Below are positions 1-64,000 of a stretch of DNA of 64,000 bases, piece by piece. Source of the DNA: Microcystis wesenbergii NRERC-220 (GTDB lineage: Bacteria > Cyanobacteriota > Cyanobacteriia > Cyanobacteriales > Microcystaceae); the NCBI RefSeq assembly GCF_032027425.1, contig NZ_JAVSJA010000001.1, positions 3,608,001-3,672,000 of the forward strand, written 5' to 3'. Below the pieces are notes generated by a model. It searched no databases. It was not told where the DNA came from and saw nothing but the letters and a program-made list of their open reading frames with translations. The position numbers were made by a program, and so were the translations under genes. How positions within the stretch are numbered: position 1 is the stretch's first letter; each line of letters starts with the position of its first letter.

Positions 1-1
1 G

Positions 2-187
2 GCGCTAGAATTGGCAGGATTACCCCCAGATAAAACTAAATGTCAGACTATCGAAGAACCGAAACCCCTCCTCAGTCGTCTGACGGGCAATCGTTCCCAA
101 ATACCCCCAGGATTACAAAAAACCCTACAGCGTCTAGAATTTGAATTAGAAGTTAACGGACAACTATTGTGGTTATACCGACCCTGA
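2..187 (+). CDS. C-terminus of an unidentified protein (truncated by window edge)
   Basis: An open frame runs from base 2 to a TGA at 185-187 and encodes 61 residues. It is rich in Leu, Pro and charged residues and ends VNGQLLWLYRP. It has no cysteines except one near the start and no obvious membrane helix. The codon style matches the neighbouring genes. I do not recognise the family from this fragment. It lies 68 nt upstream of aroH on the same strand, so the two could be co-transcribed, but that is only an inference from spacing. Confidence 0.6.
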   Translation, partial: ALELAGLPPDKTKCQTIEEPKPLLSRLTGNRSQIPPGLQKTLQRLEFELEVNGQLLWLYRP

Positions 188-255
188 TGACCAGATTAAA
201 GTCGAGAAAAAGGGCGCGTTAACCCCTAAAATTGACTCATCAGGATTAGCGGAGG

Positions 256-657
256 ATGACAATCGTGCAGTGGAAGGTTCGAGCCATTCGGGGAGCAACG
301 ACAGTAACGGCTAATACTATTGAAGCTATACGAGAAGCAGTAACAGAACTCCTCGAAGCGATCGAAATCCACAATAGTCTCGATCCCGATGATATTGTTA
401 GTGTTATCTTTACGGCAACTCAGGATTTAGACGTGATTTTCCCCGCCGCTATCGCTCGCGAACGTCCCCATTGGCAAAATGTCCCCCTCCTCGATGTGCA
501 ACAGATGCAGGTCGCTGGTAGTCTCGACAAGTGTATTCGCGTAATTCTCCACGTTAATACTCCCAAACTACAAGGGGAAATGCAGCACGTCTATCTCCGG
601 GGGGCGAAAAATCTTCGCCCCGATTGGCAGATTTCTCCAGTAACTATTAATCGCTAA
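256..657 (+). CDS. aroH: Chorismate mutase, AroH (Bacillus subtilis) type
   Basis: Converts chorismate to prephenate, the branch step toward Phe and Tyr, in the cytosol. The 133-residue length and the motifs VRAIRGATTV (residues 8-17), KCIRV (92-96) and HVYLRGA match the trimeric AroH fold. Arg12, Arg95 and Tyr113 align with B. subtilis Arg7, Arg90 and Tyr108. The catalytic Glu78 position is Gln83 here, while the residue three before it (Cys75 in B. subtilis) is Asp80, so the carboxylate seems relocated. This alignment was made by eye against a remembered B. subtilis sequence. The gene converges on the hydrolase at 674 with a 16-nt gap. Family assignment is firm; the effect of the swap is inference. 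Confidence 0.9.
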   Translation: MTIVQWKVRAIRGATTVTANTIEAIREAVTELLEAIEIHNSLDPDDIVSVIFTATQDLDVIFPAAIARERPHWQNVPLLDVQQMQVAGSLDKCIRVILHVNTPKLQGEMQHVYLRGAKNLRPDWQISPVTINR

Positions 658-673
658 AATCTTCGATAACTGA

Positions 674-1567
674 CTAAATCCCCATTTCCGACAGCCAACT
701 CAAAATTAATTGATTAACTTTTTCGGGATGTTCATCGTGGGGACAGTGACCAGCTTTGGCAATCGGATAAAATTGGGTATTATTTCCCATTTTGGCTCTT
801 TCTTGGTAAATTACCGAACCAGCGATCGGTGTCCAAGGGTCATCCTCTCCCCAGAGTACCAATAAAGGGCGATCGATTGGCGGTAATAATTCCTGGGGAG
901 ATGGTCCGGGGGGTGCTGTCAACACCGATGCAAACACTCCCCACGCACCCGCATCACAGGAGGGTTGATAGAGAATTTCGACTAATTCCTCGGTAATCGC
1001 GGTATGGTCGCGATAAACTTGTTTTAAGGTGTTACGGATGCGATTTTTTTGCCTTACCTGTTCAAAAATAAACTTTCCTGTCACGGGAGAACTAACTAAA
1101 CCGGTAAAGGCAGCCATGATTAAACGCAGCGGAAAATTTAATTCTTCGGGACGATGGTTTAATCCTCCAGCACAGTTGATAATTACTCCTCCGGCAGTGA
1201 TTTCGGGAGATTCTGCCATCAGCATTAAGGTAATCAGTCCCCCGATAGAATTACCGATAAATACCGTCGGTTTTGCGATTTTTTCCCGCCAAAAGTCTTG
1301 TATTTGCCGCTGCCAAAGGTCGAGACTATAATCTAAAGCGGGCTTATCCGCACCCCCAAATCCCAAAAGATCTAGGGCATAGACTTGATAGCCATTTTCC
1401 GCTAAAACGGGGATATTTTTGCGCCAATGACCGATAGATGCCCCAAAACCGTGAATTAAGACTAGGGGTTGTCCTTCTCCCCGCACAGTGTAGGGGATGG
1501 TGTGACCTTGCCATGTCCAAGACAATTGCTCTAAGCTAGTGGCAGTGAGCGGCGATTGTAGTGCCAT
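674..1567 (-). CDS. Alpha/beta-fold hydrolase
   Basis: A 297-residue single-domain alpha/beta hydrolase with no signal peptide. The oxyanion segment is LVLIHGFGAS (35-44), the nucleophile elbow is GNSIGG with Ser107, the acid lies in LVLWGEDDPWTP, and the catalytic His is in AGHCPHDEHP near the C-terminus. This spacing is typical of the family, whose members include esterases, haloalkane dehalogenase relatives and pheophytinase-like enzymes. The substrate cannot be read from sequence. It is transcribed divergently from another alpha/beta hydrolase at 1626, with 58 nt between the starts, so the two may share a control region. Confidence 0.85.
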   Translation of the reverse strand: MALQSPLTATSLEQLSWTWQGHTIPYTVRGEGQPLVLIHGFGASIGHWRKNIPVLAENGYQVYALDLLGFGGADKPALDYSLDLWQRQIQDFWREKIAKPTVFIGNSIGGLITLMLMAESPEITAGGVIINCAGGLNHRPEELNFPLRLIMAAFTGLVSSPVTGKFIFEQVRQKNRIRNTLKQVYRDHTAITEELVEILYQPSCDAGAWGVFASVLTAPPGPSPQELLPPIDRPLLVLWGEDDPWTPIAGSVIYQERAKMGNNTQFYPIAKAGHCPHDEHPEKVNQLILSWLSEMGI

Positions 1568-1625
1568 TGTATGAAGTTTTATTAAGTGATATTTAAATTA
1601 TAGAGTAAAAATCAGCCGAGAATTT

Positions 1626-2474
1626 ATGCCACAACGCCAGACTTTTACCAATAACTCGATGGCAATTTCCTATTTACAATGGAGCGATCGAGGTATGCCT
1701 CTATTATTATTGCACGGCATGGCGGATCATGCTTTGGTTTGGTCAAGTTTGGGCGATTATTTAAGCTCAAATTATCAAGTTATTGCCCCAGATTTGCGGG
1801 GACATGGGGAAAGCGATAAACCGGCAACTGGTTATCACTTTCAGGATTATATCGGCGATTTAAGGGCTTTAATTAATCATTTAGGTTGGAGGCAAGCACA
1901 TATTTTAGGTCATTCTTGGAGTGCTAAAATAGCGGCAATTTGGGCAACTCAACAGCCGGAAGTATTTAAGAGTTTAATTTTAGTCGATCCCTTTTTTATC
2001 GATAAAATGCCTAGTTGGATGAGGATAACTTTTCCAATTCTCTATCAAGTTTTGCCATTTTTAAAGATTACTCGTTCCTTTGATAGTTATCAGAGCATAG
2101 AAGCGATCGCTCGTCAATTAAAACAATATAAAGGTTGGTCAAATTTACAGCAAGAGGTGTTTAAAAATGCCATCGAACAAAAAGCTGATGGCAGTTGGAG
2201 CAGTAAATTTACTTTATCAGCACGCGGGGAAATTTTTGAGGATGTCATGGGGTTTGCTGGATTAACTAAAACTTTAGATATTCCCAGTTTATTAATCCTT
2301 CCCCAACAGGGATTAAATCGCACTGCTTGGCAAATTCAATCCTATAAAAAGTATTTAACGTCTCTAGAGATTAAAAAGATACCGGGTAATCATTGGGCAT
2401 TTTTAGGGGAACCTGAAACTTTTAATCAAGCAGTAGGGGAATTTTTATCTGTTCGCGAAAATGACGATGGTTAA
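1626..2474 (+). CDS. Alpha/beta-fold hydrolase
   Basis: A 282-residue alpha/beta hydrolase that differs clearly from its divergent neighbour. LLLLHGMADHALVW (26-39) forms the oxyanion loop, PDLRGHGESDKP (55-66) is the classic strand-4 motif, and GHSWSA (95-100) carries nucleophile Ser97. The distal His lies in PGNHWAFLGEPE. No export signal is seen. The substrate is unknown. A MITE-like repeat begins about 45 nt after its stop codon, so its 3' region is formed largely by repeat sequence. Confidence 0.85.
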   Translation: MPQRQTFTNNSMAISYLQWSDRGMPLLLLHGMADHALVWSSLGDYLSSNYQVIAPDLRGHGESDKPATGYHFQDYIGDLRALINHLGWRQAHILGHSWSAKIAAIWATQQPEVFKSLILVDPFFIDKMPSWMRITFPILYQVLPFLKITRSFDSYQSIEAIARQLKQYKGWSNLQQEVFKNAIEQKADGSWSSKFTLSARGEIFEDVMGFAGLTKTLDIPSLLILPQQGLNRTAWQIQSYKKYLTSLEIKKIPGNHWAFLGEPETFNQAVGEFLSVRENDDG

Positions 2475-2518
2475 TTAGAAGGTAATTGAGCTAATTTTAA
2501 GCTGGATTACGCTGCCCT

Positions 2519-2620
2519 AAGTAGGTAGGTATTAAAAACTTTCAGATACCCCCCTTATCAAGGGGGGCAGAGGGGATCGAACCTAAAATCCATTTTTAAT
2601 TTAATTATAACCAGCTACTT
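2519..2620. mobile_element. MITE-like element, AAGTAGGT family, copy a
   Basis: A 102-bp palindromic element with ends AAGTAGGTAGGT and (reverse complement) AAGTAGCTGGTT and a C6-TTATCAA-G6 core hairpin. Related copies lie at 49018-49110, 50450-50567 and, inverted, 59972-60129. It has no coding capacity. Confidence 0.75.
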
Positions 2621-3794
2621 AACACCCTAAGTTTATATAAATTTCTTCGGCAATATTCCTGCTACCTCCAGACTCTCCCACTCTAATTTTGCCATTCTCT
2701 AAACATCTGTGTAAATAACGAGAATCTGCCAAAATATCGATAATTTTAACCGCAGCATTTTTAAATAAATTTACCTCCGTGGGTTTCTTTCCAATAGTTA
2801 TCACCGATTCCCCTAATAAGCGCATTTGTGCCTCAGCAAAAGGGTAGGTAAATTGGGGACCAAATCCGGGTATTTGTAGGACGGGTTTTCCTAATCCTAC
2901 CGCTTGTTCTACTGCTGTCCCTGCCATGGCTAAACAAGCGTCACAATGGTGTAGAATATCGGCAAAAGCATCACGATAACAGCACACCTTAGCCCCATTT
3001 TTCTCTAATTTTCCCGCTCCTAAATAATGCCATCCCTCTTGTTTAGCTAAATTTTCTAAGTCGGTTTCTCTGATGCTAGGAACGATAGCAGCCCGAAACT
3101 GCATCGGTTTAATTTTAACTATTTCCTCACAGACTTGTAACTGTAAAGCTAAATTACTTAAAGCTTCGGGTAAACGACTCCCCGCTAATAAAGCAATCAT
3201 GGGAATTTGACTATCCAATTCTAAATCTTTACCCGTTGGTGTTAAGACATCCATAATCGGATAACCAGCAAAAATCGCTTTTTTAATACCCCGATTTTGT
3301 AGATCTGTTGCTGTATATTTATCCCTAGTGAAAACCCTCAAACACTTGTCTGATCTCAAACATAATTCTGTCAGTAAAGGTAATTTAATTGTACCTTCGT
3401 AATAACTGGAAGTAGAAACAATAAAAGCCACAAAAGGACGACTGGTTAAGCGAGCGATCGCAATCGGTACGATATCCCCCACTGCTATCAATAAATCACA
3501 ATCCTTGCTAACTTTAAAAGCTGCCTGAATTTGTTTAATAGTTAGACCGATTAATCCCGCCCCAATATCCTTAATCCAATTAAAAGGATTGGTATAAATA
3601 ATTCCCCCCGAGGGCATAGTGGCAGTGGGGGCAATAATAGGTACTGGCAATTTTTGATAAGCTTTTCCCTCTCCCACTAAAGGCAAAGCAGCTATAGATA
3701 ATTGGGGCTGAATTTTTTGTAATTCTCCCACAATTAAACTAGCATTTAAATCCTCGCCATGACCATTACTAAGAAATAAAACCTGTTTAAGCAT
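2619..3794 (-). CDS. Lipid-A-disaccharide synthase-related glycosyltransferase (cyanobacterial LpxB-like)
   Basis: A 391-residue protein that resembles the LpxB-related group found in cyanobacteria, a GT-B-type glycosyltransferase fold. It begins FLSNGHGEDLNA, where LpxB has its GExSGD loop, and has an HHCDACLAMAGTAVEQAVGLGKP segment (positions about 285-307) typical of the nucleotide-sugar-binding C-terminal half. No transmembrane helix or signal is evident. Whether it acts in lipid A synthesis is uncertain, because the group is annotated by similarity only. The start lies 7 nt after the stop of the CbiG-like gene, so the two are probably co-transcribed. Its 3' end touches a MITE-like repeat. 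Confidence 0.75.
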   Translation of the reverse strand: MLKQVLFLSNGHGEDLNASLIVGELQKIQPQLSIAALPLVGEGKAYQKLPVPIIAPTATMPSGGIIYTNPFNWIKDIGAGLIGLTIKQIQAAFKVSKDCDLLIAVGDIVPIAIARLTSRPFVAFIVSTSSYYEGTIKLPLLTELCLRSDKCLRVFTRDKYTATDLQNRGIKKAIFAGYPIMDVLTPTGKDLELDSQIPMIALLAGSRLPEALSNLALQLQVCEEIVKIKPMQFRAAIVPSIRETDLENLAKQEGWHYLGAGKLEKNGAKVCCYRDAFADILHHCDACLAMAGTAVEQAVGLGKPVLQIPGFGPQFTYPFAEAQMRLLGESVITIGKKPTEVNLFKNAAVKIIDILADSRYLHRCLENGKIRVGESGGSRNIAEEIYINLGC

Positions 3795-3801
3795 TGATTG
3801 G

Positions 3802-4275
3802 CTATCCTCTATATTCCCTTGCTGCCAAAGAAACCGCCACCGTCACCGATTTTGCTTCTATTTGCTTGCTGACTAGCAAAGTCTCGCCCATTTTTAAAGC
3901 GGCAGCTTCGGCGACGCTAGGAGTTCCCATGTCCTCGTTGACAATAGCCGAGGGATTGGGGACCTTAATATCTCTCAACTCCTGGGCAGTAAAAGTTTTT
4001 AGGGGCAATCCTTTCTCTTGACAGTAGGCAATTAAACCCCGTTCATCAGCTTTGATGTCAAGGGTGGCGATACCGGCAATAGCGGCTAAAGAGAGGTGAT
4101 AACGCTCAAAAACAGCCCTAATTGCCCTATCTATGACTGCTTTCTCCGTGCCACGGATGCAACCTATGCCTAGCCATAATACTCGTCCATGCCATTGCAC
4201 TTTTGCTGGGGAAGGAGCCGTTTCATCTGGTTTGTCCTTGAACCTGCCATCAATATTATAGCTTTGTGGGTGCAA
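3802..4275 (-). CDS. Cobalamin biosynthesis protein CbiG/CobE C-terminal domain, stand-alone
   Basis: A 157-residue protein matching the CbiG C-terminal (CobE) domain of anaerobic-type corrin ring synthesis. The motif VLWLGIGCIRGTEKA (33-47) is characteristic, followed by AGIATLDIKADERGL and the conserved SVAEAAAL segment. In many cyanobacteria this domain sits in a larger CbiG or is fused to CobJ, so a lone domain is short for the family. The N-terminal 30 residues are poorly conserved in style, and the start could be internal. It lies just upstream of the LpxB-like gene on the same strand; no other cobalamin gene is in the window. Confidence 0.75.
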   Translation of the reverse strand: MHPQSYNIDGRFKDKPDETAPSPAKVQWHGRVLWLGIGCIRGTEKAVIDRAIRAVFERYHLSLAAIAGIATLDIKADERGLIAYCQEKGLPLKTFTAQELRDIKVPNPSAIVNEDMGTPSVAEAAALKMGETLLVSKQIEAKSVTVAVSLAAREYRG

Positions 4276-4335
4276 CCCTCAAACTTAAGCTGAAGCCTAG
4301 CAAATCTACAAAAGAAACTGATCACTGCTGACTGA

Positions 4336-5325
4336 TTAAGCTGTAGCTTCTAAAAATACGCCTAAATTGCGGAATTTTTGATAACGAGATTCGCGCCGTT
4401 GTTGGGGAGTTAACAAAGATAAAGCCTCTAAATTTTCACTAATAGTGGCTTTTAAATTGGCTGCCGCTTTAATCGGATCAGCATGGGCCCCTCTGGAGGG
4501 TTCAGGAACGATCTGATCGATAATATTTAACTCTTTTAAATCTTTTGAGGTAATTTTGAGGGCAACTGCCGCTTTATCGGATTTTTTGGCATCTTTCCAG
4601 AGAATGGCGGCACAAGCTTCGGGAGTCGCCACGGTATAGACAGAATGCTCTAACATTAACAGGCGATCGCCGACCCCAATGCCCAAAGCACCGCCGGAAC
4701 CACCTTCACCAATAACAGTACAAATGATCGGCACATCTAAACGGAACATTTCCCGAAGATTATAGGCGATCGCTTCTCCTTGACCTAATTTTTCCGCTTC
4801 CACCCCCGCCCAGGCGCCGGGGGTGTCAATAAAGGTTAAAATTGGCTGATTAAACTGATGGGCGTGTTCCATTAAACGCATGGCTTTACGATAACCGCCG
4901 GGGGCAGCCATGCCGAAATTTCTAGCCACATTATCCTTAGTATCCCGGCCTTTTTGATGTCCGATAATCACCACGGGACGACCGTTAAAACGGGCAACAC
5001 CACCCACAAGGGCGGGATCGTCGTAACCACCGCGATCACCGTGTAACTCGAACCATTCATCGGTGATGGCTTGAATATAATCTAGGGTACTGGGGCGCCG
5101 GGGATGACGGGCTAATTGTAGCCTTTGGGAAGGGGTGAGATTGCTAAAAATTTCACGACGTAATTGATTAGCTCGTTCGTCTAGTTGACTAATTTGTTCC
5201 GAGACATCCACGCTATTTTCTTGGGCTAATTCTTTAATCTGTTCGATGCGGGATTCTAATTCGTAGAGGGGTTTCTCAAAATCTAGGAGAAAAATCTTTT
5301 TCTCGGTAGTCTCGTTTTTAGTCAT
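4336..5325 (-). CDS. accA: Acetyl-CoA carboxylase carboxyltransferase, alpha subunit
   Basis: Alpha subunit of the carboxyltransferase that moves CO2 from biotin to acetyl-CoA to make malonyl-CoA for fatty-acid synthesis; it acts with AccD. The 329-residue length is normal. An N-terminal helical region ([20 protein letters not shown]) is followed by the crotonase-like carboxyltransferase fold with [20 protein letters not shown], the glycine-rich [11 protein letters not shown] oxyanion region, and [12 protein letters not shown]. It is transcribed divergently from the aminopropyltransferase gene across a 174-nt gap. FabZ, which acts in the same pathway, lies far away at 61991. Confidence 0.95.
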
Positions 5326-5499
5326 AGGTTAGTGGCTAGAAGTTTACTTGGAGCTAATCTTTTCTAGCTTACCGTTTTTCAGCGATCGATTATCGGCAGC
5401 TTCGGGATTACCCGGAGATAATTTCAGGTTATCGATCGAAATTTGTCAATTGTCGTATAATAATAGATTGTGCCTTTTTCACCCCAAGGAGGATTAGTT

Positions 5500-6447
5500 A
5501 TGGCAGGAAGTGAACTAAAAGCGGATCTATGGGTTAACGAATATATTACCCCCTGGGACATTTATAGTCATGGGGTTTCGCGGATTTTAGCCTACAAAAA
5601 AACCGCTTTTCAGGAGATGTATATTGTTGAATCGGGGGCCTATGGAAAAGCCTTGGTACTGGATGGGAAATGGCAATCTTGTACGGGGGATGAATTTATT
5701 TATCATGAAGCATTAGTGCAACCGGCAATGATTGCCCACCAAGAACCAAAAACTGCTTTAATTCTGGGAGGTGGTGAAGGTGCGACAACGCGGGAGTTAT
5801 TGCGTTGGAAAACAATCGAAAAAGTGATGATGATCGATATCGATGGGGATGTGGTGGCAGCTTGTAAGGAACATCTTCCCGAAATGCACCAAGGCACTTT
5901 TGATGATCCTCGTTTTCAGTTAGTTGTGGCCGATGCTTTAGAAGTTTTAGACACTACTAACGATAAATGGGATATTATTATCTCCGATCTAGTTGATCCC
6001 ATCGAAGAGGGTCCTTCTTTCCCCCTATTCACGAAAGAATACTTTGAAAAACTACAAAGAGTTTTGGCAGAAAATGGCATTGTGGTTGTCCAATCTGGCC
6101 CGGTTTCTCCTCCTTCGGTGATGTATCATGCGCGTTTGGTGAATACTTTAAAAGCAGTTTTTCCCTACGTTCATTCCTATTGCGCTCCCACTCCTAGTTA
6201 TGGTTCCCCTTGGGGTTTTACCCTCTGTGCTAATCATCCTTTAAATACTCGTCCCGATCCGGACGTGGTAGATGAATTAATCAGCGATACAACTACGGGA
6301 GGATTACGTTTAATTGATGGCATGAGTTTACTAGGAATGTTACAAACTCCTCTCTATATTCGTCAAGCAATCGCACAAAATACGGAAGTTTATACCCTGG
6401 CAAAACCCCCGAAATTCTTCGGTCAAGGAGTAATCAGTTATCAGTAA
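5500..6447 (+). CDS. Aminopropyltransferase (spermidine/thermospermine synthase family)
   Basis: A 315-residue Rossmann-fold polyamine synthase that uses decarboxylated AdoMet. LILGGGEGATTREL holds the nucleotide loop (GGGEG, 90-94), followed by MMIDIDGDVV and DLVDPIEEGPSF, the putrescine-site region. The GGGEG (not GGGDG) loop, the DPxEEGP block and the QSGP and WGF segments resemble plant ACL5 thermospermine synthases more than bacterial SpeE, so the product may be thermospermine; this is judged from memory. The ATG at 5500 is chosen over an in-frame GTG at 5470 because AAGGAGG (5486-5492) sits 7 nt before it. The last codons and the stop lie inside a 7-nt tandem array. Confidence 0.85.
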   Translation: MAGSELKADLWVNEYITPWDIYSHGVSRILAYKKTAFQEMYIVESGAYGKALVLDGKWQSCTGDEFIYHEALVQPAMIAHQEPKTALILGGGEGATTRELLRWKTIEKVMMIDIDGDVVAACKEHLPEMHQGTFDDPRFQLVVADALEVLDTTNDKWDIIISDLVDPIEEGPSFPLFTKEYFEKLQRVLAENGIVVVQSGPVSPPSVMYHARLVNTLKAVFPYVHSYCAPTPSYGSPWGFTLCANHPLNTRPDPDVVDELISDTTTGGLRLIDGMSLLGMLQTPLYIRQAIAQNTEVYTLAKPPKFFGQGVISYQ

Positions 6448-6550
6448 TCAGTTATCAGTTATCAGTTATCAGTTATCAGTTATCAGTTATCAGTTATCAG
6501 TTATCAGTTATCAGTTATCAGTTATCAGTTATCAGTTATCAGCTATCAGT
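6434..6550. repeat. Heptanucleotide tandem array (TTATCAG)n
   Basis: About 15-16 near-perfect copies of TTATCAG (CTGATAA on the other strand). The array contains the stop codon of the upstream gene and fills the gap to the convergent recJ. The same 7-mer recurs at 13385, 17314, 41543 and in degenerate form at 28264 and 63711-63861. Confidence 0.95.
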
Positions 6551-6565
6551 AAATAAGGGTTATAA

Positions 6566-8848
6566 CTAGAAATCGATCGAGTCTTCATGATTGAGAATTG
6601 CTTGCAGTATTTCTAGGGGAACAGTAGCAAAGTATTGCTGGAGAAAGTTCTCTAGGGCCACCGCTTCTAGAAATTGCTCAATCTTATTAATTTTCGCCTC
6701 ATGATTGACTAATTCAAAGGATAAATTTTCTTGATTTTTCTTGACTTTAAAGCCATTTTCTGCTAGGGAAATTAATCCTAATTCTAGGGTATGATAACTG
6801 AGGTTTAAGCGGTTTTGTAATTGTTGACGGGAAATACTGGTTTTAGTTCTAGCTAAATATTTCCCGATCCCAACAAGGTTTATCCATGGGGTGTGAGCGG
6901 ATTTTTTTAAAGGACTAGCATAGGCAAGAACTAACTTTTTATCGCGTAAAATTGCCTGTTGATATTCCCGGGAAAGTTTTGTCCAATCCCGGGGACATTC
7001 CCAGAGAAAAAGGGGATTTAATTTGCTAACTTCTTGACTAATTTCTCGATGGCGATTGTCGATTAAAAAATCTTTTTTATTGCTATAGGTTAGGGATTCT
7101 TGTTGATAGGGTTGCAGGGCAATTAAGCGCACTTCATAGCGATTTTTGTAGGTATTAAAATCTAATTCAACTACGGCATCATAACGGGTATCGGCAGCAA
7201 TTTCATCTTTGTGATGACCCCACCACATACCGGGGAAACCCTGCTCGATTGAACTATCCCAGATCTCAAAAGTTGTCCGGGGATAAGCGATTTTTCTGCC
7301 TTTGAAATCTTCAAGATTTTTATGCCAAAGATTGTGAAAATAACAATTTTGAATTAATAGCTTCGGTGTCGGATTACCCATCCCGCAGGGTTCCAGTAAT
7401 TTTAATTCTCTAAATAGACTTTTTCCCAATTGGGAAACCGTCACCACCGCATCCACTTCTATCTGGGAAGAAAGGGAAGTTAAATCAATTCCTGTGCGTC
7501 GCAATTGTTGATTAATTCCCTCAATAAATAGGGGTAAATTTTCTATGGTTAAACTTAAACCTGCGGCCAAAGGATGACCACCAAAACGATGTAAAAGATG
7601 GGATTGAGAGGATACTAATTGATAAAGATCGATCTCGCGAATTGACCGAGCGGAACCCTTAGCAAAAGGTGGTTCACTGGTACTTAATAAAATTGTCGGT
7701 CGCTGGTATTCTTGGGCAATTTTTCCCGCAACTAATCCTAAAATTCCCGCCATCCATTGGGGATCATCTAAAATAATTACATTAGTGGTGGAAAGATCAA
7801 TTCTTTCTAGTTTTTTCTGAACTTGTTTAATAATATCCCGTTGGATTTCTTGGCGACGAATATTGGCTAATTCCGCTTGTTCAGCTAATTCTTGACAACG
7901 TTTTTCATCTTCACTGGTAAGTAATTCCACACAAAATCTGGCATCGCCATAAATGCGACTGACGGCATTAATGCGCGGTCCAATACCGAAGGATATATCC
8001 ATCGGTCTATCTCCGGTTTTGTTACATAAATCGAGTAATTTTTTAACTCCTAAACGCTGAGTATTTTGCAGTTTTTGCATACCTTTTTGAGCTAAATAAC
8101 GACATTCTCCCGTCAATTTGACTAAATCGGCAATTAAACCAATCGCAACTAAATCCAGTAAATTTTCTAGGGGTTTTCTGGGAATATCTGCCAGGGTTAA
8201 ATACATCGCTTCCACTAATTTATAAGCAACGGCAACCCCAGAAAGATGATAGAAAGGATGGGTTTCCACAAAGTAGCGGGGATTAATCAGGGCAATCACC
8301 TCGGGGCGCTCGTCGGGTAGGGTATGATGATCGGTGATGATAATATCGATGCCTAAACTTTTTGCATAGTCAATTTCGGCGATATTCGTGCTTCCCGTGT
8401 CACAGGTGACGATTAAACTGGTTCCTTGACGCGCTAGTTTCTCGATACCAGGAGAATTGAGTCCGTGGGATTCTTTTTGGCGATCGGGTATGTAATAATC
8501 TAACTGTTGATAGGGTGGGAAAAACTGCCCCAATCCTTCCCAAAGGACACTGGTAGCGGTGACACCATCGGCATCGAAATCACCCCAAATAGTCACTTTT
8601 TCACCTTTATTTAGGGCTTTTTCCAGTCTTTTGACGGCGAAGTTCATTTCTTGCCCAAAATCAAAGGGAGTTTTTGACTGATAAGCTTTCTCATCCAGAA
8701 ACGTCCGCAGAGTCACCACATCCCGGACACCGCGATGCCATAATATTTGTGCCACGACGCTGCCATCCGACTCTGGGGTGTAGTCTTGGACTATTTTTAA
8801 AAACTCTTGGGGAAGCTCTACCGATGGGGGAATTTGCCAGTTAGACAC
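6566..8848 (-). CDS. recJ: Single-stranded-DNA-specific 5'-3' exonuclease RecJ
   Basis: DHH-family exonuclease for recombination and mismatch repair in the cytosol. The 760 residues include the DHH core with TIWGDFDADGVTAT, VTCDTGSTN and ITDHHTLPDERP, then DHHA1 with FGGHPLAAGLSL, and an OB-fold region ending in TRYDAVVELDFNTYKN. A C-terminal extension of about 170 residues follows, as in other cyanobacterial RecJ proteins. It lies downstream of moaD by 69 nt and of sbcC, so two processing nucleases occupy one strand. The 3' end abuts the heptamer array. Confidence 0.93.
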   Translation of the reverse strand: MSNWQIPPSVELPQEFLKIVQDYTPESDGSVVAQILWHRGVRDVVTLRTFLDEKAYQSKTPFDFGQEMNFAVKRLEKALNKGEKVTIWGDFDADGVTATSVLWEGLGQFFPPYQQLDYYIPDRQKESHGLNSPGIEKLARQGTSLIVTCDTGSTNIAEIDYAKSLGIDIIITDHHTLPDERPEVIALINPRYFVETHPFYHLSGVAVAYKLVEAMYLTLADIPRKPLENLLDLVAIGLIADLVKLTGECRYLAQKGMQKLQNTQRLGVKKLLDLCNKTGDRPMDISFGIGPRINAVSRIYGDARFCVELLTSEDEKRCQELAEQAELANIRRQEIQRDIIKQVQKKLERIDLSTTNVIILDDPQWMAGILGLVAGKIAQEYQRPTILLSTSEPPFAKGSARSIREIDLYQLVSSQSHLLHRFGGHPLAAGLSLTIENLPLFIEGINQQLRRTGIDLTSLSSQIEVDAVVTVSQLGKSLFRELKLLEPCGMGNPTPKLLIQNCYFHNLWHKNLEDFKGRKIAYPRTTFEIWDSSIEQGFPGMWWGHHKDEIAADTRYDAVVELDFNTYKNRYEVRLIALQPYQQESLTYSNKKDFLIDNRHREISQEVSKLNPLFLWECPRDWTKLSREYQQAILRDKKLVLAYASPLKKSAHTPWINLVGIGKYLARTKTSISRQQLQNRLNLSYHTLELGLISLAENGFKVKKNQENLSFELVNHEAKINKIEQFLEAVALENFLQQYFATVPLEILQAILNHEDSIDF

Positions 8849-8917
8849 GGGATATCAAGGAAAAAGTAAAAAGGAAAAAAGGTGACAGTCAACTTTTGTG
8901 ATTTTCCCTATCTCCAT

Positions 8918-9172
8918 TTAGCCACCACTAACGGGGGGAATTAGAACTATCTCATCGCCATTTTCGAGGATTTTCTCTCCCGAAACAAACTGAAGATTGA
9001 CTCCAAAACGAGTAACATCCCGCCATCTTTCTAATTGGGGATAGGGGGCTATAATATAGTTTAACACTGCTGCCACGGAAGTGTGGGCGGGAAATTCGAG
9101 GTTTAATTGTGAAGTTTGATAGACTTCTTGATAAATAGCAAATAGTTTTACTGTGATCGTAATCTTTTCCAT
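8918..9172 (-). CDS. moaD: Molybdopterin synthase sulfur-carrier subunit MoaD
   Basis: An 84-residue ubiquitin-like protein ending in Gly-Gly (PPVSGG), the thiocarboxylate-bearing tail needed to insert sulfur into precursor Z during molybdenum-cofactor synthesis. The preceding NGDEIVLIPPVSGG block matches MoaD rather than ThiS. No MoaE is in the window. It sits 19 nt after the sbcC stop on the same strand, so it is probably translated from a shared transcript, although the functions appear unrelated. Confidence 0.85.
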   Translation of the reverse strand: MEKITITVKLFAIYQEVYQTSQLNLEFPAHTSVAAVLNYIIAPYPQLERWRDVTRFGVNLQFVSGEKILENGDEIVLIPPVSGG

Positions 9173-9191
9173 CTTTACATCAATATTTTTC

Positions 9192-12100
9192 CTAGGATAA
9201 TAACATTAATTGAGAACCCTGTTCGGTTTTGCGGACTTCGATGCGATGTTGAAAAGCTTCTTTAAATTGAGGCATATGAGTTACCGTCAAAATACAGGCA
9301 AAATCGGCGGATATAGCGTTAATTGCCGCAATTAAGCGCTCGCATCCCTCCGCATCCTGAGTTCCGAATCCCTCGTCAACAATGAGCATTTGTAGGGCTG
9401 TTCCGGCTCTTTGTGCCAATAATCTCGCTAAAGCTAATCGAATCGAGAAATTAATCCGAAAAGCTTCCCCTCCTGAATAGGTTTCGTAGGGACGGGATCC
9501 CCGGGTATCACCAATAATAATATCTAAAGTATCGATTGACTTTTGTTGCTGTTTCTTAGTACCTTTACCGCTTTTTTGGGTTAAAAAATGCACATGAAAT
9601 TGATTACCAGTTAAGCGAGCTAAAATATGATTAGTTTGTGCTTCTAACTCTGGTAAAACATTCTCAATCATCAGAGTTTGTAAACCATTTTTTCCGAAAG
9701 CTAGGGCTAACTCTTTATAAACTCTATATTGTTTTTTAACTTTAGCTAAATCCCTCTCTTTTTCTATCAGTTGTTTACCTAAAGTTTCCAGTTGATGTAA
9801 CTTCTCCTCAACCCGACCTTTTTGGGAGAGCAATCCATCAATTATCTGTCTTCGCTGTTGAATATTAGTCGATAATGCGGCTATTTCTTGGCGATAGTCA
9901 GTCAAAGTACCAATCTTTTGACTAATATTTGCTAACTCCTGATTCAGCTTCTGGCGATCCTCATTTCGCAGCTGTAATCTTTGCTCAATGTCAGCGATTT
10001 TAGCGGCTATTTCTGGATAATTTTTTTCCGCTTGTTGCCAGTCTTGATACTGTAATCTTACTCCCTGTAATTGTCGGATCAGATTTTGAATATTCTGATG
10101 TTCACTGCGATCATAATTTAAGTTTTGAATAAGCTTTTCTAAGCGTTCAATTTCCTGTTTAATTGGGGAATTTTGACCTAGTTCTTGCTTCTCTTTTTCT
10201 ATTCTAGCTAGTTGATTGATTAAATTAGGTTTCTCAGCCTTGATATTAGCTAAACGACGGTTTGCTTGCTTAAGTTCTGATTCTTGAATTTCTGCCCAAC
10301 GCCATCTTTTTTCTTCTCCTCTGACTAAAGCATGACTTTGTTCATCATAGTTTAAGAAGGCAATTTCTTGATTGACAATTTGCAATTCTTGCTGTAATTC
10401 TAGGGCATAATTGCCACTGCTTAAAAGTGCTTCTAACTCCGCAAGTATCTCCTCGGTTTTCTCTAGTTCTATTTCCTTTTCTTCAATAGTTTCTAACTTG
10501 ACTTCTAACTGCACATATTTTTGTTGTAGATTCGATCTTACTGGCAATTCTTGTTTAATTTGGGCTAATTCCTCGCGTAAACGTTTTAAATCTCGATCGC
10601 AGTCTGCCATCCCTTCCTGTAGAGACCAAATTTGCTCTTGAATTTGTTCTTGATGTTGATGGGTTTTCCTGATTACTTGATCACGGTGATGACTGTCTAA
10701 ATTCTGTTCACACAAAGGACAAACCGAATCGGGAATATTTAATTTTTCCAATTTATCAGTTAACTCTAAAAGTTGTTCTTCATATCTTTTCTGTTGATCT
10801 AATAAACTTTTTTTATCCACTTGTTTAAGAGTTTCCTTTTCTTCAACTCGTTCACAATAGGTTTGTTTTTTATCTAGTTCCTTAATTCGTTTGGCTAAAT
10901 TGAGAGCTTCCTCTCTTAGTAGAGGAATACGATCAATTTCTGTCTCTAATTGTTGCCGATTTCTTTGCAGTTGTTCCCGACGAGCATTGATGCCAGCTTT
11001 TTCCCGTTCCAACTGCATATTTAGATCAGCTTTTCGGCTATTTAAAGGAGCATATTTTAAAGCTAATCTATCCAATTCCTGAAGACGTTGACGATGATAA
11101 TTTAACTTCTCTAATCCTGCTTGAATATCCCCCGCTTGCTCGATAATTTTTTGAGTTTCTTGTTCCTGTCTTCCCAATTCTTCTAAACGAGCGCTCGTTT
11201 GTTGGATGGGAAGGGTAAATTCGTTAATTTTTTGCTGTAATTTCTGTTCTAATTGTTGTTTATCATACTGGGCCTGTTGCCAAGCTTGTAATTGACTTGA
11301 CAAACTTGCCTCTTTCTGGTCTAAATTGATTAGGCGCTCGTGGGCGGCAATGATTTCATTTTTGCGATGAAGAATAGTCCTTATTTGATTTAATTGATTG
11401 TCTAGACTAACTTTTTCCCGGTCTAATCTCTCGATTTCTGCTAATAAAGCTCGCTCCTGTTCTCTTTGCCACTGCCGCTGTTTTTCCCAATTCTGACGCT
11501 GATTTTCTTCCCCTTGTAGTTGCTGTAAACGCCGATTATTTACCTCTTGTTCTTGATTAATTTGGTCAATTTGGGTGTTTAACTCTTGCAGCTGCTCCCG
11601 ATAAGAATTTTTCTCCTGAAGACGGAGTTTGATAGTTTCTACTTGCTGCTCGATCTGGAGGGACTGTCCATCAAATTGTTTCGATATATCCTTGGCTTTA
11701 TTTGCTAAAATTTCATAGCGATCGAGTTGTAATAATTCTGCTAAAATCTGTTTACGACCACTGGGAGGCTGTTTCATAAACTCGTCCGCTTGTCCCTGTC
11801 GTAAATAAGCAGAATTAATGAAAGTTTTATGGTCTATTTTTAGATAAGTATTAATCTGTGCTTGGGTATCTTTAATACTTTTACCCGATAAAGGACGAAA
11901 ACTCTGATCATTAATCACCTGAAAATCTAAACCAGAAGCTTTCCCTCCCCGGTGACGACTACGGATAATTTTATAGATTTCTCCCCCATAACTAAACTCG
12001 AAATCTACCCGCGCATAATCGCTGCCCGCATGAATCACATCATCAGCAATCGAGGTGCGACTTTCTCCCCAAATTGCCCAAGTAATTGCTTCGAGTAAAG

Positions 12101-12215
12101 AGGATTTTCCCGCACCATTGGCACCACAAATACAGGCAGTATGTAATCCGCGAAAATCTAGCACTGCCTCGCGATAACTGAGAAAATTTTTCAGGGTTAA
12201 TTGTAGGGGAATCAT
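9192..12215 (-). CDS. sbcC: Exonuclease SbcC, SMC/Rad50-like ATPase
   Basis: A 1007-residue Rad50/SbcC ATPase that works with SbcD to open hairpins and trim DNA ends. The N-terminal Walker A is GANGAGKSSLL (31-41), followed by the Q-loop region AYLRQGQADEF. Two long Gln/Glu/Leu-rich coiled coils surround the zinc hook CPLC at about residue 500. The C-terminal signature is YSGGEAFRINFS and Walker B is MLIVDEGFGTQD. The first ATG overlaps the stop of the truncated toxin ORF upstream. SbcD is not in the window. Short tracts of palindromic repeats are plentiful here, which are the kind of substrate this enzyme handles. Confidence 0.93.
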   Translation of the reverse strand: MIPLQLTLKNFLSYREAVLDFRGLHTACICGANGAGKSSLLEAITWAIWGESRTSIADDVIHAGSDYARVDFEFSYGGEIYKIIRSRHRGGKASGLDFQVINDQSFRPLSGKSIKDTQAQINTYLKIDHKTFINSAYLRQGQADEFMKQPPSGRKQILAELLQLDRYEILANKAKDISKQFDGQSLQIEQQVETIKLRLQEKNSYREQLQELNTQIDQINQEQEVNNRRLQQLQGEENQRQNWEKQRQWQREQERALLAEIERLDREKVSLDNQLNQIRTILHRKNEIIAAHERLINLDQKEASLSSQLQAWQQAQYDKQQLEQKLQQKINEFTLPIQQTSARLEELGRQEQETQKIIEQAGDIQAGLEKLNYHRQRLQELDRLALKYAPLNSRKADLNMQLEREKAGINARREQLQRNRQQLETEIDRIPLLREEALNLAKRIKELDKKQTYCERVEEKETLKQVDKKSLLDQQKRYEEQLLELTDKLEKLNIPDSVCPLCEQNLDSHHRDQVIRKTHQHQEQIQEQIWSLQEGMADCDRDLKRLREELAQIKQELPVRSNLQQKYVQLEVKLETIEEKEIELEKTEEILAELEALLSSGNYALELQQELQIVNQEIAFLNYDEQSHALVRGEEKRWRWAEIQESELKQANRRLANIKAEKPNLINQLARIEKEKQELGQNSPIKQEIERLEKLIQNLNYDRSEHQNIQNLIRQLQGVRLQYQDWQQAEKNYPEIAAKIADIEQRLQLRNEDRQKLNQELANISQKIGTLTDYRQEIAALSTNIQQRRQIIDGLLSQKGRVEEKLHQLETLGKQLIEKERDLAKVKKQYRVYKELALAFGKNGLQTLMIENVLPELEAQTNHILARLTGNQFHVHFLTQKSGKGTKKQQQKSIDTLDIIIGDTRGSRPYETYSGGEAFRINFSIRLALARLLAQRAGTALQMLIVDEGFGTQDAEGCERLIAAINAISADFACILTVTHMPQFKEAFQHRIEVRKTEQGSQLMLLS

Positions 12216-12346
12216 AAGCTGGGAGGTGGGGAAGTGGGGAAGTGGGGAGGTGGGGAAGTGGGTAGAATGCAGTACAAGGCATAATTAGCGGAAATTCGGT
12301 CACTCAGCCTCAGTAAAATATTAGTATCAAATAGATATTTAGCCAT
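12212..12346 (-). pseudogene. Truncated PIN-domain (VapC-like) toxin fragment
   Basis: The frame starts MAKYLFDTNILLRLSD, a typical VapC N-terminus with its first acidic metal ligand, and then loses similarity and runs through GGGAAGTGGGG-type simple repeat to a stop at 12212. Only 44 codons remain where a PIN toxin needs about 130. Its ATG overlaps the stop of the antitoxin gene (TAATG), the usual coupling in these operons. The other acidic residues are gone, so it should be inactive. The stop overlaps the sbcC start codon. Confidence 0.7.
12218..12263. repeat. Simple repeat of GGGAAGTGGGGA type
   Basis: G-rich short-period repeat made of GGGAAGT/GGGGAAGT and GGGAGGT units. It lies at the point where the VapC-like frame loses homology and immediately precedes the sbcC start, so it seems to have replaced the rest of the toxin gene. 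Confidence 0.75.
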
Positions 12347-12576
12347 TAGTCATAGATAGTTTCACGCCCTAAGGCTTCATCGGGTAATCCGGGGGTATCC
12401 TTGGGTTGACTTTCCAGAAATTTTAGCCAATCTTCTGCTTTTTCTTGGGAGGTCATCTCTTCAATTTTTGGCGAAGTTATCTGAGTTAGAAATTGGCTGA
12501 AGTTTAAGACTTCTTGTTGCTTTTCTAAAGGAAGTTTTCGCAAGTTTTCGATAACGGCTTGTTCAATATTCATCAA
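12346..12576 (-). CDS. DUF2281-type antitoxin-like protein
   Basis: A 76-residue protein with NLRKLPLEKQQEVLNFSQFL (14-33), the signature of small DUF2281-type proteins that pair with PIN-domain toxins. The C-terminal half is acidic and probably unfolded when alone, as expected for an antitoxin. It overlaps by one base the start of a VapC-like frame that is truncated, so this is an orphan antitoxin. Start is the first ATG (MMNIEQ). Function follows from family context, not from a catalytic motif. Confidence 0.7.
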   Translation of the reverse strand: MMNIEQAVIENLRKLPLEKQQEVLNFSQFLTQITSPKIEEMTSQEKAEDWLKFLESQPKDTPGLPDEALGRETIYD

Positions 12577-12782
12577 AATTCAGCTTGTCGATTAATCGGC
12601 GTACTAAAAAGCATCAATCTCTTCAATACCTGCCGTTTCCCCATTATATCACCCCCCCGCTCTGGCACTGACCAAATCCCCCCACTTGGCTGCGATATTA
12701 TTCCTACGCAAGTCCCTAACCGCTCGGAGTCGCCCCATTTGCTAATCTAAAGGAAAGATAACCGATTCTTAAGACCAAATCT

Positions 12783-13121
12783 ATGAGCATTCCCGAAATT
12801 AGCGTCCATGAACTCGCTCTCCGTTTAGCCGATCATGATCCTAATTTACAACTTATTGATGTGCGCGAACCGGAGGAAGTTGCGATCGCATCTGTGGCCA
12901 GTTTTACCATTTTACCCTTGAGTCAATACCGAGAATGGTCGCCCACTATTGCCACCCAATTCAACCCCCAAGCGGAAACCCTCGTTATCTGTCACCATGG
13001 CATGAGATCCCTGCAAATGTGCCAATGGCTACAAAGTCAGGGTTTTACTAATGTTAAAAATATTAACGGCGGCATCGATGCTTATTCCCTTCTCGTCGAT
13101 CCTAATATTCCCCGCTACTAA
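12783..13121 (+). CDS. Rhodanese-like domain protein
   Basis: A single-domain rhodanese of 112 residues. ELALRLADHDPNLQLIDVREPEE is the conserved N-terminal strand-helix region, and CHHGMRS (about 75-81) is the active-site loop with the persulfide-forming cysteine; the loop size is that of sulfurtransferases rather than Cdc25-like phosphatases. It probably carries sulfane sulfur in the cytosol, but the acceptor is unknown. It stands alone, with a 206-nt gap before it and a MITE-like repeat after it. Confidence 0.85.
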   Translation: MSIPEISVHELALRLADHDPNLQLIDVREPEEVAIASVASFTILPLSQYREWSPTIATQFNPQAETLVICHHGMRSLQMCQWLQSQGFTNVKNINGGIDAYSLLVDPNIPRY

Positions 13122-13183
13122 TTTTCATGGCCCCCATCGGGAAAAAAGAGGGGTAAACCATCCCCTTTCTCCCCATTGATTAC

Positions 13184-13370
13184 GGTTCCTCGGTTTGTCT
13201 TATGCAATGGACGGGGTTATAAGGAATGAAACCCTTATAGAGACAGACATTGCTGCTATTTTTGTCAATTGTTTTCGATCTAGAGCGAACTAATCAATTA
13301 AATCTCTTGTCAGGTAAGGATTTAGTCGATTTATGCCCCCCGATCGAACCATACCAAGTAACGAAGAACC
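13184..13370. mobile_element. MITE-like element, GGTTCTTCG family, copy a
   Basis: About 187 bp with ends GGTTCCTCGG and (reverse complement) GGTTCTTCGTTACTTGG. An inverted relative with the same internal order of blocks (Ser-less, non-coding) occurs at 55611-55798. Together with the following heptamer array it fills most of the 13122-13487 gap between rhodanese and hrcA. Confidence 0.75.
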
Positions 13371-13384
13371 TTGATTACTGACTA

Positions 13385-13431
13385 CTGATAACTGATAACT
13401 GATAACTGATAACTGATAACTGATAACTGAA
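13385..13431. repeat. Heptanucleotide tandem array (CTGATAA)n upstream of hrcA
   Basis: Six to seven copies of CTGATAA ending 57 nt before the hrcA start codon, so they may lie in its promoter or leader. Degenerate units extend a few bases upstream. Confidence 0.9.
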
Positions 13432-13487
13432 TAAGCGTTATACTGTCTAAAAAAATGTTATAAATCTTTTGTTAAGATTATTCCCCT

Positions 13488-14564
13488 ATGTCCGCTAGAA
13501 CCCATCTCAGCGATCGCTATCAACAGATCTTAAAGGCGACAATCCAACATTATATCGCCACGGCCGAACCGGTTGGCTCGAAAACTCTACTCGATGAGTA
13601 CAAGTTTACTGTTAGTTCCGCCACGATTCGCAATGCTCTCGGTAAACTGGAAAAAGAAGGTTTACTCTATCAACCCCACACTTCCTCCGGACGCATTCCC
13701 TCCGATTGGGGTTATCGTCTCTACGTCGATGAGTTAATGACTCCCGATGACCGTATCGGCGAAAAAATCGGCTATTATCTGCATCAAAAGGCTAAATCTC
13801 CCGCTTGGAGTCTCGAAAGTCTGCTACAACGGGCCACCCAACTTTTAGCCGGTTTAAGCGGTTATATCGCTATCGTTACCCTCCCCCACACCCTCACCAA
13901 TACCCTGCGTCATCTGCAATTAGTCCCCGTCTCGGGCCGGCAGATCATGTTAATTATTGTTACAGATAGTTTACAAACACGCTCGGTTATGATAGAGATT
14001 CCTGAGTCTATGGAAACGGACAAGAAGGATGGATTAGCAGAAGAATTACAAATCCTCTCTAATTTTCTGGGGGAAAAATTAAAAGGTTATTGCTTGGCAG
14101 ATTTAATTAACCTCGATTGGCAGCAAATCGAGCGAGAATTTGCCCGTTATACCCATTTTCTCCAACAATTAAGCCAAGAAATCAGCGCTAGTCTCCAATC
14201 CACTGCCACCCCGGAGATTATCGTCCATGGTGTCGCTGAAGTCATTCGACAGCCAGAATTCGCCCAATGGCAACAAGTACAAATGTTACTGCATCTATTG
14301 GAAGCAGAACAGGATCGCCTTTTACCCCTGATTTTACAAAGACCAGAACCAGAAAAATCAGCTAAAAAAGTCAAAATCACCATTGGTTCCGAAAGTACTC
14401 TGGAATCCATGCGCCCTTGTACTCTTATCTCCGCTTTTTATAAACAGGGAGATACTCCCGTCGGTAGTGTTGGCATTATCGGACCGACGCGAATGTTATA
14501 CGAAAATACCATTCCCCTAGTGGAATCCACCGCTAACTATCTCAGCGAGACTATAAGTAAGTAG
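13488..14564 (+). CDS. hrcA: Heat-inducible transcription repressor HrcA
   Basis: A 358-residue repressor that binds CIRCE operators and is kept active by GroEL. The N-terminal winged helix includes LSDRYQQILKATIQHYIATA and the recognition region VSSATIRNALGKLEKEGLL (42-60), followed by TSSGRIPSDWGYRLYVDEL. The C-terminal GAF-like domain ends with GVGIIGPTRM-like sequence (GSVGIIGPTRMLYENTIPLV region). Its likely target, a perfect CIRCE, lies at 33582-33608 before groES. No CIRCE was seen at its own start. It converges with and overlaps the 3' end of a small reverse-strand gene by 14 nt. Confidence 0.95.
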   Translation: MSARTHLSDRYQQILKATIQHYIATAEPVGSKTLLDEYKFTVSSATIRNALGKLEKEGLLYQPHTSSGRIPSDWGYRLYVDELMTPDDRIGEKIGYYLHQKAKSPAWSLESLLQRATQLLAGLSGYIAIVTLPHTLTNTLRHLQLVPVSGRQIMLIIVTDSLQTRSVMIEIPESMETDKKDGLAEELQILSNFLGEKLKGYCLADLINLDWQQIEREFARYTHFLQQLSQEISASLQSTATPEIIVHGVAEVIRQPEFAQWQQVQMLLHLLEAEQDRLLPLILQRPEPEKSAKKVKITIGSESTLESMRPCTLISAFYKQGDTPVGSVGIIGPTRMLYENTIPLVESTANYLSETISK

Positions 14565-14844
14565 ATATCCCCCGCAAAGGTTCGGGAATAGGACAATCGA
14601 CAGTAAACTCTAAAATTGTCTCACCATCCCCCAAATAGCCAGAATTGGCAAAACAGAGCAACATCCGCACCAGCGCCACCCACACCTCGGCATCGAACTC
14701 CCAATCCTGTCCCCGACGCGCTCCACAGGCGATCGATTTTAGCGCCCAAAAATAACTATTTCTCACCACTGAACCGCCTTTTTTATAAACAGGTACATCC
14801 TCATGGTGAATATAAAGAATATCATCTTTAGCGATCGCTCTCAT
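14551..14844 (-). CDS. Hypothetical protein of 97 residues
   Basis: The frame has mixed hydrophobic and charged composition and a plausible ordered fold, with ILYIHHEDVPVYKKGGSVV near the start and DCPIPEPLRGIS near the end; I do not recognise the family. Its 3' end overlaps the hrcA stop by 14 nt. The N-terminal coding segment around GCGATCGC is partly duplicated about 70 nt upstream (14889-14912), which may confuse the start. It could be a real small gene or a fortunate open frame. Confidence 0.5.
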   Translation of the reverse strand: MRAIAKDDILYIHHEDVPVYKKGGSVVRNSYFWALKSIACGARRGQDWEFDAEVWVALVRMLLCFANSGYLGDGETILEFTVDCPIPEPLRGISTYL

Positions 14845-15371
14845 CGGTGGCCGGGAAAGTTGCAGGAATTTTCAGCTGACTGTCCTAGATAATAACATCT
14901 TTAGCGATCGCTTGAGTCGCTCCAGAAAACCCACCCTAATCATAAATTTATATGAAGATATTTGGCTTGTTCTCGGCTGAGATGAAAGATTATGTCAAGT
15001 TTTCCTAAAATGTACCAAACAGTCTTGACAAACTGAAGTTTTCTCCAATAGGGCTTTTTCATGGGATGGGATAGATTAATTCCTATCCCCAGTCCAGGGT
15101 TTTGATAATATTCACTTATGAATGGCTCACTTTAAAATCAGCTTTTTTCGGGGATATACGCAGGTAAATTGTTTTATGTCAAGAAAAATTTCCAAAAATC
15201 TCCTTGACAAAACCAAAAGCTGGCAATTAAAATGCTCGATCAACATCAACAGTGATAGTATGTATTGCTTATTTTTTTTCTGCCGATGTTAATTTTCTGC
15301 CGATGTTGCCCTAAACCTTTTGAACTCAGGCAATTTGCTTAATTTATCCCCTTATTAGACAAGGAAAAATC
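14845..15371. other. Intergenic region upstream of PEP-CTERM gene
   Basis: Contains a near-duplicate of the start region of the preceding ORF (14889-14912) and two direct copies of TTTCTGCCGATGTT at about 15279-15308, 65-90 nt before the PEP-CTERM start. The direct repeat could be a regulator site. Nothing else recognised. Confidence 0.4.
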
Positions 15372-15968
15372 ATGAGAAGCCATCAAGTTGCAGTTTTATT
15401 ATCCACCTTCGCCACCGTTGCCCTAGTTGCCCCCGCAGTCCAAGCGGCAACCCTTGTTACCTCCCTACCGATTCAATTCGTGAACGTTACAGGTGGTTTT
15501 ACTTCCCCCTCCACCCCTCCCGGTAGTCCCGATCCCATCAATGGGATTAGTGCCACCATTAATGGTGCTGGCAGTGGTAGCACTATCCCCTTTAATCCCA
15601 CCACCGGCGGTGCAATTCTAGGTAATTTCGTCGCCGCTAATGTTCTATTTAATTACACTGCTGGCGACCCCCTCACCTTCGATTTATTATCTAACGGTAG
15701 TTCTGTCTTTACTGACACTTTCTCTATCACTGGCAACTATAACATTGACCTGACTTCCGTTGTTCCAGGTGTTGCTAATACAAATCTCGTGGTTCAGTTC
15801 AGCGTCCTCTCTGGTACTGGTACAACCGGAATTAATGGCGTTAAATTAGAAATCACCACCAAAACACCTGAACCCGGAACTATGACCGCTATCGGTTTAT
15901 TAGGTCTGGGTTTAGCCGGTGCCGCTACTCGTCGTCAACTGCAAGAAAAAGCCAAAACCAAAGTCTAA
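15372..15968 (+). CDS. PEP-CTERM sorting-domain secreted protein
   Basis: A 198-residue exported protein. Residues 1-25 form a signal peptide ending VQA, with a hydrophobic core LLSTFATVALVAPA. The body is low in charge and rich in Thr, Ser, Gly, Asn and Pro, typical of extracellular beta-rich proteins. The C-terminus has PEPGTMTAIGLLGLGLAGAA followed by basic residues (ATRRQ), which is the PEP-CTERM signal for exosortase processing. Its partner and function are unknown. A second, frameshifted PEP-CTERM gene lies at 36179. The region downstream is a TA-flanked MITE. Confidence 0.85.
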   Translation: MRSHQVAVLLSTFATVALVAPAVQAATLVTSLPIQFVNVTGGFTSPSTPPGSPDPINGISATINGAGSGSTIPFNPTTGGAILGNFVAANVLFNYTAGDPLTFDLLSNGSSVFTDTFSITGNYNIDLTSVVPGVANTNLVVQFSVLSGTGTTGINGVKLEITTKTPEPGTMTAIGLLGLGLAGAATRRQLQEKAKTKV

Positions 15969-16041
15969 ATCATCTAAAATTTCGGTTTGACACTAAAACG
16001 AGGTGTGTCGGGTTGGGTGCATCTCAATTTTGAAGAACTAT

Positions 16042-16258
16042 CTAGGGCTTGCTGAATAAATCTAAAAACCTTGTTGGATAATATCTTTAGTCCTTTTTGA
16101 AATCAAAAAGTGCCAGCCATTGGAGTTATCGGGGGGAAATTCAGGGACTTTTTCCCTGAAAATATGGGTAAAACCCGACACCCCCCAGCCCCCCCGATGT
16201 CGGGGGGGTTGGGGGGCCACACCCTATCCCTAGGAAAAACTTTTTCAGCAAACCCTAT
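16042..16258. mobile_element. MITE-like element, GGGTTTGCTGAA family, copy a
   Basis: About 213 bp plus flanking TA. Ends are GGGCTTGCTGAATAAA and (reverse complement) GGGTTTGCTGAAAAAG. An internal hairpin of C- and G-rich arms sits near 16180-16215. Further copies are at 55391-55608, 56383-56587, 61563-61806 and a truncated one at 52445-52580. TA on both sides suggests a Tc1/IS630-type target. Confidence 0.8.
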
Positions 16259-16264
16259 TTAACT

Positions 16265-17173
16265 ATGACCAGCGATACTGTCACCACTCCCTCGCCCCAA
16301 AAACTTTGGTTAGCAGCCCTTAAACCACCAATGTATAGTGTGGCGATTATACCGATTATTCTGGGAACTGTGATCGCTGATCAGGAAACAGGTCGATTTT
16401 CTCTGCCGATTTTTGCCACCTTTATCCTCTCAGCTATTTTAATTCTCGCTTGGTTAAATCTCAGTAATGATGTTTTTGATGCCGATACCGGGATCGATGT
16501 CAATAAAGCCCATTCGATCGTTAATTTAACCGGCAATAAATCTTTAATTTTCTGGCTGAGTAATCTTTTTCTATTAGTGGGTATTGCTGGTATTTTTGCT
16601 ATTAGTTATTGGCGAGGCGATTGGATGATCCTAGAATTAATCGCCCTCTGCTGTTTTTTGGGCTATACCTATCAAGGACCGCCCTTCCGTCTCGGTTATC
16701 AAGGATTAGGTGAAATTATCTGTTTCTTTACTTTTGGACCCTTGGCGATTGCCGCCGCCTACTATTCCCAAGTCGGTGCTTTTTCTCTCTCTAGTCTAGC
16801 GGCTTCAATTATTATCGGGATTACCACTTCTATCATCCTTTTTTGTTCCCATTTCCATCAAGTCGCCGATGATCTCAAAGCGGGTAAAAAATCACCTATT
16901 GCCCGTTTAGGTACTTTAAAAGGTTCTAGAGTTTTAACGGTGGTGACGGTTCTCGTTTACGTTTTAACGGTGGTTTTTGTCCTGCTGCAAGTTTATCCCC
17001 CTCTCACCCTTTTAATTTTTCTTAGTCTCCCTTTCGCTTGGCAATTAGTCCACCACGTTAACCAAAATCATGACCAACCTCAGCTAGTCAGTAACTGCAA
17101 GTTTATAGCGGTTAATCTTCACTTTTTTAGTGGCCTTCTCTTCTCCCTTGGTTATTTCCTTGCTTCCCGTTGA
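16265..17173 (+). CDS. menA: 1,4-dihydroxy-2-naphthoate (carboxy-naphthoquinone) phytyltransferase
   Basis: A 302-residue membrane prenyltransferase that attaches the phytyl chain in phylloquinone synthesis for photosystem I. The UbiA fold shows two Asp-rich motifs, NDVFDADTGID (68-78) and the HFHQVADDLKAGKKS segment near residue 200, set among about eight hydrophobic helices. The N-terminal LWLAALKPPMYSVAIIPIIL matches the cyanobacterial MenA group. Its start codon lies 7 nt after the end of a MITE, so native promoter and leader sequence may have been displaced. No other men gene is near. Confidence 0.9.
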   Translation: MTSDTVTTPSPQKLWLAALKPPMYSVAIIPIILGTVIADQETGRFSLPIFATFILSAILILAWLNLSNDVFDADTGIDVNKAHSIVNLTGNKSLIFWLSNLFLLVGIAGIFAISYWRGDWMILELIALCCFLGYTYQGPPFRLGYQGLGEIICFFTFGPLAIAAAYYSQVGAFSLSSLAASIIIGITTSIILFCSHFHQVADDLKAGKKSPIARLGTLKGSRVLTVVTVLVYVLTVVFVLLQVYPPLTLLIFLSLPFAWQLVHHVNQNHDQPQLVSNCKFIAVNLHFFSGLLFSLGYFLASR

Positions 17174-17200
17174 TCAACCCGATTTTTTTTCTTAAACCCC

Positions 17201-17230
17201 TTGACAAAACCCCGCCACTTGACCTATACT
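17201..17230 (+). promoter_or_regulatory. Promoter-like sequence with no clear gene
   Basis: TTGACA (17201-17206), 18 nt, TATACT (17225-17230). It is followed by a small stem (CCTGCC at about 17252 with GGCAGG at about 17279) and then by a heptamer array, with the next coding start 330 nt away. It could drive a short RNA or the distant herA-like gene. Confidence 0.35.
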
Positions 17231-17313
17231 TATATTCATAATGGGAATCCGTGCCTGCCTGCAAACCCCTCATTTTTAGGCAGGATAGACCGAAAAAAAA
17301 TTAACCGACTTGA

Positions 17314-17353
17314 ATCAGTTATCAGTTATCAGTTATCAGTTATCAGTTATCAG
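17314..17353. repeat. Heptanucleotide tandem array (TTATCAG)n
   Basis: Five to six copies. With the promoter-like sequence and a second degenerate run (17458-17485) it occupies the 17174-17560 gap between menA and the HerA-like ATPase. Confidence 0.9.
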
Positions 17354-17560
17354 ATTTGAGTTTTAAGTGTGCAGTATGTATTAAGTGGGAAGTATTAAAT
17401 ACGGCGGATTCAGCCTTAGTCTGGTACATCTTCCAGTTTCCTACTGTCTTTTTACTGTTTACTGATCACTGATTACTGATGACTGTACCCGATCGAGTTT
17501 GCACTGATTAACGGAAAAGTGACAGAATAGGGGGATAGATCGCCACAAATCAAGGTTAGC

Positions 17561-19255
17561 ATGAGTGAACAACCCCTCGGATCGGTTATTCAAGGTTCCC
17601 TGAGTGAAGGTTTAGAAATCCGTCTTTATCCGGATATTTCCGTCGAAGATATGCGCGTCGGTAAGTTTTTGGTTGTGCAAGGCACTCGCTCGCGTTTTTT
17701 CTGTCTCCTCACCGATGTCTCCCTGGGTAACTCCAGTCCCCGGATTATCGCTAACCCTCCCCATCCCGATGATAGTTTTATGCGCGATGTTTTGGCGGGT
17801 AGCGGCACTTATGGTACAATTGAACTATCACCTATGCTCATGTTTACTCCGACGGGAGGTAATTCCCCCGCAGTTTCCGACAGTTCTTTAGCCTCTTTTC
17901 AACCCCAAACTAGCGCCGATTTAGAATTACTGCCAGTCAAAACTATTCCCGCCCATTTTAGCCAAGTTTATGAAGCTTGTGAGCAGGATTTTCGCATGGT
18001 TTTCGGTTGGGAAGATGATCCCACCAGAAAGAATTTTGCTATTGGTCAACCCCTTGACATGGACGTGCCAATATGTATTAATCTCGATCGCTTTGTCGAA
18101 CGTAGTAACGGTGTTTTTGGCAAATCCGGGACGGGAAAATCCTTTTTAACCAGGCTGTTAATTTCGGGTATTATTCGCAAACAAGCAGGGGTTAACCTCA
18201 TGTTTGATATGCACTCGGAATACGGTTGGGAAGCGATGAAAGAAGGGAAGGAGGTTTCTACGGTGAAAGGATTATGTCAATTATTTCCCGGACAGGTGGA
18301 AATTTATACCCTCGATCCCGATTCTACCAAACGCCGGGGAGTACGAGGAGCGCAGGAATTATTCTTAAGTTATAATCAGATTGAAATCGAAGATATTCGT
18401 TTAATCGGTCGGGAATTAGGCATCTCAGAAGCTAGTTTAGATAATGCCAATATTCTCTATAACGAGTATGGAGAATCTTGGATCGTTCAGTTATTAAATA
18501 TGAGTAACGAGGATATTAAAATCTTCTGTACGGAAAAACAGGGCCATGCGGGATCAATTATGTCCCTCCAGAGAAAATTAATGCGTCTAGATAGTTTGAA
18601 ATATCTAAAAAGTGTTTGTCCCCACAATTATATCGATCAGGTTTTACAAGCTTTAGATGCGGGTAAGCACGTTGTCATCGAATTTGGCTCCCAAAGTAAT
18701 ATGCTTTCCTATATGTTAGCCACCAATATGATCACCCGTCGGATTCATGCTAATTATGTTAAAAAAGCTGAATATTTTTTACAAACTAAAAACCCCGTCG
18801 ATCGGCCGCAACAGTTAGTGATTACCATTGAAGAAGCTCACCGATTTTTAGATGCTGCCGTGGTGCATCAAACTATTTTTGGAACTATTGCCAGGGAGAT
18901 GCGAAAATACTTTGTTACTCTCCTAATTGTCGATCAAAGACCTTCAGGAATTGATAACGAAGTCATGTCTCAGGTAGGAACAAGAATCACCTGTTTATTA
19001 AACGATGAAAAGGACATCGAAGCTATATTTACTGGGGTTTCTGGAGGGGGAAGTTTGCGATCAGTTTTAGCGAAATTAGACTCAAAACAACAGGCTTTAG
19101 TTTTAGGTCATGCGGTTCCTATGCCGGTAGTAATTCGTACTCGCGCCTACGATCAAAAATTCTATGCTGAAATAGGTGCGACCGACTGGCGAGAATTACC
19201 CGATGAGGAAGTATTAGCGGCGGCCAAAATTGCCAAAGCCGATCTAGGATTTTAG
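17561..19255 (+). CDS. HerA-like ATPase (DUF87 domain)
   Basis: A 564-residue P-loop ATPase of the HerA/FtsK-type superfamily. The N-terminal 130 residues look like the beta-barrel HAS domain. Walker A is GKSGTGKS (187-194), Walker B with the adjacent Glu is LVITIEEAHRFL at about residue 420, and an arginine-containing motif follows in LLIVDQRPSGID. HerA proteins usually act in DNA-end resection or translocation with a NurA nuclease, but no NurA is adjacent; cyanobacterial members of this size are of unknown role. A DUF29 gene follows 56 nt later. Confidence 0.85.
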   Translation: MSEQPLGSVIQGSLSEGLEIRLYPDISVEDMRVGKFLVVQGTRSRFFCLLTDVSLGNSSPRIIANPPHPDDSFMRDVLAGSGTYGTIELSPMLMFTPTGGNSPAVSDSSLASFQPQTSADLELLPVKTIPAHFSQVYEACEQDFRMVFGWEDDPTRKNFAIGQPLDMDVPICINLDRFVERSNGVFGKSGTGKSFLTRLLISGIIRKQAGVNLMFDMHSEYGWEAMKEGKEVSTVKGLCQLFPGQVEIYTLDPDSTKRRGVRGAQELFLSYNQIEIEDIRLIGRELGISEASLDNANILYNEYGESWIVQLLNMSNEDIKIFCTEKQGHAGSIMSLQRKLMRLDSLKYLKSVCPHNYIDQVLQALDAGKHVVIEFGSQSNMLSYMLATNMITRRIHANYVKKAEYFLQTKNPVDRPQQLVITIEEAHRFLDAAVVHQTIFGTIAREMRKYFVTLLIVDQRPSGIDNEVMSQVGTRITCLLNDEKDIEAIFTGVSGGGSLRSVLAKLDSKQQALVLGHAVPMPVVIRTRAYDQKFYAEIGATDWRELPDEEVLAAAKIAKADLGF

Positions 19256-19311
19256 AAAAATTAATTTTTGATTGTAGAATAGAGTTGGATTGTTTTTACT
19301 GTTTACCTCCC

Positions 19312-19764
19312 ATGACCGCTCAAATACCGATCTCGAAGATCAGCTTATACGATCGAGATTTTCAGCTATGGATCGAGACAACCGTTAACCAATTACGACA
19401 GGAGGATTTTGCCTCGGTTGACTGGACTAATCTGATCGAGGAATTAGCAAGTATGGGAAAAAATAATCGACACGCTCTCAAAAGTTTGTTAATTCAATTA
19501 TTAGCTCATCTGCTCAAGTTAGTTTATTGGCAGACGGAAAGAGAGTATAATGCTAATCAATGGGAAGCGGCAATTATTAATTTTCGAGTTGAAATTGCCG
19601 ATCTGCTGGAAGACAGTCCTAGTTTAAAACCTTATCTCCTCGAAATTTTCGATTCTTGTTATGGAAAAGCTAGACAAATAGTCTCGAAATTGAGCAAGCA
19701 AGAAATTCCCATAGAAGTCATTATTACCCCAGCAGAAACCCTGGATGAAAACTGGTTTCCCTAA
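19312..19764 (+). CDS. DUF29 family protein
   Basis: A 150-residue helical protein of the DUF29 family, common and often multicopy in cyanobacteria. YDRDFQLWIETTVNQLRQ, DWTNLIEELASMGKNNRHAL and LLAHLLKLVYW are the family's hallmark blocks. The ATG at 19312 is preferred to an in-frame TTG at 19285 because conserved sequence begins shortly after it. Function is unknown; some suspect a link to nucleic acids, but nothing here shows it. It ends 2 nt before rlmD and is probably translated from the same message. Confidence 0.8.
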   Translation: MTAQIPISKISLYDRDFQLWIETTVNQLRQEDFASVDWTNLIEELASMGKNNRHALKSLLIQLLAHLLKLVYWQTEREYNANQWEAAIINFRVEIADLLEDSPSLKPYLLEIFDSCYGKARQIVSKLSKQEIPIEVIITPAETLDENWFP

Positions 19765-19766
19765 CT

Positions 19767-21134
19767 ATGCAACAAGGTGATTTAATCGAGATCGAGATTA
19801 CCGACCTCAACCATACGGGCGAAGGTGTGGGAAAATACCGAGGACAGGTGATTTTTGTGCCAGATACGGTCATTGGCGATCGCATTCAAACTCGCATCAC
19901 CTATATTAAAAAAAGTCATGCGATCGGCAAACTACAAACTATTCTACAAGCTTCTCCCCATCGTATCCGGCCCCGCTGCATTGTTGCCGATAAATGTGGT
20001 GGTTGTCAATGGCAACACATCGAGGATCAATTTCAGCTTCGGGTCAAAAAAGAGCAAGTACAAGAGGTATTAACCAGAATTGGCGGTTTTAGCGATCCTT
20101 TGGTTTATCCTCCCCTCACCGGTAATTCTCCCCTCGCTTATCGCAATAAAGCTACCTATCCCCTCGGATTTTCCCCCACCGGCAATGTGCAAGCAGGTTA
20201 TTATCGTCGCGGCAGCCATCATCTGATTAATCTCAATCAATGTCCGATTCAAGATCAGGCTTTAAATCCGTTTCTAGCAGAGATAAAACGGGATATTCAG
20301 GAGCAAGGCTGGTCAATTTATGATGAAAAGACCCACCAAGGACAATTACGCCATTTATCCCTGAGAATTGGCCGCCACACTGGAGAAATTTTATTAACCC
20401 TGATTAGTACCGATCATAATTTACAGGGAATTGAGACCCAGGCGCGGCAATGGCTGGCAAAATACGGCAATTTAGTCGGTGTAACCGTGAATTATAACCC
20501 CGATCGAGGGAATGCTATTTTTGGACCTCAGACCACAACTATCGCCGGAAGGGACTATATTACCGAAAAGTTCGCCGGATTAACCTATCAATTGGCTGCC
20601 GATACCTTTTTTCAGGTTAATACAGAGGCTGCTGAAGCCTTATTTGCGGTTATTTGTCAGAAATTAGACCTTAAAGGTGAAGAAATTCTTATTGATGCCT
20701 ACTGTGGTATCGGTACTTTTACTTTACCCCTCGCTAAACGGGTTAAAGAGGTGATTGGACTAGAATCCTATAGCTTTTCCCTCGATCGAGCCAAGATTAA
20801 CGCCCAATTAAATAATATTACCAACACAACTTTTATTTTGGGGGCAGTAGAAAAAACTTTACCGCAACTGACAGTTAAACCCGACATTATTCTACTCGAT
20901 CCGCCCCGCAAAGGTTGCGATCGATCTGTCCTCGATAGTCTGTTACGGCTGCAAAGTCAACGCATTGTTTATATCAGTTGTCAAAGTGCAACTTTAGCCA
21001 GAGACTTGCAATATCTCTGTAAAACAGGCGATTATCAACTGCTAGAAGTGCAAACAGCTGATTTCTTTCCCCAAACTCCCCACGTCGAATGCGCCGCTTT
21101 TCTTAGACAAAAAACAGCGAATATGGTAGGATGA
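19767..21134 (+). CDS. rlmD: 23S rRNA (uracil-C5)-methyltransferase, RlmD/RumA family
   Basis: A 455-residue AdoMet-dependent RNA uridine C5-methyltransferase. A TRAM domain occupies residues 1-60. Iron-sulfur ligands are Cys71, Cys77, Cys80 and Cys159 (DKCGGCQWQH region and NQCPI). The AdoMet motif is DAYCGIGTFTL (310-320), the second motif is LLDPPRKGCDRS, and the catalytic Cys405 is in VYISCQSATLARDL. Family is certain; the exact uridine (1939 in E. coli numbering) is inferred, because a related enzyme targets 747. It follows the DUF29 gene with a 2-nt gap. Confidence 0.9.
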   Translation: MQQGDLIEIEITDLNHTGEGVGKYRGQVIFVPDTVIGDRIQTRITYIKKSHAIGKLQTILQASPHRIRPRCIVADKCGGCQWQHIEDQFQLRVKKEQVQEVLTRIGGFSDPLVYPPLTGNSPLAYRNKATYPLGFSPTGNVQAGYYRRGSHHLINLNQCPIQDQALNPFLAEIKRDIQEQGWSIYDEKTHQGQLRHLSLRIGRHTGEILLTLISTDHNLQGIETQARQWLAKYGNLVGVTVNYNPDRGNAIFGPQTTTIAGRDYITEKFAGLTYQLAADTFFQVNTEAAEALFAVICQKLDLKGEEILIDAYCGIGTFTLPLAKRVKEVIGLESYSFSLDRAKINAQLNNITNTTFILGAVEKTLPQLTVKPDIILLDPPRKGCDRSVLDSLLRLQSQRIVYISCQSATLARDLQYLCKTGDYQLLEVQTADFFPQTPHVECAAFLRQKTANMVG

Positions 21135-21378
21135 AATAGGAGGAAAAACCCGACACTTTAGCCGTTTATGGTCGAAAAGTCAATGGGTAAGGATAATAGC
21201 ATATTAAGACCCGTTCCAGTCAACTACTTTTTTGATTAATTACCCGCTCAAAGTGGCCTTGATTCTCGATTGGTTTGTAGATCAATCATAAAAATATCTA
21301 ATCCATCTCAGAGACAGAAAAGGGACAAAATATGACTCATTAGGTATGGCAATCATCGAAAATTTTGGGTCTGAAACC

Positions 21379-21395
21379 CCGTCGTTCTACGACGG
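21379..21395 (+). repeat. Probable left-end hairpin of the IS605-type element
   Basis: A perfect 7-bp stem CCGTCGT-TCT-ACGACGG located 54 nt upstream of tnpB. Subterminal hairpins of this kind mark the ends of IS200/IS605 elements. The remaining part of the 21135-21448 gap shows nothing recognisable. Confidence 0.6.
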
Positions 21396-21448
21396 CTTTA
21401 CTGTTAAATATGAGCATCGTTTACGAAATATATGCTAAAATGTGAGGT

Positions 21449-22636
21449 ATGGAAAAAGCCTACTCGTTTCGATTTTACCCCACACCAACACAAGAGTCGC
21501 TATTGCGGCGCACATTGGGCTGTGTAAGATTGGTTTACAATAAAGCTCTCCACGAACGAACACAAGCTTGGTATGAAAGACAAGAAAGAGTAGGCTACGC
21601 TCAAACTTCTTCAATGTTGACCGATTGGAAAAAGCAAGAAGAATTAGACTTTCTCAATGAGGTAAGCTGTGTACCCTTACAACAAGGGTTAAGACATTTA
21701 CAAACAGCTTTTACTAATTTCTTTGCTGGTCGTACTAAGTATCCTAACTTTAAGAAAAAACATCAGGGAGGAAGTGCCGAATTTACCAAATCTGCTTTTA
21801 AGTTCAAAGACAAACAAATCTATTTAGCCAAATGCACAGAACCCTTACCTATTCGATGGTCAAGACAAATACCAGAAAGCTGTGAACCAAGCACAGTAAC
21901 AGTCAGATTACATCCTTCTGGACGTTGGCATATTTCAATTAGATTTGATGACCCAACGATTAAGCCTCTACCAGTAACAGATAAAGCCATCGGAATTGAC
22001 TTAGGAATTAGTAGCCTCGTGATTACCAGCGATGGCGATAAAGTATCTAATCCCAAGCATTTTAAAAAGCATTATCGGAGACTGCGAAAGGCCCAAAAAA
22101 ATCTTTCTAAGAAGAAGAAAGGCTCAAAAAATCGGGAAAAAGCAAGAATCAAAGTAGCCAGAATTCACGCTCAAATCACCGATAGCAGAAAAGACCATTT
22201 ACATAAGCTAACCACTCAATTAGTTCGTGAAAACCAAACGATTGTGGTTGAGAATTTAGCCGTCAAGAATATGGTCAAAAACCCGAAATTATCTCAGGCA
22301 ATATCTGATGTAAGCTGGGGAGAAATTACCCGACAATTAGCCTATAAATGCCGTTGGTATGGGAGAAACTACATCGAAATAGATAGATGGTTTCCTAGCT
22401 CTAAAAGGTGTAGTAATTGCGGGTATATTGCTGAGAAAATGCCGTTAAATGTTCGAGAGTGGGACTGTCCAGACTGTGGGACTCACCATGACCGAGATAT
22501 TAACGCCAGTAAAAATATTTTGGCCGCAGGGCTTGCGGTGTCAGTCTGTGGAGCGACTATAAGACCAGAACAGAGTAAATCTGTTAAGGCAGGTGCGAAA
22601 AATCCTTCGGGAAAGAAACAGAAACCGTTCGGCTGA
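21449..22636 (+). CDS. tnpB: TnpB, RNA-guided nuclease of an IS605-type element
   Basis: A 395-residue TnpB that appears complete. The N-terminal helix-turn-helix segment includes RFYPTPTQESLLRRTLGCVR. The RuvC triad is Asp184 (GIDLGIS), Glu268 (VVENLAV) and Asp350 (HDRDINASKNIL). The zinc ribbon uses Cys321/324 and Cys340/343. TnpB cuts DNA next to the donor joint using an RNA from the element's 3' end. No TnpA transposase is adjacent, so the element cannot move alone. Hairpins on each side mark ends. It could be active as a nuclease, since no lesion is seen. Confidence 0.92.
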   Translation: MEKAYSFRFYPTPTQESLLRRTLGCVRLVYNKALHERTQAWYERQERVGYAQTSSMLTDWKKQEELDFLNEVSCVPLQQGLRHLQTAFTNFFAGRTKYPNFKKKHQGGSAEFTKSAFKFKDKQIYLAKCTEPLPIRWSRQIPESCEPSTVTVRLHPSGRWHISIRFDDPTIKPLPVTDKAIGIDLGISSLVITSDGDKVSNPKHFKKHYRRLRKAQKNLSKKKKGSKNREKARIKVARIHAQITDSRKDHLHKLTTQLVRENQTIVVENLAVKNMVKNPKLSQAISDVSWGEITRQLAYKCRWYGRNYIEIDRWFPSSKRCSNCGYIAEKMPLNVREWDCPDCGTHHDRDINASKNILAAGLAVSVCGATIRPEQSKSVKAGAKNPSGKKQKPFG

Positions 22637-22705
22637 GCTCACGGCCGAAGCCTAAATCGTGAGGTTTGGGAATCACCGTCCGTTCACGGCGGTGAGGATG
22701 TCAAC
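22500..22705 (+). ncRNA. Predicted reRNA (omegaRNA) and right end of the TnpB element
   Basis: TnpB guide RNAs overlap the 3' end of tnpB and finish at the right end. Here the non-coding tail 22637-22705 contains a hairpin CACCG...CGGTG (22674-22694) followed by AGGATGTCAAC. A second right-end copy at 57090-57143 is similar up to the same CAAC and then diverges, which fixes the boundary at 22705. The guide would be the next bases, starting TAGATCGACG. The 5' limit is a guess. Confidence 0.5.
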
Positions 22706-22778
22706 TAGATCGACGGTTAAGAGACCTTAATCTTTCTGTAAGAGAACAGTAATTGAATAAAAGCTAGAGGTAAAGCGC

Positions 22779-23225
22779 GTGATTGCTATTTCACTGCCCA
22801 CAAGCAAACGAAGCTGGAACACCATGAGTTTCGCTTCCACCTTGTATCTTTGTCCGATTTTAGATTTATTGACCGCTAGTATTCCCGAAGAATTAGAACC
22901 AGAAATTAGATTAGGATTGCAAGAAGCTTTAGTTAATGCCGCTAAACACGGCAATCATCTCGATCCCAGCAAAACCGTGGTCGTTCACTTTTCCAGCAGT
23001 AAAGACGAGTATTCTTGGGTAATTACCGACGAAGGTTGTGGATTTACCCCCCGTTGTCCCCATCATGGCTGTAGTTGCGATTGCCCCAATTTTCCCCCCG
23101 AAGAAGCGGAAAATGGCCGAGGACTGTGTATGTTATATCAAATCTTCGACCAAGTTCACTGGAATCAAAAAGGAACCCAACTGAAACTTTGTAAACAAAT
23201 TAAACAGGAACGCTGGTTTAATTAA
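22779..23225 (+). CDS. Anti-sigma-factor/RsbW-type serine kinase (HATPase_c) with a cysteine-rich lid
   Basis: A 148-residue GHKL ATPase of the RsbW/SpoIIAB group, which bind sigma factors or phosphorylate antagonists. The N box is LQEALVNAAKHGN (Glu49, Asn53), the G1 box is DEGCGF (84-89), the G2 box is GRGLCML (113-119). Between G1 and G2, in the ATP-lid position, is CPHHGCSCDCPNF with four cysteines (93, 98, 100, 102), which could bind metal or sense redox. The GTG start follows a weak GAGG. It converges on the next gene with a 4-nt overlap. Target unknown. Confidence 0.8.
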   Translation: MIAISLPTSKRSWNTMSFASTLYLCPILDLLTASIPEELEPEIRLGLQEALVNAAKHGNHLDPSKTVVVHFSSSKDEYSWVITDEGCGFTPRCPHHGCSCDCPNFPPEEAENGRGLCMLYQIFDQVHWNQKGTQLKLCKQIKQERWFN

Positions 23226-23509
23226 TGACCGTGACCGTGAGAAGGACAGGGAGGAGCAGAAATCGAGCGATCGAGCCAGCCTGTAGCCTGTTGTAGCCGA
23301 GGAAGTGCTTCTTCTGGCTGATTATCTAATAAAAACACCAAAGCCGTCCCTAATTGTTCAGCAGCCCGAGCATTACGATTGGCTTTCAGACGATGCCAGT
23401 CAATCGGTGCGATCGCCAAACGTTCCGCCAAAATCCGCGCCAATTCCAGGGTAGATAGATGATCAAGAGTCTGAGATGGGGAGGAGACAGGGGATGGAAT
23501 CATAATCAA
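23222..23509 (-). CDS. Small conserved cyanobacterial protein (possible DUF6439)
   Basis: A 95-residue, mostly helical protein. The central segments LSTLELARILAERLAIAPIDW and TALVFLLDNQPEEALPRLQQA resemble a conserved cyanobacterial family that I recall as DUF6439, with low certainty. The C-terminus is rich in Pro, His and Gly (PCPSHGHGH) and might bind metal. The N-terminal 20 residues are Ser/Pro-rich and a later start is possible. It overlaps the stop of the convergent RsbW-like gene by 4 nt. Function is unknown. Confidence 0.65.
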   Translation of the reverse strand: MIMIPSPVSSPSQTLDHLSTLELARILAERLAIAPIDWHRLKANRNARAAEQLGTALVFLLDNQPEEALPRLQQATGWLDRSISAPPCPSHGHGH

Positions 23510-23575
23510 AAGGTTTCGTAAAACCGTAAAATCGTCTATAACTATAGTTTAGACGCAGGAAATCCCATCGAGTCC

Positions 23576-23977
23576 ATGTCCTTAGAAGAAAACCCGTACC
23601 CTAACGATGAATCGGCAGAATTTACCCAAGCGATTGAAGAAGTCGAAGCGGCGATCGCAACACTAAAAGACCGTTATCGACAGATCAACGAAGCAGAACA
23701 GCAAAAAAAAGACCTAGAGGCACAATTTAGTCAAATAGAACCCCAATGGCGCGAAAATCCCCTACCTGAACTAGAAAAGGAATTGGCACAAATTCGCGAA
23801 CAGATTCAAGAATTAGAGGTAATTTTAGAAAGCAATTTACTCAAAGAAGGAGAATTAAAGCGCCTATTCTGGGAAGGAATCCGTCGCGGACTGCTGGGGG
23901 AAGTTTTTTGGCAAATTGTCCGCTTTGGTGGTATCGGAGTCTTACTGGGTTGGATTCTGCGATCCTTTACGGGGTGA
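23576..23977 (+). CDS. Coiled-coil protein with C-terminal membrane anchor
   Basis: A 133-residue protein not recognised as a named family. Residues about 15-95 form a heptad-rich acidic coiled coil (for example LEKELAQIREQIQELEVIL), and the C-terminus IVRFGGIGVLLGWILRSFTG is a single hydrophobic helix preceded by Arg residues. This predicts a tail-anchored cytoplasmic coiled coil. It starts 66 nt from the divergent small gene. G-rich simple repeats begin right after the stop. Confidence 0.7.
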   Translation: MSLEENPYPNDESAEFTQAIEEVEAAIATLKDRYRQINEAEQQKKDLEAQFSQIEPQWRENPLPELEKELAQIREQIQELEVILESNLLKEGELKRLFWEGIRRGLLGEVFWQIVRFGGIGVLLGWILRSFTG

Positions 23978-23988
23978 TTAACTGCACC

Positions 23989-24142
23989 GGAAGTGGGAAG
24001 TGGGAAGTGGGGTGTAGGGTGTAGGGTGTGGGGTGTGGGGTGTAGGGTGTGGGGTGTGGGGTGTGGGGTGTGGGGTGTGGGGAGAACAAAGCTGCCTTTT
24101 GCCTCCTGCCTTTTGCCTCCTGCCTTCTGCCTCCTGTCTCCT
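23989..24142. repeat. Compound simple-repeat tract (GGGAAGT, GGGTGTG, CCTTTTGCCTCCTG)
   Basis: Bases 23989-24015 repeat GGGAAGT, 24011-24081 repeat GGGTGTG or GGGTGTA (7 nt), and 24092-24142 repeat a pyrimidine-rich 14-nt unit. All periods are 7 or a multiple of it. It separates two convergent transcription units. Confidence 0.9.
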
Positions 24143-24167
24143 GAATACTGATAACTGCTATAGCTAG

Positions 24168-24203
24168 ACAAAAATAAGGAATAGAGCCTTAAACTCTATT
24201 CCT
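24168..24203 (-). terminator. Rho-independent terminator of metK
   Basis: A perfect 10-bp stem AGGAATAGAG / CTCTATTCCT (24177-24186 and 24194-24203) with a 7-nt loop, followed on the reverse strand by TATTTTTGT. It lies 30 nt after the metK stop. Confidence 0.85.
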
Positions 24204-24232
24204 GAATCAAAATTTGCAGTTAATTTTTAACC

Positions 24233-25483
24233 CTATACTACCGCAGAAGTCAAAGCTTCTTTGAGGATAGCGGCTTTATCGGTTTTTTCCCAGGGTAAAT
24301 CGAGATCATTGCGACCAAAATGACCATAAGCGGCCACATCTTGGTAAAAACGCTCGCCTCTTTCACTGGGTAAACCGCGCAGGTTAAAGGTTTGGATAAT
24401 GCCGGCCGGACGGAGTTCAAAGTATTTATTGATTAAGTCCAGAATCACATCATCGGCGACTTTGCCAGTGCCAAAGGTTTCCACGAAGAGACTCACCGGA
24501 CGAGCTACCCCAATCGCATAACCCACTTGAATCTCGCACTTATCGGCCAAACCAGCCGCGACGATATTTTTGGCCACATAACGGCAAGCATAGGCCGCGG
24601 AGCGATCAACTTTGGTAGGATCCTTACCAGAGAAAGCGCCGCCACCGTGACGAGAATAGCCACCGTAGGTATCGACGATAATTTTCCGTCCCGTTAATCC
24701 CGCGTCGCCTTGGGGTCCACCAATGACGAATTTTCCGGTGGGATTAACCAGATAACGGGTATTGGCATCGGGTTTAATCTCTAAATCACTGAAGACCGGT
24801 TGTACTACCGCTTCCCAGAGATCACTTTTAATCTTTTGTTGGACGAGATCATTATCGGTGATATCGCCGATAGTAGCATCGTGTTGGGTAGAAACCAGGA
24901 TAGTATCGATACCCACGGGACGACCATCTTCATAAATGACCGATACTTGCGTTTTACCGTCGGGACGCAGATAGGACAGTTCACCCGTTTTTCTGACTGC
25001 CGCTAAACGGCGAGCGATGCGGTGGGCTAAACTAATCGGTAAGGGCATAAATTCGGGGGTTTCATTGCAAGCGAAACCGAAGACAATACCCTGGTCTCCC
25101 GCACCAATTTTATCGAGTTCATCATTGCTGAGAAGTTCGCGATTTTCCTGAGCGGCCGTGACACCCTGGGAAATATCGGGAGATTGTTCGTCTAAAGCGA
25201 CTAAAACGGTGCAACTATTCGAGGAAAAACCGTTATCTGCGTTGATATAGCCGATTTCAGCGATTTTCTTGCGAACTAAATCGACGAAATGAACCTGTGC
25301 TTTCGAGGTGATTTCACCAGTAATCAAGACTAACCCTGTATTGACAACCACTTCAGCCGCTACACGACTGTGGTCATCTTGGGATAACAGAGCATCGAGA
25401 ATAGTATCAGAAATCTGGTCACAAATTTTATCGGGATGTCCCTCTGTAACCGATTCGGAGGTGAACAAATAACGTTTAGACAA
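24233..25483 (-). CDS. metK: S-adenosylmethionine synthetase
   Basis: Makes S-adenosylmethionine from methionine and ATP. The 416-residue protein has [19 protein letters not shown] at the N-terminus, [35 protein letters not shown], and [19 protein letters not shown], all hallmark blocks. The frame stays open for 112 codons upstream, but that extension has no homologous character; the start is placed at TTG 25483 because TGAGGG lies 7 nt before it and SKRYLF is the usual N-terminus. AdoMet feeds the aminopropyltransferase and methyltransferases in this window. Confidence 0.93.
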
Positions 25484-25586
25484 GTGATGTCCCTCATGTG
25501 ATAGTACATTTGAACGCAAAAAGATTCCAAGAAATCTTTGATCATACAGTGTAACAGGGAATTTGTAGAGATAAAGTATTTTCAAT

Positions 25587-25620
25587 AAGAAACCGCCCGA
25601 ACATTGTCCGGACGGAGTGT
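25587..25620 (-). promoter_or_regulatory. Hairpin in the metK leader, possible attenuator
   Basis: On the reverse strand CCGTCCG (complement of 25609-25615) pairs with CGGGCGG (complement of 25593-25599) around a 9-nt loop, followed by TTTCTTATT. It sits about 110 nt upstream of the metK start inside a 325-nt gap. It resembles an intrinsic terminator; no known SAM riboswitch consensus was recognised. Confidence 0.4.
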
Positions 25621-25808
25621 GGTGTGAGGAGTGAACGGAAACTTTCGTCTCCGCTAATTCCATTGTAGATGACAACTTAGAATCTTGAGCGATTTGAAAC
25701 AAACTAGCCCAAAAAATTTTTATTTCTTGAAGGGGTTGACTAATGCCCGATCCCCGTCTCGATGATGTAGCCTGAATAATAGAGGTCGCAGAGCTATAGG
25801 GAAAGATT

Positions 25809-28130
25809 ATGACAGTCACAGCCGATTATTTAGAACAACTCAATCCTTCCCAGCGCCTTGCTGTCGAGCATTTTTGCGGCCCCCTGTTGGTGGTTGCCGG
25901 GGCAGGATCGGGAAAAACCAGCGCTTTAACCTATCGTATCGCCCATTTGATCCGTCATCACGGGGTCGATCCGGAAAATATTCTCGCGGTCACTTTTACC
26001 AATAAGGCAGCCCGGGAAATGAAAACTAGGATTGAAAAAACTTTTGCTCAACAAAAAGCACAGGAAAAATACGGTCAAAGATTAGAACTTTTGGAAGAAT
26101 ACGAACAGAAAAAACTCTTTTCTCAAGTTTATCGGAATTATACTAAAAAACTCTGGATCGGGACTTTTCACAGTCTTTGCGGTCGGATTTTGCGCTATGA
26201 CATTAATAAATATCAGGATGAATATGGTCATAGTTGGCAAAGGAATTTCTCAATTATGGACGAATCTGATGCCCAGAGTTTGGTGAAAAATATCGTCACT
26301 AAACAAATGAATTTAGACGATAAAAAATTTGACGCTCGCAATCTACGTTATGCGATTAGTAATGCCAAAAATTTAGGTTTAACCCCCAGGGATTACGCCA
26401 GAGAAAACCCTCATTTTCGGGGAAAGGTCATTTCTGAGGTTTATCAGGCTTATCAGATGCAATTGGCACAAAATAATGCCCTAGATTTTGATGATTTGAT
26501 ACTGGTTCCAGTCCGTCTTTTTCAGCAAAATGAATCTATTCTCGGTTATTGGCACACGCAATTTAAACATATTTTAGTCGATGAATACCAAGATACTAAC
26601 CGGATTCAGTACGAGTTAATTCGGCTTTTGTCCACCAATGGTGAAACGAAAAAAAGTGAGTGGAATTGGACGGATCGATCGATTTTTGTGGTGGGTGATG
26701 CCGACCAATCTATCTATAGTTTTCGGATGGCAGATTTTACTATTCTGCTCAATTTTCAAGCGGACTTTGGCGATGGTTTACCCGATGATGATACTCGCAC
26801 GATGGTGAAACTACAGGAAAACTATCGTTCACGGGAAAATATTCTGCAAGCGGCAAATAAATTAATTGAAAAGAATAGTCAAAGAATTGATAAAGTCCTT
26901 GTTCCCACCAGAGAAGGAGGCGAGAGTATCTATGTTTTTAAAGCCAGAGATGAACAGGAAGAAGCATCTTTTGTTATCGATAAAATTCGAGAATTTAACC
27001 AAGAAAACCCCGAATTAAATTGGGGTAGTTTTGCCATTCTCTACCGAATTAATGCCCAATCTCGCCCCTTTGAAGATGGGTTAATTCGCAATAATATCCC
27101 CTATAATATTGTCGGGGGATTTAAATTTTATGATCGACAGGAGATTAAAGATGCGATCGCTTATTTACGAGTGATTGCCAATCCTGCTGATACCGTTAGT
27201 TTACTGAGAATTATTAACACTCCCCGGCGCGGTATTGGTAAAACCACAATCGATAATTTGCTCAAAGCTGCCCAAGAATTAGGAGTACCTTTATGGGAAA
27301 TTATCAGCGATGAAACTTCCGTTAATACTCTCGCCGGTCGTGCCACTAAAAGCATCAATAAGTTAGCGAAAATTATCCAAAATCTGCAAGAAAAAATCAC
27401 CGATTTATCCGCTAGTGAAATCCTAGATCAAATCATGGAAGATTCGGGATATATTGATGAATTAAAACAGCAGGGAACCGAGGAAGCTGATACCCGCATC
27501 GAAAATATCCAAGAACTTTATACCGCCGTGGTACAATTCCAAGAGGAAAACGAAGAAACCAATCTCCAGGAATTTCTCGCTAATGCTAGTTTAGCCTCGG
27601 ACTTAGATAATCTTCAGGAAGGTCAAGAAAAAGTCTCCTTAATGACCCTTCATTCCGCCAAGGGTTTAGAGTTTCCTATCGTCTTTTTAGTCGGTTTAGA
27701 ACAGGGCATTTTTCCCCATAATCGTAGTTTAAACGATCCCATTGCTCTTGAGGAAGAACGCCGTTTGTGTTATGTGGGAGTGACTCGGGCCAAGGAACAA
27801 TTATTTTTAACCTACGCAAAAGAAAGATATGTCTGGGGGAATAAAGAGATGAAGGTAGCTTCCCAATTTTTGCAGGAATTGCCCCCAGAATTGCTCACAA
27901 GCAACCTGAAACCGAAAAAGACCCCAAAAGTGGTTCCCATTCAAACAACCGCCTCTAATCAAAGAAAATGGGGCGTAGGCGATCGAGTGTTACACTCTAC
28001 TTTTGGAGAAGGAGAAGTGACCCATATCCTCGGTGAGGGTAAAAAAATGAATCTAGCGGTCAAATTTTCGGGTTTAGGTCAGAAAATCATCGATCCTCGC
28101 ACCGCACCCATGCAACTTATCCACGAATAA
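25809..28130 (+). CDS. pcrA: ATP-dependent DNA helicase, UvrD/PcrA family
   Basis: A 773-residue superfamily 1A 3'-5' helicase for nucleotide-excision repair and removal of RecA from DNA. Motif Q/I is [11 protein letters not shown] and [13 protein letters not shown], motif Ia is [13 protein letters not shown], motif II is [15 protein letters not shown], motif III is [14 protein letters not shown], motif [13 protein letters not shown], motif [14 protein letters not shown] and motif [12 protein letters not shown]. The C-terminal 60 residues ([16 protein letters not shown] onward) form the PcrA Tudor-like domain that contacts RNA polymerase. It is divergent from metK. Confidence 0.95.
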
Positions 28131-28158
28131 GGAAGGATTTTAAGTAATCATCTGTAGG

Positions 28159-28219
28159 GTGGGTTAGGCGAAAATAAGTTATACTCTCACTAAAAATTGA
28201 GTATTCGCCGTAACCCACC
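28159..28219. repeat. Imperfect palindrome of the GGTGGGTTA type
   Basis: Arms GGTGGGTTAGGCGAA and TTCGCCGTAACCCACC enclose about 25 nt just after the pcrA stop. A related block is at 61828-61892. With a degenerate CTGATAA run (28264-28302) this is all that is recognisable in the 28131-28544 gap. Confidence 0.6.
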
Positions 28220-28544
28220 GGACTTCAGCGTGAGCTTTTGTCGAACGCTTTTTTCTCCCTATCTCCCCACTGATAACTGATTACTGTTCACTGATAACTG
28301 ACACCCCCTGATTCCTCAACTCCGATCGCTACCTGCTGTTAGAATGGAGAATTGCGGTCAGACTGACGATAAAATTGAGAAGCTAAATCCTTGATTCTTA
28401 ATAGTTGTTGAGAAACTTTCCGCCTACTATCGCAATTATCCGATAATATGGGCAACAGCGAGTTAGTCTATTCAGTCTGTTAAAATTGACCCCCGTTGGT
28501 CCTATTCGCCCACTGTCTAACCTTAATGATGAGGATCAGTTAAT

Positions 28545-28976
28545 ATGGAATCAATGCAACCCACCGAGACCAAAAATCCGATTAGAACGGATTTACCCGG
28601 GTCTCTGAGCAAACCCAGCAGCAGCAGCACCGAACAGATTTGGTCTGAATATGTAGAACCAGTTTGGGATTCGGTGATGTCCTATCTGGCTAACGTCCCC
28701 GATTATATCGGTAGTTTCTTCTCTGGATACAAAAAACCTTTAATCGTTCTGGGGGCAATTTTGGCGAGTTTTGTCACCGTGAAAGTTACCCTAGCGGTTT
28801 TAGATGCGATCGATGATATTCCCCTCCTTGCTCCTATCCTACAATTAGTTGGGATCGTTTACACTGGTTGGTTTGTCTGGCGCTATCTGCTCAAAGATGA
28901 AAATCGTCGCGAGTTATTAGCCGAAATTGATGCACTAAAAGCGCAAGTTTTTGGCAGTCACAATAATCCTTTATAG
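28545..28976 (+). CDS. curT: CurT, thylakoid membrane curvature protein (CAAD domain)
   Basis: A 143-residue CURT1/CAAD-domain protein that bends thylakoid membranes and affects photosystem II assembly. The N-terminal 40 residues are Ser/Pro-rich and soluble, SEYVEPVWDSVMSYLANVPDY is the amphipathic lead helix, two transmembrane helices follow (KPLIVLGAILASFVTVKVTL and ILQLVGIVYTGWFVWRYLL), and a charged helix ends the protein. This arrangement and length are standard. A strong terminator follows, so the gene is monocistronic. Confidence 0.85.
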   Translation: MESMQPTETKNPIRTDLPGSLSKPSSSSTEQIWSEYVEPVWDSVMSYLANVPDYIGSFFSGYKKPLIVLGAILASFVTVKVTLAVLDAIDDIPLLAPILQLVGIVYTGWFVWRYLLKDENRRELLAEIDALKAQVFGSHNNPL

Positions 28977-28997
28977 AATCAAGCATAGATAACCCAG

Positions 28998-29031
28998 GAG
29001 TTGAGCGGAAACACTCAACTCTTTTGTTTTT
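28998..29031 (+). terminator. Rho-independent terminator of curT
   Basis: Perfect 8-bp stem GAGTTGAG (28998-29005) and CTCAACTC (29014-29021) with an 8-nt loop, followed by TTTTGTTTTT. It is 22 nt after the stop codon. Confidence 0.9.
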
Positions 29032-29100
29032 GCACAACAGTAAAGATTGAGGCAGTTAGGTAAATAGACCAGATAGCCATTCTCTGGTTCTTCTAACTGT

Positions 29101-29196
29101 ATATCCCTCTTCTGTCACTCTAGGGAACGGGAAAACAGAAATGACAGGGGAAAACGGATGTCAACAGAGAATTTATCAATCGATTAAGTTGAGTAT
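29101..29196 (+). repeat. Left arm of the 96-bp inverted repeat bounding the CBS-CP12 cassette
   Basis: From ATATCCCTCTTCTGTCACTC to GATTAAGTTGAGTAT. Aligned by eye it matches the reverse complement of 33358-33453 at 92 of 96 positions. No open frame. The repeat lies between the curT terminator and the 3' end of the four-CBS gene. Confidence 0.9.
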
Positions 29197-29247
29197 GAGG
29201 GCTTTTCTCTCTATTCTAACTCTCCTCCTCTGACAGAAGAGGAATAT

Positions 29248-30420
29248 CTAAGAGCTAATTTCACGACCGAGGTACTCAAGCTTCTCTAGAACAGATTGAA
29301 GCAAAGATCGCCGCTGCTCGACGACAATATCTAAGTTAGCCAACATATACTTTACGTCTTTATAAGCATTGTCCAGCAAGGCAAGTAATAATTCGCGATC
29401 GCCTGCGATGTCTTGTTGCGATGGGGCGCGAGTCCGTTGGGGTAATAAGTCCGCTGGTGGGGAAGGAGGGGAGGGCGATCGCTCGGACTCTAGCTGTTGA
29501 ATCGTTTGTTGTAAATTTTCAATCACCCCATACATTTCCATCGGGTCAAAAACCCTTAACAGACTGGTTTGTGTAACAATGCCCAACCCCCGCCCCCAGT
29601 TCCAAGAAACCACCAAACGCCCCACCCGCCGTTTTTGCATTTCCTGATGGGCCGTCCACAGGGAATCCTCGGGGTTGAGGAGAAATAACGGCGTACTCAT
29701 CACCGTCTGGGCCCTAGTTTTGTGCAGATCGATTTGAACTGCTTGAAACTGGACAAGATCTCGCTCTGTCACAATACCAACCGGGTAGTCATTGTCCTCG
29801 TAATTTCTCTGGGTGATCACCACACAACTGACACGATGTTCCGCCATTAACTGGGCCAATTGCAAGACTGTGGCGGTGAGTGGGGCCTGTACCACTTGAG
29901 TGGTCATCACATCCGATACGCGACGAAACCGCAACAGATTGGCCGGACGCAATATCTGGCGAATACTTTCATGGGAGATCACCCCGACCAACTGTCCTTG
30001 GTCATCGACAATCGGCAAATGGCGAATTCGGTAGCGACGAAACAAAAACAGGGCGGCAAAAATGTCTTGAGCAGATTGCTGGGGCAAGGTGATCAGGGGA
30101 TGTATCATCACATCGGCAACGGTTGTCTCGGACAGGTTAATCCCTTGAGCGGTGAGTCGCACCACATCCCGTTCTGTCAAAATTCCTAATAACTCTTGCC
30201 CTTGCACCACCAGCAGACAGCTAACACGCGCTTCTCCGGCCGGAGGAGCTAGAGGGGATAGGTCATCGGTGAGTAAACACAGACGGCTATGGGCCTGACC
30301 GATCATGGCGATCGCATCTGCCAGAGAAGTGGTTGGCGGCACCGTCAAGGGTTGGCGATCGATCGCTTTTTCCAGATCGGGGGCCCAACTCAGAGGTGTG
30401 TCGAGGGACATCAGCACCAT
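29248..30420 (-). CDS. Protein with four CBS domains
   Basis: A 390-residue cytosolic protein made of two tandem CBS pairs. Domain 1 begins RQPLTVPPTTSLADAIAMI, domain 2 is VADVMIHPLITLPQQSAQD to HLPIVDDQGQLVGVIS, domain 3 is VSDVMTTQVVQAPLTATVLQ to YPVGIVTERDL, and domain 4 is AQTVMSTPLFLLNPEDSLW to GLGIVTQTSLL. CBS pairs usually bind adenine nucleotides. A C-terminal helical region (LLALLDNAYKDVKYMLANLD) may be an output or dimerisation segment; no enzyme domain is present. It is the first gene inside the inverted-repeat-bounded cassette. A start three codons later is equally possible. Confidence 0.85.
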   Translation of the reverse strand: MVLMSLDTPLSWAPDLEKAIDRQPLTVPPTTSLADAIAMIGQAHSRLCLLTDDLSPLAPPAGEARVSCLLVVQGQELLGILTERDVVRLTAQGINLSETTVADVMIHPLITLPQQSAQDIFAALFLFRRYRIRHLPIVDDQGQLVGVISHESIRQILRPANLLRFRRVSDVMTTQVVQAPLTATVLQLAQLMAEHRVSCVVITQRNYEDNDYPVGIVTERDLVQFQAVQIDLHKTRAQTVMSTPLFLLNPEDSLWTAHQEMQKRRVGRLVVSWNWGRGLGIVTQTSLLRVFDPMEMYGVIENLQQTIQQLESERSPSPPSPPADLLPQRTRAPSQQDIAGDRELLLALLDNAYKDVKYMLANLDIVVEQRRSLLQSVLEKLEYLGREISS

Positions 30421-30658
30421 CCTGCAATCGCAAAGGCCAAGATAGACAGAACAGCCACTGGGAAAAGAACCCAGACTCTCAGAGTTGCCAAAATCCTTTC
30501 TAAAACTATCTCAAAATGTAGCGTCATGTAACTTTTTCTAGAAAGATGTAACGTTTTGTTACAATTTTTATTAAACTCGTAAAGATTTTAGACCCACTTC
30601 GGTGTATCATAGAGGGATGTAACAGGTTAAACCCTAAAACTTTTTATTTAGGGGTCAT

Positions 30659-31099
30659 TCAGCCTCTAATGGTTTTAGGGGCGGCATCACCAGACGCTGG
30701 GGTGAGTACTTCTGGGTTCTGGTCGGCCTGAAGGGTTACTCCGGAAATTCTGGACACCTTTCCATAAAGTCGATCCAGCACCCGCTTTACGGAAATACGC
30801 TGCCATGGTAGACCGCGTTTGGTGGTGTAGCCCTGTTCATTAAGCCAATCGGCGATCTTCTGCAAGGATTTCCCCGATTTGTGATGACGGCGAATCAGTT
30901 CAATGACCCGGCACTCTTCCGGATCATCCACTAATTCCCCATCGATCGATCGTTGTCCAAAGGCAGGGGAGCCGTAGCCCGCATAACCACCGTTGCTTGC
31001 TTTTGCTTGTCTGCCTTGTTCTAGCCGCTCCCAGGCAGATAAATCGTTTGAAGGGGTCGCTGTCATAGGGGATGTCAATGCAATAACTTGCAAAACCAT
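30659..31099 (-). CDS. Stand-alone recombinase-type (serine recombinase C-terminal) domain protein
   Basis: A 146-residue protein resembling the Recombinase domain that follows the catalytic domain in large serine recombinases: GGYAGYGSPAFGQRSIDGELVDDPEE, IELIRRHHKSGKSLQKIADWLNEQGYTT and KRGLPWQRISVKRVLDRLYG. The catalytic resolvase domain with its serine is absent, so it cannot recombine DNA alone. Small proteins of this kind occur in cyanobacteria with no known role; DNA binding is plausible. The start may be the second Met (residue 12). Its position inside an inverted-repeat-bounded cassette makes a mobility link tempting but unproven. Confidence 0.65.
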   Translation of the reverse strand: MVLQVIALTSPMTATPSNDLSAWERLEQGRQAKASNGGYAGYGSPAFGQRSIDGELVDDPEECRVIELIRRHHKSGKSLQKIADWLNEQGYTTKRGLPWQRISVKRVLDRLYGKVSRISGVTLQADQNPEVLTPASGDAAPKTIRG

Positions 31100-31146
31100 A
31101 TTACCGTAACTTAACGTCGCAAATTTGTTTTGATTGGGAGCAGCCG

Positions 31147-31278
31147 ATGACGACTTACAAAGTAAAACCCCCCCATGAGCAGGGACTAGATGTCACCATC
31201 GATGTCTGGGACGACCAAACTATATACGATACCCCAAGGAGGCGGACATTGACTTATGCCATTTTGCTTTACTCATAG
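31147..31278 (+). pseudogene. Degenerate [2Fe-2S] ferredoxin-like N-terminus
   Basis: MTTYKVKPPHEQGLDVTIDV followed by WDDQTIYDT resembles the start of plant-type ferredoxins (MxTYKV... DxTILDAAE). After about 28 codons the frame shifts: the next frame reads EADIDL, which matches the AEEAGIDL block, while the original frame soon stops at 31276-31278. The cysteine loop that binds the cluster is missing in both frames. A GGGAG precedes the ATG. Identification rests on short similarity and could be wrong. Confidence 0.45.
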
Positions 31279-31438
31279 CCCTGGACTCCCAAACCCTTTC
31301 GCTTTCTGGGAGAAAGTTAAAGGGGCTAAGGCCAAGCATTTTTAGATGAGGAGCGGGTCAAGGCTGAATTTATATTGTAAAACGCACCGAGAAGAGAATT
31401 TGTCCTAAGTTACACAGCATCAATCTGGAGATATAAAC

Positions 31439-31762
31439 ATGGGTACGGCTACATTTATTCAAGATGAAACTGAATTTGATTCCCTCTTAAAGAGTGAATC
31501 CCTGTTGGTGGTAGATTGCACGGCAACCTGGTGTGGCCCTTGCAAACTGGTGGCGCCGTTGATCGATCGATTGGCCGATGACTATCGCGATCGCGCCAAA
31601 GTCTTCAAACTTGACCTAGACAGTAACAAACCCGTGGCCAAACGCTTTGGGATTAGAAGTATTCCGGCGGTCATGGTATTTAAACAGGGGAAATTGATAG
31701 AAACATTAGTTGGGGTTAAACCCTATGAAGAATTTACGGCTGCGGTAGAACGACAATTATAG
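31439..31762 (+). CDS. Thioredoxin
   Basis: A 107-residue thioredoxin with the active site WCGPC (31-35, in VVDCTATWCGPCKLVAPLID) and the cis-proline loop RSIPAVMVF. An extra cysteine, Cys27, lies four residues before the active-site Cys, which is unusual. It reduces disulfides in the cytosol. It leads a probable operon with a zinc-ribbon protein (86-nt gap) and CBS-CP12 (53-nt gap), and CP12 proteins are classic thioredoxin targets, so a functional link is plausible. GGAG lies 8 nt before the ATG. Confidence 0.93.
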   Translation: MGTATFIQDETEFDSLLKSESLLVVDCTATWCGPCKLVAPLIDRLADDYRDRAKVFKLDLDSNKPVAKRFGIRSIPAVMVFKQGKLIETLVGVKPYEEFTAAVERQL

Positions 31763-31848
31763 TCTTCCACCGTGAACGAACACTCTGGGCAAACGTCCGA
31801 CGTTGACCCTTTCCTTCTCACATCACTATTCAATTTTGAGGTATGGCG

Positions 31849-32169
31849 ATGAACAAGCTTATAGAAATTCGGTGTCCCAACTGTGGCAGCGTAGCTCAAC
31901 GACTCTTGAGCGATCGCCTGCCCGCAGGATATAAGTGTCCGGCCCGGCAGGTTGCTCAGACGGAATGCCCAGTGTGTGATTATTTCATCGCCATGTGTTG
32001 GCAAAACGGCGCTGTGCTGGAGGCCTATGCTCCCGGCACTCAGGGGAGCACAGCTGCGGCCATGCCGCCCCAGCCCCAACCAGCGATCGCCCATTGGCCC
32101 TGGTCATCTCTATTAACAGTGGCCCTCAGCCCACAAGAGTCTAGGAAATTGCTATCGGGGCAACCCTAG
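31849..32169 (+). CDS. Small zinc-ribbon-like protein
   Basis: A 106-residue protein with an N-terminal zinc-ribbon pattern: CPNCG, a third Cys in GYKCPARQ and CPVCDYF (six cysteines within the first 50 residues, in two CxxC pairs plus two). A Pro/Gln-rich linker and an uncharacterised tail follow. Such small proteins are sometimes labelled PriA-like from the CxxC pairs alone, which is not justified. ATG 31849 is chosen over ATG 31843 because GAGG (31838-31841) is 7 nt before it. It lies between thioredoxin and CBS-CP12 in one operon. Confidence 0.7.
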   Translation: MNKLIEIRCPNCGSVAQRLLSDRLPAGYKCPARQVAQTECPVCDYFIAMCWQNGAVLEAYAPGTQGSTAAAMPPQPQPAIAHWPWSSLLTVALSPQESRKLLSGQP

Positions 32170-32222
32170 TCAACTTTTGCTTTTATACCAGTCCTTTCAT
32201 TTAACAAAACCATCCAACTCCT

Positions 32223-32840
32223 ATGCTGCAAGCTCAAGAAATTATGACCCAAAACGTTGTCACCATTCGTGGTTCGGCAACGGTTGCCGATGCCGTGAAA
32301 TTGATGAAAGAAAAACAACTGCGGGGATTGATTGTCGAACCGCGCCATGAACAGGACCCTTATGGAATTGTCACTGAAACCGACATCGTTTACAAAGTGG
32401 CGGCCTTTGGCCACGATCCTAAAACTATGCGGGTTTACGAAATTATGGTTAAGCCCTGTGTGGTCGTCAATCCCGAACTGGGGGTGGAATATGTGGCTCG
32501 GTTATTTGCTCAAACCCGCATTCGCCGCGCCCCCGTGATTCAGGGCAAAACTTTGCTGGGCATTATTTCTGTCAGTGATATTCTCTTCAAGAGCGATTTT
32601 GTCGAAAAGCCAAAGCGGTTGTTCATTGAAGATGAAATTGAAGCGGCCCGGGAAGACGCGCGGACAATTTGTGCGGCCAAGGGTGAAACCTCTCCCGATT
32701 GCGCTGCGGCCTGGGATGTGGTTGAGGAACTCCAGGCGGAAGCCTCCCATCAACGGGCCAAAAAACAAGGGAATAACTCACTCCAGTCCTACTGCGAGGC
32801 TAATCCCGATGCCTTAGAGTGCCGCATTTATGAGGATTAA
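32223..32840 (+). CDS. CBS-CP12 fusion protein
   Basis: A 205-residue fusion of a CBS pair (residues 1-125: IMTQNVVTIRGSATVADAVK ... PYGIVTETDIV ... IMVKPCVVVNPELGVEYVAR ... GIISVSDIL) with a CP12 domain (135-205). The CP12 part keeps both redox cysteine pairs (150/160 and 191/200) and the AWDVVEEL core (163-170). Free CP12 bridges GAPDH and phosphoribulokinase in the dark; the CBS-CP12 fusion described from Microcystis binds AMP and affects phosphoribulokinase, as I recall. Sampled G+C at 32701-32760 is 40 of 60, well above nearby genes. It is last in the thioredoxin operon. Confidence 0.93.
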   Translation: MLQAQEIMTQNVVTIRGSATVADAVKLMKEKQLRGLIVEPRHEQDPYGIVTETDIVYKVAAFGHDPKTMRVYEIMVKPCVVVNPELGVEYVARLFAQTRIRRAPVIQGKTLLGIISVSDILFKSDFVEKPKRLFIEDEIEAAREDARTICAAKGETSPDCAAAWDVVEELQAEASHQRAKKQGNNSLQSYCEANPDALECRIYED

Positions 32841-32925
32841 ATCCTTGCGGGTTTTGGCAGAATCGATCGCCTTTAGGGTGACTTCTGCCCTTAATGCGCT
32901 TAGGTTAACTTCAAAGCCGCCTGTC

Positions 32926-33034
32926 ATACTAAATCCGTTGAGTATATGCTACTTATAAGGACAGGCACTCATGCAAGAGGCACTCATGCAAAAGGGGGAA
33001 TAAATAATCAGTTTTTAATAACCGGATTTAGTAT
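32926..33034. mobile_element. Small MITE-like element with 12-bp perfect TIRs
   Basis: Ends ATACTAAATCCG (32926-32937) and CGGATTTAGTAT (33023-33034). The interior has a direct repeat GGCACTCATGCAA. A similar single end (GGATTTAGTAT) occurs near 57046. Non-coding. Confidence 0.65.
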
Positions 33035-33357
33035 CAGTTACTGAAAAATCAAGGGCAATGTTTTCTTCATTGCTGTGTATGCTGCCTAGTCATGGTTTCG
33101 ATCTCCGCCGTGAATAGCTTTTGCTTGTCAATGTAAGGATTTGCTTTGATAGCCCTGACATTTGGCAGCTTCCAAGCGTATCGGTGGGGTTGCCAATCTC
33201 CCACTATACGCTCCAATTTTAGAATCGAAAAGATTAAAAGAAAATGACTTAAATAATATTCGATTATTTGTCGAGCCTTTCGGTTACTTGAATCGCTTAA
33301 AAGCTTGGCTCTGTGTTTTCTTTACTCCTCGATTAATTAACTATTTTTCTTTTCTAT

Positions 33358-33453
33358 ATACTCAACTTAATCGATTGATAAATTCTCTGTTGGCATCCGT
33401 TTTTCCCTGTCATTTCTGTTTTCCCGTTCCCTAGAGTGACGGAAAAGGGATAT
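33358..33453 (-). repeat. Right arm of the 96-bp inverted repeat bounding the CBS-CP12 cassette
   Basis: Reverse complement of this arm matches 29101-29196 with about four mismatches. It lies 74 nt upstream of the groESL K-box. The rest of the 32841-33655 gap holds the small MITE, an unconvincing 90-codon open frame that runs into this arm, and the groESL control region. Confidence 0.9.
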
Positions 33454-33526
33454 TCTGACTGCTGCCTTCCCAAAACGAAAACTTTGTACCTCACCACTAA
33501 GATAACTGCTATAGCTTAACACCATA

Positions 33527-33542
33527 GTTCGGAAACCCGTAC
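33527..33542 (+). promoter_or_regulatory. K-box upstream of groESL
   Basis: GTTCGGAAACCCGTAC fits the cyanobacterial K-box consensus GTTCGG-NNAN-CCNNAC that is linked to light- and heat-responsive groE transcription. It lies 40 nt upstream of the CIRCE element. Confidence 0.7.
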
Positions 33543-33581
33543 CGATCGAGCAGTTGTCAGGGGGCCTTGTATTTCGGTAAA

Positions 33582-33608
33582 TTAGCACTCGGAAGGTAAG
33601 AGTGCTAA
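33582..33608 (+). promoter_or_regulatory. CIRCE operator (HrcA binding site)
   Basis: TTAGCACTC (33582-33590), 9 nt, GAGTGCTAA (33600-33608): a perfect CIRCE inverted repeat, 47 nt before the groES start. A plausible -35 (TTGTCA, 33554) and -10 (TAAATT, 33578) overlap it, so HrcA from 13488-14564 should block initiation. Confidence 0.95.
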
Positions 33609-33655
33609 TCTGGAAAAGACACTTACCCAAATACAAGAGAAAAGGAGGATATTCC

Positions 33656-33967
33656 ATGGCTGCAGTCAGCATCAACGTAACTACTGTTAAACCCCTAGGC
33701 GATCGAGTTTTCGTTAAAGTTAGCCCCAGCGAAGAAAGAACCGCCGGTGGCATTTTTCTTCCCGATGCCGCTAAAGAAAAACCCCAAATCGGGGAAGTCG
33801 TGACCGTCGGCACTGGCAAACGCAACGATGACGGCAGCCGTACCCCTGTGGAAGTGGGTGTGGGTGACAAAGTTCTCTACTCCAAATATGCCGGAACCGA
33901 TATCAAACTTGGTGGCGAAGAATACGTTCTCCTCTCCGAAAAAGACATTCTCGCCGTCGTTTCCTAA
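33656..33967 (+). CDS. groES: Co-chaperonin GroES
   Basis: The 103-residue lid of the GroEL folding chamber. [12 protein letters not shown] (10-21), the mobile loop [20 protein letters not shown], and the [15 protein letters not shown]-terminus are standard. The ATG at 33656 is fixed by AAAGGAGG 7 nt upstream, although the frame is open further. It heads the groES-groEL operon, with CIRCE and K-box upstream, so regulation by HrcA is expected. Confidence 0.97.
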
Positions 33968-34004
33968 TCATCTACCCTTGAAAACCCCTATTTTGCACGA
34001 ATAA

Positions 34005-35639
<1,635 letters not shown>

Positions 35640-35661
35640 TAATTAGTCTGTTTTTTCTTGA

Positions 35662-35694
35662 CTCGATCGCAATTAAGCGATCGAGTTTTTTTTT
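35662..35694 (+). terminator. Rho-independent terminator of groESL
   Basis: Perfect 9-bp stem CTCGATCGC / GCGATCGAG (35662-35670, 35677-35685), loop AATTAA, then nine T. The stem is built from HIP1-like sequence. Confidence 0.95.
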
Positions 35695-35744
35695 ATAAAA
35701 AAACATCACTTCGGGTTAATATCGTCACCCCAACCCCTAGCAGG

Positions 35745-35774
35745 GGTAGGGTTGATTCATGAATCAACCCTACC
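35745..35774. repeat. 30-bp perfect palindrome, GTAGGGTTGATTCA arm
   Basis: Each arm reads GGTAGGGTTGATTCA and its complement with no spacer. The 28-bp inner part recurs at 60045-60072. The half-site TTGAATCAACCCTAC follows immediately. Confidence 0.9.
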
Positions 35775-35879
35775 TTGAATCAACCCTACTAGCAGGGGGG
35801 GCGAGGGAGATTCGGCTAATCTAAGAATAAGCGGTTTAAATACGTCTTAGCTTACTTGATTCATGAATGAACTCTCATA

Positions 35880-35905
35880 GTAGCTTGATTCATCAATCAA
35901 GCTAC
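35880..35905. repeat. Variant palindrome, GTAGCTTGATT arm
   Basis: Arms GTAGCTTGATT and AATCAAGCTAC around CATC. It shares the TTGATTCAT core with the palindrome at 35745 but has different outer bases that still pair. The 35640-36178 gap otherwise contains a half copy of the GGTTGGGTTTCAC repeat near 35938-35972. Confidence 0.85.
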
Positions 35906-36178
35906 AAAGCACGACGTTTTAAAAAATTTTCAGGTAAGTTGCCGTAGGAGTGAAACCCAACCACCGAGTATCTTACTCCCCTCTCCCTACAGGAATCCCA
36001 CTTGGCACGACCAGAAACTGCCCGATGTTGCATACCACTTTCTAGCCATTTTGTCAACATTCTATAGAATTAAATATCATACCAGACGGTAAATGATAAC
36101 AAAATCTAATCAATAGTTGAAAAGAAGAGACGGCTGCGATAGGCTAATCTACATAATTTCTTAACTTTTTTAGAGATC

Positions 36179-36848
36179 ATGAAAACCTTATCTAGGTCTT
36201 TGGTGTTGGCGGGCATTAGTAGTTCGCTTGTACTGATGGGGGGGGGTAAACCCTGTCCGCGCGGCGGTTCTGATCGGGAATCTCCCGCCAACGGATGATA
36301 ATTCGTCCACTCCGATTACCACCAATGAGATAAAAGCGCTCGCCTTTACCCTACCCGCGGGTAACAATTACAGCCTCGACAACGTGATCCTGCGACTCGA
36401 GAACTACGGGAGTGGAGATGTTCCTCTCGTCCAGATCCGCAATGATGTCGGGGGTAGCGATCCGGGCAGTACCGTCCTCGCCAGTTTCACCAATCCCACC
36501 CCTCAAGGAGTGGGAGTCTTTAACTACACCTTCACTCCCACTGGCCCCCTCACGTTTACCGCCGGTACTAAATACTGGTTATACGTTACCGTTACCAGTG
36601 GAAGTTTCGACTGGCGCGGCTCTAGTCCTAACAAAACCCCGACGGGCATCGCCACGCCATCGGGAGCCCAGGTTAGTAATAACAGTGGAGGGAGTTTCAA
36701 TAACAGTACCACTTTAAACAGTTTCCAGATCAACGCGACCGAGATAACCGGTCCGGTGGCCAGCACTCCCGAACCCAGTGCGATCGCCGCGTTGTCCCTG
36801 TTCGGATTGGGTTTACTGGGGGTTAAAGGTCGTCGGAACGAGGGATAA
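36179..36848 (+). pseudogene. PEP-CTERM protein gene with a frameshift in a 9-G tract (possibly phase variable)
   Basis: From ATG 36179 the frame encodes a signal peptide (MKTLSRSLVLAGISSSLVLM) and then nine G (36238-36246), after which it stops at codon 40. Removing one G gives GGVNPVRAAVLIGNL, a normal signal cleavage region, and continues without a stop for 222 residues to 36848. The body has the Asn/Thr/Gly-rich beta style of extracellular proteins, and the end is TPEPSAIAALSLFGLGLLGV followed by KGRRNEG, a PEP-CTERM signal. Either the tract is slippery and switches the gene on and off, or it is a sequencing error or recent mutation. Confidence 0.8.
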
Positions 36849-36853
36849 GTTGC

Positions 36854-36925
36854 CGGTGGTTGGGTTTCACTCTGTTCAACCCAACCACCGAGGATCTATG
36901 TCGGGTTCCGTTCCCTCAACCCGAC
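36854..36925. repeat. Two consecutive palindromes after the PEP-CTERM gene
   Basis: First: CGGTGGTTGGGTT (36854-36866) and its complement at 36878-36890, 11-nt loop. Second: GTCGGGTT (36900-36907) and AACCCGAC (36918-36925), 10-nt loop. No T-tract follows, so they are repeats more than terminators. The remaining gap to 37335 has no recognised feature. Confidence 0.8.
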
Positions 36926-37334
36926 CTACGAATTTACTATACTAATTTTTCCGTGATATTTGTCAGGATAATTTCTAGGGAATCGGTGACGGGGGATTGA
37001 CTCATGAATTTCGGGGAATATTCGATCGCCTAGTAATATTGTACGCTAATGATCAGCAATGGCAGAGATGCTTGATTTTTCGCACCGCCACCCCCCAAGG
37101 GTTTGGGATAGGGGTGTAAGATGCCCGCTACGAATACAGAAAAATGGTATTAAATACTTCCTTTCCCTGGGTGAAATCACACAAGTTTTTATATAAAGGT
37201 TGTATCATAGTCAGAGTCAATGACATTGTTGCGATTGCTTTCCGCTTCTAATCTAGACTGTATTGGGATTGGTCAAAGCTAATTGCAATAGTGATCTTTT
37301 ACAGTCAATGGTTTTTTAAGTCCTTTAGTACACT

Positions 37335-38111
37335 ATGTCTATCCTCAATCAAGAAAATCTTAAGCTGGCAACCCTCACCCTGTTCCAAGAATACCAAAAA
37401 ACAGGGGATAATAAGTTACGGGATCGGATTATGGAGTTAAATTTAGGATTAGTCAGAAAGGAAGCTCATCATTGGGTCAATCAATGCCATGAAAATTACG
37501 AAGATTTAGTGCAGGTTGGCTGTATGGGATTAATTCGGGCGATTAAGCGTTTTGACAGCAGCAAAGGTAATGCCTTTAGTTCTTTCGCTATTCCCTATAT
37601 TCGCGGCGAAATTCAACACTATCTGCGGGATAAAGGTTACACAGTTCGTATTCCTCGCCGTTGGTTAGATTTAGGCAGACAAGCGACAAATGTGCGTCGG
37701 CATTTCCAAACTGTTCACAATCGTCAACCCAACGATACGGAAATCTCCCGCGCTTTAAATATTTCCCTCGCAGAATGGCAAGAGGTAAAACTGGCTTTCC
37801 AAAACCGTGAACCTCTTAGTCTCGATGTGACGGTTAATAACGATGAAGATAATAATACCTGCTTAAAAGACCTCATTCCCGATCCCCATTATCGCAGCTT
37901 TCAACTATGTCAAGAGGATCGCATTCGTTTACAACAGGCACTCGCTCAATTAGAAGACAAAACCCGTCATATTCTCGAATTTGTCTTCCTTAAAGATCTT
38001 ACTCAACGGGAAACCGCCGAACAATTAGGCATTAGTGTCGTTACCGTCTCCCGTCGGGTGAAAAAAGGTTTAGAAATTCTCAAGGAAACCATGACTCAAG
38101 AAGTATTTTAA
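37335..38111 (+). CDS. sigF: RNA polymerase sigma factor SigF (group 3)
   Basis: A 258-residue sigma-70 family member of the SigF/SigB general type; in cyanobacteria SigF supports pilus, motility and salt-response genes. Region 2 includes NLGLVRKEAHHWV, YEDLVQVGCMGLIRAIKRFD and GNAFSSFAIPYIRGEIQHYLRD; region 3 has QPNDTEISRALNIS; region 4 is LEFVFLKDLTQRETAEQLGISVVTVSRRVKKG. Region 1 is absent, as in group 3 factors. No anti-sigma gene is adjacent, although an RsbW-like kinase is at 22779. Confidence 0.9.
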   Translation: MSILNQENLKLATLTLFQEYQKTGDNKLRDRIMELNLGLVRKEAHHWVNQCHENYEDLVQVGCMGLIRAIKRFDSSKGNAFSSFAIPYIRGEIQHYLRDKGYTVRIPRRWLDLGRQATNVRRHFQTVHNRQPNDTEISRALNISLAEWQEVKLAFQNREPLSLDVTVNNDEDNNTCLKDLIPDPHYRSFQLCQEDRIRLQQALAQLEDKTRHILEFVFLKDLTQRETAEQLGISVVTVSRRVKKGLEILKETMTQEVF

Positions 38112-38239
38112 GAAAATTATCGGTTCTCAACCCTTAAAATCTCCAAAAATCAGAAAAATGATCAAAACACACCTCAAAAACTTAATTTTTTGCATCTATA
38201 TCTTAAAAACAACATTATTAGGAGTGGTATGATCCCAGC

Positions 38240-39400
38240 TTATCTTTGCCCAAATAGCAAGTAATTTAAAACCCCAGCTAAATATTCATACTGCTCGATC
38301 GAATTATAGTAGTGAGCAGAAATTCTCACAATCAATGATGCTTCTCCCCAAGCAATTATCGGCACTTCAATCTGATATTTTTCCCAGAGTTGCCTAGATA
38401 AATCTTCAGCTGCCCAAGAATAATGAGGAATTAGAATCGAAGACATCGATCCGATCATTGATTCTGGACAGGGATAATTGACCTGCAAGGCATGACAAAG
38501 CAAATTTCTGGCTTTTAAAACCAAATTACGATTCCTCGCCATCAGACCCAGTAAACCATGAATAGAGAGAGAATTTAAAAACTCGATCGCTTTTGGCACT
38601 GATAAATAAGCGGTGGGATCATCGGTTCCCATCCAAGCAAATTCTAACTGAAAACGGGAGCGATCTTGTCGAGGGGAATTCGCTCCATGGCTAATAGTTA
38701 AAGGTCGAATTATTGCCTGTTTATCCCTGCGCACATAGAGAAAAGCAGCCCCCTTGGCACTACATAACCACTTATGACAATTAGCAGTATAATAGGTGGG
38801 ATTAATTGCCCCGATATTAAGGGGTAAAAAACCTAAAGCATGAGCGCCATCGATGAGAGTATCAATACCCTGATTATTTAATTCTTGCACAATTTCTGCG
38901 ATTGGCCAAATTAAGGCCGTGGGACTGGTGACATGATCTAAAACTACTAATTTTGTCCGGGGAGAAACTGATGCTAAAATTGCTTGACTAATTTCTAAAG
39001 GAGACTGCACAGGAAAGGGAATTTTAGCGATAATTACCTTTAAACCCCATCTTTTAGCTATATGTTTAACTGCATTAGCACAAGCATTATAGGTTTGATC
39101 GGTGATCAGAATTTCCTCATTTTCCTGAAAAGTTAAGGAATTTAACACCGCATTCACTGCTGTGGTTGCATTGGGAACAAAGACTAAATCATCGCTATTT
39201 ACACTGACTAAATCCGCTAATTTTTGCCTAGCAATATCTAATAAACCCTCTAATTCTCTCCCCAAAAATGCTAAAGGTTGCCTTTCCATTCGTTCCCGCA
39301 ATTGTTGCTGATAATCCAAGACTATTCTAGGGGTTGCACCATAGGAACCATGGTTGAGAAAATAAATATTATCGGGAATTAACCAAGAATTTTTAGACAT
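38240..39400 (-). CDS. Class V aminotransferase (isopenicillin-N epimerase-like)
   Basis: A 386-residue PLP enzyme of fold type I. It opens with NIYFLNHGSYGATPRIVLDY, typical of the isopenicillin-N epimerase/cysteine-desulfurase-like branch. LVFVPNATTAVNAVLNS is the phosphate-binding region, LIDGAHALG holds the Asp that contacts the PLP ring nitrogen, and TANCHKWLCSAKGAAFLYV carries the Schiff-base Lys. The substrate is not predictable. It stands alone, with no neighbouring biosynthetic genes. Confidence 0.87.
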   Translation of the reverse strand: MSKNSWLIPDNIYFLNHGSYGATPRIVLDYQQQLRERMERQPLAFLGRELEGLLDIARQKLADLVSVNSDDLVFVPNATTAVNAVLNSLTFQENEEILITDQTYNACANAVKHIAKRWGLKVIIAKIPFPVQSPLEISQAILASVSPRTKLVVLDHVTSPTALIWPIAEIVQELNNQGIDTLIDGAHALGFLPLNIGAINPTYYTANCHKWLCSAKGAAFLYVRRDKQAIIRPLTISHGANSPRQDRSRFQLEFAWMGTDDPTAYLSVPKAIEFLNSLSIHGLLGLMARNRNLVLKARNLLCHALQVNYPCPESMIGSMSSILIPHYSWAAEDLSRQLWEKYQIEVPIIAWGEASLIVRISAHYYNSIEQYEYLAGVLNYLLFGQR

Positions 39401-39510
39401 ATTGAATTAATTTGATTTTATTCAAAACTAGAAAAAATAGCTGAAAAATTGCCTATTGTATTCAGAGACTGAATAGCTAGTATATTTATGATATAACCAC
39501 CCATTTTAGA

Positions 39511-39624
39511 TTAATCTCCGATGGGTTGAAAACGTTCGTATTCATCTTCGGGAGATTGATATTTTCCCGTTTTCACTTTCTGTTGGATTAGATGCTCTTG
39601 TTGTGGGGTAAGATGTACGTTCAT
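39511..39624 (-). pseudogene. N-terminal fragment of a ParD-like antitoxin
   Basis: Thirty-seven codons: MNVHLTPQQEHLIQQKVKTG then KYQSPEDEYERFQPIGD. LTPxQExLIQxKVxxGKYxS is the ribbon-helix-helix start of ParD-type antitoxins, but the usual helical C-terminus and any ParE toxin are missing. It is the only recognisable content of the 39401-39739 gap. It may be a remnant or a very short regulator. Confidence 0.5.
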
Positions 39625-39739
39625 AGGTATTATGACCATCTACTGAGAAAATCAACTTTATCTTAATTTTAAGCTAAATATCGACAAAAAAAGCTCTCCA
39701 GGAAAAAGGAGAGGGGAGAGAACGAGTTAGAAAAAATTA

Positions 39740-40873
39740 TTAATGTAACCATCCTTTCAGACGACGCGCGACTTGAGGACGACGTAATTTTCGCATCGCT
39801 TTAGTTTGAATTTGACGTACTCGTTCGCGAGATAAATTGAACATTCCCCCCACTTCCTCTAGGGTATAGGGTTGACTGGTAGCTAAACCATAACGGAGAG
39901 AGATAACATCTTTTTCCCGTTCGGTGAGAACATCACTTAAAACTGCGAAAATTTCCTGACGCATCATCATCTCATTCATTTTATCTTCGGGAAGTTGTAG
40001 ATCATCATCTTCCAACAGATCCACTAATTCCGTATCTTCTCCCTTCCCTACACGATGATTTAAAGAGAGAGATTGACGACGCAATTGTAATAATTGCCGC
40101 AATTGTTCGGGAGTCATTTCCAACGCTTCCGCGAGTTCCCGTTCATTGGGATTGCGTTGTAAATCTTGCTTGAGAATGCGCTGCGCTTTTTTGAGTTTAT
40201 TGAGTTTTTCGACAATGTGAATCGGTAAACGAATTGTACGCGCATCGTTAGCAATGGTGCGGGTGATTGCTTGTCGAATCCACCAATAAGCATAGGTAGA
40301 GAATTTATAACCTTTATTGGGATCGAATTTTTCAGCCGCACGGTTGAGTCCGATCGCACCTTCTTGAATTAAATCTAGGAAAGGAACCCCGCGATTTAAA
40401 TAGCGTTTAGCGATGGAAACCACCAAGCGCAAATTAGAACGAATCATCTTCCGTTTAGCTGTTCTTCCCCGATAAAGACGGTTTTCCAGTTGACGTTCAT
40501 TATCTAATTGTAAAGCGATCGCCCATTCCGGTTTCGTCGGGGGACGATGTAAATTTTCTTGCAGTTTTTGGCGCACTTCTTCCGCTTCCATGAGAAACTT
40601 AACCGAGTGGGCTAATTCAATTTCTTCTTCCGCACTAAGTAGGGGATAACGGGCCATTTCTTTAAAAAATGCGCCAACAGTGTCTTCATTGCTGCCTTTA
40701 TCGTATCCTGTTCCACTACCTGCAGCAGTGGTTTTTAGGGGTTCTGGTAAAGGTTCAGTCAGATCTTCGTCAGTTCTTTCCCCAAAATCCACGCTGTCCA
40801 GTTCTAAAGGATTTGTCTCCAGGGCAATGATTTGATTAAAATTATCATCGGCGGCTAGTTTAGAGATTTTCAT
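39740..40873 (-). CDS. RNA polymerase sigma factor, RpoD/SigA family, group 2
   Basis: A 377-residue primary-like sigma factor. An acidic N-terminus (residues 1-60) precedes region 1.2 (DTVGAFFKEMARYPLLSAEEE), region 2 (NLRLVVSIAKRYLNRGVPFLDLIQEG and YKFSTYAYWWIRQAITRTIA), region 3 (RLPIHIVEKLNKLKKAQR) and region 4 (VISLRYGLATSQPYTLEEVGGMFNLSRERVRQIQTKAMRKLR). The shorter region 1 suggests a group 2 factor rather than SigA. The C-terminus RPQVARRLKGWLH differs from the usual HPxRN ending of SigB or SigD; SigC is possible, but I am not certain. Confidence 0.85.
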   Translation of the reverse strand: MKISKLAADDNFNQIIALETNPLELDSVDFGERTDEDLTEPLPEPLKTTAAGSGTGYDKGSNEDTVGAFFKEMARYPLLSAEEEIELAHSVKFLMEAEEVRQKLQENLHRPPTKPEWAIALQLDNERQLENRLYRGRTAKRKMIRSNLRLVVSIAKRYLNRGVPFLDLIQEGAIGLNRAAEKFDPNKGYKFSTYAYWWIRQAITRTIANDARTIRLPIHIVEKLNKLKKAQRILKQDLQRNPNERELAEALEMTPEQLRQLLQLRRQSLSLNHRVGKGEDTELVDLLEDDDLQLPEDKMNEMMMRQEIFAVLSDVLTEREKDVISLRYGLATSQPYTLEEVGGMFNLSRERVRQIQTKAMRKLRRPQVARRLKGWLH

Positions 40874-41477
40874 AAGCAGTTATTGTGGTTATGGATGGAG
40901 TGGGATTATAATAGCGGGGAAAAACTCAGTTTCTCCCAATGGGATGATTGTTACATTGAATTTTCGGGGAGCAGATTTTTTAAACGTTTTCTTAATTAAT
41001 GGCGGCCATTTCTGGGATATAATTACGCACTTCTGTGTCGATGGTTACAAATCGCCGCACCAGATAATCAGATTTTCTGGTAAATGGGAGGAGCTTTCAG
41101 TGTTTCTACTCATACACTCTAACTAAGGTTTTTGGTATTTGACTAGGTAAAGATCACCCTTCTTAACAATCAAGATAGCCATCAGCTTTTTATTACTATT
41201 CTTAGCTTTTTCTATTGAGAACCATTCTCACCTTTTGACTAACTATACTGGGATTTAATAGCTAATAGTCAATAATTATCATTAACTTTATCAATGCTTA
41301 AGGGTGGATAAAAATTCTTTTGGGAAGACTTCACGGGCTAAAAATCAAAATTTGTGGGCAAAAAAGCAATATTTAAAGTGTTTTTAGAGAAAATTAGCTA
41401 GTTTTATTCCCCTCAAGCTTTAAACTATAATTTAAATACCCCATTCTCCCCCCGCAACGCACACGCAGTGATCTCCC
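40874..41477. other. AT-rich intergenic region
   Basis: Between the sigma factor start and the repeat arrays before priA. An AT-rich stretch with only short, unconvincing open frames; it presumably holds the sigma-gene promoter near 40880-41000. Nothing else is recognised. Confidence 0.4.
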
Positions 41478-41543
41478 CACTTCCCACTTCCCACTTCCCA
41501 CTTCCCACTTCCCACTTCCCACTTCCCACTTCCCACTTCCCAC
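41478..41543. repeat. Heptanucleotide tandem array (CACTTCC)n
   Basis: About nine copies, joined directly to the CTGATAA array at 41543 through the shared bases CACT. Confidence 0.9.
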
Positions 41544-41612
41544 TGATAACTGATAACTGATAACTGATAACTGATAACTGATAACTGATAACTGATAACT
41601 GATAACTGATAA
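41543..41612. repeat. Heptanucleotide tandem array (CTGATAA)n abutting priA
   Basis: Ten copies that end 2 nt before the priA start codon, so no Shine-Dalgarno sequence is visible and the leader consists of repeat. Confidence 0.92.
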
Positions 41613-41614
41613 CC

Positions 41615-44104
41615 ATGCTCGATCGCCATGCTACTCTAACTGTAGCGGAACCTCGCACACCTTACCAATTAACCACAACTAGACAACCGTGGTTAGAGGT
41701 TTTGGTTGATCGCCCTTATCCTAGAGATAGTCAAGAGGATCAGCAAATATTAACCTATAGTGTCCCCCCAGATTTAACGGTAGAAATCGGCGATATTTTA
41801 AGCGTTCCCTTTGGTTCTCAGGTAATTGGGGGAATTGCTCTTAGATTTCTCGAAAATTTGCCCGCAGGACTAGAAGAAAATCAAATTCGTCCCGTGGAAG
41901 ATGTGATTACTAAGGGCTTTTTCCCCGATAATTATTGGCAGTTATTGACGAAAATCGCCCAATACTACGCAACAGATTTAATCACCGTTGTTCGCGTCGC
42001 TTTACCTACGGGTTTACTGCGAAGTTCCCAACGTCGCATCAGATTAAAACCAGAAGCGATTCCCCCCGGTGCAGAAGTTTTTTGTACTCCCCTCTCCCGT
42101 CAGATTTTATCCCTGCTCAAAAATCAAAAAGAAGGCGATTATTCGGCGAAATACCTGCAAGAAAAGGTAAAAAATGCCAATTACGGTATCCGAGACTTAG
42201 TTAAGCGCGGTTGGGTAGAAAGTTATCTAGAAGCGCCCAAAAGTCCCAATATTAAACAAAAAAAAGCCATTACCCTACTGATAACCGACTTTCCTACGGA
42301 TTTAACCGAAAATCAGCGCAAAATTGTCGAAATTTTACGCCACCAGGGGGGAGAAATGTGGCTGCCAGAATTGGCACAACTTGCGGGGACAAAACATTTT
42401 AAACCGCTCATTGACAAGGGTTATGTAGTTGTTCAGGATCGGGAATTTCTGCGCTTATCCTCGGCGATTATGAGCAGGGATCAACCAAAAACACTCACTT
42501 CTAGTCAAAAACAGGCTTTAGAAGCCATTCAAACCCTAAAAGGTGGTGAAAGCGTCCTCTTACACGGAGTGACGGGATCGGGTAAAACAGAAGTCTATCT
42601 ACAGGCGATCGCACCTGTCCTGGCAGCGGGTAAATCTGCCTTGGTTTTAGTCCCCGAAATTGGATTAACACCGCAACTAACCGATCGCTTTGTGGCCCGT
42701 TTTGGCGATCGAGTCTATGTTTATCATAGCGCCCTCTCGGAAGGAGAAAGATACGATACCTGGCGACAGATGTTGACAGGAACCCCGCAAGTTATTATCG
42801 GGACGAGATCGGCGATTTTTGCCCCTTTACCCCATCTAGGCATGATTATCCTCGATGAAGAACACGATAGCAGCTTTAAACAAAGTCAGTTACTCCCCAC
42901 CTATCACGCGCGTACCGTGGCTAAATGGCGCGCTCAATTAAACCATTGTCCCGTAATTTTAGGCTCGGCCACGCCATCCCTAGAAACATGGCTAGAATCC
43001 CAAGTTAATCCCCGTCTTTACCTATCTTTGCCCGATCGCATCCAAAATCGCCCCTTACCCCGGGTAGAAATCGTCGATATGCGACGGGAATTGCAACGAG
43101 GCAATCGTTCCCTGTTTAGTCAATCCCTGCGTTCAGCACTGGAAACCCTGCGCGACAAGGGAGAACAGGCAATTTTATTTGTCAGTCGTCGGGGACATAG
43201 TACTTTTGTATCTTGCCGAAGTTGCGGTTATGTGCTGGAGTGTCCCCACTGTGATGTCTCTCTCTCCTACCACCACACCGAACTGGGAGCGCAAGAATTA
43301 CTCCGCTGTCACTACTGCAACTATGGTCGCATTCATCCGAAACAATGTCCTGAATGTGGTTCTCCCTATCTAAAATTTTTCGGTACTGGCACTCAGCGAG
43401 TCACCCAAGAATTAAGCAAAGAATTTCCTGATTTGCGCTGCTTGCGTTTTGATAGTGATACCACCCGCAACAAAAATGCTCCCCGGGAACTATTAAAACT
43501 ATTTACTGATGGTGAATTCGATGTCTTAGTGGGAACCCAAATGCTCACCAAAGGATTAGATATTGATCGAGTTACTTTAGTAGGAGTAATGGCAGCCGAT
43601 GGTTTACTTTATCACTCCGATTATCGCGCCTCCGAACGCGCTTTTCAAACCCTCACTCAAGTAGCAGGGAGAGCAGGAAGGGGAGAAAGAGAAGGAAAGG
43701 TAATTATCCAAACCTATACCCCCGAACATCCCGTGATTAGAGCAGTGCAAACCCAAGATTATGAGGGTTTTGTCGAGACGGAATTAATGCACAGAGAGAG
43801 TTTAAATTATCCTCCCTACGGCAGTTTAGTCTTAATTCGCTTTAGTGGTTTAGATGGGGAAGCAGTGCAGAAAAGTGCCGAAAATGTCGCAGAGGAATGT
43901 GTTAATAATTTCGGTTCCGATTGGGATATTTTGGGACCGGCACCCGCAACAATTATGCGCGTGGCTAACCGTTATCGCTGGCAAATTCTGTTAAAATTAT
44001 CGGGAGACAAGGCTGATATCGGTCGTCTTTTTCTTCCTCTGAAAAGCTTAGTTTTACCAAGGGTAAGTATGGCGATCGATGTGGACCCCTTAACGATAGA
44101 ATAA
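41615..44104 (+). CDS. priA: Primosomal protein N' (replication restart helicase PriA)
   Basis: A 829-residue helicase that reloads the replisome at stalled forks. An N-terminal 3'-DNA-end-binding region (residues 28-120) is followed by the helicase core with Walker A LLHGVTGSGKTEVYL, the DEEH box IILDEEHDSSFKQ, and the eight-cysteine zinc region (SCRSCGYVLECPHCD ... CHYCNYG ... CPECGSPYL). The C-terminal helicase lobe includes GTQMLTKGLDID and QVAGRAGRGEREG. ATG 41615 is the only upstream start; it follows a repeat array directly, so initiation may be unusual. Confidence 0.94.
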   Translation: MLDRHATLTVAEPRTPYQLTTTRQPWLEVLVDRPYPRDSQEDQQILTYSVPPDLTVEIGDILSVPFGSQVIGGIALRFLENLPAGLEENQIRPVEDVITKGFFPDNYWQLLTKIAQYYATDLITVVRVALPTGLLRSSQRRIRLKPEAIPPGAEVFCTPLSRQILSLLKNQKEGDYSAKYLQEKVKNANYGIRDLVKRGWVESYLEAPKSPNIKQKKAITLLITDFPTDLTENQRKIVEILRHQGGEMWLPELAQLAGTKHFKPLIDKGYVVVQDREFLRLSSAIMSRDQPKTLTSSQKQALEAIQTLKGGESVLLHGVTGSGKTEVYLQAIAPVLAAGKSALVLVPEIGLTPQLTDRFVARFGDRVYVYHSALSEGERYDTWRQMLTGTPQVIIGTRSAIFAPLPHLGMIILDEEHDSSFKQSQLLPTYHARTVAKWRAQLNHCPVILGSATPSLETWLESQVNPRLYLSLPDRIQNRPLPRVEIVDMRRELQRGNRSLFSQSLRSALETLRDKGEQAILFVSRRGHSTFVSCRSCGYVLECPHCDVSLSYHHTELGAQELLRCHYCNYGRIHPKQCPECGSPYLKFFGTGTQRVTQELSKEFPDLRCLRFDSDTTRNKNAPRELLKLFTDGEFDVLVGTQMLTKGLDIDRVTLVGVMAADGLLYHSDYRASERAFQTLTQVAGRAGRGEREGKVIIQTYTPEHPVIRAVQTQDYEGFVETELMHRESLNYPPYGSLVLIRFSGLDGEAVQKSAENVAEECVNNFGSDWDILGPAPATIMRVANRYRWQILLKLSGDKADIGRLFLPLKSLVLPRVSMAIDVDPLTIE

Positions 44105-44138
44105 TCAAGGGTAGTGATTTTATTGTAGTGGTGATAGC

Positions 44139-44340
44139 TCAAACCTTTGCTAAATCGAGCAAGAGTTGATCAATTAATTGTTTGGTATCGGGAGAGATAG
44201 TTTTTATTAGTGGGATTGCTCACAAACTGGCCCCCACATTCTTGACATTGACGTTTGGGTTTCCCATTATGAATAGAACCGTTCTTGATCCTATGGTGAG
44301 AACCACAACTAGGACAAGGAAATATATTTGAGTAAGCCTT
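44139..44340 (-). pseudogene. Relic of an IS1-type transposase N-terminus (InsA zinc finger)
   Basis: Reverse-strand sequence reads CPSCGSHHRIKNGSIHNGKP and then CQECGGQFVSNPTNK, the zinc-finger start of IS1 transposases, but a single-base insertion in an A5 run shifts it; the other frame continues TISPDTKQLIDQLLLDLAK. There is no intact start or catalytic domain. The rest of the 44105-44622 gap is AT-rich and unremarkable. Confidence 0.7.
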
Positions 44341-44622
44341 CCACGAGTCACAAAAAGATGTTTATCAGAAAAGTCATCATCAAGCTAGAGGTTTAAAGAC
44401 TGATTTGATCCAATTATTTTTATTAATAAATATTTTACACACTTTATACCAAATAAGCAAGAGGGCTACGCCACTACTACCAAATAATTACTGGGAGTTA
44501 TTACCGAATCCTGCGGGATAATTCGCTCAACATAAAAAACGAAAACCACATTAAAGTTTTAAGCGAAGTAGTATATCATTTTCCCTATCGTTTCTTTTTG
44601 CTAAAATCTCAATCCCGATAAT

Positions 44623-46725
44623 TCAAGTAATACTATAATTATAGTCTTTTGCCGCTTGTACTAAGGATAAAAGTTGTCCAGTTTGCTCGGTTCCCGATAC
44701 TCCTAAATCACTGTGACAGAGGATAACTTTTTCGCTTACTCTTGCTAATAAATCCCTTAAAATTCTCTGTAAACGTGCCTGATTTTCCTCTAATTCTGCT
44801 TCTGCTGTCCAGCGTTGATAGGGACTTTTTCGCCAAAAAATTGGTGCGGCAAAAAGAGTAGCAGCACCTCCTTGTTCCCAGAGTGGGGAGGAACAATCTA
44901 GCCAAAAATGCCAACGATGACTAGAACGAAAAGAACGATATTGAAAGATATTGCCTAGGGTAACTGCTGAGGAAGATTTAATAAATTGTCGCACAGGATA
45001 GGGATTAGCGGTAATTGTACCACGGCGCAAAAGTTGGATAAACTGACTAATAGTTTCGCTGGGACTTTGAAAAGAGGGTTCACTCTCACGCAAACGGCGA
45101 TCGATCTCCCAAAAATGTTGGGCAGTTTCCATTAATTCTCGCAAAGCTGCCAAGTGATCGAAGGGCAAATTTTCCCCATCGTTTAATAATTGTTCGATCG
45201 CCTGATTTAAGACAAAAATCGGGAAAAGTTTGGCTTCCTGCTGCCGTTTTTTCATCCCTTCGATCCAGTGACAAATTCTTTCGTAGGCAGTACAAGCTTT
45301 TTGTCCTAAGCGATCCCAACGGGGAAAAGTTTCGATCGCTAATAAACGAGGATTTTCTGGATGCACTTGATAACAATGATCGGCAATTAATCCGGCGCGA
45401 ACCGGATCGATATCGGGAATTAAATTTCGTTCTTCATCCCAGCGATAACGGCTAAAAATCACCAGCATTTCCGCTATGGCCTCTTGGGGGGCTAAACGCC
45501 CCAAATTTGGGTAAACAAGGGCGAGAAGGGTCAATAATGCCCGAATCAGAGGACAACTGATCAGGGGTCGTTGTTCGTTGAGGGGTTGAACGGCTATCCC
45601 GGCACCGGTTAAAATTTCCATCAGGCTATAACGGGCGATTTCGTCTAAACCGGGGGCAATAACGGCGATTTCTTCGGGTTTTACTGCTCCTTGATTGACT
45701 GCTTGAATAATAGCTGTGGCTGTCTTCCGTAACAATTCAGCGCGAGAGGTGGTTTGCACGGAGATGAATTGATCGGGAAGATTGCCAAGATAGTTACCGT
45801 CGCTGATTAAGGAGAGAACCGTCTCGCTAAACTGAGCTGCTAACCCGTTAGTGGTAGATAATGGCATAATTTGACAGCGTGCCGCTAATTTTTGTAGATA
45901 ATCGGGATCGGCAGTTAATCCTAAGCGAATTTTTCCCTGGGGATTGTAGGTAAAAACGCTAAAACAATCATGATCGAGGAAAAAACTGAGTAAATCCTTG
46001 GCAATAGCCGGATAATCGTCCACATCGTCCGCAAAAACTGCCCGGAAGCGTTTTAATAGTTGCTGCTGATAACGACTATCAGGAAATAAATAGCGCCAAT
46101 AGAGTTCGTAGATGATACCATAACTTAATAAACCACGTTCTAGAGACCAATCACGCCATTGAATGATTAATTCTCCCACTTTTTCTGGTGTTTCCTGCTC
46201 ATTAATCGCTAAAACTCGTTTTAAATCTGTTTCTGATAATCCGTCGGCTAATCTTTCGGGTATCTTTTCTGCGGGAACACCACTAGCGCCGGCTAATTGT
46301 AACAAATCGAGAACTTGACGGACGAAACGATATTCATTTATGCTGGTAAGCTGGAAGAATTCAGCGATCGCTGGTTGCCAGAGACGGGTGGCGAGTTCCT
46401 GCTCCGTTTCTGGGCGTAATCGGCGGGGAAATTGCGCTTTTAGCCCTAAAGACTCGAAAATTAACGGCCAAAACAGGATGACTTCATCGGTGAGAAAACC
46501 TAAAGGGGTTTTGCAGAGAATCGGATAGCTACCCTTAACAGCAAGGGCTAATTGATCGGCTAATTCTCGTTTATTATCATCGTTGGCAGCGAAAACTAAG
46601 ATCGATCGAGCAAGGGGGGATGATTTTGATCGATCGCGAGACACCCAGCGCCGAAATTCCCCGACTAAAGCGGTGGTTTTGCCCGATCGCGGGCCACCTT
46701 CGAGCCAAATTGGTATGATTGACAT
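44623..46725 (-). CDS. RecB/AddB-like ATPase (recombinase-type P-loop protein)
   Basis: A 700-residue protein with a single N-terminal Walker A, IWLEGGPRSGKTTALV, followed by RSILVFAANDDNKRELADQ, as in UvrD-like or AddB/RexB-type proteins. A later acidic segment (FRAVFADDVDDYPAIAKDLL) looks like a Walker-B-type DExx region, and the C-terminal part resembles helicase lobe 2A. Other helicase motifs are weak, so it may be an inactivated helicase subunit. ATG 46725 is preferred to one 38 codons upstream, because the core begins there. It is divergent from pcxA. Exact role unknown. Confidence 0.65.
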   Translation of the reverse strand: MSIIPIWLEGGPRSGKTTALVGEFRRWVSRDRSKSSPLARSILVFAANDDNKRELADQLALAVKGSYPILCKTPLGFLTDEVILFWPLIFESLGLKAQFPRRLRPETEQELATRLWQPAIAEFFQLTSINEYRFVRQVLDLLQLAGASGVPAEKIPERLADGLSETDLKRVLAINEQETPEKVGELIIQWRDWSLERGLLSYGIIYELYWRYLFPDSRYQQQLLKRFRAVFADDVDDYPAIAKDLLSFFLDHDCFSVFTYNPQGKIRLGLTADPDYLQKLAARCQIMPLSTTNGLAAQFSETVLSLISDGNYLGNLPDQFISVQTTSRAELLRKTATAIIQAVNQGAVKPEEIAVIAPGLDEIARYSLMEILTGAGIAVQPLNEQRPLISCPLIRALLTLLALVYPNLGRLAPQEAIAEMLVIFSRYRWDEERNLIPDIDPVRAGLIADHCYQVHPENPRLLAIETFPRWDRLGQKACTAYERICHWIEGMKKRQQEAKLFPIFVLNQAIEQLLNDGENLPFDHLAALRELMETAQHFWEIDRRLRESEPSFQSPSETISQFIQLLRRGTITANPYPVRQFIKSSSAVTLGNIFQYRSFRSSHRWHFWLDCSSPLWEQGGAATLFAAPIFWRKSPYQRWTAEAELEENQARLQRILRDLLARVSEKVILCHSDLGVSGTEQTGQLLSLVQAAKDYNYSIT

Positions 46726-46803
46726 CGTTTTTTCTCGATTGAATTTGTTAAGATGACTGATCGGTACTCTAGCTTTTCTCCCTTGTGGAAGTAATTGTTT
46801 CCT

Positions 46804-48141
46804 ATGAATCTTAATCGGATTTTGCAAGGTGTTAATCAATGGTTATTACAAACTCCCGAACGTTCTTTAGATGAGGCGTATCATGCAGCTTTGAAGATTA
46901 AGGAGATAGAAGACAAGCATTTTCAAGGGCGAAAAGTGGCGAATGAATTCTCGAATTATGGCAGCAGCACTAATTCCTATTTTATCGCAGAAGTTAAAGG
47001 TTATCTGCAAAAAATTAAAGTCAGATTGACGGAGTTTAAAGCTAGTCGCTCGATCGTTAATACCTTCGGACCCAATCAACCGACAATTAATAATGGGGTG
47101 ATTACTGTCACCACAGATGTTTGTCTGAAAAAACTTCAGTTTATCGATGGTGTTATCGGAAAATATCAAGGTAATTATTGGCAAGAAGAGCTTGAAGATG
47201 TCCCCAAAAGTCTCCAGACCCGAAATGTTGAGCGGGAAACAGCGAAAATAAAGACTTCTCGAAATCGCTCTTTTTTAGCAGCGGGTAGTCTTGAAGAGGA
47301 GGAAATAATCAAAAATAATAAATCGCAAAAAGCCACGGAAAAACCGGGGGTTTTACCCCGTTCTTTTGTCAATACTTTTAATCGCATTAAGCAGGAAATC
47401 GATCCCCAAGCGGAGGAATCGGAGGAGGCAGTTTTAAAAAGATTTCGCAATTCTCGTTATAAAACAGCCATTTCTCTCAAGTTTATTTTACTGTTAATTA
47501 TTGTTCCTTTATTAACCCAGCAATTAACCAAAACTTTCCTGATCACCCCCTTGGTTAATAAATATTTCCAACAACAGGAACAGTTTATTTTTATCAATCA
47601 GGATTTAGAAGAAGAAGCTTTTTCGGAATTGAGAAGATTTGAGGAAGCTTTACATTTTCGAGGTATGATTGGTTTAGCCCCCAAATTATCTAAGGAAGAA
47701 ATCGAGGGAGAAATTACTAAAAAAGCGGCGGTACTAAGTGAAGAATTTCGCCAACGAGGTTTAAATGCGATCGCTAATATTTTCGCCGATATTTGTTCCC
47801 TGATTGCCTTTGGTTTTGTTGTCGCTTTTAGTCGTCGGGAAATCGAGATTGTCAAGTCTTTTCTTGATGGCATTCTCTATAATCTTAGCGATTCAGCTAA
47901 AGCTTTTTTAATTATTCTCTTTACCGATATATTTGTCGGTTTCCACTCTCCCCACGGTTGGGAAGTGATCCTAGAAGGTTTAAGTCGTCATTTCGGTTTA
48001 CCGGAAAATCGCGAGTTTAATTTTCTCTTTATCGCCACTTTTCCCGTTATCTTGGATACAGTCCTAAAATATTGGATTTTCCGTTATCTCAATCGCATTT
48101 CTCCCTCGGCAGTGGCTACCTATCGTAATATGAATGAATAG
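46804..48141 (+). CDS. pcxA: Proton extrusion protein PcxA (CemA family)
   Basis: A 445-residue membrane protein required for light-induced Na+-dependent proton extrusion, related to chloroplast CemA. The first 210 residues are soluble (MNLNRILQGVNQWLLQTPERS ...), then four hydrophobic helices begin at ISLKFILLLIIVPLLTQQL, with VADICSLIAFGFVVAF-like, SAKAFLIILFTDIFVGFHSP and FIATFPVILDTVLKYWIF segments. The FHSPHGWE loop is a CemA family signature. It is divergent from the ATPase gene with 78 nt between starts. Confidence 0.92.
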   Translation: MNLNRILQGVNQWLLQTPERSLDEAYHAALKIKEIEDKHFQGRKVANEFSNYGSSTNSYFIAEVKGYLQKIKVRLTEFKASRSIVNTFGPNQPTINNGVITVTTDVCLKKLQFIDGVIGKYQGNYWQEELEDVPKSLQTRNVERETAKIKTSRNRSFLAAGSLEEEEIIKNNKSQKATEKPGVLPRSFVNTFNRIKQEIDPQAEESEEAVLKRFRNSRYKTAISLKFILLLIIVPLLTQQLTKTFLITPLVNKYFQQQEQFIFINQDLEEEAFSELRRFEEALHFRGMIGLAPKLSKEEIEGEITKKAAVLSEEFRQRGLNAIANIFADICSLIAFGFVVAFSRREIEIVKSFLDGILYNLSDSAKAFLIILFTDIFVGFHSPHGWEVILEGLSRHFGLPENREFNFLFIATFPVILDTVLKYWIFRYLNRISPSAVATYRNMNE

Positions 48142-48176
48142 GGTAAAATCGGGGAGAAACTTGTTAATTTACCCTT

Positions 48177-48983
48177 CTAATTTTGGGAGGATAATCTTGC
48201 TGCTGTTTCTTGTACTTTGGTAGGTTCTAATTGCAAAGCAGTGGCAATCTGTTCTATACTTAAACCTAAAGCTAGTAAACCAGCGATCGCTTCAGTTTTA
48301 GCTTCTTCACGACCTTCTTCACGACCTTCTTCTTTAGCTTCTTGATAAAGTCGAGTTTGTCTGAGATCATCTAATCCGAACATAGCTTCTAACTCCGAGC
48401 GACTAAGATTAGTAAATTTATAGGCCAGGGTTCTTTCAATTAATTCTACAACTTTTTGCTGGAAAACTAGATCATCAATTTCAGCGATCGCTTTTTCTAA
48501 AAGTGGTTTTCCTCGTTGCTGTGCTAATTGGGGTGTAGCGACGATTAACTGAATAATTCCTAAACCCAGAGACGGATGCGGATTATCGATTAATTCGTCT
48601 AAATAAATACGTCTGATCTGTCCCGTTATCTCAAATCCCCGCAGTTGATAGGGAAAGTTATTATCCAGATTCCTGGAGGCAAATAAAGCTACAGCTATCC
48701 AATCCTGAACGGGTTTATACTGATTGAGATAGATGACAATTTCTGTTAAAAATCGCCAATAAAAATCACTTTTATCCTGAAATTGCACTTCAACAAAGTA
48801 AATAATTAGTTCCGGTGCTGCTGTGGTCGGTAAAAAAATACCGTCAAAACGACGCGCTAATTCTTTGATTTCTCGGGAGGAGAATTGATAATTTTCAGCT
48901 TTCTGGGTTGATTCTCCCAGTAATTCAAAAATTAACCCCGGAAAGGTTTGCAAGAGTTGATAAAAAATTGTATCGGTCTTCAC
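48177..48983 (-). CDS. Rpn-family (PD-(D/E)XK-like) nuclease, DUF2887 type
   Basis: A 268-residue protein of the recombination-promoting nuclease/DUF2887 family that is numerous in cyanobacteria. RRFDGIFLPTTAAPELIIYFVEVQFQ contains the D...ExQ catalytic pattern of a PD-(D/E)XK fold. The middle has YKPVQDWIAVALFASRNLD. The C-terminus includes EEGREEGREEAKTEAIAGLLALG, produced partly by 12-nt tandem codon repeats, and a LGLSIEQIATALQL helix-turn-helix-like end. The biological role is unknown; members are linked to transposition or recombination. Confidence 0.8.
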   Translation of the reverse strand: MKTDTIFYQLLQTFPGLIFELLGESTQKAENYQFSSREIKELARRFDGIFLPTTAAPELIIYFVEVQFQDKSDFYWRFLTEIVIYLNQYKPVQDWIAVALFASRNLDNNFPYQLRGFEITGQIRRIYLDELIDNPHPSLGLGIIQLIVATPQLAQQRGKPLLEKAIAEIDDLVFQQKVVELIERTLAYKFTNLSRSELEAMFGLDDLRQTRLYQEAKEEGREEGREEAKTEAIAGLLALGLSIEQIATALQLEPTKVQETAARLSSQN

Positions 48984-49017
48984 AAGCTTGAAAAAATCTA
49001 GATGTTTACTAACAATT

Positions 49018-49110
49018 AAGTAGGTAGATGTTAAAAATTGTCAGACACCCCCCTTATTAAGGGGGGATTAAGGGGGGATCTATCTTCAATTTAATTATAA
49101 CCGGCTACTT
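49018..49110. mobile_element. MITE-like element, AAGTAGGT family, copy b
   Basis: 93 bp with ends AAGTAGGTAGATG and (reverse complement) AAGTAGCCGGTTATAATT, and C6/G6 hairpin. It lies between two reverse-strand genes and 2 nt from the stop of the CNNM-type gene. Confidence 0.8.
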
Positions 49111-49112
49111 AC

Positions 49113-50420
49113 TTACAAATCATCCAACAATAGCGTGACTAACACCTTATCGACGCGATTACCGTCCATATCCACCACTTCCAAGCGCAACCTTTGCCAT
49201 TCAAAATGATCGGCAGCCCCCGGAATCCTGCCAAGATGGGTAATAATAAAACCACCTAGAGTGTGATAATTGCCCTGTTTTTCCCCCGGTAATTCACTAA
49301 TTTCAAATAATTCTTTAAAATCTTCGATCGCCACTGTACCATCGATCAACCAAGAACCATCTTCCCGCTGCACGATCTGAGCATCTTCAATATCATCTAA
49401 TTGGGGTAAATCGCCGACAATTGCCTCTAAAATATCCTTGCGCGTCACCAATCCTTGAATCACCCCGTACTCATCCACTACCAAGGCAATATGATGACCA
49501 CTTTGCTGCACCAATTCTAAAACCTTTAAACCCCTGGTGCTTTCCGGCACAAAAAGCGGCTGTTGTAAATCCTTTGTTAGGTCGAAACTTTCACCGGTTA
49601 AACAATCGGCTAATAAGTCTGTGACTTCGATTACCCCCAAAACCTCATCTAAACTGCCCTGACACACGGGAAAACGGGTATGATTGCTCTCAATCAGCTT
49701 CTGGCGGTTAATTTCGGCACCATCTTCCAAATCTAGCCAAACAACATCCGGGCGCGTGGTCATAATCTGACTGACTCGGCGATCGCCCAATCCTAACACC
49801 CTTTCCACCATATCCTGTTCTGCTTCCTCAAAGGTTCCCGCTTCGGTTCCCTGTTTAAGCATAATTTTCAATTCTTCTTCCGTAATTGGGGAATCATTAT
49901 TATTACCGCTAATCCCCAACAAACCGAGAATCAGATTAGTCGATTGACTCAAAAGATGGACAACGGGCGAAACAATTTTTGATAGCTTATCGAGAGGACC
50001 TGCAACGAGGATAGCGATTTTTTCGGGATTACTTAAACCTAACCGTTTCGGGACTAATTCCCCCACCACCAGGGATAGATAGGTAATAATTAACACCACT
50101 AATCCTAATCCCAAAGCTTGACTGTAGGGGGCTAAAACGGGAACTTGCGCCAATAATTGCGCCACACTGACCGATAAATTAGCTCCTCCGTAGGCCCCGG
50201 CAAAGATTCCCACTAGGGTAATACCAATCTGCACCGTTGATAAAATTTGATTGGGATCATTGGCCAATTTTAAGGCCACCGCCGCCCGTCGATCATCTCT
50301 GGCTAATTGTTCCAAACGGATTTTGCGGGCCGAGACAATGGCAATTTCCGAGAGAGCAAAGACTCCATTGAGGAGAATGAGGAAGAAGATAACAAGAATT
50401 TCGGTAGTCGCCGAGAACAT
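49113..50420 (-). CDS. CNNM/CorC-type membrane protein (DUF21, CBS pair, transporter-associated domain)
   Basis: A 435-residue protein often called hemolysin-like, now seen as related to Mg2+ or Co2+ efflux. Residues 1-190 form the DUF21 membrane domain (ILVIFFLILLNGVFALSEIAIVSA and further helices). A CBS pair follows (ISQIMTTRPDVVWLDLEDGA and LVVDEYGVIQGLVTRKDILE), and the C-terminal CorC_HlyC domain ends GRIPGAADHFEWQRLRLEVVDMDGNRVDKV. Its transport role is inferred from family. Copies of one MITE family flank it on both sides. Confidence 0.9.
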   Translation of the reverse strand: MFSATTEILVIFFLILLNGVFALSEIAIVSARKIRLEQLARDDRRAAVALKLANDPNQILSTVQIGITLVGIFAGAYGGANLSVSVAQLLAQVPVLAPYSQALGLGLVVLIITYLSLVVGELVPKRLGLSNPEKIAILVAGPLDKLSKIVSPVVHLLSQSTNLILGLLGISGNNNDSPITEEELKIMLKQGTEAGTFEEAEQDMVERVLGLGDRRVSQIMTTRPDVVWLDLEDGAEINRQKLIESNHTRFPVCQGSLDEVLGVIEVTDLLADCLTGESFDLTKDLQQPLFVPESTRGLKVLELVQQSGHHIALVVDEYGVIQGLVTRKDILEAIVGDLPQLDDIEDAQIVQREDGSWLIDGTVAIEDFKELFEISELPGEKQGNYHTLGGFIITHLGRIPGAADHFEWQRLRLEVVDMDGNRVDKVLVTLLLDDL

Positions 50421-50449
50421 GGTTAAAAGTTACAGGTAAAAGGGCTGAT

Positions 50450-50567
50450 GAGTAGGTAGGTGTTAAAAATTGTCAGATTCCCCCCTTATCAAGGGGGGGG
50501 ATCAAGGGGGGATCAAGGGGGGATCAGAGGCAAAATCTATCTTCTATTTAATTAGAACCGCTTACTT
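50450..50567. mobile_element. MITE-like element, AAGTAGGT family, copy c
   Basis: 118 bp, same ends as copies a and b, with a reiterated GGGGGGATCAA motif. It lies just upstream of the CNNM-type gene. The rest of the 50421-50910 gap holds nothing recognised. Confidence 0.78.
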
Positions 50568-50910
50568 AGTTGTTTGGATCATAGTGCGAGGATCGGTTAA
50601 GTTCAGTAAAGAATCATCTTGATTTTTAACGAGTTACGAAGGCTTGTGTCTGGAGAGGGGGTACTCTCAGTATAAATGGGATAGGATAAAGTTCGCGCTC
50701 TTAACTCAGTTAGCAGTGAACAGTCAATAGTGACCTGTTGCCAGTAAAAAAAGTTGTCCCCCAGTCAAGCCATCAGCCATCAGCTTTTCGCGCATCAGTT
50801 TCTCGCCCCGTCTGAGATAACCGAACTAGGGAAGTTGAAAACCCGATATTTTAGCTGATAGCTGCCAAGTAGTGGGGACAAACTATCTCAATCTATTCGT
50901 CTGAAAAATT

Positions 50911-52395
50911 ATGATCGCTACACCCGTATCATCGAAATCGAACGCTATCACGGAAATCCGCCCTGGACTACCGACTATTTGCGGTTGGGAACAGGAAATC
51001 GCGGCGATTGTCAATCACGATGATCCGATCTTTTTACCGACAACAAATCTCAAATTAGACAATATTAAGGCTGGTTTTGCCTGTGCTTTGCATATGCACC
51101 AACCCACCATCCCCGCGGGTGTTAACGGTGAATTAATCGGCAATCTCCAGCATATGTTCGAGAATCAGGGGGATGGTGATAACCATAATGCCAGTGTTTT
51201 TGCCTGGTGTTACAGTCGCATGGGCGATTTTATCCCGGAATTGGTGGCGGAAGGCTGTAATCCCCGGATTATGCTCGATTATTCCGGCAATCTCCTCTGG
51301 GGTTTGGTACAGATGGGACGGCAGGATATCCTCGATAAACTCAAACTAATCACCTGTAACAGTCAATATCAACCATCTGTGGAATGGTTGGGGACGATGT
51401 GGAGTCATGCGGTGGCTCCTTCCACACCGATTCCCGATCTAAAATTACAGATGCAAGCATGGCAAACCTATTTTGCCTCGATTTTTGGCCCGGATGCCCT
51501 GAAACGGGTCAAAGGGTTCTCTCCCCCAGAAATGCACCTTCCTAACCATCCCGATACCCTCTACGAGTATATTAAAGCCCTGAAAGAATGCGGCTATCGT
51601 TGGTTATTGGTACAGGAACACTCGGTGGAAAATCTCGACGGTTCGGGATTGAGTCAGGAACAAAAATATATTCCTAATCGCTTGGTGGCCCGCAATTCTC
51701 GCGGTGAAGTGATTGCCATTACTGCTTTGATTAAAACCCAGGGTTCCGACACCAAATTAGTCGCCCAAATGCAACCCTACCACGAGGCCAAATGCCGCGG
51801 TAAACAGCAAATCGGTGGCGTTTGGGTTCCTTCCCTAGGTTCCCAGATTGCCGACGGTGAAAATGGGGGCGTGATGATGAATGAATTTCCTCGCGATTTT
51901 CCCAATCCTTGGCGGGAAATGCGGGGAGGTTCCAGTGTGGCAGGATTTAACGGTACGGAATATCTGGAGTTAATCGAGGCTGCTGGCGTTAATCCCCAAG
52001 ATTATCCCGCAATTCAAGCCGTACACCAGCATAAAATCTGGCAGCGAGTTAATCCGGATGCCGCTACCCCGGAAGCAGTAGAACAGGCGATCGCTGAGTT
52101 AAAACAGACCGACCACCGTTTTAGCATGGATGGGGCATCTTGGACAAATGATCTCAGTTGGGTGCGCGGTTACGAAAATGTCCTCGAACCGATGAACCAA
52201 TTAAGCGCTCAATTCCACGAGAAATATGATCCTTTAGTACAGGCGGATCCTAGCTTCACCCGACGGCCGGATTATCTGGAGGCACTGCTTTATAATTTGC
52301 TCGTGCAAACCAGTTGTTTCCGTTATTGGGGCCAGGGTACTTGGACCGATTACGCCCGCACTTTATACGCAAGAGGCGCGGCCCTAACCCGCTAG
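50911..52395 (+). CDS. Glycoside hydrolase family 57 protein
   Basis: A 494-residue GH57-type protein. ACALHMHQPTIP (57-68) is conserved motif 1, ASVFAWCYSRMGDFIPEL and RIMLDYSGNLLWGL are motif-2-like, and RVKGFSPPEMHLPNHP holds the region where GH57 enzymes have a catalytic Glu. GH57 members include alpha-amylases, branching enzymes and 4-alpha-glucanotransferases, so glycogen handling is likely but unproven. No signal peptide is present. It is monocistronic. Confidence 0.85.
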   Translation: MIATPVSSKSNAITEIRPGLPTICGWEQEIAAIVNHDDPIFLPTTNLKLDNIKAGFACALHMHQPTIPAGVNGELIGNLQHMFENQGDGDNHNASVFAWCYSRMGDFIPELVAEGCNPRIMLDYSGNLLWGLVQMGRQDILDKLKLITCNSQYQPSVEWLGTMWSHAVAPSTPIPDLKLQMQAWQTYFASIFGPDALKRVKGFSPPEMHLPNHPDTLYEYIKALKECGYRWLLVQEHSVENLDGSGLSQEQKYIPNRLVARNSRGEVIAITALIKTQGSDTKLVAQMQPYHEAKCRGKQQIGGVWVPSLGSQIADGENGGVMMNEFPRDFPNPWREMRGGSSVAGFNGTEYLELIEAAGVNPQDYPAIQAVHQHKIWQRVNPDAATPEAVEQAIAELKQTDHRFSMDGASWTNDLSWVRGYENVLEPMNQLSAQFHEKYDPLVQADPSFTRRPDYLEALLYNLLVQTSCFRYWGQGTWTDYARTLYARGAALTR

Positions 52396-52408
52396 GATAG
52401 TAAGGTAT

Positions 52409-52433
52409 CTAGGACGCAGAATCTGCGTCCTAG
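52409..52433. repeat. 25-nt near-perfect palindrome after GH57 gene
   Basis: Arms CTAGGACGCAGA and TCTGCGTCCTAG around one base. There is no T-tract, so it is a repeat or weak terminator. Confidence 0.6.
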
Positions 52434-52444
52434 TAGTACATAAA

Positions 52445-52580
52445 TAGGGTTGGCCGAATAAATCTAAAAACCTTGTTGAATAAGACTTTTAGACTTTTTG
52501 TCAATCCAAAAGTGCCGGTCCTTGCAGTGATCGGGGGGAAAATTTAGGTACACCTGAAAATGGGTAAAACCCCACCCCTA
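52445..52580. mobile_element. Truncated MITE, GGGTTTGCTGAA family, copy e
   Basis: The left end (TAGGGTTGGCCGAATAAATC) and the middle match the other copies, but the right end is absent. It stops 1 nt before the aat stop codon, which suggests that deletion joined the two. Confidence 0.7.
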
Positions 52581-52581
52581 C

Positions 52582-53163
52582 TTAAACAAAACGGCAATGC
52601 TTGAGCAGAGCGCTTTCCAGTAGGGAATGATATTCTTTTTCGGAGATAGTATAGGCCCCAAATCTAGCCAGATGTGGATTTTGCATTTGGGCATCAAATA
52701 GACAGAAATCCCGTTCTCTGAGGTGTTCAACTAACTTGACCATGGCTATCTTAGAACCATCGGGAATTTTATAAAACATCGATTCCCCGATAAAAACCCC
52801 GCGAATTGCCAAACCTAAAATCCCTCCCGCTAATTGATCCCCTTGCCAAGTCTCGAAACTGTGGGCCCAGCCGGCTTGGTGTAATTGCTGATAGATTTGG
52901 ATTAACTCCGGGGAAATCCAAGTCAGCGAGCGATCGGCACAACCGGCACAAACCCCAGCAAAATCGCGGTTAATAGCCACGCTAAAGCGATTTTGATTCA
53001 AAACTCGTTTTAGGGACTTGGGATAGCTAAAACGCCGATCAAGAGGGATAAGAGCGCGATTTTTACTAGAATACCAATCCAATCGCCCCTCCTCATCGGC
53101 CATGAGAAAGTAACCGCGTGCGTATCCTTGTATAATAGAGGCGATATCCACGACTCCCCCCAA
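52582..53163 (-). CDS. aat: Leucyl/phenylalanyl-tRNA-protein transferase
   Basis: A 193-residue N-end-rule enzyme that adds Leu or Phe to the N-terminus of substrates. [10 protein letters not shown], the [13 protein letters not shown] block, [17 protein letters not shown] and VFIGESMF are family hallmarks; [14 protein letters not shown] is near the end. The start is uncertain: the frame begins with TTG at 53163, and GTG 53151 is an alternative. It is divergent from a small hypothetical gene. Confidence 0.9.
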
Positions 53164-53197
53164 GAATTCAGTCTCGTAGCCTGATCATTCTCTAATT

Positions 53198-53539
53198 ATG
53201 CCTGATCATCCCGCACCAATTCCGCCCATTACTTTACCACCGATCGAAAATCCCCAACAGGAACAAACTTGGCTGCGCACGGCTTTGCATCGTTGGTTAG
53301 ATGCAGAATTTATTCCCGAAGCTATTAATGAAACTATCGCTGAACGCGCTAGTCAAATTTTTCTGCGTCAGCGCTTGGAAGGGGAAAACGATCTCGGTAG
53401 CTTGGTAATTGCGATCGTTACCGAGATGCAAGCTTTTGACTTTCGCGAAAGTTTTTATAGTGAATTTGCCATCGCTAACGCCGTCAGTGATTTAATTTTA
53501 GATAGTTTAGGGATCGATCGCTGTTGTGGGCAAAGTTAG
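53198..53539 (+). CDS. Small conserved hypothetical protein
   Basis: A 113-residue helical protein that I do not recognise by name. The N-terminus is Pro-rich (PDHPAPIPPITLPPIENP), the middle has WLRTALHRWLDAEFIPEAIN and IAERASQIFLRQRLEGENDL, and the end is LILDSLGIDRCCGQS with two adjacent cysteines. Codon style is like its neighbours. It is divergent from aat (34 nt) and converges with the gene at 53562. Confidence 0.65.
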   Translation: MPDHPAPIPPITLPPIENPQQEQTWLRTALHRWLDAEFIPEAINETIAERASQIFLRQRLEGENDLGSLVIAIVTEMQAFDFRESFYSEFAIANAVSDLILDSLGIDRCCGQS

Positions 53540-53561
53540 ACAGTTTTTCTCGGCTATTGGA

Positions 53562-54383
53562 TTAAATTGCCAAGGAATGATCGAGCGTTGCTTGCCGACG
53601 TAAACAATTCCAGTAGGCTGCATAGAGGTCTGTCTGTTGACCGCGCAGGGAAGCGATCGCAGGTGCGGCGGGAAAAGGCCAGAGACGATCAAAAACCACT
53701 TCCCGATGAGCCAGACGAAACTGTAGCAAGTAAACAGAAGCAGGAGCCTGTAAATTATCCAGTAATTGCGCTGCCAGCCGATATAAAGACTTAAGACTCT
53801 CTCTTTCTAGACTAATCGGTTGACTGTAGGCGTTGGGGATCATACCCTCCCCGATCACCTCACCGTATTCTAAACCCTTAGATGTCACTGTGATCGGCAA
53901 CCAAAGATCCCCAAAAGAAGAATCTCCCTGACTGGTTTTATAGTGCAGGGTATGGGCAACCCAAGCGCGTCTTTCCTCGATATCCCGACAAGCTTGATAA
54001 ACTTTTTTACCCGGAAAATTCACCCAATTGGGTAATTGAATTGTTAAGGGACACCAGATTAAATTATTTTGGCTGGTTTTACCCGACTCCATTTTCGACC
54101 ACAAAGAAGCCGTCCCCGTCACCTCCACCGCCAAGGATTTAGGAACGGCGTTTTTTAAGGCAATCACCATCTTTTCGGTAACGGGCGATAGCCGAGACAT
54201 CTGACCACTGGCTTGAGCTTCGGCATTAACGAGAATGATAACTTTGTCCATTTCTTCTTGTGATTTGGGTGAACTTGAACGAGCAGCGGTGAGGTTGGTT
54301 AAAAGTGAGAATTGACTGGGGTTCAATGCTTCTGTAGTCGCCATGGCAAAAGCTATTTCTCTGGATTTTAGCGGATTATACAA
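53562..54383 (-). CDS. Hypothetical protein, 273 residues
   Basis: A protein of unknown family. The sequence includes DKVIILVNAEAQASGQMSRLS, LWCPLTIQLP-like and LPITVTSKGLEYGEVIGEGM blocks, with no membrane helix or known motif. The first Met is at 54383; Met at 54344 (MATTEALNP) is a more natural start, as the preceding residues are unusual. It lies just downstream of a frameshifted gene on the same strand, so its promoter may be within or beyond that pseudogene. Function unknown. Confidence 0.6.
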   Translation of the reverse strand: MYNPLKSREIAFAMATTEALNPSQFSLLTNLTAARSSSPKSQEEMDKVIILVNAEAQASGQMSRLSPVTEKMVIALKNAVPKSLAVEVTGTASLWSKMESGKTSQNNLIWCPLTIQLPNWVNFPGKKVYQACRDIEERRAWVAHTLHYKTSQGDSSFGDLWLPITVTSKGLEYGEVIGEGMIPNAYSQPISLERESLKSLYRLAAQLLDNLQAPASVYLLQFRLAHREVVFDRLWPFPAAPAIASLRGQQTDLYAAYWNCLRRQATLDHSLAI

Positions 54384-54391
54384 GACCGTAA

Positions 54392-54896
54392 CTATTTTTT
54401 ACGGATTTTTTCAACAACAACCATATTCGAGGCAGGATTTTGCTGCTCCCCCTCATAGAATACCCTAATTGACACTCCTAGGGCACTAAGCGCTTCGGGA
54501 TTCTTTGGTTCCGCCGAGTTTCCTCGATCAAGGCAGCCGGTATGCACAATCGCCACTTGGGGAGCCCCCAAGACCGCACTGGCTTGCCAGCGTATGAGTT
54601 GTTATACCCGCCGAGCGTTCGCTGCCCTGGTCCTGATCCTGATAAAATAAATCCGATGCTTGCCGATGGGTACAGATAATGGCAGTGGTGGGAAAAATTA
54701 ACCGGGATAAAGGGGGTTTTACCTGTCCCTCCTTGGCGATAGCATAAATCCAGAGACGCAGAAAACAAGTGGCACGCACCCGGGTTAATCCCACTCTCCC
54801 CACCAAGCGCTCGATCATTTGTTCTTGTTTTTCCCAAGAATACCAAATTTTCAGGTGTTTGCTCTCCATCTTTTCGGTCCTAGATTCTGACAACAA
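54392..54896 (-). pseudogene. Frameshifted hypothetical gene
   Basis: The 5' part (from ATG 54896 or 54866) encodes MESKHLKIWYSWEKQEQMIE and onward to about AGITTH near 54600, then loses its style. The other frame, from LIRWQASAVLGAPQVAIVHT near 54597 to TAG at 54392-54394, continues as plausible protein (GVSIRVFYEGEQQNPASNMV). Joined they give about 160 residues. The lesion is near the ACTCATACGC sequence. The family is unknown. A sequencing error would explain it as well as decay. Confidence 0.55.
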
Positions 54897-54908
54897 TTAT
54901 ACTTTATA

Positions 54909-54938
54909 CTTCACCCCACTTCACCCCACTTCACCCCA
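54909..54938. repeat. Short tandem repeat CACTTCACCC
   Basis: Three copies of a 10-nt unit upstream of the YiaA/B gene and the frameshifted gene. Confidence 0.7.
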
Positions 54939-55028
54939 GTTCTCAACCCTCCCCCTACTAGATAGCGCTCATTGTTGTTGCACCTCTAGAACCGACAAAA
55001 TGGTTCCAGAAACATTTAGGAGACGATT

Positions 55029-55319
55029 ATGAACGATAAAAAATACGGTACTGCTCCCAGTCATACTCAAGCGTGGATTTTTCAAACTTGGTTATCTTTT
55101 ATTGTCTCTATTTCCGCCACTTCTTTAGGGGTTGTTTATCTGCCGGTAGATGGGTGGATTAAAGGTTATTTAGGCATGGGTTTACTATTTACTGTCGGTT
55201 CCACCATTAATTTATCAAAAACTGTCCGCGATGTGGAAGAATCTAAACGCTTAATTAATCGCATTGATGAAGCAAAGTTAGAACGGATATTGAGTCAGTA
55301 CGATCCCTATAAGGAGTAG
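55029..55319 (+). CDS. YiaA/YiaB-family inner membrane protein
   Basis: A 96-residue protein with two transmembrane helices (WLSFIVSISATSLGVVYLPV and GYLGMGLLFTVGSTINLSKT), which is the YiaAB two-helix domain. A charged C-terminal helix (VEESKRLINRIDEAKLERIL) follows. Function is unknown. An AGGAG lies 8-10 nt before the ATG. The region after it is dominated by inserted elements. Confidence 0.8.
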   Translation: MNDKKYGTAPSHTQAWIFQTWLSFIVSISATSLGVVYLPVDGWIKGYLGMGLLFTVGSTINLSKTVRDVEESKRLINRIDEAKLERILSQYDPYKE

Positions 55320-55390
55320 TTTTTCCCAGTTATTGGTTATCAGTTTTTTCGATTATTCTCACTCTTTTTTCTGACTTAGGAGAGTTTATA

Positions 55391-55608
55391 TGGGGGCTGC
55401 TGAAAAAGTTTTTCGTGGGGGCAGGGTGTGGGGTGTGGGGTGTGGGGTGTGGGGTTTTACCCATTTTCAGGTGATCAATTACCTAATTTTCAGGGAAAAA
55501 ATCCCTAAATTTTCCCCCCAATCACTCCAATGGTAGGCACTTTTTCAGGGAAAAAAAGTCTAAAAGCCTTATCCAACAAGGTTTTTATATTTATTCAGCA
55601 AACCCTAT
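55391..55608. mobile_element. MITE-like element, GGGTTTGCTGAA family, copy b (inverted)
   Basis: About 214 bp in the opposite orientation to copy a, with a GGGTGTG heptamer run (about 55426-55456) inside and TA at the right boundary. Two bases separate it from the next element. Confidence 0.78.
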
Positions 55609-55610
55609 AT

Positions 55611-55798
55611 GGTTCTTCGTTACTTGGTATGATTCGATCAGGGGGCATAAATCGACTAAATCCTTATAGGGCAAGAGACTCAATTGATTAGCTCGTTCTA
55701 GATAGAAAACAATTGGCCAAAATCGAAGCAATGTCTTTCTGTGTAAGGGTTTTATCCTTTATAACCCCCCTCCATTGCATAACACAAACCGAAGAACC
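55611..55798. mobile_element. MITE-like element, GGTTCTTCG family, copy b (inverted)
   Basis: About 188 bp with ends GGTTCTTCGTTACTTGG and (reverse complement) CGGTTCTTCGGTTTGTG. It ends 6 nt before the coq4 start codon and so replaces the normal leader. Confidence 0.78.
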
Positions 55799-55928
55799 GT
55801 TTATATGCTATTCACAACTAATCTAATCAGTGTGACCAAAGGAATAATTTCTCTTTTACAAAATCCCGGTAATACGCTGTCTGTATATGATATTGAAGAT
55901 GGACTAAAAGAGAGTTGGTTACAGCGAT

Positions 55929-56019
55929 TAAGCTAAACGGCTTTTACTTCGGATCACCGATATAGACTCCAAAAGGGTTATAGCTGTTGGATCATGCAGG
56001 TTAAGCGCCGTTTAGCTTA
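55929..56019. mobile_element. 89-bp MITE inserted in coq4 at TA
   Basis: TIRs TAAGCTAAACGGC (55929-55941) and GCCGTTTAGCTTA (56007-56019) include the duplicated TA. Removing 55931-56019 restores the codons CGA TTA TCT in frame with coq4. This precise restoration proves an insertion at TA, as for Tc1/IS630-type elements. Confidence 0.88.
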
Positions 56020-56034
56020 TCTTTGCAATATGTT

Positions 56035-56045
56035 AAAAGCGATCG
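56035..56045 (+). repeat. Left direct repeat AAAAGCGATCG of the 3.4-kb insertion
   Basis: Identical to 59443-59453. The coq4 frame crosses both copies, reading Lys-Ser-Asp. The core is a HIP1 half (GCGATCG). Confidence 0.88.
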
Positions 56046-56047
56046 GG

Positions 56048-56165
56048 AGCATCTCACCTTTGTAACTCCTAAATTAAGTTTTATGTCAAGCTATTTTGAA
56101 AGCCTTGCTAGAAGCAAGTTTCATCGACAAGTATAATTACTCACTTGCATAAATGAGATGCCTCC
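56048..56165. mobile_element. Small element or IS remnant with GCATCTCA ends
   Basis: The left part AGCATCTCACCTTTGTAA and the reverse complement of the right part GGCATCTCATTTATGCAA are similar, around about 110 bp of non-coding sequence. It is at the left end of the 3.4-kb insertion. Confidence 0.5.
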
Positions 56166-56203
56166 TCCCTAACAAATAAACAAACCAATAGATACTTGAG
56201 GCA

Positions 56204-56386
56204 ATGATGATTGCAGAATTAAATACCCGGTTAGAAGCTCACGAAAAAACAACCGAAGAGATAAGGGTACGGAAAGAAGATATCGACCGGCAGTCGGCCG
56301 AGTTCCACCAGTGGATGACCAGAATCAAAGCAAGGCTGGATGCAATCGCAGGCAAGATCGAACGGGCCAAAAACAACACCAAGTAG
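56204..56386 (+). CDS. Small coiled-coil protein, paralog 1
   Basis: A 60-residue helical, charged protein: MMIAELNTRLEAHEKTTEEI then RVRKEDIDRQ and KARLDAIAGKIERAKNNTK. A near-identical paralog lies at 57228. The two frames differ at about ten codons, five of them amino-acid changes. Similarity starts about 16 nt before the ATG. Its stop codon overlaps the TA of a MITE inserted right after it. Family unknown; it could be a fragment or a genuine small gene. It is inside the coq4 insertion. Confidence 0.6.
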   Translation: MMIAELNTRLEAHEKTTEEIRVRKEDIDRQSAEFHQWMTRIKARLDAIAGKIERAKNNTK

Positions 56387-56587
56387 GGTTTGTGGCAAAA
56401 AGTTTTTCCTGGGGGCAGGGTGTGGGGTGTGGGGTTTTACCAGTTTTGAGGTGGCCAATTACCTAATTTTCAGGGAAAAAGTGCCTAAATTTCCCCCCGA
56501 TCACTCCCATATCCAGTACTTTTTGATTGACAAAAGGTCTAAAAGTTTTACCCAACAAGGTTTTTAGATTTATTCAGCAAGCCCTAA
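56383..56587. mobile_element. MITE-like element, GGGTTTGCTGAA family, copy c (inverted)
   Basis: About 201 bp between TA dinucleotides. The left end reads GGGTTTGTGGCAAAAAG and the right end (reverse complement) GGGCTTGCTGAATAAATC. It is nested inside the 3.4-kb coq4 insertion, immediately after paralog 1. Confidence 0.8.
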
Positions 56588-56853
56588 GTAAGCTTTCTTG
56601 GGCATTTTATCTCCCTGTCTTTAACGCTCTTGGAGGGAGTCTGGCAAAAGTCTTACAGTCTCTAAACCCTAGCTCTCTTATGGAGTAAGCCTTCAAGCTA
56701 TCGCTAACTAACAGAAACCCGAAATTTGAGTTTTTATTAGAAAAAAAGTTAGCGATCACTTGTCAACCAAGGGTTTCAGAATCTGGATTCGGTCAGGGAT
56801 TTCCGAAAGTTCCAGAAGAGCGTTAAGTAGTCGTGCAAAATTAATTTCCTAGT

Positions 56854-56915
56854 CGAGACTCCGAGACTCCGAGACTCCGAGACTCCGAGACTCCGAGACT
56901 CCGAGACTCCGAGAC
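56854..56915. repeat. Octanucleotide tandem array (CGAGACTC)n
   Basis: About 7.5 perfect copies. It differs from the other arrays of the window, which have a 7-nt period. Confidence 0.92.
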
Positions 56916-57089
56916 AGCTATCAGGGATCAGATTTGAATTTTTAGTTCACTGTTTACTGGTCACAGCAAAAAGCTTTTGGCTGACGGGTGACGGCTTGGA
57001 TGTGTAATTAATTTTGCTTAGGTACTTAATCGTTTTATCATAACAGGATTTAGTATTAGGTGCTGCGTGACGGTGAACAGCAGGGAAAA

Positions 57090-57143
57090 CCAAATCGTCG
57101 GGATCGGTATCGCCGTCCATTTTACGGTGGTGAGGATGTCAAC
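57090..57143 (+). mobile_element. Solo right end of an IS605/TnpB-type element
   Basis: CGCCGTCC-(N)-GGTGGTGAGGATGTCAAC resembles the right end of the TnpB element at 22671-22705 (CACCGTCC...GGCGGTGAGGATGTCAAC), and the AAATCGT block upstream is also shared. No tnpB is attached. Confidence 0.75.
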
Positions 57144-57227
57144 GGTAAAATTTCCGTAAAGAGGTTGATTCCTATTGATTTATATATCAAGTTCCCTGCC
57201 GCAAAGAATCGATAGATACTTGAGGCA

Positions 57228-57410
57228 ATGATGATTGAAGAATTAAATACCCGGTTAGAAGCTCACGAAAAAACAACCGAAGAGATAAGGGAACGGAAGG
57301 AAGCTATCGACCGGCAGTCGGCCGAGTTTAACCAATGGATGACCGTAATCAAAGCAAGGTTGGATGCGATCGCAGGCAAGATCGAACGGGCCAAAAACAA
57401 CACCAAGTAG
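57228..57410 (+). CDS. Small coiled-coil protein, paralog 2
   Basis: A 60-residue protein that differs from paralog 1 (56204) at only five positions (A4E, V22E, D26A, H35N, R40V). Both start after the same GATAGATACTTGAGGCAATG leader. It lies about 240 nt upstream of psbA on the same strand, with the psbA promoter in between, so it is probably separate. The duplicated pair surrounds MITE copy c and the IS605 right end. Unknown function. Confidence 0.6.
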   Translation: MMIEELNTRLEAHEKTTEEIRERKEAIDRQSAEFNQWMTVIKARLDAIAGKIERAKNNTK

Positions 57411-57566
57411 AGCGAACGCAAAGCGCTCGCTACGCCAGATCGCATTCTCTCGCTCAAAGGAAAAGGTGCTTCATGAGTTTATTGTCGGCAAATCGATCGC
57501 TTCGACCAACTAACCGAACATAAGCCCACCTTATCATTCCGACAAGAAATACTTTTGTCAAACCCC

Positions 57567-57595
57567 TTTACAAACCGTTACAAATTCCTTAAGAT
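57567..57595 (+). promoter_or_regulatory. psbA promoter with HLR1 element
   Basis: TTTACA (57567-57572), 17 nt, TAAGAT (57590-57595). Overlapping the -35, TTTACAAA-CC-GTTACAAA (57567-57584) matches the HLR1 consensus, two (G/T)TTACA(T/A)(T/A) units spaced by 2 nt, bound by the response regulator RpaB. Confidence 0.8.
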
Positions 57596-57648
57596 AGAGA
57601 CATCATCACTCAATCGTACCTCGATAACTTAATAGGAATCATAAACCA

Positions 57649-58731
57649 ATGACCACCACTCTACAACAGCGCGAGAGCGCTTCCCTGTGGGAGCAGTTCT
57701 GTCAGTGGATCACCAGCACCAACAACCGTCTCTATATCGGTTGGTTCGGTGTGATCATGATCCCCACCCTGCTCACCGCCACCACCTGCTTCATCATCGC
57801 CTTTATCGCCGCTCCTCCCGTAGATATCGACGGTATTCGCGAGCCTGTAGCTGGTTCTCTACTCTACGGAAACAACATCATCTCTGGTGCTGTTGTTCCC
57901 TCTTCCAACGCGATTGGACTCCACTTCTACCCCATCTGGGAAGCTGCTTCCTTAGATGAGTGGTTATACAACGGTGGTCCCTACCAGTTAGTCATTTTCC
58001 ACTTCTTACTAGGTGTCTTCTGCTACCTCGGTCGTCAGTGGGAACTGTCTTTCCGTTTAGGAATGCGTCCTTGGATCTGTGTTGCCTACTCCGCACCTGT
58101 ATCCGCCGCTACTGCTGTATTCTTAATCTATCCCATCGGACAAGGTTCTTTCTCCGACGGTATGCCTTTAGGAATCTCTGGAACCTTCAACTTTATGTTC
58201 GTGTTCCAAGCAGAACATAACATTCTGATGCACCCCTTCCATATGTTAGGTGTTGCTGGTGTGTTCGGCGGTTCCTTGTTCTCCGCGATGCACGGTTCGC
58301 TAGTAACTTCTTCTTTAGTGCGTGAAACCACTGAAATCGAATCTCAGAACTACGGTTACAAATTCGGTCAAGAAGAAGAAACCTACAATATCGTTGCCGC
58401 TCACGGTTACTTCGGACGTTTAATCTTCCAATACGCTTCTTTCAATAATAGCCGTTCTCTGCACTTCTTCTTAGGTGCATGGCCGGTAATCGGTATCTGG
58501 TTTACCGCAATGGGTGTTAGCACCATGGCGTTCAACCTCAATGGTTTTAACTTCAACCAGTCGATTCTCGATTCTCAAGGTCGTGTAATTGGTACTTGGG
58601 CCGATGTGTTAAACCGCGCTGGTATCGGTATGGAAGTAATGCACGAGCGCAATGCTCACAACTTCCCCTTAGACTTGGCTAGTGGTGAACAGGCTCCTGT
58701 GGCTCTGATTGCTCCCGCTATTAATGGTTAA
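57649..58731 (+). CDS. psbA: Photosystem II D1 protein
   Basis: A 360-residue reaction-centre protein that binds P680, TyrZ, the Mn4CaO5 cluster and the QB quinone. All key residues are in register: Gln130, Tyr161 (TyrZ), Asp170, Glu189, His190, His198 and the C-terminal cleavage site after Ala344. Gln130 (not Glu) marks the standard, low-light D1 form. Five membrane helices are present. An HLR1 promoter and a strong terminator make it a self-contained unit. It lies within the segment that splits coq4 and is probably one of several psbA copies in the genome. Confidence 0.97.
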
Positions 58732-58751
58732 TTCCTAGTCTGAACGAAAAG

Positions 58752-58777
58752 GCACTCCCGCGAGGGGGTGCTTTTTT
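58752..58777 (+). terminator. Rho-independent terminator of psbA
   Basis: Stem GCACTCCC (58752-58759) and GGGGGTGC (58764-58771) around GCGA, followed by six T. It starts 20 nt after the psbA stop. Confidence 0.93.
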
Positions 58778-58823
58778 GTTGTTAGAATTATGATATAACT
58801 CAATGTTAAATGGAGTTAATTTT

Positions 58824-59054
58824 ATGATATCCCCTCAAATTATTGAACTGGAACAAAAGTTACGAGACTGTTCTCTTGAAGATAAAAAATGGTTATTGGA
58901 GCAGTTACATCAACAATTAGGATTGAATGATCAAAAAACAACTAAACAACAATTAATAGATAGTTGGAATGAAGCTTATAGTGATGGATTGGACGAATCA
59001 GAAACTTTGATGTTAGAGGGAATACGCCATCATCAACGCCAATTATCTGAGTAA
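58824..59054 (+). CDS. Putative antitoxin of a MazEF-type pair
   Basis: A 76-residue protein with a helical N-terminus (MISPQIIELEQKLRDCSLED) and an acidic tail (SWNEAYSDGLDESETLMLEG). ATG 58824 is preferred to ATG 58803, as GGAG lies 8 nt before it. It ends 2 nt before a MazF-type gene, the typical toxin-antitoxin layout. Classification as antitoxin rests on context and size; the DNA-binding fold is not evident. It is inside the coq4 insertion, downstream of psbA. Confidence 0.7.
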   Translation: MISPQIIELEQKLRDCSLEDKKWLLEQLHQQLGLNDQKTTKQQLIDSWNEAYSDGLDESETLMLEGIRHHQRQLSE

Positions 59055-59056
59055 AT

Positions 59057-59413
59057 ATGACGATTTTTCAAGGTGAGATTTATTGGATTGATTTAGGAGA
59101 ACCACAAGGTTCTGAACCTGCTTATCTTCGTCCTTGTGTTGTGGTGCAAAATGATGCTCTGAATCAGTCACAAATTGGGACGGTTATTGTGTGTCCATTA
59201 ACAACCAATTTGAGACGAGCAAAAGCTATTGGTAATGTTTTATTGAATGAGGGTGAAGGGAATTTACCTGAATCCAGTGTTGTTAATGTTTCACAGGTTT
59301 TCACGGTTGATAAGCGTCTTTTAACGGAGTCTATCGGAAGACTTTCTCAGGAAAAAATCAAATTAATTATTCAGGGAATTAAGTTGGTTATTGAACCTCA
59401 AGAACTCGAATAA
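59057..59413 (+). CDS. MazF/PemK-type toxin (endoribonuclease)
   Basis: A 118-residue member of the MazF/PemK family of RNA-cleaving toxins. GEIYWIDLGEPQGSEPAYLRPCVVVQND is the conserved N-terminal block that includes the catalytic Arg (LRPCVVVQ), followed by GTVIVCPLTTNLRRAK and SVVNVSQVFTVDKRLL. It is complete and preceded by its antitoxin. The pair lies between the psbA terminator and the right coq4 breakpoint, so it would help keep the segment in the genome. Confidence 0.88.
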   Translation: MTIFQGEIYWIDLGEPQGSEPAYLRPCVVVQNDALNQSQIGTVIVCPLTTNLRRAKAIGNVLLNEGEGNLPESSVVNVSQVFTVDKRLLTESIGRLSQEKIKLIIQGIKLVIEPQELE

Positions 59414-59442
59414 TAGGGGGTTATAAAATATAAAATTATAAA

Positions 59443-59453
59443 AAAAGCGATCG
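59443..59453 (+). repeat. Right direct repeat AAAAGCGATCG of the 3.4-kb insertion
   Basis: Identical to 56035-56045. The sequence beyond it continues the coq4 frame as Arg-Ala-Thr-Ala-Gln. Confidence 0.88.
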
Positions 59454-59971
59454 AGCTACCGCCCAAATAATTGCCCAAAGATATCTGGCCGCTAGTCCCT
59501 GTTTAGAAACCTTGCTAAAACTCCCAGAGGATTCCCAGGGTTATCATTATGCTACTCACCTAATTAGTCTCAATTTTGATCCTAATTTTTATCGGTTTAT
59601 TCAGGTCAATTCTGATACAGATTATCTGCTGCTTCGCCTACGGCAAACTCACGATATCTGGCATATAGTCACGGGTTTTGGTGTCGATGGCATGGGAGAA
59701 TTGCAACTGAAAGCTTTTGAATTAAGTCAAACTCGTCGCCCTCTAGCTATTGTCATACTTTTAGGGGGATTATTGGGAGCTTTATTTTCTTCCCCACTTT
59801 CCTTACATTCTCTCTGGGAAGAGATTGTCATCGCCTATAATTTGGGCAAAAATACTCGACCTTTTTTAGCGCAAAAATGGGAACTAGCTTGGGAGAAATC
59901 CCTGGTAGTTTGGCGGCAAGAATTGGCGATTGTCCACTCGAACCTAGAAAATTAATTTTGCTGGACTACTT

Positions 59972-60129
59972 AAGTAAGTGGTTAGAATTAAATTGAAGAT
60001 GGATTTTGTCTTTGATCCCCTCTTAATCCTAGGGTTTATTCATAGTAGGGTTGATTCATGAATCAACCCTACCCTTAATCCCGCCTTGATAAGGGGGGAA
60101 ATATGATAATTTTTAACGCCTCCCTAGTT
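59972..60129. mobile_element. MITE-like element, AAGTAGGT family, copy d (inverted, with nested palindrome)
   Basis: The inverse orientation of copies a-c. Its core carries an extra piece (about 60030-60072) that includes the 28-bp palindrome GTAGGGTTGATTCA/TGAATCAACCCTAC, absent from the other copies. Confidence 0.75.
60045..60072. repeat. 28-bp perfect palindrome, GTAGGGTTGATTCA arm
   Basis: Same as the inner 28 bp at 35746-35773; nested inside a MITE-like element. The 59956-60331 gap contains nothing else that I trust. Confidence 0.9.
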
Positions 60130-60331
60130 AGAATAATCGACTAACTGGAATAAATCCCGATTAATCGGATAAAATAAGGCAATTTGCCCATTCAGGGTAC
60201 AGAGGATAGAAAAATTGTCAGACAATCGGGAAAAAGTGATGGAGGAAAAATTTTTCTGAACCGGAGTAGCAAAAAAATCCCAGTCCGGGTAAAATTGATT
60301 ATCGATCGATTGTGTGAGGAGTCCGATCCCC

Positions 60332-61471
60332 ATGACCAATAAACACACAGCAAGGCTGCTGGGTAGTTACCTGCAGCGCCTGCCTGCCCATAGCTGGCTC
60401 GTCCTAGTTTTTTGGGCTTTGATTATCGCTCCAGTCCAAGCTGCTGTCGAATTACGCATTGCCATCAGTAAAGGTGTTAGTGCCGTCTCCGTGGGCAGTT
60501 CCACCGATGCTGTGGTGAAAGATGGGGCCGGCAGAGTCTTAGGAGAATTGACCGCCATGAATGCCCTCAATGCTAATCCCAGAGGAAAAGCGGTGGGTTT
60601 GGCCGATTGGCAGGCCAGTCAATTGCTCATCGAACCGGGGAATGATGGTTACGTCTGGATTAACGATCGCTGGTATCGAGGACGAACAAGGATCATTCGC
60701 CAGGGTTCTGGGGTGACAGCCCTAAATTTAGTCGATTTAGAGGAATATCTCTATAGTGTCGTCGGTGCGGAAGCGATTCCCTCCTGGCCGCAAGAGGCCT
60801 TAAAAGCCCAATCCGTGGCGGCGCGCACCTATGCTCTCTACCAAATGAATACTTCCGGCAATCGCATCTACGATCTTGATACTACCACCCGCACCCAAGT
60901 TTATAAGGGTCTAGAAAGCGAGTTTACTACCACCCACGAGGCAGTTGAGGCCACCGCCGGACAGATTATGAGCTTCAACGGCAAACCGATTCTAGCGGTG
61001 TTTCACTCCTCCTCTGGGGGTCATACAGAAAATGTCGAAGATGTTTGGAATTCCCCCTTACCCTACCTGCGCGGTGTCGTCGATTACGATCAAGTCGCAC
61101 CGGTATTTCAATGGTCAAAAAACTTTAGTGCCAGTGAATTAGGCCGTTTAATCGGTGGTGTCGGTCGCGTGCGATCGCTATCTCCCGAAAGGACCACTCC
61201 CCACGGACGAGTGATTAGAATGCGTGTGGTAGGCGATCAAGGCTCTAAATTAATCTCTGATACCCAATTACGGCGAATACTCGAGCTGCGTAGTACCCTA
61301 TTCACGATTTCAGCTAATAACGGTACTTTTGCCATTAATGGTCGCGGTTTCGGTCATGGGATCGGTTTAAGTCAATGGGGTGCTTTTTCCCTCGCTGACC
61401 AAGGGGTGACTTATGACCGCATTCTCAGCCATTATTATCAAAATGCTCGTTTAACTGAAATGCCCAATTAA
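60332..61471 (+). CDS. SpoIID/LytB-domain protein
   Basis: A 379-residue protein of the SpoIID/LytB group (peptidoglycan lytic or amidase-enhancer type). An N-terminal anchor or signal (WLVLVFWALIIAPVQA) leads to the periplasm. LEEYLYSVVGAEAIPSWPQEALKAQSVAARTYAL is the family signature, followed by FHSSSGGHTENVEDVW and GRGFGHGIGLSQWGA. ATG 60332 is used, as the frame opened upstream lacks a ribosome site. Cyanobacteria do not sporulate; a role in wall remodelling is likely. Confidence 0.9.
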   Translation: MTNKHTARLLGSYLQRLPAHSWLVLVFWALIIAPVQAAVELRIAISKGVSAVSVGSSTDAVVKDGAGRVLGELTAMNALNANPRGKAVGLADWQASQLLIEPGNDGYVWINDRWYRGRTRIIRQGSGVTALNLVDLEEYLYSVVGAEAIPSWPQEALKAQSVAARTYALYQMNTSGNRIYDLDTTTRTQVYKGLESEFTTTHEAVEATAGQIMSFNGKPILAVFHSSSGGHTENVEDVWNSPLPYLRGVVDYDQVAPVFQWSKNFSASELGRLIGGVGRVRSLSPERTTPHGRVIRMRVVGDQGSKLISDTQLRRILELRSTLFTISANNGTFAINGRGFGHGIGLSQWGAFSLADQGVTYDRILSHYYQNARLTEMPN

Positions 61472-61562
61472 AAAGGCTGTCAGCCATTTCAAGTGAACAG
61501 TAAACAGTAAACAGTGAACTGATAACAAGGATTGAATCTAAAACCTAATTGGTTAAGCTAAG

Positions 61563-61806
61563 TAGGGTTTGCTGAAAAAGTTTGTTGGTGGGGGCAGGGT
61601 GTGGCCCCCCCAACCCCCCCGACATCGGGGGGGTTGGGTGTGGGGTGTAGGGTTTTACCAGTTTTGAGGTGGCCAATTACCTAATTTTCAGGGGAAAAGT
61701 ACCTGAATTTCCCCCCCCAATCACTCCCATATCCGGTAATTTTTGATTGACCAAAGGCCTAAAAGTCTTATCCAACAAGGTTTTTAGATTTATTCAGCAA
61801 GCCCTA
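61563..61806. mobile_element. MITE-like element, GGGTTTGCTGAA family, copy d (inverted)
   Basis: About 240 bp between TA dinucleotides; ends GGGTTTGCTGAAAAAG and (reverse complement) GGGCTTGCTGAATAAATC; includes a C8/G8 hairpin near 61605-61635. The 61472-61990 gap also holds a degenerate 7-mer run AACAGTA (61494-61527). Confidence 0.82.
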
Positions 61807-61827
61807 AGTAGGGAGGCACAATTATTT

Positions 61828-61892
61828 GTAGGATGGGTTAGCGGTAGCGTAAACTATGCGGGCGTTGGGTTTCATGCTTCAACCCCACCTAC
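61828..61892. repeat. Imperfect palindrome GTAGGATGGGTTAGCG type
   Basis: Arms GTAGGATGGGTT and AACCCCACCTAC with a variable interior. It is related to the block at 28159-28219. Confidence 0.6.
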
Positions 61893-61990
61893 GTTCTGTC
61901 TTTTGCACGAGTGCCTGTTGCCTCTTGCCTTCAGAAGCCGATCACTGATTGTGAGATAATGTCTGATCTCACTTGTAATTTTTGACTTGC

Positions 61991-62470
61991 ATGACCATCG
62001 TTACCGAAGCCTTAACCGAGTTGGAACCAGTCATAAAAACTACCTTTACCGTCGAGGAAATTCGCCAACTACTGCCCCATCGTTATCCCTTTGCCCTAGT
62101 CGATCGTATTATTGACTATGTACCAGGTAAAAAAGCCGTTGGCCTAAAAAATGTCACGATCAACGAGCCTTTTTTCCCCGGTCATATTCCCAATCGTCCC
62201 TTGATGCCGGGGGTGTTAATTGTTGAATCTATGGCCCAAGTGGGGGGAGTGATTTTGACCCAATTACCTGGGATGAAAGGAAAATTTTTTGCCTTCGCTG
62301 GCATTGATAAAACCCGTTTTCGTCGTCCCGTGGTGCCAGGGGATCAATTGATCATGACGGTGGAATTATTATCCTTCAAGATGAATAAAATTGCTAAAAT
62401 GCAAGGGGAAGCAAGAGTCGATGGGCAATTGGCCGCCCAGGGCGAAATGATGTTTTCCATCTTTGATTGA
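61991..62470 (+). CDS. fabZ: 3-hydroxyacyl-ACP dehydratase FabZ
   Basis: A 159-residue hotdog-fold dehydratase of type II fatty-acid synthesis. [13 protein letters not shown] carries catalytic His30 and [14 protein letters not shown] carries Glu79; [12 protein letters not shown] lies between. ATG 61991 is chosen over TTG 61982. In many bacteria fabZ sits with lpx genes; here the next gene, 3 nt downstream, is a tryptophan-rich membrane protein, so the Lpx context is absent. Confidence 0.95.
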
Positions 62471-62473
62471 CCT

Positions 62474-63241
62474 ATGAATTTTGATCGAGATCGTCTCCGA
62501 CAAGAACTAAATTTATTTGCCATTCTAGGGGCTTTTATTACCAATATTTTCGCTAATATTTTCCCTCTCAACGGCGAAAATATCGGGGCTATCTCGAATA
62601 CAGTTTTTCAAGATGTCTTAATTATTCCCGCTAATTATGCTTTTGCTATCTGGGGATTAATCTATCTGGGTTTAATTAGTCTGGGAATTTACCAAGCTTT
62701 GGCTTTCAATAAAACTGAACCGCGTTTGCGTCGGTTAGGCTACGAATTAGCCATCGCTAGTGCTTGTCAGATTCTCTGGGTAATTCTCTTTCAATCTCGT
62801 TTTTTTACCCTGTCTTTACTGGCAATGCTAGGCATTTTAATTCCTCTCATCCGGCTTTATCTTCGCTTAGAAATTAATCGCTTTATTGTCAATCGTAAAC
62901 AGGGTTTATTAGTTAATGCTCCTATTAGTATTTATTTCGCTTGGATTACCGTAGCCACGATTGTCAACGTCGCTTCGGTGCTAGATTGGATCGACTGGCA
63001 GCGATGGGGTCTAACTGACCAGATCTGGACGGTAATAATTCTAGTTATTGGGGCGATAATTGCGATTTTAGTCGGTTTAAACCGAAAAGATCGGGCTTTT
63101 ATCGGGGTGTTTATCTGGGCTTTCTTGGCGATCGCTGTTAAACAGATTTCTCTGCCTCTAATTGCGGTAACAGCGATTATATTAGCGATTATCCTAACTT
63201 TTCTGGTTTTTAGTCGCAGTTTTCGTCCTCTGAGTCGTTAA
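62474..63241 (+). CDS. Tryptophan-rich sensory-type membrane protein
   Basis: A 255-residue multi-helix membrane protein with about seven to eight helices, resembling the tryptophan-rich sensory protein/TspO-like group of cyanobacteria. IIPANYAFAIWGLIYLGLIS and SIYFAWITVATIVNVASVLD are conserved blocks (Trp and Asn in helix starts). TspO itself binds tetrapyrroles, but this longer type has no proven ligand. It starts 3 nt after fabZ, so co-transcription is likely. It overlaps the stop of the convergent VOC gene by 4 nt. Confidence 0.8.
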   Translation: MNFDRDRLRQELNLFAILGAFITNIFANIFPLNGENIGAISNTVFQDVLIIPANYAFAIWGLIYLGLISLGIYQALAFNKTEPRLRRLGYELAIASACQILWVILFQSRFFTLSLLAMLGILIPLIRLYLRLEINRFIVNRKQGLLVNAPISIYFAWITVATIVNVASVLDWIDWQRWGLTDQIWTVIILVIGAIIAILVGLNRKDRAFIGVFIWAFLAIAVKQISLPLIAVTAIILAIILTFLVFSRSFRPLSR

Positions 63242-63702
63242 GATGCGGGATCACAGCGAATTTCGACGATAAAGCCATCGGGATCGTAGAAGTAAACCCC
63301 TCTCCCAGTGGGACGGGTCACGGGTCCACTAGCAATGGTAATTCCCTGACTTTGTAGCACTTCTAGGGCAAAATCGAAGCCTTCGGGGGCAATATCGAAG
63401 GCTAAATGGTTGGCACGGGTAAAAGCGATTTCGGGATTGTCGTCGGGAGGGTTTAAATCTGGTTCCCAAAATAGGTCAATTACTGTACCATCGGGGGTGA
63501 TAAAATTGACCACTTTTCCCTGGGCAACTAATTCTTTTAAGGTGGTGGGAATTTTTTCCCCCACTAATTCCTCTAAGCCTAAAATTTCCCCATAAAAATG
63601 ACGAGAAGCCTCCATATCTTTGACGTTGAAAGCGATATGATGGACTTTTCGCAGTTGACCGATTTTGAGTTTTTTCGCGGTTACGGAAGGGCTAATAGTC
63701 AT
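63238..63702 (-). CDS. VOC-superfamily (glyoxalase/dioxygenase fold) protein
   Basis: A 154-residue single-domain VOC protein. VHHIAFNVKDMEASRHFYGEILG (20-42) gives the first metal-ligand His, NHLAFDI the second, and FYDPDGFIVEIRC carries the Glu ligand and the fold's last strand. The metal-dependent activity (glyoxalase, dioxygenase or resistance protein) cannot be told. The 5' region is full of degenerate CTGATAA units. Confidence 0.85.
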   Translation of the reverse strand: MTISPSVTAKKLKIGQLRKVHHIAFNVKDMEASRHFYGEILGLEELVGEKIPTTLKELVAQGKVVNFITPDGTVIDLFWEPDLNPPDDNPEIAFTRANHLAFDIAPEGFDFALEVLQSQGITIASGPVTRPTGRGVYFYDPDGFIVEIRCDPAS

Positions 63703-63710
63703 TTTAGTTA

Positions 63711-63861
63711 TCAGTTATCAGTAAGGGGTTGGGGGATTTTTCAGTGAACAGTAATCAGTAATCAGTAATCAGTGAAAAGATAGCACTATTAATGTCATTT
63801 AATACTCCTCATTTAATACCGTTAACTGATCACTGATAACTGATCACTGATAACTGATCAG
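63711..63861. repeat. Degenerate heptamer runs (TTATCAG, ATCAGTA, CTGATCA/CTGATAA)
   Basis: Three short runs: 63711-63724, about 63742-63775 and 63824-63861. Units are mutated relative to the perfect arrays elsewhere, and look like aged forms. Confidence 0.75.
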
Positions 63862-63870
63862 GCTGACGAC

Positions 63871-64000
63871 TTAAGAGTTAATTTTTTGCAATAATTGCCG
63901 AATGGATTCCGCATCTTGGGCGTTGGGTAGGAGGGCAAGATAGAAGCCTAAATCCTGTTGTGCTTGGCTGAGTTGTCCAATTTGATAGTAAACTAAACCT
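63871..64000 (-). CDS. C-terminus of a TPR/SirB1-type protein (truncated by window edge)
   Basis: The last 42 codons are present on the reverse strand, ending GLVYYQIGQLSQAQQDLGFY to LLPNAQDAESIRQLLQKINS. This is a tetratricopeptide-like helix pair typical of the C-terminus of cyanobacterial SirB1/transglutaminase-like TPR proteins. The identity of the full protein cannot be confirmed from this piece. The heptamer runs lie immediately after its stop. Confidence 0.65.
   Translation of the reverse strand, partial: GLVYYQIGQLSQAQQDLGFYLALLPNAQDAESIRQLLQKINS

What the first reader, a model, noticed from the sequence alone, without database searches (positions are those of the whole stretch)
55805..59955. 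A 3.4-kb psbA-plus-toxin-antitoxin segment inserted in a coq4-like gene, with an 11-bp HIP1-containing direct repeat
Seen directly: coq4 coding sequence stops at 56045 and resumes at 59443 with AAAAGCGATCG present at both edges, and the two parts rejoin in frame (Lys-Ser-Asp-Arg-Ala-Thr-Ala-Gln) once the segment is removed. The segment carries two near-identical 60-codon ORFs, an IS605-type right end, a psbA with its own HLR1 promoter and terminator, and a MazEF-type pair. No transposase is present. Inference: a psbA gene moved as a self-contained cassette, either by recombination at HIP1-like sites or by a transposase acting in trans, and the toxin-antitoxin pair may stabilise it. An 11-bp repeat is long for a target duplication of most IS families, so the HIP1 core may mark the mechanism.
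Basis: partly seen in the sequence, partly recalled or inferred. Interest (0 to 1): 0.85.

Follow-up and report, generated by a model that had tools for sequence, protein, structure and literature searches.

The report
Photosynthesis gene jumped behind a MITE
In some Microcystis strains an extra copy of the photosystem gene psbA, with a toxin-antitoxin-like pair beside it, lies inside another gene, and one edge of the insert is the end of a tiny mobile DNA element that may have carried it there.

Summary
The insertion is real. Of 12 Microcystis genomes, 5 keep an uninterrupted coq4 with one AAAAGCGATCG. Two, this one and G001, carry the psbA-mazEF segment with the same two edges. G008 shows the left edge only (its contig ends in psbA), G010 holds a rearranged derivative, and in 3 no coq4 was found.

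The left edge is the left end of a 121-bp MITE (GGGAGCATCTCA…). Its family shares these ends with a 1.26-kb ISKra4-family insertion sequence; 41 of 63 copies examined have an 8-9-bp target duplication. The 11-bp repeat reads as such a duplication (AAGCGATC or AAAGCGATC) plus chance matches; its last G is the MITE's first base. None of the 41 duplications contains GATC, so HIP1 is probably incidental. The duplication is missing at the MITE's own, imperfect right end and lies 3.3 kb away, behind psbA-mazEF.

Best reading: ISKra4-type transposition used the MITE's left end and a non-canonical right end and carried psbA-mazEF along. The shared insert was about 2.37 kb; this strain probably gained about 1 kb later. 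psbA-mazEF also sits together elsewhere, so the toxin pair looks like an inherited neighbour. Neither a donor nor a MITE-only intermediate was found.

The parts
55029..55319 (+). yiaAB-like gene, left neighbour of coq4
   Evidence: PF05360 E 4.9e-22; same neighbour at the five empty sites
55393..55798 (.). two nested repeated elements just upstream of coq4, at this place only in this genome among those compared: 218 bp (55393-55610) and a 188-bp GGTTCTTCG element (55611-55798)
   Evidence: absent here from the five empty sites and from G001, 9-bp overlap at the borders; the 188-bp element looks like the 187-nt MITE with GGCTCTTCG ends that PMC11448079 ties to ISL3 (passages; sequences not aligned to that paper's)
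55808..55930 (+). coq4, 5' part
   Evidence: 93.9-96.2% identical to the other alleles aligned
55931..56016 (.). 86-bp inverted-repeat element inside coq4, between TA dinucleotides, bringing an in-frame stop at 55934-55936
   Evidence: inverted repeat I8; absent from the five empty sites and from G001
56017..56044 (+). coq4 resumed; last 8-9 bases (56036/56037-56044) are the left copy of the proposed target duplication AAGCGATC or AAAGCGATC
   Evidence: empty-site comparison
56045..56165 (+). 121-bp MITE with ISKra4-type ends: GGGAGCATCTCA at left, imperfect right end TGAGATGCCTCC (or 125 bp if the following TCCC belongs to it)
   Evidence: family matches in 12 of 12 genomes; ends and duplications tabulated
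56166..56187 (+). short stretch between MITE and 60-codon ORF (TCCCTAACAAATAAACAAACC), matched exactly only at this insert in G000, G001, G008 and G010
   Evidence: pattern search of 12 genomes; one further 3-mismatch hit in G005
56204..56386 (+). 60-codon ORF, copy 1
56387..57206 (+). stack of repeated elements plus a stretch (57064-57206) that precedes the 60-codon ORF in G004 and G007; part of the 1,024 bp found in no other copy of the insert
57228..57410 (+). 60-codon ORF, copy 2
57649..58731 (+). psbA, 360-aa D1 protein
   Evidence: TIGR01151, 805 bits; also intact in G001's insert
58803..59054 (+). 83-aa ORF in antitoxin position
   Evidence: no Pfam hit to 0.01 and no NCBIfam hit to 0.1
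59057..59413 (+). MazF/PemK-type toxin gene, 118 aa
   Evidence: PF02452 E 5.7e-28; also intact in G001's insert
59429..59442 (+). AT-rich right tail, not in the seven mazEF-bearing loci printed, whose similarity ends at 59425-59428
59443..59453 (+). right 11-mer; 59444/59445-59452 is the second copy of the proposed 8-9-bp target duplication
59455..59955 (+). coq4, 3' part
   Evidence: PF05019 E 7.6e-23

Best explanation
A non-autonomous ISKra4-type element (121-bp MITE) lay next to a 60-codon ORF and psbA-mazEF in an unsampled donor. An ISKra4-family transposase acting in trans used the MITE's left end but not its imperfect right end; it took a surrogate right end about 2.37 kb away, behind mazF, and inserted the whole stretch into coq4, copying 8-9 bp of target (AAGCGATC or AAAGCGATC). 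Shown: the empty and occupied sites, the left edge at the MITE end, the direct repeat displaced to the far edge, the family's usual duplication length, and ISKra4 genes in the genomes. Inferred: that MITE and cargo entered together, that the transposase did it, and the use of a surrogate right end. Later, this strain's copy gained about 1 kb and the coq4 region was hit by further small elements.
For: Empty sites in 5 of 12 genomes with one AAAAGCGATCG. Same left and right edges in G001, same left edge in G008. The left edge is the first base of the MITE. Of 63 distinct copies of the family, 41 have an 8-9-bp duplication with at most one mismatch: 12 exact 9, 18 exact 8, 11 with one mismatch. 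The coq4 copy lacks it at its own right end, and its left 9-mer recurs at +3278, the segment's right edge. ISs of 1262-1271 bp with the same ends include one with an ISKra4 transposase (L130, NF033572, E 5.5e-78); ISKra4-family matches occur in 12 of 12 genomes, over the cut-off in 6. In G001 a 5.63-kb unit bounded by such an IS and an inverted 182-bp MITE has an 8-bp duplication at its outer ends, so these ends appear to move multi-kb cargo in the genus. In G010 one copy of a 1.56-kb inverted duplication stops exactly at the MITE's left end.
Against: The right end of the segment does not resemble the MITE end. No donor with MITE-ORF-psbA-mazEF outside coq4 was found in 12 genomes. A far repeat of 8-9 bp is weak by itself: random 8-mers and 9-mers recur within 5.8 kb in 14% and 5% of trials, and among 20 further G001 loci (one largely masked) 4 showed far repeats that look like chance (L248, L251, L253, L263) and none a convincing second one-ended case. 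In one search most of the other copies could be followed for only about 1.5 kb or less. The AT-rich tail and the short stretch after the MITE could be repair filler, which fits capture of a fragment better.
Confidence: 0.5

Rival explanations
1. Two steps: the MITE first entered coq4 with its ordinary 8-9-bp duplication; later a psbA-mazEF fragment was captured exactly at the MITE's right end, for example in repair of a break made there by the transposase or through one-sided homology during natural transformation.
For: Short unmatched stretches at both inner junctions (TAACAAATAAACAAACC; TATAAAATTATAAAA) look like repair filler. MITE edges here do receive further insertions: a 188-bp MITE sits in G001's right-hand 11-mer, and a second element sits at the left edge of the 188-bp MITE upstream of coq4.
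Against: No MITE-only coq4 allele among the 12 genomes. Capture would have to hit the exact border between MITE and target duplication.
Confidence: 0.28
2. A composite of two MITEs (or IS plus MITE) carried psbA-mazEF between two proper ends, and the right-hand element was later lost.
For: A composite of this kind with an 8-bp duplication exists in G001. Composites bounded by Tn3-derived MITEs are described (PMC13367494, start of abstract in search listing).
Against: No remnant of a MITE end next to the right repeat in G000 or G001; its loss would have to be exact.
Confidence: 0.14
3. Recombination at HIP1-like sites inserted the segment.
For: The direct repeat includes GCGATCG; only 0.72% of 9-mers in the window hold GCGATC or GATCGC, so the coincidence is uncommon.
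Against: The left edge falls on a MITE end; the repeat fits the length of that family's duplication; seven mazEF-bearing loci have no CGATCG in 350 bases around the corresponding right breakpoint. The true donor is unknown.
Confidence: 0.05

Closest known systems
ISEcp1-type (IS1380) one-ended transposition units
   Same: one genuine end, a variable surrogate far end, host gene carried along, short target duplication (recalled; the listing shows only that the terms occur together)
   Different: here the end belongs to a MITE without transposase and the family is ISKra4; the cargo is a photosynthesis gene
TIME-COMPs and MITEs flanking integrons
   Same: MITEs proposed to move passenger genes with transposase supplied in trans (PMC13367494, start of abstract in listing; PMC10969869, one passage)
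   Different: those have a MITE at both ends; here only at the left
187-nt ISL3-type MITE of Microcystis (PMC11448079, passages)
   Same: MITE insertions breaking Microcystis genes, 8-nt direct repeats; a similar 188-bp element sits upstream of coq4 here and in G001's right edge
   Different: the passages seen describe no passenger gene
psbA multigene family of cyanobacteria
   Same: one more psbA copy, one of six psbA-like matches listed for the own genome
   Different: its flanks suggest how the copy arrived

Membership tests
ISKra4-type MITE | terminal inverted repeats shared with an ISKra4-family insertion sequence | tested here: met
   GGGAGCATCTCA ends on the MITE and on 1262-1271-bp ISs; transposase of L130 hits NF033572, E 5.5e-78
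ISKra4-type MITE | 8-9-bp target duplication flush with both ends of this copy | tested here: not met
   41 of 63 copies have it; this copy has no flush repeat, its left 9-mer recurs at the right edge of the segment
One-ended transposition unit | one genuine end plus a dissimilar far end, with a direct repeat of target at both edges | tested here: met
One-ended transposition unit | donor locus with the same contiguous unit | tested here: inconclusive
   not found in 12 genomes, several of them drafts; psbA-mazEF without MITE occurs in several
One-ended transposition unit | transposase acts on these ends | not testable with these tools
   needs an in vivo assay
MITE-bounded composite (TIME-COMP-like) | a MITE at each end | tested here: not met
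   no MITE end at the right edge in G000 or G001
HIP1-mediated recombination | HIP1 word at the donor breakpoint | tested here: not met
   seven mazEF-bearing loci, none with CGATCG in 350 bases around the right breakpoint; true donor unknown
MazEF type II toxin-antitoxin | MazF/PemK-family toxin | tested here: met
   PF02452 97.7 bits, cut-off 23.1; the NCBIfam MazF equivalogs stay below their cut-offs
MazEF type II toxin-antitoxin | cognate antitoxin of a known family | tested here: inconclusive
   83-aa ORF directly upstream, no family hit
IS200/IS605 element | an IS605-type end within the segment | tested here: inconclusive
   ends were not modelled; the sites where G010 carries elements with TnpB-like ORFs are uninterrupted in the window

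The most novel reading that the evidence does not exclude
ISKra4-type MITEs can capture and move neighbouring host genes by one-ended transposition, so a transposase-free 121-bp element acts as a gene-moving vector; here it spread a core photosystem II gene with a toxin-antitoxin module within a bloom-forming genus.
Probability: 0.33. Interest if true: 0.6.

Novelty: new variant of a known kind. Interest (0 to 1): 0.42.

Why it matters
psbA occurs in several near-identical copies in these genomes, and how copies arise is seldom visible. Here empty and occupied alleles coexist in one genus and one edge points to a MITE, so a route by which a photosynthesis gene is copied around a genome becomes testable. 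It also warns against reading HIP1-containing repeats as recombination sites without checking for target duplications.

Tried and rejected
HIP1-site recombination: rejected as the leading idea. A toxin-antitoxin pair acquired to stabilise the cassette: not supported, since psbA and mazEF are neighbours elsewhere. A phage or plasmid source: no place in the phage or plasmid collections covers 80% of the segment; of 57 phage records the 10 listed are annotated as psbA/D1, and of 7 plasmid records 6 are annotated as psbA/D1 or Q(B) protein and one has no annotated feature there; one Microcystis plasmid (NIES-2481 p1) carries a psbA near a thermonuclease family gene, with no mazEF annotated in the 11 kb shown. 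Viral contigs: two exact-pattern scans gave 0. Flank trees: mostly unresolved; the occupied alleles do not form one clade, though G008 and G010 pair in the right-flank tree. Whether the stretch after the MITE is donor sequence: if TCCC is counted as donor, 15 of 5000 shuffles reach the score against each of the two G007 loci and 235 of 5000 against the window's second copy; if it is counted as MITE, 2102 to 4831 of 5000 do; so this does not discriminate. Other far-paired ends in G001: one is a MITE split by another IS (L248), one is a composite (L255); the MITE of L251 has a near repeat CTTTTGACAA beside both ends, so its far 8-mer is taken as chance. Rows dropped: loci L150-L216 (the hits, most of them from other genera) were left out of the MITE counts, as were copies with fewer than 12 flanking bases; 'flush' meant an exact 7-10-base match or at most one mismatch in 8 or 9.
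Full report
What was checked. The window lies in a genome of 4.68 Mb in 2 contigs (G000). The tools hold 12 genomes of its genus, one of them (G011) of the same species. Loci from the named collection share contig lengths with some of these and are titled Microcystis aeruginosa, M. wesenbergii, M. novacekii and Microcystis sp.. G001 has the length I recall for M. aeruginosa NIES-843; that name comes from no call.

The insertion. Seven of 12 genomes match the 3' part of coq4 at high identity. Five of them (G002, G004, G005, G009, G011) have an uninterrupted gene with a single AAAAGCGATCG at the place where the window carries the segment; in G002 it encodes 217 aa. G001 carries the segment at the same place with the same left and right edges; its right-hand repeat is itself interrupted by a 188-bp MITE. 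G008 has the same left edge, the MITE, one 60-codon ORF and the start of psbA, where its contig ends; no coq4 3' part was found there. G010 has the MITE and 60-codon ORF joined to a truncated yiaAB copy at 5.165 Mb, a second yiaAB copy 24 kb away where coq4 is broken near its start, and the gene right of coq4 at 1.10 Mb beside another 60-codon ORF and psbA. In G003, G006 and G007 neither coq4 nor its left flank was found, while the right-hand gene was; these are draft assemblies.

Growth after insertion. G001 and G008 have one 60-codon ORF leading into psbA, and G010's derivative has one; the window has two, 1,024 bp apart, with repeated elements and a stretch that precedes the ORF in G004 and G007 between them. 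The shared insert is therefore about 2.37 kb (window 3,397 bp less 1,024) and the extra 1 kb is most simply later. The ORF of G001 looks like copy 1 at its start and copy 2 further on, so a past exchange or a deletion between two copies in that lineage is not excluded. The window's coq4 is further broken by an 86-bp inverted-repeat element and has 406 bp of nested elements upstream.

The left edge. The first 116 or so bases of the segment are a repeat with matches in 12 of 12 genomes. Its copies begin GGGAGCATCTCA and end TGAGATGCTCCC. In the window the copy begins at 56045, the last G of the left 11-mer. Of 63 distinct copies examined (MITEs of about 121 and 182 bp, ISs of 1262-1271 bp), 41 have an 8-9-bp flanking duplication with at most one mismatch, and none of these contains GATC. 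In an earlier count over 40 copies, 25 had a flush repeat; among the 15 without, the coq4 copy has its left 9-mer again at +3278, the segment's right edge, while several others have theirs within 32 bases of the right end. That comparison is limited: most of the others could be followed for 1.5 kb or less. Random 8-mers and 9-mers recur within 5.8 kb in 14% and 5% of trials, so it is the empty sites, not the distance repeat by itself, that show the duplication to be real. The IS with the same ends encodes an ISKra4-family transposase. ISKra4-family matches occur in 12 of 12 genomes, above the family's cut-off in 6; the best own-genome copy has slightly different ends, GGGAGCAAGTCA, and a 9-bp duplication, so which gene would serve this MITE in G000 is not shown.

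The right edge. psbA-mazEF occurs elsewhere: next to a cyanase-like ORF (name from the sequence, not searched) in G000 and G001, and at contig ends or in parts in several others. In seven mazEF-bearing loci, six of them with psbA sequence beside it, similarity to the segment ends at 59425-59428, 14-17 bases before the right 11-mer. There the segment continues TATAAAATTATAAAA and then AAAAGCGATCG; the other loci continue differently and hold no CGATCG in 350 bases around that point. In G000's own copy at 4.04 Mb two small ORFs lie between psbA and mazF and similarity to the antitoxin ORF is incomplete.

Mechanism. These facts make the 11-bp repeat most simply a target duplication of the MITE family's length plus chance matches (A or AA at one side, G at the other). 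They do not decide whether the MITE and cargo came together (best reading, 0.50), or the cargo was captured at a MITE already present (0.28), or a right-hand MITE has been lost (0.14). For cargo moving with ISKra4-type ends there is a precedent in G001: a 5.63-kb unit made of an IS (itself split by another stretch), about 2.95 kb of cargo and an inverted 182-bp MITE, with tgtcaaat at both outer ends. A tentative sign that the MITE's left end stayed active is the 1.56-kb inverted duplication in G010, one copy of which stops exactly at that end. Among 20 further G001 loci followed for about 6 kb no convincing second one-ended case was seen.

Function of the cargo. psbA (360 aa), the 83-aa ORF and mazF (118 aa) are intact in both G000 and G001, so the copy has not decayed. 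Expression was not tested.

Literature. Searches for Microcystis with coq4 (0 papers), with psbA and mazEF (1, a cyanophage review), with psbA, gene duplication and insertion sequences (1), and for ISKra4 with MITE (4) gave no listing that reports this insertion by title or abstract start. Only passages of PMC11448079 and PMC10969869 were read; the library holds only openly licensed papers.

Noticed in passing
L255 201-5829 (G001:C1:2608760-2614960): A 5.63-kb composite: ISKra4-type IS (split), about 2.95 kb of cargo including a caspase-like ORF (name from the sequence, not searched), and an inverted 182-bp MITE, with an 8-bp duplication (tgtcaaat) at the outer ends.
   Followed up: partly
L049 5119-6679 and L241 4132-5692 (G010): A 1.56-kb inverted duplication, 99.1% identical and about 24 kb apart, one copy of which stops exactly at the MITE's left end.
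   Followed up: partly
window 55393-55798 and 55931-56016: Further small-element insertions beside and in coq4, a nested pair and an 86-bp element between TA dinucleotides, absent from the five empty sites and G001 at these places.
   Followed up: yes
L046 7785-10282 (G000:C1:4032000-4048000): The own genome's other psbA-mazF locus has two small ORFs between psbA and mazF, and similarity to the antitoxin ORF is incomplete.
   Followed up: partly
L246 (NZ_CP025929.1, plasmid p1 of Microcystis aeruginosa NIES-2481): A plasmid-borne psbA near a thermonuclease family gene, with 79% similarity over 202 bases to the segment's psbA upstream region and start.
   Followed up: partly
L008, L009 (G009, G011): A second, about 40% identical coq4 homologue in two genomes that also keep the first.
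   Followed up: no
window 56854-56915: 7.8 tandem copies of CGAGACTC inside a roughly 206-bp repeated element.
   Followed up: no
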